The notes under the pieces: generated by a model
The model's database searches: none
The model's input: the letters and a program-made list of their open reading frames with translations, nothing else
Told to the model about the DNA's origin: nothing
Assembly: GCA_012519455.1 (NCBI GenBank)
Contig: JAAYQE010000020.1
Location: forward strand, 1 to 36,007
DNA: 36,007 nucleotides
Direction: 5' to 3'
Source of the DNA: Syntrophomonadaceae bacterium
GTDB lineage: Bacteria > Bacillota > Ch66 > Ch109
In this document: piece after piece, positions 1 through 36,007 of the stretch
Layout of the letters: each line of letters opens with the position of its first letter
Numbering within the stretch: position 1 is the first letter of the stretch
Position numbers and translations under genes: made by a program

Positions 1-10
1 AATTAATAAT

Positions 11-41
11 GCTGGTCCTCTATTACGCCAGAAGGACCAGC
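11..41 (-). terminator. Hairpin downstream of thrC, candidate terminator
   Basis: Perfect 9-bp inverted repeat GCTGGTCCT(11-19)/AGGACCAGC(33-41), just 3' of the thrC stop on the minus strand; weak T-tract. Confidence 0.6.
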
Positions 42-66
42 AGCATAGTTAAAAAAGTAATATTGG

Positions 67-1587
67 TTATACTTGCAGCAGTTTTTTAACTGCTTTTTTC
101 ATTTCCGTTCGCTCGGTCCGGGCAGTATGGCGAATGGGTTTCTGCTTAAGGTTTTTTAAACCTTCCGGAATCTCAATTTGACAGGTCGTGGATAGTAATT
201 CGAGTAAGGCGTATTCGTCTTGACCTTTAATGGCTTCTGGGCCTAAAATAGCCTCAATTACACTGGCGCTGAATTTAAAAGGGCTAGCTGTTGAGGCAAT
301 GACGGTAAGGGTTCGATCTCCGGTAGCAGCTACATACTTATCGTAAACTTTTTTTCCAACGGCCGTGTGGGGATCTAGTACATAGCCATACTGTTGGTAG
401 GTTTCTTTGATGGTTGTCATTGTTTCTGTGTCCGGGGCAAAATCGGACCAGAATAGGTCTTGGATAGATTGACGGAGGCGATCATCGACCTGGTAGCGCC
501 CGGTGTCTTTTAACTGGTTCATCCAGGTACGGATTCGACCGGCGTCATGTTCCGTTAATTCGTATAGCAATCGTTCTAGGTTACTAGAGATCAGGATGTC
601 CATTGAGGGAGAAATAGTTTTTTCAAAGGCTCGGTTACGGTCGTAAACCCCGGTGCGAATAAAATCGGTTAGGACCTTATTGGCATTAGCCGCACAGATT
701 AGACGTTGAATAGGTAATCCCATCTGCCGGGCGTAAAAGGCTGCTAGAATGTTACCAAAGTTACCGGTAGGAACAACCACATTGATGGCCTCCCCAGGGG
801 TAATAGCCTGCTGCCGGAGTAGGTCTAAGTACGTAGAAACGTAATAGATGATTTGTGGGACTAACCGTCCCCAGTTAATGGAGTTGGCGGAAGACAGCTT
901 TATTTGCCGGGCCAATAGGGCTTCGTTAAACGCGTGGTCACCAAAGATATTTTTTACACCATTTTGGGCGTCATCAAAATTACCTAGCACCGCCATTACC
1001 GCTACGTTATTACCTTCCTGGGTCACCATTTGTCGTTTTTGGATCTCACTGACTCCTTGATCCGGATAAAAGACGATAATTTTGGTTCCAGGAACATCAC
1101 GAAAACCTTCTAGGGCTGCTTTGCCAGTATCGCCGGAGGTAGCGACTAGAATTACGATTTCTGCCTTTTCGCCGGTCTTTTTTAGACTGGTGGTTAACAG
1201 GTGAGGCAGAAGTTGTAGGGCCATATCTTTAAAAGCACAGGTAGGGCCATGCCATAGTTCGAGAAAGTAAGTATGATCGTTTAATTTGATGGTAGGGGCA
1301 ATATCAGGGGTGTCAAACTTTAAAGCGTTATAGGTATTAAAAACGCAGTTTTCTAGTTCTGGACGCGAAAAATCGGTTAAAAATAACTCCAGGATAGATT
1401 GCGCTATTTGACGATAATCCTGGTTAAGCATTTCATCTAATTGTCCGGGGCGTAATTGTACTTTATCTTTCGGGACAAACAGTCCCCCGTCAGGAGCAAT
1501 TCCCATCTTAATAGCGCTGGCGGAACTAACTAGGGGAGATTGCCCCCGGGTGCTTTCATAAGGCAAAGCCTGATTATTTGGTATCAA
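67..1587 (-). CDS. thrC: Threonine synthase
   Basis: 506 aa; YESTRGQ...GGLFVPK start, ELWHGPTCAFKDMALQ and VATSGDTGKAALEGF PLP-enzyme motifs; TTG start with GGAGG 9 nt upstream. Confidence 0.95.
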   Translation of the reverse strand: MIPNNQALPYESTRGQSPLVSSASAIKMGIAPDGGLFVPKDKVQLRPGQLDEMLNQDYRQIAQSILELFLTDFSRPELENCVFNTYNALKFDTPDIAPTIKLNDHTYFLELWHGPTCAFKDMALQLLPHLLTTSLKKTGEKAEIVILVATSGDTGKAALEGFRDVPGTKIIVFYPDQGVSEIQKRQMVTQEGNNVAVMAVLGNFDDAQNGVKNIFGDHAFNEALLARQIKLSSANSINWGRLVPQIIYYVSTYLDLLRQQAITPGEAINVVVPTGNFGNILAAFYARQMGLPIQRLICAANANKVLTDFIRTGVYDRNRAFEKTISPSMDILISSNLERLLYELTEHDAGRIRTWMNQLKDTGRYQVDDRLRQSIQDLFWSDFAPDTETMTTIKETYQQYGYVLDPHTAVGKKVYDKYVAATGDRTLTVIASTASPFKFSASVIEAILGPEAIKGQDEYALLELLSTTCQIEIPEGLKNLKQKPIRHTARTERTEMKKAVKKLLQV

Positions 1588-1752
1588 CGTTTTATTCCTC
1601 CCGGTTTTCCTTTTCCCTTATTTATAGACCAGAATCGAAAAAAACGCAACTGGAAGTTCCTCTAGCAGCTTTAAAAACCCATAAAAGCAGGATTATGTAG
1701 GGAAAAAGTAGAATACTTTTTTCAACGCGGAGAGATAAGCGGAGGGGTTAGA

Positions 1753-2859
1753 GTGGAAATTAAAATGCTCTTAAATTTATTATCGAAAGCGTTTGAATGG
1801 GGGGTTTCGGACGTACACTTGACCGTAGGTAGTGCTCCCGCTTTTCGTCTACATGGAGTCTTGCTTCCTCTCGATTCTCCATATTGGGTAGAAAGAATTC
1901 CGGTTGCTGGGGCGGGCCTGGGTAAATTGACTGCGGCAGATACGGAACGTCTGGCCCGACAAATCATGCTTGAGGAACGTTATCGTGAGTTTAGGGAGGC
2001 TGGTGAACTAGATTTTTCTTATACCGTGGAGGGCGTAGGGCGCTGTCGGGTTAATGCTTTTTTACAGCAAAGTAAGGTGAGCCTAGTACTACGCCTGATC
2101 CAGGCTCAGATTCCCACCTTCCAGCAGTTAGGTCTACCAGAAGTCATTAGTTCCCTGGTTCGGCGTTCCCAGGGCATGGTGTTGGTTACCGGACCGACGG
2201 GTTGTGGCAAGTCAACCACGCTGGCTGCAATGCTTGATTTGATCAACCGGGAGGCTTCTTATCATATTTTAACGTTAGAGGACCCGATTGAATTTATCCA
2301 TACTCACCAAAAAAGCATCATTAATCAAAGGGAGATTTATCGGGATTCCTCTTCTTTTGCCAATGCCCTTCGTGCTGCTTTACGGGAGGATCCGGATGTA
2401 ATCTTGGTCGGAGAAATGCGTGATCCGGAAACGATTGGCATTGCCCTCACGGCAGCGGAAACCGGACACCTAGTGTTAGGTTCCTTACATACCTCTAGCG
2501 CGGCCCAAACGATTGACCGGATTATTGATGTTTTTCCTCCATATCAACAAGCGCAGATTCGAGTACAGTTAGCCCAAAGCATCCAAGGTATCGTAGCCCA
2601 GCAACTAATTCCCCGTCTAGATAAATCCGGGAGAGTCTTGGCCCTGGAGATCATGATTGCTACCCCAGCTATCCGTAACCTGATTCGAGAAGGCCGGTCG
2701 TATCAAATCATTAACCAGATTCAGACCGGACTAAAATTCGGGATGATCCCGTTGGATATGAGCTTACGGAACTTGGTGCTGAATAAAATCATTACCCGGG
2801 AAGAAGCCCTTAATCGGGCCTCCGATTCGGAAACTCTATTGAAGATGCTTGGTGGATAA
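1753..2859 (+). CDS. pilT: Type IV pilus retraction ATPase PilT
   Basis: 368 aa; Walker A GPTGCGKSTT, Asp box TLEDPIEF, Walker B DPDVILVGEMRD, ETGHLVLGSLHT. Confidence 0.93.
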   Translation: MEIKMLLNLLSKAFEWGVSDVHLTVGSAPAFRLHGVLLPLDSPYWVERIPVAGAGLGKLTAADTERLARQIMLEERYREFREAGELDFSYTVEGVGRCRVNAFLQQSKVSLVLRLIQAQIPTFQQLGLPEVISSLVRRSQGMVLVTGPTGCGKSTTLAAMLDLINREASYHILTLEDPIEFIHTHQKSIINQREIYRDSSSFANALRAALREDPDVILVGEMRDPETIGIALTAAETGHLVLGSLHTSSAAQTIDRIIDVFPPYQQAQIRVQLAQSIQGIVAQQLIPRLDKSGRVLALEIMIATPAIRNLIREGRSYQIINQIQTGLKFGMIPLDMSLRNLVLNKIITREEALNRASDSETLLKMLGG

Positions 2860-2882
2860 AATCGTATGTAATTGGAGAAGAA

Positions 2883-3509
2883 GTGGTTATGGACCTATTG
2901 ATTTTGGGAGGAATAGCCGTTGCTGGGCTAATCCTTGGCAGCTTTTTAAATGTACTTATATATCGACGGCAGAACCTTATCATTGTCCTAAGCACATCAA
3001 TCTTACTAGTGTTAATGTGGCGATTTTATGGTTGTCAGGTTGAGTTTTTCTCGGTGGTATTTTTATTTTCTTTATTAATTACGGCTGCAGTTATTGATTA
3101 TGAACAGTATATAATTCCTAATAGTGTAATTTTAGTGGGCCTTATTGGCGCCGGAATCATCCAAGTTTTTTTATTTCAGGGCCATCAAATGGTAAATGCC
3201 GGGTTAGGCGCACTCAGTGCAGCCGGCTTTCTTTTTTTATTACGGGTGATTAGCCGTGGAGGGGTAGGAGCGGGCGATATAAAGCTAGCCCTGGTGATAG
3301 GGCTTTTTTTAGGATGGCCGGTAGGACTTTTTTCAATGTTTTTAGCTTGTCTTATTGCCGGGGTTATCGGAATAGGGCTGCTTTTAAGCGGGAAAAAAAC
3401 GCGTAAAGATATAATCCCTTTTGGTCCTTTTTTAGCCATCAGTGCCATGTTATCTTACTTTAAAGGGGAAGAATGGTTGAGTTGGTATCTGGCCTGGCTT
3501 GGAATTTAA
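2883..3509 (+). CDS. A24-family prepilin peptidase lacking the Cys-rich N-methylase segment
   Basis: 208 aa, multi-TM; GSFLNVLIYR signature, catalytic Asp motifs VIDYEQYIIPN and GAGDIK; no CxxC...CxxC region; GTG start. Confidence 0.85.
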   Translation: MVMDLLILGGIAVAGLILGSFLNVLIYRRQNLIIVLSTSILLVLMWRFYGCQVEFFSVVFLFSLLITAAVIDYEQYIIPNSVILVGLIGAGIIQVFLFQGHQMVNAGLGALSAAGFLFLLRVISRGGVGAGDIKLALVIGLFLGWPVGLFSMFLACLIAGVIGIGLLLSGKKTRKDIIPFGPFLAISAMLSYFKGEEWLSWYLAWLGI

Positions 3510-3547
3510 ATTAAGAAGAAGAGAGCTTATTGGAGGTTTTTTAAGCG

Positions 3548-4915
3548 ATGCGGTCATCGATTCGGATAGGGGCCGGGGCCGGGTATGGAGGGGATCGTTT
3601 TGAACCGGCCCTGGAGCTTGTTGAAAAGGGAAATATCAATTATTTAGTATACGAATGTCTGGCGGAAAGAACAATTGCGCTTTATCAACAGGAAAAATTA
3701 AAAGATCCCACTCGAGGATATAATCCGCAGTTAAAGCGGCGTTTAAGACCGGTTTTAGAACCGTGCTTTAGGCGAGGAATAAAAATTATTTCGAATATGG
3801 GGGCCGCAAATCCTCAGGCGGCGCAAAAGGAAGTATTAGATTTAGCTCGTAAATTAGGATTAAAGGGCCTTAAAGTAGCCGCAGTATTAGGGGACGATGT
3901 ACAAGATTTGCTTCGGGATCGTACCGGGAAAGTATTGGAAACCGGCGAAACTATAGCTGCCTATGCGGAGCGAACGGTATCCGCGAATGCCTATCTAGGG
4001 TGCGCGCCATTAGTCCGGGCCCTAGCGCAAGGGGCGGACGTAATCCTGACCGGGCGGGTAGCGGATCCAGCGCTTTTTTTAGCACCTATGGTGCATCATT
4101 TTGCCTGGAAGTTAGAGGATTATGCCCGACTGGGACAAGGCACCGTAATCGGACATCTCCTGGAATGTGCCGGACAGGTGACCGGAGGTTATTTTGCGGA
4201 TCCCGGCTATAAGGAGGTACCCGGTTTAGCAGCGTTAGGCTTCCCGATTGCTGAAGTGCAGGTGGACGGTACCGCGATAATTACTAAACCCCCGGGCAGC
4301 GGAGGGATAGTTTCTTTAGCTACTTGTAAAGAACAATTGCTTTACGAGATCCATGATCCAGCGGCGTACATCACCCCGGATTGTGTGGCGGATTTCACCG
4401 GGGTGAAGTTGAGCCAAATCGGTCCGGATCAGGTTCAGGTAGAGGGGGGCACTGGTTATACACGACCGCAGGAACTTAAGGTCAGTATCGGATATCGCGA
4501 AGCCTATATAGGCGAAGGGGAGATCGGCTATGCCGGGCCGGGTGCCGTAGCCCGAGCACGGTTAGCCGGAGAAATAGTACAGCAACGTTTAAAGAAAATA
4601 GGGCTTCCCTATCAGGAACTAAGGCTAGATTTGATCGGTGTTGATTCGCTGCATGGGCCCTGGTTGACTGACGGGAGCCATGAACCTTACGAAGTGCGCC
4701 TGCGGGTGGCGGCACGAACCTCCACTTACGAAGATGCAGTTCGCATTGGGGAAGAGGTAGAAACGCTTTGGACTAATGGTCCGGCCGGGGGAGGGGGAGC
4801 CCGACGTTCGGTACGTGAAGTTATCGGGGTAGTGTCTACGCTTATTCCCCGCGAATTGGTTAAACCACTGGTTAGCGTAAAAGGGGAGAACAGTTTACCG
4901 ATCGATGAGGTTTAA
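3548..4915 (+). CDS. DUF1446 / AtuA-family acyclic terpene utilization protein
   Basis: 455 aa; IRIGAGAGYGGDRFEPALEL, YLVYECLAERT, SNMGAANP, DVILTGRVADPALFLAP; SD GGAGG upstream. Confidence 0.9.
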   Translation: MRSSIRIGAGAGYGGDRFEPALELVEKGNINYLVYECLAERTIALYQQEKLKDPTRGYNPQLKRRLRPVLEPCFRRGIKIISNMGAANPQAAQKEVLDLARKLGLKGLKVAAVLGDDVQDLLRDRTGKVLETGETIAAYAERTVSANAYLGCAPLVRALAQGADVILTGRVADPALFLAPMVHHFAWKLEDYARLGQGTVIGHLLECAGQVTGGYFADPGYKEVPGLAALGFPIAEVQVDGTAIITKPPGSGGIVSLATCKEQLLYEIHDPAAYITPDCVADFTGVKLSQIGPDQVQVEGGTGYTRPQELKVSIGYREAYIGEGEIGYAGPGAVARARLAGEIVQQRLKKIGLPYQELRLDLIGVDSLHGPWLTDGSHEPYEVRLRVAARTSTYEDAVRIGEEVETLWTNGPAGGGGARRSVREVIGVVSTLIPRELVKPLVSVKGENSLPIDEV

Positions 4916-4941
4916 CGTGGAGAAAGGAACGGTGATTTTTA

Positions 4942-5256
4942 GTGCCCAGGATAAAGCTGCGGGAAATTGCTCATGCCCGGGCCGGGGATAAAGGCAATAT
5001 CCTCAATATTGCAGTGATTGCCTACCATCCCGATGATTATACCTTACTGCAGGAACAGGTTACCACGGAACGGGTGGCAGCTCATTTTAGAGGCTTGATC
5101 GAAGGCCCAGTAGTACGTTTTGAACTACCCAATTTGGGCGCCCTGAATTTTGTGTTACACAGAGCCTTAGCTGGTGGGGTTACTCGTTCCTTACGGCTAG
5201 ATCCGCACGGAAAATCCCTTAGTTCAGCTTTGTTGGAGTTAAAAATAGAGATATAA
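4942..5256 (+). CDS. AtuA C-terminal-like (ferredoxin-fold) domain protein
   Basis: 104 aa; LREIAHARAGDKGNILNIAVIAYHPDDY, typical C-terminal domain or partner of AtuA/DUF1446 proteins. Confidence 0.85.
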   Translation: MPRIKLREIAHARAGDKGNILNIAVIAYHPDDYTLLQEQVTTERVAAHFRGLIEGPVVRFELPNLGALNFVLHRALAGGVTRSLRLDPHGKSLSSALLELKIEI

Positions 5257-5324
5257 CACATAACCTTTATTCATTAACCGTTTATTACCTTTATTACCTT
5301 AAAACACCTGGAGGAAATTAGGAA

Positions 5325-5417
5325 ATGCTGTCGAAGTCATTCCCTGGATATCCAGGATACGGCTGGTCAGATTCGATAGCTATTTCCAATTTCGATTCAA
5401 AAGTTGTTAGGAGGTAA
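5325..5417 (+). CDS. Candidate 30-aa leader sORF (MLSKSFPGYPGYGWSDSIAISNFDSKVVRR)
   Basis: ATG 10 nt after GGAGG; stop TAA sits inside the AGGAGGTAA SD of the next gene; not in the supplied ORF track (shorter than listed ORFs). Confidence 0.4.
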   Translation: MLSKSFPGYPGYGWSDSIAISNFDSKVVRR

Positions 5418-5426
5418 TATGAGGTA

Positions 5427-7238
5427 ATGCCGGATCGTCTAGTAAGGTTTAGATTAAAGGGTGGAAAAAAACGGGTTCGTTGGCTGGTAGCAATGTTTCT
5501 ACTAGGTACTTTTTGCCTAACTTTGGGTGGAACCTCTGAGGCGGTAGCCGCTACGCCTCTATTTCTTAATGGATTTTACGCCATTAATAGCGATAGCGAA
5601 ATCAATCAGGTGCAAAATTTGAGTAGTGTTTCCCTGGGCTGGGCGCGGATAATCCGCGATAATCAGGGTCAAATTCGTTTTTGCACCTCTGGAAAATACC
5701 AGGGACCGGGGGATGAATTTCCCGAATACGGGGTACCAGCCAATGTTTCCGAAGTCGCACGCCAGCTGAAACAAACCAAAGCCCTCAAGTATCTATCGGT
5801 TTTTTGTATGGACGGTAAACCCGGGGATCAAAGTAATATCCCTCTGGAGATGTTGTCTTTAAGTGATGGACAGTTGGTAGCGCAGGTGATTAATCCCCTA
5901 GTTGATTTTTTAGATCATAATCCAGCGGGTATTTCCTTCGCTGGAGTGGTAATTGATGCGGAAGGGCTACGCGAGTGGGCGCCCTATCAGACTTGGATCA
6001 AGCAACGGTTTAATCGTTTTTTAGACCTACTAGATGAACGACTGGGAAATCGAGAATTATTGGTTTGTCTTACCCCGGAGCGAACTTATAATCCTAGTAG
6101 TGGCTATGATTTTGTACATATTGGGAAGAGAGCCGATACCATTATTTTAATGGCGCACGATTATGATCATTATACACCCGGGAATAGCCGGCCCGATATA
6201 CCAGCAACCGCCCCTTATTATCTGGTACAAGAAGCAATCGAGAAGACCATTAGTGCTGGCATTCCGCGGGAAAAAATTTTATTAGCTATCGCTTTACACG
6301 GAATTCAGTGGACCCGCAGCAACGGACAGTGGGTGCCAGAGTTATCTCGCCCGACGCTGAATAAAATTGAGCGGATCGCATCCGGGCAGGAGGGGCCGGT
6401 AGTGCGCTATCTTTCCGGGGCCGATCGCTACTTGGCCAATTATTGGTGGGGCGGGAAGTTGTATGAGTATCGTACCGGTTACCTTAAAATTCAACACTGG
6501 CAAAAGGGAAAATTGGCGGAAAGTGAATTTTATTTTGAGATAGAGCAAAGCTTGGCCGAAAAAATTGAACTGGCCCGATCCAGTAAGCTTAAAGGTATTT
6601 CGATATGGCGTCTGGGTATCGGTAACCCGGAGACCTGGAAGGTTATCACCACTTATTGTACGGCCCCATGTAAATTTTTTGATTTAGGGACGCACTGGGC
6701 CCGGCCCGAGGTGGAGTATCTAGAAGCCCGAGGCCTAATCAAAGGAGTTTCCGCGCGCCAGTTCAACCCGGAGGGGAAAATGACAAGGGCGGAGTTTTCT
6801 GCCTTAATGGCGGGTATTTTACATTTGCCCGATCCGGGGGGTAATCCGGTGGCACAGTTTAAAGACGTTAAAAAGAGTGATTGGTATTATCGCGCGGTTA
6901 ATCAGGCTGTCGGGGCGGGCTTACTGGAAGGTAAGAGCGCTAATCGTTTTTATCCTCAGGATTTGATTACCCGCGAAGAGGCTGCGGTTTTAGCGGTGCG
7001 TGCTCTGAAATATCGACAAATTAAATTAGCCGCCAATACCGGGAAAACGGTTTTTTCGGATGCCTGGAGTATTTCCTGGTGGGCTAACGCGGATGTTCAA
7101 CTGGCGGTTAATCAGGGAATTATTACGGGTTACCCGAATGGAAATAAAAAGTTATTTAAACCGCAAGGGAAGATAAGTAGAGCAGAGGGGACCGTAATGA
7201 TTAAAAGAATATTTGATCGCATAGAGAAGGAAACTTAA
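5427..7238 (+). CDS. Secreted GH18-like domain protein with C-terminal S-layer homology repeats
   Basis: 603 aa; signal peptide/TM (WLVAMFLLGTFCLTLGGTSEAVA), TIM-barrel-like region with ILMAHDYDH, then SLH-type repeats (THWARPEVEYLEARGLIKG..., SDWYYRAVNQAVGAGLLEG..., WWANADVQLAVNQGIITGYPNG). Confidence 0.8.
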   Translation: MPDRLVRFRLKGGKKRVRWLVAMFLLGTFCLTLGGTSEAVAATPLFLNGFYAINSDSEINQVQNLSSVSLGWARIIRDNQGQIRFCTSGKYQGPGDEFPEYGVPANVSEVARQLKQTKALKYLSVFCMDGKPGDQSNIPLEMLSLSDGQLVAQVINPLVDFLDHNPAGISFAGVVIDAEGLREWAPYQTWIKQRFNRFLDLLDERLGNRELLVCLTPERTYNPSSGYDFVHIGKRADTIILMAHDYDHYTPGNSRPDIPATAPYYLVQEAIEKTISAGIPREKILLAIALHGIQWTRSNGQWVPELSRPTLNKIERIASGQEGPVVRYLSGADRYLANYWWGGKLYEYRTGYLKIQHWQKGKLAESEFYFEIEQSLAEKIELARSSKLKGISIWRLGIGNPETWKVITTYCTAPCKFFDLGTHWARPEVEYLEARGLIKGVSARQFNPEGKMTRAEFSALMAGILHLPDPGGNPVAQFKDVKKSDWYYRAVNQAVGAGLLEGKSANRFYPQDLITREEAAVLAVRALKYRQIKLAANTGKTVFSDAWSISWWANADVQLAVNQGIITGYPNGNKKLFKPQGKISRAEGTVMIKRIFDRIEKET

Positions 7239-7292
7239 AAGGTATAGCGAATACTACAAAGTGGTAAATTGTTAGCAGGAGGTCGTTCTGTT

Positions 7293-7979
7293 TTGAAGCA
7301 GGTTTATGCGGGAAAAACGAAAGATGTTTTTGCTCTAGAAGATGGAAATTATTTGTTGCAATTTAAAGACGAGGTAACTGGGGAAGATGGTCGTATTGAT
7401 CCCGGTTCCAATGCCGTTCTGGGCAAGCTGGAAGGGAAAGGAAAAGCTTCGTTACGTATGTCTCAGTATTTTTTTGAACTCCTGCAGAAGAAAGGGATCC
7501 CTACCCATTATGTTGCTGCGGACCCGAAGGAAGGAACTATGGTCGTTCGGCCGGCTCAAACTTTTGGGGACGGGCTAGAAGTAGTGATCCGTTTTCGCGC
7601 TTTTGGTAGTTTTCTTCGTCGTTACGGCCGTTATGCCCAAGAACTCCAACCGCTGGATGCCTTAGTCGAGATAACCCTAAAGGATGATGAACGGGGTGAT
7701 CCTCCTTTAAATGAGGAGACCTTGATTCAGTTAAATCTAATGACAGGCGAGGAAGTAACCCGGGTAAAAACAATGGCTCGGCAGGTAGCCTGCGTTGTTC
7801 GGGATGATCTGGCGGCCCGGGGATTGGACCTGGTAGATATAAAATTTGAGTTCGGTCGGATAAACGGTGACGTGGTAGTAATTGACGACATTTCCGGCGA
7901 TAATATGCGGGTATTTCGTAATAAGCAGCCCTTATTACCGCTAGAACTATCCGCGATTGTAACCGGCGAGCCGGTTTAA
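7293..7979 (+). CDS. purC: Phosphoribosylaminoimidazole-succinocarboxamide synthase
   Basis: KQVYAGKTKDVF...DEVTGEDGRIDPG...VVRPAQTFGDGLEVVIRFRAFGSF; TTG at 7293 follows AGGAGG better than the ORF-track start at 7269. Confidence 0.9.
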   Translation: MKQVYAGKTKDVFALEDGNYLLQFKDEVTGEDGRIDPGSNAVLGKLEGKGKASLRMSQYFFELLQKKGIPTHYVAADPKEGTMVVRPAQTFGDGLEVVIRFRAFGSFLRRYGRYAQELQPLDALVEITLKDDERGDPPLNEETLIQLNLMTGEEVTRVKTMARQVACVVRDDLAARGLDLVDIKFEFGRINGDVVVIDDISGDNMRVFRNKQPLLPLELSAIVTGEPV

Positions 7980-8078
7980 GGCAAAGTAATTAATCTACGT
8001 AAAGATGGCTAGTTGGCGAAAAAGCCTATTTTTTACTTGTTTTAGGCCAAGGCTTTCTGGGGTGCCGGTAAAGATTTT

Positions 8079-8116
8079 AATAAAGCGCATTCCGGGTAAA
8101 AGGGATGCGCTTTATT
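8079..8116 (+). terminator. Rho-independent-like hairpin after purC
   Basis: Perfect 12-bp inverted repeat AATAAAGCGCAT(8079-8090)/ATGCGCTTTATT(8105-8116). Confidence 0.65.
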
Positions 8117-8146
8117 ATGGTTTGATAGGAAGGAGGGCCGTGAAGG

Positions 8147-9016
8147 ATGGAGCCAACCGGGATTGGTATTGTCACGGATAGTACGGCCTATCTAGAACAG
8201 GATGTATTGCAGAAGCATGATATAAGTGTAGCATCCCTTCTGGTTAATTATGAGAATCTTAGTTTTCGTGAAGCGGAAATGGTAAACTCGGAGTACTATG
8301 ATCGATTACGGAAGAGCATGACCCTACCCACGACTTCTCAGCCTTCTCTTGGTGAGTTACTCAAGGTTTACCAAGAATTAAACCATAAATACGCCTCTCT
8401 ATTCAGCATTCATATTTCCAGCCGACTTAGCGGGACCGTAGCCGCCGCTGAAGCAGCTAGTGGCATGCTTCCCCAACAAGATATAATCGTGTTTGATTCT
8501 TTTTCTACTACTATGGGTTTAGGTTTTCAAGTATTAGAAGCTGCTCGGGCGGCCCAGGCCGGAAGAAGTAAGACGGAAATACTGCGCTTACTTGAATGGT
8601 TACGGGAGAACATTCGGGTTTTGTTTATGGTGGGTTCTTTGGAGTATTTGCGACGGGGTGGACGCATTGGGGGAGCCCGGGCACTTTTGGGTAGCTTTTT
8701 AGAAATTAAGCCTCTTTTGCATCTCAATGAAGGCCGGATTGAGGTGTTAGATAAGGTGCGCACCCGACCTCGAGCCATCAAAAGGATGTTGGAAGTAATA
8801 GAGCAAGATCTTACGGGGCGGCCTCCGGGGGAGATCGTGGCCCTGCATGTTGATGCCTTGGAGGAAGGTAACCGGTTAGCGGAATGTGTACGTCAAAAGT
8901 ACCCTGAGTATGAAATATCTTTATCTGCAGTCGGCCCGGTCATCGGGTCCCATGTAGGCCCAGATTCTGTAGGGGTAGCTTATTATCCTCAGGTACCCCT
9001 ATCCTTATTTGATTAA
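8147..9016 (+). CDS. DegV family fatty-acid-binding protein
   Basis: 289 aa; GIVTDSTAYLEQD, TSQPSLGELLKVY, FMVGSLEYLRRGGRIGGARALLGSFLEIKPLL. Confidence 0.92.
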   Translation: MEPTGIGIVTDSTAYLEQDVLQKHDISVASLLVNYENLSFREAEMVNSEYYDRLRKSMTLPTTSQPSLGELLKVYQELNHKYASLFSIHISSRLSGTVAAAEAASGMLPQQDIIVFDSFSTTMGLGFQVLEAARAAQAGRSKTEILRLLEWLRENIRVLFMVGSLEYLRRGGRIGGARALLGSFLEIKPLLHLNEGRIEVLDKVRTRPRAIKRMLEVIEQDLTGRPPGEIVALHVDALEEGNRLAECVRQKYPEYEISLSAVGPVIGSHVGPDSVGVAYYPQVPLSLFD

Positions 9017-9055
9017 AGGTGTGACTAAAAGTCGCATTTAGGGACAGGCTGTGTA

Positions 9056-9083
9056 TTGACTTTTTTTATAGATCCGTTATACT
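9056..9083 (+). promoter_or_regulatory. SigmaA-like promoter for the paaK T-box leader
   Basis: TTGACT (9056-9061), 16-bp spacer, TATACT (9078-9083). Confidence 0.65.
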
Positions 9084-9110
9084 TAGACTATCTTCAAATA
9101 TTAGGTAAAT

Positions 9111-9430
9111 GTGATGCGGGAGAAGAGTAGGCCAGGATAACCCTTTCAGGGAGAGAACGCCAAAGACTGGGAGCGTTCTTAGGGGGAAATGGTTGAAGTT
9201 CGCTCCCAAACCGTCGGCTGAAACTGCGGTTAGACCCGGAGTAAGTAGGTTAGACCGGAGACTTCCACCGTTAAAAGGAAGCGGGTATCGGATTTAGTCC
9301 CGTACTCAGACGAGCGGCCATGAACGAAAACCGCACTTTAGAGAAGGTGTCGGTTGCGGGAATTGGCAAGCAGGGTGGTACCACGAAAGCAAAGCTTTTC
9401 GTCCCTGAGGGCGAAAAGCTTTTTTTATTG
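9111..9430 (+). promoter_or_regulatory. T-box riboswitch (full leader: Stem I, Stem II, IIA/B pseudoknot, Stem III, antiterminator/terminator)
   Basis: Stem I base GGGAG/CTCCC with AGTA loop-E side and GAA strand; CTTCC-ACCG-TTAAAA-GGAAG-CGGGT pseudoknot pattern (9262-9286); T-box core CAGGGTGGTACCACG (9371-9385). Confidence 0.93.
9391..9427 (+). terminator. T-box terminator 1
   Basis: AAAGCTTTTCG-TCCCTGAGGG-CGAAAAGCTTT followed by a T-run. Confidence 0.9.
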
Positions 9431-9490
9431 GGCGTTTCGCTCCGTGCTACCGGTGTCCTGGGTGGAGGAAGACGGGTCCTGTATCTGAAG

Positions 9491-9570
9491 AAGTTGGGTC
9501 GGCTGAAAAAGGCCAACAAGGGTGGTACCGCGGTGTTAAATCGTCCCTTAACAGGGGCGTTTTTTATTTT
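9491..9570 (+). promoter_or_regulatory. Second T-box antiterminator/terminator module (partial duplication)
   Basis: Stem III-like GTTGG...CCAAC, then AAGGGTGGTACCGCGG (9519-9534), then terminator CGTCCC-TTAACA-GGGGCG + TTTTTT (9542-9566); no second Stem I or specifier loop seen. Confidence 0.85.
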
Positions 9571-9637
9571 TAGTACTAGAAAGGCATTAGTCAAATTAAA
9601 GCCGGTCAGAGAGTATAAATTATTAGGAGGGATTTTT

Positions 9638-10942
9638 ATGTATTGGGAAGAAGCAGTGGAGTGTATGGACCGTAAAGAATTGAAACGGAGGCAGTGGGAA
9701 AAGCTACAAATCAGTTTAGCGCGAGCCTATCAAAAAGTTCCTTTCTATCGACAGCAATTTGAGACACGGGGTCTTAGTCCAGCTGATATACGGGGACTGG
9801 AAGATTTACAACGTCTTCCCTTTACCGAAAAAGGGGTACTACGGGATCATTATCCTTTTGGGATGTTTGCCGTTCCTCAGGAGGAGGTGGTCCGGGTACA
9901 TGCCTCTTCCGGCACAACCGGTAAACCCACGGTGGTAGGGTATACGCGAGGGGATCTGGAGGTTTGGGCGGACTTAATGGCGCGAGCTTTAACGATGGCC
10001 GGAGCTACAACCAGTTCGGTAGTACAGGTAGCCTATGGATATGGGCTTTTTACCGGTGGTTTGGGAGTGCATTATGGAGTAGAGCGATTAGGGGCGATCG
10101 CGGTCCCAGCTTCTGGGGGAAACACACCTCGACAAATCATGTTAATGGAAGACTTTGGCACCAATATTTTGGCCTGTACTCCTTCTTATGCGCTCTATCT
10201 GGCCGAAGTGATTGAGGAAATGGGAATTGAGCGTAGTCGTCTAGCGCTGGAAGCGGGAGTGTTTGGCGCTGAACCCTGGACTAATCAAATGCGTCAGTCT
10301 TTGGAATCTCGGTTACAGATTAAAGCCTTAGATATCTATGGTTTAAGTGAGATTATGGGCCCAGGGGTGGCGATGGAATGCCCCCATCAAACCGGATTGC
10401 ATTTTTTTGAAGATCATTTTTTACCGGAAATTATTGATCCGGATACAGGAGAAACACTTCCCTACGGAGAAAAGGGTGAATTGGTAATCACTACCCTTAC
10501 CAAAGAAGCGTTACCCATGCTTCGTTACCGTACACGCGATATCGCTGTATTACATCCCGAACCCTGTTCCTGCGGCCGTACCCTCGTACGCTTGGAGAAG
10601 ATTTTGGGACGTACCGATGACATGGTAATTATTCGGGGCGTTAATGTATTCCCCTCGCAGGTGGAAACGGTGTTGCTGCGTGCCCAGGAGGTAGCTCCTT
10701 TTTATGAACTGATCATTGATCGCAAAGGTAGCTTGGATATTTTGGAAGTGCGGGTAGAAGTCACGGAGTGTACCTTACAAACGGCGGAAATCAAAGAATT
10801 AGAAAGGATCCGTTCGCGGATAAAGCGTGACTTGGATAGCACACTAGGCATTGCGGTGGAAGTAAGACTAGTTGAACCACGTACGATCGGGCGCACCGAA
10901 GGAAAGGCTAAGCGGGTGATTGATCGTCGCACAGAAAGATAA
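9638..10942 (+). CDS. paaK: Phenylacetate-CoA ligase
   Basis: 434 aa from ATG 9638 (AGGAGG SD); HASSGTTGKPTVVGYT AMP-binding motif, DIYGLSEIMGPGVAMEC, LGRTDDMVIIRGVNVFPSQVE. Confidence 0.93.
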   Translation: MYWEEAVECMDRKELKRRQWEKLQISLARAYQKVPFYRQQFETRGLSPADIRGLEDLQRLPFTEKGVLRDHYPFGMFAVPQEEVVRVHASSGTTGKPTVVGYTRGDLEVWADLMARALTMAGATTSSVVQVAYGYGLFTGGLGVHYGVERLGAIAVPASGGNTPRQIMLMEDFGTNILACTPSYALYLAEVIEEMGIERSRLALEAGVFGAEPWTNQMRQSLESRLQIKALDIYGLSEIMGPGVAMECPHQTGLHFFEDHFLPEIIDPDTGETLPYGEKGELVITTLTKEALPMLRYRTRDIAVLHPEPCSCGRTLVRLEKILGRTDDMVIIRGVNVFPSQVETVLLRAQEVAPFYELIIDRKGSLDILEVRVEVTECTLQTAEIKELERIRSRIKRDLDSTLGIAVEVRLVEPRTIGRTEGKAKRVIDRRTER

Positions 10943-11066
10943 TTAAGTCGTGAAGTAGAAGTAATGGTCAAAAACGATATTTTTTGATAAATTAAAGTCA
11001 AGGCCATACAAAGCCGTAAACGGTTATAATAATGTATCTAGCAAAAAAATTAATGAGGTGAAAGTA

Positions 11067-11324
11067 ATGCCTATGCAACCGGCCTCGATAATTATCTCTA
11101 CCTTGGGCGCCGGCGTGATTGCCTGGGGGATAGGGCGGCTACTAGCGCGTCGTATTCCCCCTTGGCACCGGCGTTCCTGGGGAGTTTTAATTGTTCTGAC
11201 CGTGGTCGTAGCCTTGGTCATAAGCAATAGTCGATATTATTTTTTTTCACGAGAATACCTGCGTCTTTTACTGATGTTTATAGCTGCAGGTTGGATTATC
11301 GGGATCGTTGGTTATCGGGATTAA
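11067..11324 (+). CDS. Small membrane protein of unknown function
   Basis: ~85 aa with three hydrophobic segments; SD GAGGTG before ATG 11067. Confidence 0.6.
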   Translation: MPMQPASIIISTLGAGVIAWGIGRLLARRIPPWHRRSWGVLIVLTVVVALVISNSRYYFFSREYLRLLLMFIAAGWIIGIVGYRD

Positions 11325-11348
11325 TGGCGGAAGGATGTACGAAAGTAA

Positions 11349-12461
11349 GTGAAGCAGTTATGGGCTTACAAGTATTGGGAGGAATTAATTTGGTTTGGGG
11401 CCTTGGTAGTCACAGCTATAATCACTCTTTATTTAATTAATTTTTTAATATGGCTACTGGCCCCTTTTATTTTGGCCTGGTTGTTAAGTTTGGTTTTACG
11501 GCCGGTTATCCGTTTTCTTGATCGGCGTCTTAAATTAGGACGGTCTATTAGCGTGGCCTTAGCCATGTTTCTGGTAGTTGGGTTTGGTTCTATTTTTCTT
11601 TTCTTTCTGGTATCCAGGTTGATTTTTGAGATCAAGCGGCTGGGTCACCTGTTGCCTCTATATTTTGACCAGAGTCGGAACCAGTTTAATGATTTTTTTG
11701 ACCAGTTACGCGAGATTGCCGAAGGTTTTTCCCCAGAATTTTCTCAGGCCGTAGAACGGAGTTTATCCGGGGTAACGACCGGTTTAGAACAGGTAACCGG
11801 TCAGGTCATGCAAATAATTTTCCAGTTTTCTTTTTTTTTGCCAGAACTACTTGTTATCTTAATCATTGCCTTGGTAGCCACTTATTTTTTATGTATTGAA
11901 TATGAAAGGATAAAAAGAGGCTTTCGGCGCTTAATTCCCCAACCTTGGCGGGAATCACTTGGACAAGCTTTGACCGGTGCGGTTCAAGCTTTTAAAGGGC
12001 TCTTACGCGCCCAAGCTATTTTATTTGGAATCACTTTAATCCAGCTACTAATCGGTTTTTGGCTTTTAGGTATAAAAAAGTGGGTTTTATTCGCTTTTCT
12101 AGTTTTTTTGGTGGATCTACTACCAATCGTTGGAACCGGGGTAGTATTGCTTCCCTGGGCGTTGTGGCTATTTATTATTAAGAAGCCTTTATTAGCTATG
12201 GGGATTTTAGTTTTATATGGGATAATTTTAATTACCCGTAATATACTCACCCCCAAACTTTACGCCGAAAGTTTTGGTTTGAATCCATTAGTAACCCTGG
12301 TAGCCATGTATGTTGGTTTAAAATTAGTCGGTTTATGGGGATTAATTTTAGGGCCTCTAGTTTTAATGGTTTTACTTGTTTTTTGGGTGAAAATTCGCCA
12401 GACGCTTAAGCATAATAAAAGGGCAAAAATTGCTCAGGTTGAGCAGGAAATGAAATTGTAA
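11349..12461 (+). CDS. ytvI: AI-2E/YtvI-type sporulation integral membrane protein
   Basis: 370 aa, multi-TM, LLAPFILAWLLSLVLRPVIRFLDRR and VDLLPIVGTGVVLLPWALWLF motifs of the PerM/AI-2E exporter family. Confidence 0.82.
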   Translation: MKQLWAYKYWEELIWFGALVVTAIITLYLINFLIWLLAPFILAWLLSLVLRPVIRFLDRRLKLGRSISVALAMFLVVGFGSIFLFFLVSRLIFEIKRLGHLLPLYFDQSRNQFNDFFDQLREIAEGFSPEFSQAVERSLSGVTTGLEQVTGQVMQIIFQFSFFLPELLVILIIALVATYFLCIEYERIKRGFRRLIPQPWRESLGQALTGAVQAFKGLLRAQAILFGITLIQLLIGFWLLGIKKWVLFAFLVFLVDLLPIVGTGVVLLPWALWLFIIKKPLLAMGILVLYGIILITRNILTPKLYAESFGLNPLVTLVAMYVGLKLVGLWGLILGPLVLMVLLVFWVKIRQTLKHNKRAKIAQVEQEMKL

Positions 12462-12516
12462 TCGGTTTTGATAAAATATATTTGAAAAATTAAAATCGAA
12501 AGGATAGGGATGCTTT

Positions 12517-13005
12517 GTGTTGGAAGAAGTTAAAAACCCTCACGCTCAGCATATCGTTGGGGTGGGAGGGATTGTAATCCGTAATCATCGCGTATTAATG
12601 GTTAAACATAACTATGGAGTACATAAAGGCTGCTGGGTATTACCGGGCGGCCATGTTAATTATGCAGAGAATTTAGATGTTGCGGTGGAACGGGAAGTGC
12701 TGGAGGAAACTGGCATTACTGCCGTAGCACGGGGAGTAGTCGCGGTACGGAGTCAAATTCTACCGGATTTTGGGTTGGAAGTGTATATCGTATTTTTAAT
12801 GGACTATGTTTCCGGAGTAGAAACGGTTTATCCACGGGAAAATGATGCCGTAGCCTACTTTACCCGAGAAGAAGTAGTTAACGAAATCCAGGCTACGCCC
12901 TTATCACGAGCGATACTGGACCGGGTGATGTCGTTACAATTTTCTTTTTTTTCTTTACAAAGTGATTATAAGCAAAATGGACCAGATTATCGGTTTTATC
13001 TTTAA
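12517..13005 (+). CDS. NUDIX hydrolase
   Basis: 162 aa; Nudix box GGHVNYAENLDVAVEREVLEETGI. Confidence 0.92.
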   Translation: MLEEVKNPHAQHIVGVGGIVIRNHRVLMVKHNYGVHKGCWVLPGGHVNYAENLDVAVEREVLEETGITAVARGVVAVRSQILPDFGLEVYIVFLMDYVSGVETVYPRENDAVAYFTREEVVNEIQATPLSRAILDRVMSLQFSFFSLQSDYKQNGPDYRFYL

Positions 13006-13136
13006 AATAAAGGCGAAATATTTGTTTTATACGTTTATTTAGGAGGATTTTATTATTTTTTGTCCAAATGTACTATATTTGATGGTTTAGAAGCCATTAT
13101 TATTTCGCTACTAAAAAAGAGTTGAGGTGGACACTT

Positions 13137-14009
13137 TTGAGAAATGAGATGAAGGGGTCAGAGGTAAAGCGTGTAGCCCTGGTAACCGATAGTTCTTGCG
13201 ATCTTCCGGATGAGATTATTAAGGCGCATGGAATAACGATTTTGCCCTTAAAAATTGTTTACCCCGACCGGGAATATCAAGATCGTTTTGATATTATGCC
13301 GGATGAAGTTTATGCCCGGATGCCAGAAGAGGTGCCGCGTACTTCCATGCCTTCTGCCGGTGAGGTCGTACAACTTTTAGAAAGATTAAAATCAGAAGGT
13401 TTTCGCGAGGTTTTGGCGGTGCTGATTTCTAGTGGTTTAAGTGGGACCCACGATATGTTCAAAATGATCGGGCAACAGATGGAAAATCTTTACGTGGAAG
13501 CCCTTGATTCTCTTAACTTATCTATGGGGTTAGGGTTTCAGGTCTGTGAGGCGGCGGAACAGTTAAAGAGAAACTTGAAACTAGAGGAAATTGTGGCCAA
13601 TTTACGCTTTATCCGGCAGAGAGTAAGGGTATTTTATGTCATTCCTTCTTTACAATACTTGCGAAAAGGCGGACGAATAGGGTTGGTAGAGGGTACCATT
13701 GGTGAATTATTAAATATCAAGCCTATCATATCGGTCAATTCTGAGGGCAAGTATTTTACTTTCACTAAAGTCCGGGGGCGTAAAGCATCTTTACAAAAAT
13801 TAGCTGAGATAGCCCGGGAATCAATCGGCGAAAAGCGGGTGGACCTAGCGGTTATGCATGGGGGAGCTTATCAAGAGGCGGAACAATTACTAGAAAAATT
13901 AAGAAAAGCTTTACCTAATATTAGAAAATCGTCGCTAGGGCAGATTAGCCCTGCTTTAGGGGTACATACCGGACCAGGTCTGGTCGGTGTAGCCTTTTAC
14001 GAGGTTTAG
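13137..14009 (+). CDS. DegV family protein (second paralog)
   Basis: VALVTDSSCDLPDEI, TSMPSAGEVVQLLE, YVIPSLQYLRKGGRIGLVEGTIGELLNIKPI; TTG at 13137 after GAGGTGG preferred. Confidence 0.92.
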   Translation: MRNEMKGSEVKRVALVTDSSCDLPDEIIKAHGITILPLKIVYPDREYQDRFDIMPDEVYARMPEEVPRTSMPSAGEVVQLLERLKSEGFREVLAVLISSGLSGTHDMFKMIGQQMENLYVEALDSLNLSMGLGFQVCEAAEQLKRNLKLEEIVANLRFIRQRVRVFYVIPSLQYLRKGGRIGLVEGTIGELLNIKPIISVNSEGKYFTFTKVRGRKASLQKLAEIARESIGEKRVDLAVMHGGAYQEAEQLLEKLRKALPNIRKSSLGQISPALGVHTGPGLVGVAFYEV

Positions 14010-14096
14010 TTTGGAGGAGAAACGGGAAAAATACGATCAACAAAAAAAGCACTTTTTTTTCGCATCGTATTATAGGTAGATTGGAGAGAAGACTGG

Positions 14097-14861
14097 GTGA
14101 AGTTGTTTAACCGGATAGTCGCTTGCCTTATATTGTTATTAGGCATAACCGTAATAGGAAGCGGACCGATAACCAGCACTGCAGTAGCCCTAGATGAACC
14201 ATGTGTTTCTCCCGCTTCTACTTTAGTTCAGACCACCGGTTCTTTATCTGAACCTCCACCTTCCGGTACGGTTGTTCTGCGGATAGACGTATCGGCCCGT
14301 AAATTAACGATCTTTTCAGATGGAACTCCCTTTCGTACTTTTTCAGTAGCGGTAGGGAAAAAAGCTACTTCCAGTCCCGTTGGAGAATGGAAAATCATTA
14401 ATAAGGCGGTAAACTGGGGGGATGGTTTTGGTACGCGTTGGATGGGCTTGAATGTTCCCTGGGGAATATACGGTATCCATGGTACCAATAAACCCTGGTC
14501 TATCGGTACTCCGGCATCTCATGGCTGCATCCGGATGCATAATAAGGATGTGGAGTTACTTTATAAGTGGGTCGAATTGGGTACTGAAGTCCAGATTATG
14601 GGCCCCTTGCCCCGCAAAAAGAATCCGCCGGAATTAAAAAAAGGGGCAGCTAATCAAGATGTAGTTCAGCTGCAGTTTTTACTTCGAGAGGCGGGAGTTT
14701 TTTCCGGGTATGCGGATGGACGTTTCGGAGAAATAACTGAACAAGCGGTAAAAACTTTTCAGCTGATCCAAGAAATGCCGGATAATGGTCTGGTAGACCG
14801 TGTACTATGGTCTAAGCTTTGGGATTATACTGAGCAGCAAAAACAAGCCGTAAACAGTTAG
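14097..14861 (+). CDS. L,D-transpeptidase (YkuD) with C-terminal peptidoglycan-binding domain
   Basis: 254 aa; signal peptide, IHGTNKPWSIGTPASHGCIRM catalytic motif, PG_binding_1-like C-terminus. Confidence 0.92.
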   Translation: MKLFNRIVACLILLLGITVIGSGPITSTAVALDEPCVSPASTLVQTTGSLSEPPPSGTVVLRIDVSARKLTIFSDGTPFRTFSVAVGKKATSSPVGEWKIINKAVNWGDGFGTRWMGLNVPWGIYGIHGTNKPWSIGTPASHGCIRMHNKDVELLYKWVELGTEVQIMGPLPRKKNPPELKKGAANQDVVQLQFLLREAGVFSGYADGRFGEITEQAVKTFQLIQEMPDNGLVDRVLWSKLWDYTEQQKQAVNS

Positions 14862-15139
14862 AGGATTTCAACTGAAAGTCGGTAGACTTCCGCTTCAACG
14901 TATTGATCAAATATTTTAGCGGCCGCTCTTAGTACTTGTTGGGCGTAAGTAGAATCAGTGGTAATTATCGCCATACCGAGGGTGGCCTGCCCCCAGACAT
15001 CTTGATTTTCTAATTCAGAAATCGAGACATTAAATTTAGAACGAATCCGATCAATCATACTTTTTACAATCCTCCGTTTATCTTTCAGAGAACGGGTTGT
15101 CGGTAGGTAGATATCTAACGTACATACCCCAATCACCAT
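14858..15139 (-). CDS. DUF503 (YlxP-like) protein
   Basis: 93 aa; MVIGVCTLDIYLPTTRSLKDKRRIVKSMIDRIRSKFNVSISELENQDVWGQATLGMAIIT. Confidence 0.92.
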   Translation of the reverse strand: MVIGVCTLDIYLPTTRSLKDKRRIVKSMIDRIRSKFNVSISELENQDVWGQATLGMAIITTDSTYAQQVLRAAAKIFDQYVEAEVYRLSVEIL

Positions 15140-15316
15140 TTTTTTCCTCCTTAATTTTAAGACTTTTATAGAATACTAACACATATTAAAACCTGGGAAA
15201 AGCAATTTGCCGAATTAACCTATAATGTGGTTAAATATTGGACTTAATGGCAGGAATTCACTACTATATGTCGAAATATTTAGTCCGGAGGGTCTACGGG
15301 TTTAAATACTCGGAGG

Positions 15317-16276
15317 TTGTCAATGATTTTAAGATATTTTTTTTGGGCACTAGTTACGAATATCAGTCTTGTATTAATTCTTTTTAGTTTCAGAAAAAAG
15401 ATTGGGCTCTCCCATAAAGGACTTCAGTTTTGGGTAGGTTTAACCTTTATACTTACCCTTCTGTTTCCGGTGGGTTTGTCTTTTTTAGATTTTGGTTGGG
15501 TATTAGTATTACTAATTATTTTAGGTGGGGTAGGGTTTACTTGGTTAATTTTTAAAGATCAGCCGCGTCTGGAATCGGAGTCATTATCCGCAGAACAAAT
15601 CGAATTAGTTACCGGGTCGGCGGTGAATTTAAATGATCGGATCTATCGATCCCTAGCTGAATATGAAATAGCCGAATCAGAAGTACTAACTTTAGATCAA
15701 GAGCCAAAAGTAGAAGAACCCATTGAGCAATTCATAAGAGAAGAACCAATAGAAGAAGTTATTGAAGCAGAACTACACGATGAAGATACAGAACTAATCG
15801 ATGAAGAAGATGAGGCAGAAACCGAAGCAATAATTAAGGAACCTACAGAAGAGGAAATAAATCCTGAGGAAGAAATAGAAATGGCCATTCGCTCGCAGTG
15901 GCTCGAGAACTTTATTGGGCATGGGTTTAAGGCAAAAATGCAAGGAAAATTCGAGGAAGCAATTCTCTTTTTCTCTAAAGCGCGCACGCTTTGTACAGAG
16001 CCCAAACTGGACATGCTGCTTACGCTAGAACTCAGTATTGCTTATCGAGAACAAGGACGCTATTTTGAAGCCATAGAGGTCCTACGCCATTATATAGCCA
16101 ACCAGGTAAAAGGAATAAGCGAAACTTTTTATAAAGAAGTGAGAAACCAAATTATTTACCTGGAAATTATTCAATATGAGCTTAACACGCTAGGTATGCC
16201 GAATCTTCCTTATAATGAAATACCTCGTTTAAATAAAGTTAAGATTGAGGAGATTTTTATATCACTAAAATTATAG
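15317..16276 (+). CDS. Membrane protein with acidic linker and TPR-like C-terminus
   Basis: 319 aa; two N-terminal TMs, Glu/Asp-rich stretch, AKMQGKFEEAILFFSKARTL TPR-like repeats. Confidence 0.6.
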   Translation: MSMILRYFFWALVTNISLVLILFSFRKKIGLSHKGLQFWVGLTFILTLLFPVGLSFLDFGWVLVLLIILGGVGFTWLIFKDQPRLESESLSAEQIELVTGSAVNLNDRIYRSLAEYEIAESEVLTLDQEPKVEEPIEQFIREEPIEEVIEAELHDEDTELIDEEDEAETEAIIKEPTEEEINPEEEIEMAIRSQWLENFIGHGFKAKMQGKFEEAILFFSKARTLCTEPKLDMLLTLELSIAYREQGRYFEAIEVLRHYIANQVKGISETFYKEVRNQIIYLEIIQYELNTLGMPNLPYNEIPRLNKVKIEEIFISLKL

Positions 16277-16302
16277 ATAGAGTTAAAGGGAGGAAAAAAT
16301 AC

Positions 16303-16620
16303 ATGTTGAAGAGGACGGAACAAATTCTAGGGTTGCCCTTGATTACAATTTCAGATGGTAAGGAGATGGGGGTTATTCGCCAGTTGGTGATAAACCCGGA
16401 AATGGGTCGTATTGAATTTTTGCTGTTAAACGATGGTCCATGGTATACTGAACCCAAGGTATTGCCTTACGAATTAGTTTTGGGGATAGGACATGATGCG
16501 GTTACGACGGAAAGCGCCACCGCGCTTGACGCTCTACCTGAGACCGCTGAGGTCGTTCAGTTTTTAGAACGGAAGGTTGAAGTTATTGGTACGCGGGTAA
16601 TAACCCGAAGACGCGGGTAA
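16303..16620 (+). pseudogene. PRC-barrel protein, N-terminal part (frame disrupted by a 20-bp tandem duplication)
   Basis: LPLITISDGKEMGVIRQLVINPEMGRIEFLLLND PRC-barrel; reading frame ends in the second repeat copy. Confidence 0.75.
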
Positions 16621-16630
16621 TAACCCGAAG
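16591..16630 (+). repeat. Perfect 20-bp tandem duplication inside the PRC-barrel coding region
   Basis: ACGCGGGTAATAACCCGAAG at 16591-16610 and again at 16611-16630; each unit contains the inverted repeat CGGGT-AATA-ACCCG. Confidence 0.97.
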
Positions 16631-16637
16631 GGGAAGA

Positions 16638-17123
16638 ATGATCGGTTTGGTTGCTGAAATGGTCATTGAAATTGAATCCGGCCGGGTGGTAGCCTGTGAG
16701 ATCGTTAATACAGAAAAACAGTTTCTCGGTTTTGTCCCCAGCGAAGGCATCCTTACTTTTGGTCGGGATGTGCTGGTAGTTGATGAAAAGATTGATGATT
16801 TACTCATAGAAAGTCTGGACCAACTAAGTGAGGATAAACTAAGTGAGGGAACCCAAGAAGAAGAAGAGGAACAATCCGAAATTGAGGTAGAAGCAGTTCA
16901 GGTCCCTAGTGAGGAAAGTTCATCTTTACCCCAAGGTGATGGCGCAAGCCTATTTGAAGAACGGCAGAAACAATTTCTTATTGGTAAGAAAGTAACCCGC
17001 ACTGTTTTTTCGGATGCCGGTGAAATGTTAGCCCAGGAAGGAGATATCGTTAATTTAGAGCTGCTAGAAAAAGCCCGAGTAGCTGGAAAATTCATTGAAC
17101 TTACCGCCAGTGTAGACGTCTAG
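16638..17123 (+). pseudogene. PRC-barrel protein, C-terminal part (same gene, displaced frame)
   Basis: MIGLVAEMVIEIESGRVVACEIVNTEKQFLGFVPSEGI; with one repeat copy it reads on as VIGTRVITRRGRMIGLVAEMVIE. Confidence 0.75.
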
Positions 17124-17138
17124 TTTTGGAGGTATCTA

Positions 17139-18353
17139 ATGCCGAATAGAACGAGACGCTGGCTCCCTTTGATGGGGATTCTCCTCCTGCTTCAGATGGT
17201 TTTTTCTCTAGGGATCAGTAATATTTTAACGACGCGGCCTTGGAAAGCAACGTTACCTGAGGGAATTACAATTGCCGGGGTTACTGTAGCCGGGTTAACC
17301 GAAGAGCAAGCTATAGCTGCCTTACGTCAGGCAGAAGGCCTTAGCTTATCTCCTCGTACGTTATTACTGGGCGATGGCGTAAATGTTTGGTCAGTTGATT
17401 GGGCGATAATTAACGGTGGACCTGATTACGCAGCGGCAGTTGAGCAGGCTTTTCAGCGAAGCCGAGGCAATGGATGGGGGCAGCAAGTAGTACGGGGTTG
17501 GGATCTTTATTGGAAACCACTCGATCTGAAAATACCGGTTTATTTTTCCTCGGAACTACTCCAGCCGGAATTAGAGCGAATCGCCGGGGAATATTTTCGG
17601 GAGCAAAAGGATGCCCGGTTGGTTTGGAAGGAAGAGCAGGTACTACTGGAGCCAGAAATAATCGGACGGGAACTAGATCAAGAAGAAACGATTAAGCGGA
17701 TAATGCAGGAGTGGCACTGGGAACGGACCGACCCTATCCTCTTAGCCGAGCGGATTATCCAACCGGAGATAATCTCTAAGGATTTAGCGGGGATAAATAG
17801 TTTGTTGGGATCCTTTTCTACCCGGTTCAATCCTTCAGATATAGCCCGCACCAATAACCTCAAACTGGCGGTAAATAGCCTTAATAATACTTTGCTTCTT
17901 CCGGGGGCGGAGTTTTCCTTTTATGACCGGGTCGGGCCGCGTACCGCCGAGCGAGGATATCAGAAATCTAAAATTATTGTTAACGGTAAAGCCGGGATAG
18001 GGGTTGGCGGGGGTGTCTGCCAGGTAACTTCTACTTTGTATAATGTGGTCTTGCAGGCCGGTTTAGGGGTTACTGAGCGGTTTCCTCATTCCCGACCGGT
18101 TGGCTATGTTCCGGTAGGGCAAGATGCAGCGGTTATGGGGAAAGAGGCGGATTTTAAATTTAAGAATACTTCTCCCCATCCGGTCTATATACTATCGGAA
18201 ATAGAGAAAAATCAGATTATAATAAGTTTACTTGGAATATCGGACCGTATATCGGTGGTGTCAGATGAGGACAGCGAGGCTCTAGATGAGTCTGTAGAAA
18301 TCACATTCAACGAAACGGAAAACTATAAAACTGAGGAAATTATTGAGAAATAA
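17139..18353 (+). CDS. VanW family protein
   Basis: 404 aa; FSTRFNPSDIARTNNLKLAVNSLNNTLLLPGAEFSFYDRVGPRTAERGY...GGGVCQVTSTLYNVVLQAGLGVTERFPHSRPVGYVP. Confidence 0.93.
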   Translation: MPNRTRRWLPLMGILLLLQMVFSLGISNILTTRPWKATLPEGITIAGVTVAGLTEEQAIAALRQAEGLSLSPRTLLLGDGVNVWSVDWAIINGGPDYAAAVEQAFQRSRGNGWGQQVVRGWDLYWKPLDLKIPVYFSSELLQPELERIAGEYFREQKDARLVWKEEQVLLEPEIIGRELDQEETIKRIMQEWHWERTDPILLAERIIQPEIISKDLAGINSLLGSFSTRFNPSDIARTNNLKLAVNSLNNTLLLPGAEFSFYDRVGPRTAERGYQKSKIIVNGKAGIGVGGGVCQVTSTLYNVVLQAGLGVTERFPHSRPVGYVPVGQDAAVMGKEADFKFKNTSPHPVYILSEIEKNQIIISLLGISDRISVVSDEDSEALDESVEITFNETENYKTEEIIEK

Positions 18354-18384
18354 CCAGAAAGCATATACGGGGAGGTTGGTAGCA

Positions 18385-18792
18385 ATGTGGAATGATGAAA
18401 TTCGAATTGCTAGTGATGGCACCTGGTACTATAATGGCAATAAAATGTTTCGGATGGAAATTGTCGGTATGCTTTCGGCTCATCTGCAATATAAGGATGA
18501 CCAGTATTATGTTTGCTGGATGAGGCAGGAAATGCCAGTAGTGGTGGAAGACGTCCCTTTCGTGATAACCGGGGTTTTTGCACATGAGGATGGATTAAAG
18601 GCCCGCTTAATGGACGAACGAGTTATCGATCTTCCCGAAACCGAGGTATTTTGGCAAGATGATATTCCCTACCTTCCTTTATTTACGGAATCCCGGTTGG
18701 ATACCAAGCTTTCCCGGTCTGCCTTTTGGCAAATAACGCCCTATTTAGTCGAAAAAGAGGGCCGGCAATGGATTCAACATCGCCAGGGATAA
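18385..18792 (+). CDS. DUF1285-like protein
   Basis: IRIASDGTWYYNGNKMFRMEIV...DDQYYVCWMRQEMPVVVEDVPFVITGV resembles DUF1285; ATG 18385 preferred over the overlapping ORF-track start. Confidence 0.65.
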   Translation: MWNDEIRIASDGTWYYNGNKMFRMEIVGMLSAHLQYKDDQYYVCWMRQEMPVVVEDVPFVITGVFAHEDGLKARLMDERVIDLPETEVFWQDDIPYLPLFTESRLDTKLSRSAFWQITPYLVEKEGRQWIQHRQG

Positions 18793-18803
18793 ATAATACT
18801 GCT

Positions 18804-19676
18804 CTACATATAGCGATAATCTACGGTTTCGAATTTAGATTCATCCAGGGTAAGCGCGTAATCCAGAAGTCGCAGCATAGTTGCTTTATCATTCGGCATT
18901 CGGCCATTTAGATTAACAAAATTAGAGATATGATCGCTCAGGAAGAAGCCAGTGGTTTGTAGATTTTCAATAATCAGTCGGGTTTCTTTAAGGGCTTCGT
19001 GTGGACTGAGACGTTGAAAAGTGCCGTTTAGGTATTCCTGACCCAGGGGTGTCTTGGGCACCGGGGCATACGTTCTTATTCGGATAAAATGAGGGTCTAG
19101 AGCATTAAGTACGCGGGCACTGCCCAGGGCGTGCTGTTTTGAAAGGGTTCGACCTCCAATGCCGATTAGCAAGTATTCACTTAATTCAATTCCGGCTTCC
19201 TTAACCCGTAAGCCGGCATCAATTATTTGTTGGGCGGTAGCTCCTTTTTGTATTTTTAAAAGTACTTCATCATCACCAGATTCCATCCCGGAATGGATAC
19301 GACTTAAACCGGCAGCAGCTAAGGCCTTCAGCTCTTCCAGTGACTTTCTGGCCAGAAAACGCGCCGATCCATAGATGGTTACCCTCTCTAAATGCGGAAA
19401 CAGTTGGTAACATAATTCGAATATTTCAACTAAATCTTTAGTTTTCATAACGATTGAATTGCCATCCGGGAAAAAAATACTCCTAACTTCACTGCTATAA
19501 GCCTCCCGGGCCATAACTAGGTCTTCTTTAATCTCAGAAACGGGACGAATGCGAAATTTCTTCTTTTTATATAAACCACAAAAGGTACACTTATTATGCG
19601 GACAACCAATTGTTGCCTGGATTAACAAACTATTAGCCTCGCTAGGCGGTCGGAAAATGGGACCTTCGTAGCGCAC
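18804..19676 (-). CDS. Radical SAM protein
   Basis: 290 aa; IGCPHNKCTFCGLY (CxxxCxxC), radical SAM core with GMESGDDEVL. Confidence 0.9.
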   Translation of the reverse strand: MRYEGPIFRPPSEANSLLIQATIGCPHNKCTFCGLYKKKKFRIRPVSEIKEDLVMAREAYSSEVRSIFFPDGNSIVMKTKDLVEIFELCYQLFPHLERVTIYGSARFLARKSLEELKALAAAGLSRIHSGMESGDDEVLLKIQKGATAQQIIDAGLRVKEAGIELSEYLLIGIGGRTLSKQHALGSARVLNALDPHFIRIRTYAPVPKTPLGQEYLNGTFQRLSPHEALKETRLIIENLQTTGFFLSDHISNFVNLNGRMPNDKATMLRLLDYALTLDESKFETVDYRYM

Positions 19677-19774
19677 GTTTTTGCCCCCCTTATGATGTGT
19701 TTACGTTCATTATACCATTTATTTGGTAGAGAATAAATCGATAGTCAGAAACAACTAGGAGGTTGAGTGCGACG

Positions 19775-20344
19775 ATGACAACAAATCGGAAACCTGAAGA
19801 TAAGTACTATCTGCGTCCGGAGCAGTCCCTTGTCTTGGTGGTGGATATTCAAGAAAAACTATTTCCGGCGGTAGCTAACCCTTATCGGGTGTTACGGCAG
19901 ACTAATTTACTTTTACATGCAGCCCGAACTTTTCAGTTACCGGTGGTCGTGACCGAACAAAACCCGGCTGGATTGGGGCCGACTCTGGATACGGTAGATT
20001 TAAAGGGCCTAAACATGGTAAAATTAGACAAGATGACTTTTAGCGCGGTGACCCCGAAGTTATTGGAGGTATTAAGGTCGTACGGTAAAAAACAAATTAT
20101 CGTGGCCGGTATTGAGACTCATGTATGCGTGTTACAAACCGTACGGGATTTACAAAGAGAGGGGTACCAATGTTATCTGGTAGCAGATGCGGTAGATTCG
20201 CGGACGGAATTGAACTACCGTTGTGCCCTGGAGTTAATGCGGGAAATGGGGGCAGTGATTACCAGCGCGGAGATAATTACTTTTGACCTGCTACAAACGG
20301 CTGAAATTCCAGAATTTAAAGTGATGCTTCGACGGATTAAATAA
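19775..20344 (+). CDS. Isochorismatase/cysteine-hydrolase family protein
   Basis: LVLVVDIQEKLFPAV, VVTEQNPAGLGPT, IIVAGIETHVCVLQTVRDL; ATG 19775 after AGGAGG. Confidence 0.9.
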   Translation: MTTNRKPEDKYYLRPEQSLVLVVDIQEKLFPAVANPYRVLRQTNLLLHAARTFQLPVVVTEQNPAGLGPTLDTVDLKGLNMVKLDKMTFSAVTPKLLEVLRSYGKKQIIVAGIETHVCVLQTVRDLQREGYQCYLVADAVDSRTELNYRCALELMREMGAVITSAEIITFDLLQTAEIPEFKVMLRRIK

Positions 20345-20609
20345 CGGGTCGTTCGGTAAAAAATAAAATGGATTTTATTGTGTGAATGCTCAAACTAATT
20401 AGCGGTTATGAGAAGGAAATTTAATCTGCAGTGTCGAACTTTCAAATAAACATGTAAATTAACGAAAAAGTTTCAGAATGTATAAATTAATGCATCTATA
20501 TGCGTACAGTCCAGTTTGGTCTTAGGTAAACGATAATTAAGTCGTAAATGGATGCTAAGGTTTGATGAATTTAAGGTCCAAACGCAAATGTTGGGGGGGA
20601 TTTACAAAT

Positions 20610-21890
20610 ATGAAATTATATCACCGACTTGCTAGGCACCAGGGAAACCAAACCCTTTTTGAGATGGTGGAGATGTCCGTAATTTCTACAATCTGGGGAG
20701 ATCCTCTGCACATTCATGCGGAAGGTCTGCGGGGGACCGGTAAAACAACGATTATGCGGGCGGCTAAAAACATCTTACCTACAATTGAACGGATTAAGGG
20801 TTGTCTGTATAATTGTGATCCGGCTAAGCCTCACTGTCCCCAGCACGCGGATCTACCCCCTGAACAGATTGCAGAAATTGGTACCGAAACGATTCCAATG
20901 CCTTTTTTAGAAATTTCCCATTCCGCTAAAATCGGAACGGTAGTAGGCAGTATTGATCTGGCGAAAATCACTGATCCGAACCGGCCGACAGCCGCTATCT
21001 TGCCAGGAGTAGTGCCACAGGCGCATCGAGGGATCATTTTTGTCGATGAGATTAACCGACTAGCGGATACATCACCGGAAATTACGGACGTTTTGCTTGA
21101 CGTAATGGGTACTAAACCGGGGCGAATCCAGATTGAGGAAGCCGGTATTCCCTTAGTCCAGATTCCGGTTCAGGTGTCGGTTTGGGCTGCTTCAAACCCC
21201 GATGAAGAACCCGGTCCGTTGGAAGAGATTCGCCGGCAATTATCAGACCGGTTTGATCTGGTATTGTACATGGGAAGGCCGAATAGTTTAGAAAGCGTAA
21301 CGGATATCTTGTTGCAGAGTGAACTTAGCCGCCTCGGTCAGGTAGGGGGTCCCGCGGGTAATTTAGCGGAAGATAAAAAAATGGCTGAAAGGTTTAAAGG
21401 GCTGGCTGAAAAGCATCGAGATGTAGTTATGCCGGATTTTTTACGTAACTTTATCGCCCGGGTTTACCTGAAGTATCAGATTGAGAGTTTACGGGCGGTG
21501 GAAGGAATTCAACAGGCCGCGGTGTTACAGACGGTCTTAAGAGATAAGAAGCAAGTATTAGTAAGCGACATAATCAGTGTTCTGCCGTTAGCCCTTAAAC
21601 ATCGAGCTGAGGTGGATACCTTAACTAAGATTATGAATAGTGTAAGTAGGGGAGATGATGGTACATTAGCGGAGGCCCGCCGGGATACTTTTGCCAGCGG
21701 GGCGGAAGGCCGACGGGGCAGTCGAAGCCCTCTGAAATCTTTGTTTGGCGGTAAAGATGACAAGGGGTCGGATCAGGGAATGCAGGATCCAGCCGAGGGC
21801 AGTAGTTTGGTTAAGGCTCGCCCTTTAAGTGATCTAGAACGGGATGAAATTCTCCGAACCGAAAAAGATTTACGTCCTCCAGACCGGTAA
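20610..21890 (+). CDS. ChlI/MoxR-like AAA+ ATPase (Mg-chelatase subunit I-like)
   Basis: Walker A GLRGTGKTT, Cys/His cluster CLYNCDPAKPHCPQH, GIIFVDEINRL Walker B, NPDEEPGPLEEIRRQLSDRFDL; ATG 20610 preferred. Confidence 0.87.
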   Translation: MKLYHRLARHQGNQTLFEMVEMSVISTIWGDPLHIHAEGLRGTGKTTIMRAAKNILPTIERIKGCLYNCDPAKPHCPQHADLPPEQIAEIGTETIPMPFLEISHSAKIGTVVGSIDLAKITDPNRPTAAILPGVVPQAHRGIIFVDEINRLADTSPEITDVLLDVMGTKPGRIQIEEAGIPLVQIPVQVSVWAASNPDEEPGPLEEIRRQLSDRFDLVLYMGRPNSLESVTDILLQSELSRLGQVGGPAGNLAEDKKMAERFKGLAEKHRDVVMPDFLRNFIARVYLKYQIESLRAVEGIQQAAVLQTVLRDKKQVLVSDIISVLPLALKHRAEVDTLTKIMNSVSRGDDGTLAEARRDTFASGAEGRRGSRSPLKSLFGGKDDKGSDQGMQDPAEGSSLVKARPLSDLERDEILRTEKDLRPPDR

Positions 21891-21937
21891 TCCATCAACC
21901 ACAAAATGGATAAAATTAGGGGCAAGGAAGTGGGGCT

Positions 21938-23719
21938 ATGGCAAAACATGAGCAAAATAGCTTAATGGTTAAAAACGTGGCCCTGGGCAATTATCTGAAA
22001 GTTTACTTCAATAAGAACCAGGGGGTTCGCCTTGGCGAAACGGCGGTGGTTAGCCGCCGCCTGCATGAAAAAGGACCACGCTTATTTCCCCATATAAAAA
22101 TTTATACCGAGCAAGATGCCGGTCAAATATATTGTAAATGCAGCCAACCAGAACAAGCAGTGCACGTTGATGTATATCATGAACCAGCCCAGATTCAAGT
22201 GTTACCCATTGCTCACCGGATTTGGGCTGTTATCAATTCTTACCTAGAAAATCGGGATAGTAGCGTACCGCTTAGCGATGATAGCTTGCGTTTGAACAAT
22301 ACTTCCGCGGTGGCGGCCCGAATTCGTATTGCTACGGCCGAAGGACAGGGTAATGTTTCTCGGTTGGTCAGTCACGGTTACGATGATTATTTGGAGATCC
22401 CCGAGGATCTTTCCGATCACGTACACCTGATAATGGAATTACCGGAAGATTGGTACGATATAGTACTAGCTCTAATAGTGGCTATCGAAGATGTCATTCA
22501 AGAACAGGGTTATCAATTGCGTAAGATTATGGGGATTACTCATGGCTTCCAGAAGGGGGTTCAAATGGAGGGCATGCACGCTATGAGTATGCCCTTTTTT
22601 CCGGGTCGAAAAGGAGACGACGACCAAGTAATTCGGGTACAGAATCAAAAACAGGCGTTGATGGCTTTAGCCCAGCGTCTGGGGGGATTAGAAGAAGTCC
22701 ATGATTATCTGGATAGTATGCGCGGCAATGTTTTTCGTAAAATAACTAAACGTCCCCAACGTAAAGGGCCGGGGGAGCTAGATTCGGTACTCGATCGTTT
22801 AATCGAAGCTGGCCTCGTTGAGAAAGGAATCCTAGGACCTAATCTGACCGAGGAAGGCGAGGAACTTTTTCAATATTTAGTGTTGCACCAGCGAGAACTG
22901 GAAGCCTTGTTACGCAGCATCTTACGCCGTTTTACCCGTGGCTCCAAACGCTATCAGCGTTTTACTCGGTCGCAATGGGAATCTAGAAGCCGGGAGAAGA
23001 TCAATAAACGAAAAATTTTAGCCCGGGATGAGGATCAAGCCAGTAGTGTAATGGCTGTGCCTGAAACGGTAATCGAAGCAGCACGACATAGTTTTATGGA
23101 TGGTCAACCCCGGTTGCGATTTTTACCGGAAGACGTTCGCGTTTATGGAAAACGTTCTTATGTACCGGTCGATATTTGTCTACTGGTTGATTGTAGCGCT
23201 AGTATGATGGGCGATAAAAGCATGGCAGCCTGGCAATTGGCAGAACATTTGCTTCTATCTTCACGGGAGCGGGTAGCCGTAGTAATTTTTCAGGAAATGA
23301 AGGCGCGGGTAGCAGTGCCCTTCACCCGTAATCAGCGTCGCTTACGCGCCGGCTTACGGTCGGTAAATCCTAATGGGATGACCCCTTTGGCCAGCGGTCT
23401 GATCAAAAGCCTAGAATTAATTCAGGAAAGCCGGGTGCAGAATCCTTTAATGGTCTTAATTACGGATGGTATGCCTACTTACCCCTTATGGACCTACGAC
23501 TCCAAAGGAGATGCTATAAAGGCAGCACGCATGATTAAGGAGTCTAAAATTCGGCTAGCCTGTATTGGGGTACGTTCGAATAAAGAGTTTTTAAAAGATT
23601 TGGCTACAACGGCCGAAGGTACGTTGTACGTAGTTGATGATCTAAATCGGGAAACGTTAATTCAGGTTTTACATGAGGAGCGGCAGTTAATAATGAGTGA
23701 AGGAAAGCCGGGCCCTTAA
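21938..23719 (+). CDS. VWA-domain protein (Mg-chelatase subunit D-like)
   Basis: 593 aa; C-terminal VWA with MIDAS DCSAS, MTPLASGL and TDGMPTYPLW. Confidence 0.87.
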   Translation: MAKHEQNSLMVKNVALGNYLKVYFNKNQGVRLGETAVVSRRLHEKGPRLFPHIKIYTEQDAGQIYCKCSQPEQAVHVDVYHEPAQIQVLPIAHRIWAVINSYLENRDSSVPLSDDSLRLNNTSAVAARIRIATAEGQGNVSRLVSHGYDDYLEIPEDLSDHVHLIMELPEDWYDIVLALIVAIEDVIQEQGYQLRKIMGITHGFQKGVQMEGMHAMSMPFFPGRKGDDDQVIRVQNQKQALMALAQRLGGLEEVHDYLDSMRGNVFRKITKRPQRKGPGELDSVLDRLIEAGLVEKGILGPNLTEEGEELFQYLVLHQRELEALLRSILRRFTRGSKRYQRFTRSQWESRSREKINKRKILARDEDQASSVMAVPETVIEAARHSFMDGQPRLRFLPEDVRVYGKRSYVPVDICLLVDCSASMMGDKSMAAWQLAEHLLLSSRERVAVVIFQEMKARVAVPFTRNQRRLRAGLRSVNPNGMTPLASGLIKSLELIQESRVQNPLMVLITDGMPTYPLWTYDSKGDAIKAARMIKESKIRLACIGVRSNKEFLKDLATTAEGTLYVVDDLNRETLIQVLHEERQLIMSEGKPGP

Positions 23720-23800
23720 CTCCCTAATTCAAAGATGATGGCATAAACCGTTAGGTAACTCCATACCTTTTAGTAAAAAAAGGTAAAGGAGGAAACAACG

Positions 23801-24406
23801 GTGAATGCATCTAATTGGAAGGTCCCGGTATTGATCGGCGTGGTTTTATTGGTTGTGGGTTTAGTGAGTACCGGCTGTGGTTGGTGGCCGTTTGCCGGCC
23901 CGGCATCGGAAAAAGTGGGAGAGGTCGAGGTTGAGCCGGGAATGGGCGAGGTTATTATTGCTGAACCGGAGTCAGTACAAGTAGATGATGTAGTTACGGT
24001 TGAGCTGTTTTTTCTGGATGAAGAAAGCGGTAAGTTGGTAGGGGAAAAAAGAGAAATTAGACGGGTAACTGGGATCGCTCGGGAGACCCTGCAGGAACTA
24101 CTGCGCGGCCCGGCTCCTGGTTCTCGTCTTACTTCAGCAATCCCGGCGGACACGGTACTTCTGGACCTGAATATTCGATCGGACGGAAGATGTATCGTGG
24201 ATTTAAGCCGGGAATTTAGATCCAACCTGGCCAAAGGGCCACACGCTGAGACCTTGGCCGTTTATGCGCTGGTCAATACGCTTACCCAGTTTCCTACAGT
24301 AAAAGAGGTTCAGCTCCTAATTAATCAACAGCAAGTAGAAACGGTAGCCGGTCAGGTAGATTTGTCACAGCCGTTATTGCGAGAGGTAAGCTTAATTCAG
24401 CATTGA
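23801..24406 (+). CDS. GerMN-domain lipoprotein
   Basis: 201 aa; lipobox VSTGC, VELFFLDEESGKLV...ETLQELLRGPAPGSRLTSAIPADTVLLDLNI...VDLSREF. Confidence 0.85.
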   Translation: MNASNWKVPVLIGVVLLVVGLVSTGCGWWPFAGPASEKVGEVEVEPGMGEVIIAEPESVQVDDVVTVELFFLDEESGKLVGEKREIRRVTGIARETLQELLRGPAPGSRLTSAIPADTVLLDLNIRSDGRCIVDLSREFRSNLAKGPHAETLAVYALVNTLTQFPTVKEVQLLINQQQVETVAGQVDLSQPLLREVSLIQH

Positions 24407-24499
24407 ATCAGAATTTAGAACATGGTACCTTGTATTATAATAAGCGAGTAAATCACATTCAAATAAGTCGATGCTATATCCGAAAAGTTTAGAACGGAA

Positions 24500-25315
24500 G
24501 TGATTAGTTTGCCCGAGGACCAGCCAATCGGAGTTTTTGATTCAGGGGTGGGCGGATTAACCGTAGTACGAGAATTATTGGAAAAATTGCCCCACGAAAA
24601 AGTAGTTTATATAGGTGATACCGCACATGTGCCTTATGGCTCTCGAACCGTTGAGGAACTGAAAACCTACGCGGATCAGATAGTTCGATTTTTGATCGGG
24701 CAGAGCGCTAAGTTGGTGGTTGCCGCCTGTAATACCAGTTCGGCGGTATCTCTGGATTATTTACGGCAACAGTATACCTTGCCGATCGTCGGGGTAATTG
24801 AACCAGGAATACGTCGGGCCCTATCCCTTACCAATAACTTCCAAATAGGGGTAATCGCTACCGAAACAACCATTAAGAGTGGGGCTTTTCCTCAAATTGC
24901 CCGACGTTTTAATCCGCAAGTCCGGGTGTTTGGACAGGCTTGTCCCCAACTGGTACCTCTGGTTGAGTCCGGTGAACTAGAAGGGATGCGAACGGAAAAG
25001 ACCTGCCGTGGGTATTTGGAACCCTTACTTCAAGCCGGGATCGATACTTTGATTCTGGGCTGTACGCATTATCCTTTCTTGCAGCCAGTGCTGCAAAGGA
25101 TCGTGGGGGATAAGGTTAGGCTAATTGATCCCGCCCAGGAAACGGTAGAAGAAGTGAAAGCGCTTTTGCATCAAACAGGAAAACTTAACCCGGTAAGGGA
25201 AGGGTGTATGGAGCATCAATTTTTTTCCACCGGCTCCTCGGTTTCCTTCCTGCACGTAGGGCAGCAGATGGTAGGGAAGCTGGTGCAAAAAGTAGAACAA
25301 GTTAATCTCGGTTAG
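24500..25315 (+). CDS. murI: Glutamate racemase
   Basis: 271 aa; IGVFDSGVGGLTVVRELLE, VYIGDTAHVPYGSRT, VAACNTSSA, LILGCTHYPFL. Confidence 0.96.
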   Translation: MISLPEDQPIGVFDSGVGGLTVVRELLEKLPHEKVVYIGDTAHVPYGSRTVEELKTYADQIVRFLIGQSAKLVVAACNTSSAVSLDYLRQQYTLPIVGVIEPGIRRALSLTNNFQIGVIATETTIKSGAFPQIARRFNPQVRVFGQACPQLVPLVESGELEGMRTEKTCRGYLEPLLQAGIDTLILGCTHYPFLQPVLQRIVGDKVRLIDPAQETVEEVKALLHQTGKLNPVREGCMEHQFFSTGSSVSFLHVGQQMVGKLVQKVEQVNLG

Positions 25316-25326
25316 GGGTTGGTAGA

Positions 25327-25587
25327 TTGCGGATTACGGTTTTGGGATGTTGGTCCCCTTATCCCCGGGCTGGCGGGGCTTGTCCGGGTTACTTGTTGGA
25401 ATTTTTCGACTATCGGTTGCTGCTCGAGTGTGGTAATGGCAGTTTTAGCCACTTGCAAGCTGTAACCGATTTTCGAACCCTGGATGGCGCCATTATTACT
25501 CATTTTCACGAGGATCACGCTGCGGATTTGTTTTGTTTGCGCCATGCTTTAATGGGTAGTATAGTAAAAGTAAGGACCTTCTGGTAA
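25327..25587 (+). pseudogene. Truncated MBL-fold (RNase Z-like) hydrolase, N-terminal third only
   Basis: 86 aa; MRITVLGCWSPYPRAGGACPGYLLE...GAIITHFHEDHAADLFCLRHALMG, then stops 13 bp before the fumarase start. Confidence 0.75.
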
Positions 25588-25600
25588 AAGGGGAAATAGG

Positions 25601-26443
25601 ATGCGTAAACTTACGGCGGCTCAAGTAGAGGACACCGTAGCCCGGTTGTGTATTGAAGCTAATTACCAGTTGCATCCGGAGGTACAACAGGCCTTGGCGG
25701 ATAGTCTGCAAAGGGAAGAGGCGCCTCTAGGCCGGGAGATTTTACGTAGAATCCAGGAAAATATCATTTTAGCGCCGAAGACCGGCATCCCGCTGTGTCA
25801 AGATACGGGACAGACGGTAGTTTTTATTGAATTAGGTCAGGAAGCACAGATTGTAGAAGGTGATTTAACCGAAGCGATTAATGCGGGGGTACGTCGGGGA
25901 TACCAGAGGGGTTATCTGCGCTGTTCTATGGTCGAGGGCTTGTATACGCGGCAGAATACCGGAGATAATACCCCGGCCATTATTCATTACGAGATTGTAC
26001 CTGGGGATCAGTTAAAGCTGGTCGTGGTACCTAAAGGAGCCGGGAGTGAAAATATGAGCGCCCTGCGGATGCTTAATCCTTCTGATGGTATTGAAGGAAT
26101 ACAGCAGTTCGTAGTCGAGGTAGTAGATCGGGCTGGTGCTAATCCCTGTCCCCCGGTGGTAGTGGGCGTAGGCATCGGAGGAACCATGGAAAAGGCCGCG
26201 CTATTAGCTAAAAAAGCGCTGCTGCGACCTTTGAACCAGCCGAATTCCGAGCGGGAAATAGCGACCCTAGAAAAAGCAATATTGGACCAGATTAATAACT
26301 TAGGAATAGGTCCTCAGGGATTGGGGGGGAGAGTATCTGCCTTGGCGGTACTTATAGAAACGTTTCCTACCCATATGGCCTGTCTGCCCGTAGCCGTCAA
26401 TTTGAATTGTCATTGTGCCCGGCATAAGGAGGCGGTGCTATGA
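25601..26443 (+). CDS. Fumarate hydratase class I, alpha subunit
   Basis: 280 aa; [73 protein letters not shown]. Confidence 0.93.
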
Positions 26444-26988
26444 CCCGTAAAATCGTCATCCCGCAGGAGGAAGCAGAGGCGCGATTGCTACAGGCTGGGG
26501 AAACGGTGCTGCTCTCCGGGATGATTTACACGGCACGGGATGCTGCACACCGCCGGATGCAAGAGGCACTGCAGTCCGGACAGGAACTGCCGATCCCAAT
26601 AAAAGGACAGGCTATCTACTATACGGGGCCGGGACCAGCTTCGCCGGGGCGGATAATTGGTGCGGCCGGACCTACTACTAGCGGAAGAATGGATGTTTAC
26701 ACCCCTCCCCTACTCGCCAAAGGTTTACGGATAATGATCGGGAAGGGGATGCGCTCCCCAGAAGTGGTAGAGTCCATGAAGAAATATGGGGCGGTGTATC
26801 TGGCTGCTATCGGCGGCGCCGGGGCCCTGTTGGCGGAACGAATCCTAGATGCGGAAGTAGTTGCTTATCCAGAACTGGGGCCGGAAGCAATACTGCGCTT
26901 GTGGGTAGAGGATTTTCCCGCCATCGTAGTTATTGATTGTGATGGTAATAATTGGTATGAAATAGGTCGAGCTAAATATAGGCGATAA
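26440..26988 (+). CDS. Fumarate hydratase class I, beta subunit
   Basis: 182 aa; GPGPASPGRIIGAAGPTTSGRMDVYTPPLL, MIGKGMRS; ATGA overlap with the alpha subunit. Confidence 0.93.
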   Translation: MTRKIVIPQEEAEARLLQAGETVLLSGMIYTARDAAHRRMQEALQSGQELPIPIKGQAIYYTGPGPASPGRIIGAAGPTTSGRMDVYTPPLLAKGLRIMIGKGMRSPEVVESMKKYGAVYLAAIGGAGALLAERILDAEVVAYPELGPEAILRLWVEDFPAIVVIDCDGNNWYEIGRAKYRR

Positions 26989-27074
26989 GCTTGATTACAT
27001 GATTAAAGGTCATTAAATAAATAATAATGTATTAATATAAGTCAGATTAGGTATCTAGATAATAAGGAGGTTAA

Positions 27075-27839
27075 TTGAGGTTGATACGGCAAGATGGCCG
27101 GCGGCCAGAGGAAATGCGGCCGGTAGTAGTAAGTGTTGATTACTTAAAACACGCAGAAGGTTCGGTATTAATCGAAGTAGGTGATACTAAAGTTTTGTGT
27201 GCCGCCACGATTGAAGATAAGGTGCCGGCCCACGTAAAAGGAACCGGTAAGGGTTGGATTACCGCCGAATATTCCTTGCTCCCCCGTTCTACGCATACGC
27301 GGAGTGTCCGGGAGGCGGCCCGAGGTAAAGTTGGGGGCCGGACCCACGAAATTCAACGTTTAATTGGGCGCTCATTACGCTCGGTAGTAGATTTAGGAGG
27401 TCTAGGTGAACGTACGGTCTGGGTTGATTGCGACGTGATTCAGGCCGATGGAGGGACCCGTACGGCCTCTGTCACGGGCGGTTTCTTAGCCCTGGTTTTA
27501 GCCTTGAATGGGTTGCGCAAGCAACGAATAATAGAAAAAATTCCAGTAATCGACTATCTAGCCGCCACCAGTGTGGGTAAAGTAGCTGATCAGGTACTAC
27601 TGGATTTGGCCTATACCGAAGATTCCCGGGCACAGGTTGATCTGAATTTAGTTATGACCGGCAAAGGCCAATTTGTAGAGATTCAAGGCACCGCCGAAGA
27701 ATATCCCTTTACCTATGCTGAGTTACAGCAGTTTTTAGCTTTAGCCGGGCAGGGTATTCGGGATTTGATTAACCAGGAGAAAGCGATCTTAAAAGGGATT
27801 CTGGATGAGGATGATTTATGGCCCAGACAAAACTCGTAA
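27075..27839 (+). CDS. rph: Ribonuclease PH
   Basis: 254 aa; [51 protein letters not shown] start, SD AGGAGG. Confidence 0.96.
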
Positions 27840-28468
27840 TTGCTACCAGAAATAAGGGTAAACTGCGGGAGGTAGAGGCCCTATTAGCCGGATATCCTTT
27901 GGAAGTACTATCTATGGCTGATTTTCCCGATCTTCCAGAGATCAGAGAAAACGGGAACACCTTTGCCGAGAATGCAATCATTAAAGCCACTTTTGTCGCT
28001 CAAAAGACCGGCTTACTAACGCTAGGTGATGATTCGGGCTTAGAGGTAGATCATCTTGAAGGCGCACCCGGTGTCCATTCGGCGCGTTTTGCAGGTGAGC
28101 CGGCGGATGACCGTCGAAATAACCAGAAGCTTCTTGCCTTACTGGAAGGGGTTCCGCTTGAAGCCCGCAGCGCACGTTTTCGCTGCGTAATGGCCTTAGC
28201 GGAACCGGAGGGCCGTACTCATTTGGTCGAAGGAACCTGTGAAGGATATATTGGTTGGGAATTGATTGGTGAGCAGGGTTTTGGCTATGATCCTTTGTTT
28301 ATGCTTCCCAATCGGGCCTTAACTCTGGCCCAGTTAGACCTAGAAACTAAGAACCAAATCAGTCATCGTGCCCAAGCTTTAAAAAAAGCACTGCCGATGC
28401 TTTTAGAATTACTCGATATTAAACCGAGGAAGACCTTCCCAGACGTGGAAAACGGGGTGGAACATTAA
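27818..28468 (+). CDS. rdgB: RdgB/HAM1-type non-canonical purine NTP pyrophosphatase
   Basis: 216 aa; [62 protein letters not shown]. Confidence 0.95.
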
Positions 28469-28953
28469 TGATACGGATTGGCGTCCTGGGTGATACGCAT
28501 GGAAACTATGAAATGGCCGAACTGGCCTTCAGGGACGTCGGTAAAATAGATTTGATTTTACATACCGGTGATTATTATCAGGATGCACAGCGTATTGGTC
28601 GAATTTTAGGGATTAAAGTAGAAGGGGTTACCGGCAATTGTGACTTTTGGTCGCGGGGACCTAAAGAAAAAGTCCTCGAACTAGGAGGAAAACGAATTTA
28701 CCTAACCCACGGGCATCAGTATGGAGTTAAAAAGGGATACTTAAATCTCTACTATCGTGGTAAGGAAATGAATGCAGATTTAATCATCTTTGGGCATACG
28801 CATGTGGCCTCAAAGGAGGATATGGACGATTTAATCTTGTTTAATCCTGGTAGTTTTACCTATCCGCGCACCGGCCTGCCTACTTATGGTTTGGTCTTAA
28901 TTGATCAAGGGAACATAGAGGTTAAAACTTTTCAAGTAACCTGGAACGAATAG
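28468..28953 (+). CDS. YfcE/MJ0936-type metallophosphoesterase
   Basis: 161 aa; GVLGDTHGN, HTGDYY, VTGNCDF, LTHGHQYG, FGHTHVA. Confidence 0.93.
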   Translation: MIRIGVLGDTHGNYEMAELAFRDVGKIDLILHTGDYYQDAQRIGRILGIKVEGVTGNCDFWSRGPKEKVLELGGKRIYLTHGHQYGVKKGYLNLYYRGKEMNADLIIFGHTHVASKEDMDDLILFNPGSFTYPRTGLPTYGLVLIDQGNIEVKTFQVTWNE

Positions 28954-28992
28954 CTTTAGGTTGAATTTTTTACCTGAAAGACAAACTCGGAG

Positions 28993-29021
28993 TTGACCAA
29001 TACCTTCCGGTGATATATAAT
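28993..29021 (+). promoter_or_regulatory. SigmaA promoter of tRNA-Pro
   Basis: TTGACC, 17-bp spacer, TATAAT, ending 14 bp before the tRNA. Confidence 0.75.
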
Positions 29022-29035
29022 AATGCTTGCGTAGT

Positions 29036-29112
29036 CGGGGCATAGCTCAGTTTGGTAGAGCGCCTGCCTTGGGAGCAGGAGGCCGCACGTTCAAGTCGTG
29101 TTGCCCCGACCA
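29036..29112 (+). tRNA. tRNA-Pro (anticodon UGG), CCA encoded
   Basis: Cloverleaf CGGGGCA...TGCCCCG-ACCA; anticodon stem CCTGC/GCAGG, loop CTTGGGA. Confidence 0.96.
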
Positions 29113-29171
29113 TTTTATTTAGTCTAGCCTAGCTTAGTCTAGGGGTTTAATTTAATAAGTGAAGCTTATAA

Positions 29172-29204
29172 GTGGAGTGGAGTTTTATAGACTCCACTTT
29201 TTTG
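29172..29204 (+). terminator. Rho-independent terminator downstream of tRNA-Pro
   Basis: AGTGGAGT-TTTATAG-ACTCCACTTTTTT. Confidence 0.8.
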
Positions 29205-29363
29205 TTGCTGGAAGAAAAAAGTAGCAACTCGGAGACCCAAAACCGCCGTTAGATGGAGCAGCCGGAATCCTGAGGTAAGCTAATTAGCCCCCTGGGTCAT
29301 AACTATGAAAAATGAAAGCGATGATGTTTAATTTATATCCAAATGAAGGAAAATCACCTGCTC

Positions 29364-29453
29364 GTGGAGAAAGAAATACTTATCATTGATGACGAATTAC
29401 GATTGGTTGATCGAAGAGCGGGACATTCAAAGGAGCAATACCGATGCGTCTAA
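29364..29453 (+). pseudogene. Response-regulator receiver-domain N-terminal fragment
   Basis: Manual translation from GTG 29364: (M)EKEILIIDDELRLVDRRAGHSKEQYRCV-stop; ILIIDDExRLV is the receiver beta1/acidic-pocket start. Confidence 0.5.
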
Positions 29454-29854
29454 GTGAAAATGATATCAACTTAATCAAACAGTTCATTCTAGAAAAACTT
29501 TCCCCCTACTTTATTATTATCTTTGGTACTGCGGGCCGGGGTGAGATGCGGCCGGATAGCGATATAGACATTGCTTTTTTAAGTGACCTGCATTTTGAAC
29601 CTTATGAACTTTTTCTGCTTAGTCAGGAGTTAGCTGGGCAACTGAATCGAGAAGTGGACCTGATTGATTTGGCGACTGTCTCCACAGTATTCCAAGCCCA
29701 AATAGTTGGGACGGGTAGGGTAATTTATTGTCGGAACGAGTACCAGCGGATGATCTTCACTTTGACAGTACTAAAAAAATATGCCAGATTAAATGAGGAA
29801 CGGCGTCCTATTATCGAGAGGATAAAAGAAAGAGGAAGCGTTTATGCAAAATGA
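29444..29854 (+). CDS. MNT-type nucleotidyltransferase (antitoxin of HEPN/MNT pair)
   Basis: 136 aa; IIFGTAGRGEMRPDSDIDIAFLSD nucleotidyltransferase motif (G-T-x10-D-x-D). Confidence 0.88.
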   Translation: MRLSENDINLIKQFILEKLSPYFIIIFGTAGRGEMRPDSDIDIAFLSDLHFEPYELFLLSQELAGQLNREVDLIDLATVSTVFQAQIVGTGRVIYCRNEYQRMIFTLTVLKKYARLNEERRPIIERIKERGSVYAK

Positions 29855-30248
29855 TGTAATCTTGAACAAAATTCAGGTTATTGAGCGCTGCATCAAGCGG
29901 ATCAGGGAAGAATATGCTGGTGACCCACGTAATCTAGCTAATTTGACTAAGCAGGATTCCATAGTGCTTAACATTCAACGGGCCTGTGAAGCCAGTATTG
30001 ATCTGGCCATGCACCTTGTATCTGAAAAAGGGTTGGGGATACCTCAGAGTAGCCGTGAAGTCTTCGAAATTCTCCAAAAAAATAAGCTTATTGATGAACC
30101 GCTTGCCGCTATTCTTATGGCCATGGTTGGTTTTCGAAATATTGCTGTTCATGATTATCAAAAACTTAACCTGAAGATTGTGCAAAGTATCATTGAAAGA
30201 CACCTGGATGATCTAACAACGTTCACTGAGAGAATCCTAAAAATATAA
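29844..30248 (+). CDS. HEPN-domain protein (DUF86/HepT-like toxin)
   Basis: 134 aa; RNIAVHDY matches R-x4-H-x-Y; overlaps MNT by 11 bp. Confidence 0.9.
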   Translation: MQNDVILNKIQVIERCIKRIREEYAGDPRNLANLTKQDSIVLNIQRACEASIDLAMHLVSEKGLGIPQSSREVFEILQKNKLIDEPLAAILMAMVGFRNIAVHDYQKLNLKIVQSIIERHLDDLTTFTERILKI

Positions 30249-30293
30249 AGTTCTAATAGCAAAAGTATACAAACCCTATGCCGCAGAATCTCA

Positions 30294-30323
30294 TTGACAA
30301 AGGGATTACGAACCGGGTAAAAT
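30294..30323 (+). promoter_or_regulatory. SigmaA promoter of tRNA-Arg
   Basis: TTGACA, 18-bp spacer, TAAAAT. Confidence 0.65.
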
Positions 30324-30392
30324 AGGTGCAGTGTTTGTGGGACTATAGTGAGTCCCTAAAACCAAGCGGCCTTTTCCTTAAGGCGTGTATCA

Positions 30393-30469
<77 letters not shown>

Positions 30470-30529
30470 TTAAAAGTTAATCAAGCAATTAACCGTTTTA
30501 CGTTATATATGACCAAATAGCCGACAAAA

Positions 30530-30553
30530 AATCCGCCTGTTCTGAGGCGGATT
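30530..30553. terminator. Bidirectional hairpin between tRNA-Arg and the Spo0E-like gene
   Basis: AATCCGCCT-GTTCTG-AGGCGGATT; T-run on the minus-strand 3' side. Confidence 0.75.
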
Positions 30554-30664
30554 CTATATTTTGTGTATCTACCAATGCGATTTCGATTTAGATCTTGATA
30601 GGTTGTTGTAATATTGTCGTTATAACAATAGAACTAGCCCTTTACGTATTTAACTCGTAGCCAT

Positions 30665-30859
30665 CTACTGCGTTTTAATTGATTCTACGTGGTCGAGCGT
30701 TAGGCGTTGAAATCGTACTATCAACTCATCTAATCGAGTGCTTAAGTGCATTACCTCCGTAGATAGAAGAGAGTGTCTTGTCCCTAAATCGTTTAGTTTA
30801 AGCCGAATTTGTTCTATTTGGTGGGACAGTTCTTCCTGACCATAGGTGTGCATGAACAA
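30665..30859 (-). CDS. Spo0E-like aspartyl-phosphate phosphatase family protein
   Basis: 64 aa; IEQIRLKLNDL...LSTEVMHLSTRLDELIVRFQRL matches the Spo0E S-x-x-L-D-x-L-I pattern; AGGAGG SD upstream. Confidence 0.7.
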   Translation of the reverse strand: MFMHTYGQEELSHQIEQIRLKLNDLGTRHSLLSTEVMHLSTRLDELIVRFQRLTLDHVESIKTQ

Positions 30860-31091
30860 TCGCCTAACCTCCTAATCCATGTATGCAGTACTTAAGAATT
30901 AAGTCTTTACAGAGATTACCATATAGTGTCTTTTTTAGCAATATTTTTTCGGTCGCAAAATCGTTAATTTATTAGAAATATTTCACGGAATCTTAATTTT
31001 TTAAGGTATATTATACCGTATCTTAATTTTTTTAAATAGCGTAAAAGAATATACTTTCCTCTATTTTTTAATTTTTTGGTATTAGATGTTG

Positions 31092-31517
31092 TTAAAAATA
31101 CTTTAATTGGATGAGTAGGATACCGGCTGCTAGAATACCTGATGTAAGGATAATATTGGCACTTTTGGTGCGGTGCGATTTTTTCATCATTATATAAAGT
31201 AAGGCGTTAACTACAACCAGGGTGATTAACTGGAATAGGACCCCATTAAAGGTACCAGCGGTTTGAAACATGTTTTGCGGGATTAACTCCTCCCCACGCA
31301 TAAGCGGAAAAATAATGGTGGACATAATAATTACTAAGTTCGCCGTTGTGCAAAGTATATAGCTCAGATTAAGCATACGGGGACTTATTTTCAACATGGG
31401 GGGCGGCGGAGTTGGAGCCGGCGTTTTAGGATTACTAGCACTAGTTTTCATAGTTTTACGTTTTTTACGTGCCTCATCTCTCTGTTGCGAGCGACGATAG
31501 CTACGGGTACTATTCAT
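31092..31517 (-). CDS. Hypothetical membrane protein
   Basis: 141 aa; basic/Pro-rich N-terminus then three hydrophobic segments; GGAGAGA SD. Confidence 0.65.
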   Translation of the reverse strand: MNSTRSYRRSQQRDEARKKRKTMKTSASNPKTPAPTPPPPMLKISPRMLNLSYILCTTANLVIIMSTIIFPLMRGEELIPQNMFQTAGTFNGVLFQLITLVVVNALLYIMMKKSHRTKSANIILTSGILAAGILLIQLKYF

Positions 31518-31652
31518 CTATCTCTCTCCTTAATTTGACAGAAGATCTTTTGTATCAATAACATTCTAATGTAAGGAGGGGGAGAAGACAAGTCCAAGCC
31601 TTAGAAGCAAGTGTAAGAACCAATAAAATTAATATATAATTAATATAAATCA

Positions 31653-31687
31653 GAAGGTTTTACCTAATATATTATGAAGGTTTTACC
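31653..31687. repeat. Two direct copies of GAAGGTTTTACC upstream of lpdD-ubiD
   Basis: 31653-31664 and 31676-31687, 23 bp apart start to start. Confidence 0.8.
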
Positions 31688-31712
31688 GAATTTACCATAG
31701 GAGGAATGAACG

Positions 31713-32096
31713 GTGCAGGGTCAGAATATCCGGATTCAGGTTGGGAAGGGCCGGCATCAGGTGGTATTGCAGGGAGTTCTGATTGGCCAAGGGGTTTCGG
31801 TTTTACTTATTGGGGGCGAGCAGCCGCATATCGGAGGAGTGGTGCTTAGTGTCCCCCGTAAAAGCTTAACCGGAGAAGGAATTAGCTGTGATTCGTGGAT
31901 CTTGCCGGTGCCCGCCCACCGGGATGTTGAGGCAGCGCGACCGGTAGCAGAAATGATCTGCCGGGCCTCGGGTCAAACGACAGTAGTAACTGCCGGTATC
32001 CATATTCATCAGGCGGAAGCGTGGGAATTAGAGGTTTTGTTAGAAAACTGCTGTACTGCAGCGCGTCAGTTTATCGATCAATTCCTCCCTAAATAA
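31713..32096 (+). CDS. LpdD-like prenylated-flavin chaperone (UbiD partner)
   Basis: 127 aa; size, VTAGIHIHQAEAWELEVLLENC and position directly upstream of UbiD. Confidence 0.7.
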   Translation: MQGQNIRIQVGKGRHQVVLQGVLIGQGVSVLLIGGEQPHIGGVVLSVPRKSLTGEGISCDSWILPVPAHRDVEAARPVAEMICRASGQTTVVTAGIHIHQAEAWELEVLLENCCTAARQFIDQFLPK

Positions 32097-32177
32097 TAAG
32101 TATTCATTAACTTTGGTATTGGTTGCTGAGTACCGCGGTATATGGCAAAATTAAGACTAAGTATTATGAGGTGAAAT

Positions 32178-33953
32178 ATGCATACCAACCTGAGAAGTTT
32201 TATCCAAGTTTTACAAAAAGAAAAGGAAATCATTGAGGTAACGGCACCGGTGGACCCGGTATTGGAATTGGCGGAAATACAGCGTCGAGTCGTAGAGGCC
32301 CAGGGACCGGCTTTGTTATTTACTCGGGTTAAAGGGAGTAATTTTCCCGTAGTAACTAATCTTTTTGGTACCCAACGCCGGCTGGAATTGGCGATTGGTT
32401 CGCGACCAGAAATAATCGTAAAAAAGGCCCTAGCTGCCCTGGAACGGTTAATGTCGCCCAAGCTCGGGGTATTATGGCAGGAACGGGACTGGTTATTAGA
32501 TTTACTGCGGTGCGGCGTAAAAAAGGTAAATCCCCGTAAAGCGCCCGTATTAGAATGCTGTCAGCGAAAAGAGCAGGTAGACCTGGGACAGTTGCCAGCC
32601 CTAGTTAGCTGGCCAGAAGACGGAGGTCGGTTTATCACCTTACCTCTGGTTTATACTGAACACCCGGTAACCGGACAGCATAACTTAGGAATGTATCGGG
32701 CGCAGATTTTTTCCGCTAACCAAACCGGTATGCACTGGCAGATTCATAAGGGGGGCGGGTTTCATTATTATGAAGCCGAACAGCAGGGGCAATCTCTGCC
32801 GCTAACCCTTTTCTTGGGGGGCCCTCCGGCTTTGACCATGGCCGCGATCGCGGCTTTGCCGGAAATGATCCCGGAATTGATTTTTGCGTCCTTTCTTATG
32901 GGGGATAAGGTTAAGCAGGTAGAGGTGGCAGAACACGCACACGCTTTAATTGCGGAAACGGAGTTTGCCCTTTGTGGAGAGGTACCGCCAAAACTGCGTC
33001 GTCCAGAAGGCCCTTTTGGGGATCATTATGGTTACTACTCAGTGGTACATGATTTTCCCGTTTTTCAGGTTCAAACGGTTTATCACCGGCGGGATGCGAT
33101 TTACCCCGCTACAGTGGTAGGTAAACCACGACAGGAAGACTATTATATCGGGGATTATTTTCAAAGTTTGTTATCTCCGCTGTTTCCGGTAGTGATGCCC
33201 GGGGTACGAGCTCTCTGGACCTATGCGGAAACGGGTTTTCATAGCCTGGCTGCGGCCGTGGTGCGCGAAAGTTATTATCGGGAAGCCCTGGCCCATGCTT
33301 TCCGTATTCTGGGCGAAGGCCAGTTATCGCTAACGAAAATTTTGCTAGTTACGGATGTTTCCTGTGATTTAAGCCGGTTTGTCGATCTGTTAGAGGTCCT
33401 GCTCCAGCGTTTTCAACCGGAACGGGATTTACTCATCATTAATGATACCGCTATGGATACCCTGGATTATACCGGTCGCAAGTTTAACCAGGGTAGCAAG
33501 GCCATTATTACCGGTCTGGGAGCTCCAGTCCGGCGTTTACCGCAGGAGTACCAGGGTGGCCTTTTTCCCGGCATAAGCAAAATAAAACCTTTCTGCCGGG
33601 GATGCTTGCTACTCTCAGGAAATTCTTTTGACCAGCATCCGCAGCTGGCGGAAGAACTGGTACCATTGGTGCAAGAGCCCTTGGCGGAGTGGCCGCTGGT
33701 GATCCTGGTGGATGAGGTTGATCGTATTTATGACCAAACCTCGTTCCTTTGGACCGTGTTCACTCGCTTTGACCCGGCTTTAGATATTTATGCGGTAAAG
33801 ATCGTTAAGCATAATAAGCTGGTTTATCAGGGGCCAATCCTCATCGACGCGCGGATGAAACCTCCTTATCCGGGAGAATTGTTCCCCCAAGAAGATATCG
33901 TAAAAAGGGTTTCCAAACGTTGGAACGAATTATTTGGTAATGATCAGGCTTAA
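32178..33953 (+). CDS. UbiD family decarboxylase
   Basis: 591 aa; MYRAQIFSANQTGMHWQIHKGGGFHYYEAE, PEGPFGDHYGYYSVVHDFPVFQV. Confidence 0.93.
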   Translation: MHTNLRSFIQVLQKEKEIIEVTAPVDPVLELAEIQRRVVEAQGPALLFTRVKGSNFPVVTNLFGTQRRLELAIGSRPEIIVKKALAALERLMSPKLGVLWQERDWLLDLLRCGVKKVNPRKAPVLECCQRKEQVDLGQLPALVSWPEDGGRFITLPLVYTEHPVTGQHNLGMYRAQIFSANQTGMHWQIHKGGGFHYYEAEQQGQSLPLTLFLGGPPALTMAAIAALPEMIPELIFASFLMGDKVKQVEVAEHAHALIAETEFALCGEVPPKLRRPEGPFGDHYGYYSVVHDFPVFQVQTVYHRRDAIYPATVVGKPRQEDYYIGDYFQSLLSPLFPVVMPGVRALWTYAETGFHSLAAAVVRESYYREALAHAFRILGEGQLSLTKILLVTDVSCDLSRFVDLLEVLLQRFQPERDLLIINDTAMDTLDYTGRKFNQGSKAIITGLGAPVRRLPQEYQGGLFPGISKIKPFCRGCLLLSGNSFDQHPQLAEELVPLVQEPLAEWPLVILVDEVDRIYDQTSFLWTVFTRFDPALDIYAVKIVKHNKLVYQGPILIDARMKPPYPGELFPQEDIVKRVSKRWNELFGNDQA

Positions 33954-34014
33954 CTAGTACGAGGATTAAAGCCTTTACCCATTTTATTCTTAAATCAGGG
34001 AGGGTCATCGGGGT

Positions 34015-34680
34015 ATGGCGGTGAAGATTGATTTGCATATTCATTCCCGGTATTCTTTCGATTGTTCTTCGCGCGTAGAAGATATTTTGCAATGGGGAAA
34101 ACAAAATGGAGTAGATGTTCTCTGTATTACCGATCATCACAGTTACCTAAAAAGCGCTCCTATTAGCGAAGGAGTCCGGCAGAATGGTTTGGTAGTTTTA
34201 CGAGGAGCGGAAGCCACTACCAATAACGGCCATTTTCTTATCTATGGGGTGCAGGATGATTCCTGGAATTGTCGTGGTTCTCAGGAGGAACTAGATGCCC
34301 AAAGATTAATTGATTATGTTAATGCTTTAGGTGGCGTAGTAATCGCGGCCCATCCCTTTCGTAAAGGCGGTGATTATTCCGGTGGCTGGCGAATGACCCG
34401 GTTACGTGGTTTAGTGGCGATTGAGACTTGGAATAATCGCTGTACGGACGAGGAAAATCAAGAGGCAGTAAGGCTGGCGCAAAAGATGGGTCTACCGATG
34501 GTGGGAGGTAGTGATGCACATATCCCGGAAGCAGTAGGCACAGCTTATTCCCTGGTGGGAAGAGAAATTCGTTCTTTAAAGGACTTGGTACAGGCCTTGA
34601 AACAGGGCTTGTGCCGCATGGATAATGGGGGTCGTGATCAAAAATATACGCTGGTTCGAGCCTGGGATTACGATTTATAA
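34015..34680 (+). CDS. PHP-domain phosphoesterase
   Basis: 221 aa; KIDLHIHSRYSFD, CITDHHSY, VIAAHPFRKGG, VGGSDAHIPEAVG. Confidence 0.92.
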   Translation: MAVKIDLHIHSRYSFDCSSRVEDILQWGKQNGVDVLCITDHHSYLKSAPISEGVRQNGLVVLRGAEATTNNGHFLIYGVQDDSWNCRGSQEELDAQRLIDYVNALGGVVIAAHPFRKGGDYSGGWRMTRLRGLVAIETWNNRCTDEENQEAVRLAQKMGLPMVGGSDAHIPEAVGTAYSLVGREIRSLKDLVQALKQGLCRMDNGGRDQKYTLVRAWDYDL

Positions 34681-34697
34681 GGACGGTGAGGGACCAG

Positions 34698-35585
34698 ATG
34701 AATAGAACTTTTAGAACCATTACCGTGCCGGAAAAGGGGAGCTGGATAAAAAAGCGTTATCGGCCATTTATCGATTCCGCAGGTATTCCAGTAGCCGTTA
34801 AGCAGATCGGACCGTTAGACGGCAGCGGTTCTAAAGCTCAGCTGATTTTATTTGATGATGGACAGCAGTATGTGGTCAAATTTAAGGGGAATTTTCAAGG
34901 GCCACGGGTGCTGGCTAACGAACTAATTGCTTCACGACTGGCCCAAATGCTGCAGTTACCGATAGCTGAGTTTCAGGTTGTTCGGGTTCCCCAGATCTTT
35001 ATCGATTTTGAGCCGGATATGGCTCGGCGCCCCTTTATTGGCGGGTTGCAATTCGGTAGTTTATTTTACGCCAACGCAATAGCTAGCCCTACTCAAACCA
35101 TGCTGGGTCATCTGGATAATCCAACATTACTGGCTTCTATTGTAGTTTTCGATCACCTGATTAACAACTGGGACCGGTCATGCCATGGGGATAATGTTTT
35201 ATTTCTCCCCGGGTCACCCCCACAATTATTGTTGATTGATCACGGTCATGCCTTTTTGGGACCAGAATGGACGGTAGAAGAACTACAGGCTAATACTCTG
35301 CCGGTTAAGCCGTTATTCGGTAATTTTTATCGTATTATGGCTCCCTATCTAGTCGGCGACGTTTTTGCGGAAAGCCTAGAACGCGTGGAGCGCTTGCAGC
35401 GGCAGCAGTTGGCTGCCTTGATGGTCGATATACCACTGGAATGGGGTATTTATGAAGCTGAACAGGAGGCGCTGATTGAATTTTTATTGGCCCGGAAAGA
35501 TCAGGTTCGGCCCACCATCGCCAAATTGCAGCGTCGGGGTCGTTTTCCCCAGACAGAAGATTATAAAAAATATATCGTCAGATAG
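34698..35585 (+). CDS. HipA-like kinase domain protein
   Basis: YVVKFKGN Lys motif, FDHLINNWDRSCHGDNVLF catalytic loop, LLLIDHGHAF metal-binding motif; ATG 34698 or GTG 34686. Confidence 0.8.
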   Translation: MNRTFRTITVPEKGSWIKKRYRPFIDSAGIPVAVKQIGPLDGSGSKAQLILFDDGQQYVVKFKGNFQGPRVLANELIASRLAQMLQLPIAEFQVVRVPQIFIDFEPDMARRPFIGGLQFGSLFYANAIASPTQTMLGHLDNPTLLASIVVFDHLINNWDRSCHGDNVLFLPGSPPQLLLIDHGHAFLGPEWTVEELQANTLPVKPLFGNFYRIMAPYLVGDVFAESLERVERLQRQQLAALMVDIPLEWGIYEAEQEALIEFLLARKDQVRPTIAKLQRRGRFPQTEDYKKYIVR

Positions 35586-35603
35586 TTTAGAAAGGGGATC
35601 GCC

Positions 35604-36007
35604 GTGGAACTGGAACATTGCATTAATTTTATTGTTACCCGGGCCCAACATACGGTGCATCAGCTGTTTAAAGCGGCACTAGCACCATATGGAGTTACCC
35701 CGGGACAGTACGGAGTGCTGCGCTGCCTCTGGGACGAGGACGGACAAACCGTACGGCAGATTGCGGACCGTTTATATTTAGATGCTTCTACGATGACCGG
35801 CATTTTGGATCGCATGGAACAAAGAGGATTGATACTTAAACAAACGGATCCACGTGATCGGCGCGCCTTACAGATTCTCCTTACGCCTAAAGGAAGGGAT
35901 TTACAAGCGCCTTTGGAACACGCGATCGATGCTGCCAACGAGCAAGTATTACAAGAGTTAGTACCAGCGGAGGTTGAATCGTTAAAAAAATTATTGTGGG
36001 ATATCGG
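35604..36007 (+). CDS. MarR family transcriptional regulator (runs off window end)
   Basis: Manual translation from GTG 35604: MELEHCINFIVTRAQHTVHQLFKAALAPYGVTPGQYGVLRCLWDEDGQTVRQIADRLYLDASTMTGILDRMEQRGLILKQTDPRDRRALQILLTPKG; GGGGA SD; no stop in window. Confidence 0.9.
   Translation, partial: MELEHCINFIVTRAQHTVHQLFKAALAPYGVTPGQYGVLRCLWDEDGQTVRQIADRLYLDASTMTGILDRMEQRGLILKQTDPRDRRALQILLTPKGRDLQAPLEHAIDAANEQVLQELVPAEVESLKKLLWDI

Follow-up and report, generated by a model that had tools for sequence, protein, structure and literature searches.

A partially tandem phenylalanine T-box upstream of paaK and a candidate helix between its two units

How could a second discriminator and terminator act in a T-box leader that has a single Stem I? 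This question is raised by the leader of paaK (phenylacetate-CoA ligase, 9638–10942; TIGR02155 with 585 bits and E 6.8e-176, below the cut-off of 646, and Pfam AMP-binding domains) in a Syntrophomonadaceae bacterium. Coordinates refer to the window, the whole stretch of 36,007 nucleotides that was analysed (contig JAAYQE010000020.1), and the gene and all leader elements lie on its plus strand. The first-pass annotation had proposed a complete T-box followed by a Stem III/antiterminator/terminator module without a Stem I of its own. The covariance search with the Rfam model RF00230 that it had named as a check bears this out, giving one full match (9105–9409) and one partial match (9515–9548), with no match to a Stem I, an AGUA motif or a specifier between the two cores.

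Architecture of the paaK leader

A sigma-70-like promoter (TTGACT-16-TATACT, 9056–9083, 10 of 12 positions in a consensus scan) precedes the first unit, whose full match runs through model positions 1–219, from Stem I over Stem II and the pseudoknot to the T-box core. Its score of 84.3 bits (E 8.7e-19) falls short of the curated gathering score, which is 93. From the RF00230 alignment and the sequence, Stem I spans approximately 9105–9211 with AGUA at 9126–9129 and GAA at 9195–9197, and the specifier UUC for phenylalanine follows at 9199–9201 in a GAA-G-UUC context. Stem II and the IIA/B pseudoknot occupy approximately 9212–9282 and contain the F-box CCGTTA and the pseudoknot strands CTTCC/GGAAG. 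Next comes a conserved motif that we call P5 (GGGTATCGGATTT, 9283–9295), a potential shared docking strand that can pair either with its local partner P3-1 (GTCCCGTACTC, 9297–9307; hairpin of −9.5 kcal/mol) or with a strand P3-2 (GGGTCCTGTATCT, 9474–9486; 12 bp, −10.6 kcal/mol) of the second unit. Stem III of unit 1 (9317–9367) is flanked by GAGCG (9312–9316) and AA (9368–9369), in agreement with the RRRxG-Stem III-AA motif described in PMC7583486. Antiterminator 1 (9372–9406, from RF00230 and the fold; core AGGGTGGTACCACG, 9372–9385) overlaps terminator 1, which together with its U tract spans 9391–9427 (hairpin 9391–9422, 14 pairs, −19.1 kcal/mol). The tRNA-Phe of the same genome has the anticodon GAA and the 3' end ACCA, which fits UGGU in both cores. 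Judged by its sequence, unit 1 is a transcriptional, phenylalanine-specific T-box riboswitch.

Unit 2 begins behind P3-2 with a Stem III (GGTC/GGCC, 9497–9514), which can be extended to GTTGG/CCAAC (9493–9517) and is followed by AA at 9515–9516; its RRRxG flank is imperfect (AGUUG). Antiterminator 2 (9519–9548) is supported by the fold and by the partial match, which is confined to the antiterminator region of the model (positions 183–216, 28.3 bits, E 2.3e-4). Its core AGGGTGGTACCGCGG at 9519–9533 lies 133 nt from the first one, and terminator 2 with its U tract follows at 9542–9566 (hairpin 9542–9559, 7 pairs, −9.6 kcal/mol). The proposed positions of cores and terminators, each core with its own terminator, all agree with ours except that the second core is shifted by one base. 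Stem II is also missing from unit 2. The duplicated part comprises the discriminator (Stem III and antiterminator), described as both required and enough for the sensing of aminoacylation (PMC7583486), plus its terminator, and a single specifier, here UUC, stands before two such units in series, as had been claimed. Folded alone, neither unit adopts a T-box fold at minimum energy and the signal is weak (z −2.24 and 0.26), which is what a switch that depends on tRNA should show. Neither match of this leader passes the default Rfam threshold. The gathering score is exceeded by 7 of the 13 T-boxes of this genome (L001–L013), so that the other six, the paaK leader among them, would be missed by default annotation.

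The arrangement differs from the usual RF00230 T-box, all elements of which are present in unit 1, by the extra discriminator and terminator without Stem I and by the alternative P5/P3-2 helix between the units. Fully tandem T-boxes consist of two complete units in series, for which a cooperative, sharper response has been proposed (PMC9413887, PMC12452182); they share with the paaK leader the two successive termination decisions, but in them both units possess a separate sensor domain and bind a separate tRNA, whereas no second Stem I and specifier are present here. As far as can be judged from a brief mention in PMC7583486, the paaK leader apparently has the same kind of arrangement as the "partially tandem T-boxes" named there, whose "modes of action remain unknown".

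Half-duplicated leaders and the genes behind them

The comparison of related paaK leaders, also suggested by the first-pass annotation, revealed the same arrangement in a sister genus (L015, PaaK 79% identical), where a full T-box (2815–3114) and a partial match (3317–3365, 39.5 bits) precede paaK and the RRRxG flank of unit 2 is again imperfect (AGCCG). Two other paaK leaders from relatives (L118, L119) and L016 contain one complete T-box only. A second half-duplicated Phe T-box was found in the genome of the window itself, upstream of a DAHP synthase gene (L007, 1501–1990 of G000:C57), and the linker immediately downstream of its first terminator forms 11 bp with P5. The recurrence in L015 and L007 indicates that the arrangement is more than chance. 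A scan of 399 genomes of the phylum found double cores in 6 genomes with a strict core and a gap of 115–145, and in 54 genomes with a relaxed core and a gap of 84–114; the reversed control gave one, so that a few of the 54 are chance matches. Half-duplicated T-boxes are therefore not rare in this phylum, and the earlier opinion that they are much less common than complete tandems finds no support here. Curation, in which L161 was dropped as a chance core pair, led to 69 loci, 51 of them with a Phe specifier.

Base 4 of the UGGN box is identical between both units in 68 of the 69 loci, among them Trp and Ser leaders with C/C, as would be expected if both units meet the same tRNA and also by descent. 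In the partial tandems L165–L169 and L191 both boxes carry a C, serC follows wherever a gene is visible, and no P5/P3-2 helix was seen. L156–L158 are partial tandems for Tyr, their specifier being read as UAC, with UUGAGAGGAU in unit 1 being complementary to AUUCUCUCAA in unit 2.

The genes downstream of the curated loci, judged mostly from their translations, include DAHP synthase, paaK, sodium:solute symporters, ABC substrate-binding proteins, serC and trpD. In three further genomes (L180, L181 and L182) a Phe partial-tandem T-box precedes paaK followed by an ACT-domain gene. The recurrence of a Phe-starvation switch on paaK-ACT operons, also in other families, fits a salvage of phenylalanine from phenylacetate better than catabolism; it makes the initial label of a catabolic-type ligase doubtful and hints that the enzyme supplies phenylalanine from phenylacetate instead of breaking it down. 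An indolepyruvate oxidoreductase (TIGR03336) reached the cut-off in 7 of 11 genomes and stayed below it in the window's own genome, a fragmented assembly. Literature searches that combined T-boxes with phenylacetate or with phenylacetate-CoA ligase yielded no relevant result, and one for aryl-acid reductive carboxylation found nothing. Two observations from the same genome concern a 2-oxoacid:ferredoxin oxidoreductase-like gene that is preceded by a T-box (L010, G000:C210) and, in the window at 7269–7979, a short purC-like protein of 236 aa (113.7 bits, below the TIGR00081 cut-off of 189.9).

Comparative evidence for a helix between the units

A hairpin between pseudoknot and Stem III of unit 1 consists of P5 (GGGUAUCGGA) paired with P3-1 (UCCCGUACC). 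The P3 motif is kept in unit 2 of 38 of the 51 Phe leaders, while a GGTATC-type P5 upstream of P3-2 is absent. Reading the linkers leader by leader, we found that P5 and the hairpin loop of unit 1 are matched, in a manner specific to each leader, by complementary sequence in P3-2 and in the extension on its 5' side, a possible mechanistic link that the first-pass annotation had missed. As the 38 leaders were selected by the P3-2 motif, pairing of the core motif is partly given by construction. With the motif excluded, pairing of loop and extension amounts to −3.98 kcal/mol against −1.62 kcal/mol after permutation between families (p ≤ 0.0005 in 30 of 30 one-per-family resamples), and the control combinations loop:upstream and post:extension were not significant. 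A raw duplex test between the linkers was given up in favour of this permutation, as the U tract confounds it and no more than 33 of 60 leaders reached significance. The extension does not copy unit 1: its similarity to that unit gives p 0.44 and does not explain the leader-specific pairing.

The P5/P3-2 duplex has a mean of 13.8 bp and −15.2 kcal/mol, compared to −10.1 kcal/mol for the hairpin of P5 with P3-1 and −2.1 kcal/mol when P3-2 pairs locally, and it exceeds the hairpin in 36 of 38 leaders and the local pairing in all 38, by energies that ignore loop closure, the tRNA and co-transcriptional kinetics. A pattern served to locate the P5 and P3 strands, and in the 14 leaders without the motif P5 was picked by hand; such leaders, as an independent set, gave −14.17 against −9.75 (p 0.0003). 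The columns also co-vary: for example, position −3 changes from G-C to A-U, and position +4 is paired in 30 of 38 leaders against 37% across families. In a separate pair count 88.4% of the cells are paired (80.5% when shuffled, at most 51% when slid), two-sided changes number 49 against 26.3, and the covariation score is 0.304 against 0.171 (reached in 0 of 500 shuffles), where the families contain related sequences and one-per-family resampling and slid controls lessen the effect of kinship without abolishing it. A central mismatch (C-C or C-U) is preserved in 38 of 38 leaders. At the level of the group the putative inter-unit helix is thus well supported comparatively, by complementarity as well as by covariation; the P5/P3-2 helix is absent from some partial tandems, namely the Ser leaders and L106, which has hardly any linker.

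For the paaK leader itself the duplex would be only slightly favoured, by about 1 kcal/mol over the hairpin, which taken alone is not decisive. P3-2 has a weak local partner in unit 2, where a small local fold is possible, and the wider duplex between the linkers is not significant in this single leader (p 0.165). With these modest values, the case for the helix rests on the group.

Possible mode of action

We favour, with a probability of roughly 55%, a model in which the paaK leader is a partially tandem Phe T-box with one platform, formed by Stem I/II and tRNA-Phe, that is used in succession by two discriminator/terminator units exchanged via P3-2. The P5/P3-1 helix would first attach unit 1, and the first decision would be taken at terminator 1. 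Once the polymerase has passed it, P3-2 would be transcribed, invade the loop of the P5/P3-1 hairpin, displace P3-1 and pair with P5, a toehold strand exchange suggested by the order of transcription (P5, P3-1, decision of unit 1, P3-2) and by the stronger second duplex. The second discriminator would thereby take the place of the first one, and the tRNA held by Stem I, either the same or a newly bound one, would be tested again at terminator 2. Read-through would require two consecutive uncharged results, which might lower the leak and steepen the response; the earlier suggestion of a sharper response or lower leak is thus plausible. That the exchange takes place during transcription, that it carries the 3' end of the tRNA over to unit 2 and that it affects regulation in this way are all inferred from the sequences, and the complex between tRNA and antiterminator 1 may be so stable that it does not come apart. 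Whether such leaders represent a widespread T-box class, with one decoding platform and two discriminators that check the charging of one tRNA twice by toehold exchange on a shared docking strand, we regard as an even bet.

The two decisions might also be independent, with discriminator 2 capturing the tRNA 3' end alone or by long-range reach and P3-2 being a mere spacer. The discriminator parts of unit 2, the sufficiency ascribed to a discriminator for sensing aminoacylation and the absence of the helix from Ser and some other partial tandems speak for this idea; on the other hand, the leader-specific, covarying complementarity of unit 2 to P5 and its loop would then need another reason, and binding of tRNA without a Stem I would probably be weak and unspecific, so that we consider it rather unlikely. 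The helix could instead dismantle unit 1, either releasing or resetting the tRNA or stabilising the read-through RNA, without positioning discriminator 2. In several leaders such as L142 complementarity does continue beyond P3-1 and reaches the sequence that flanks Stem III in unit 1 (the pairing of the segment after P3-1 with the upstream segment gives a modest leader-specific signal, p about 0.012), and the Tyr leaders, which are one family, pair their other segment as described above; nevertheless, P3-2 stands directly before Stem III of unit 2 in most leaders, just as P3-1 does in unit 1, which suggests positioning and makes dismantling quite improbable. Unit 2 might also be what is left of a complete tandem T-box that has decayed, functionless or a fixed partial terminator. 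The absent Stem I and the imperfect RRRxG flanks in the window and L015 would agree with this idea, but it is very improbable as core, antiterminator, terminator and P3-2 are preserved across families and an active terminator without antitermination would presumably silence the gene.

The exchange of P3-1 for P3-2 that we prefer would resemble the strand-exchange riboswitches reviewed in PMC10907184, as switching would occur by one strand displacing another; those swap an aptamer strand for a terminator strand, whereas the paaK leader would swap sensing domains on a shared ligand platform. Compared with what is briefly said of partially tandem T-boxes in PMC7583486, the covarying helix between the units and a mechanism are proposed here for leaders of the paaK type. 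Our literature search found no description of such a helix, which is probably new; the search left out the likeliest prior source, the T-box survey of Vitreschak et al. from 2008, in which partially tandem leaders may be described.

In summary, the covarying helix turns the mode of action of partially tandem T-boxes into a question that a small number of point mutants can address. Should the swap prove real, one ligand would be checked twice in sequence by two sensor domains on a common platform, and this would be a kind of proofreading in RNA.
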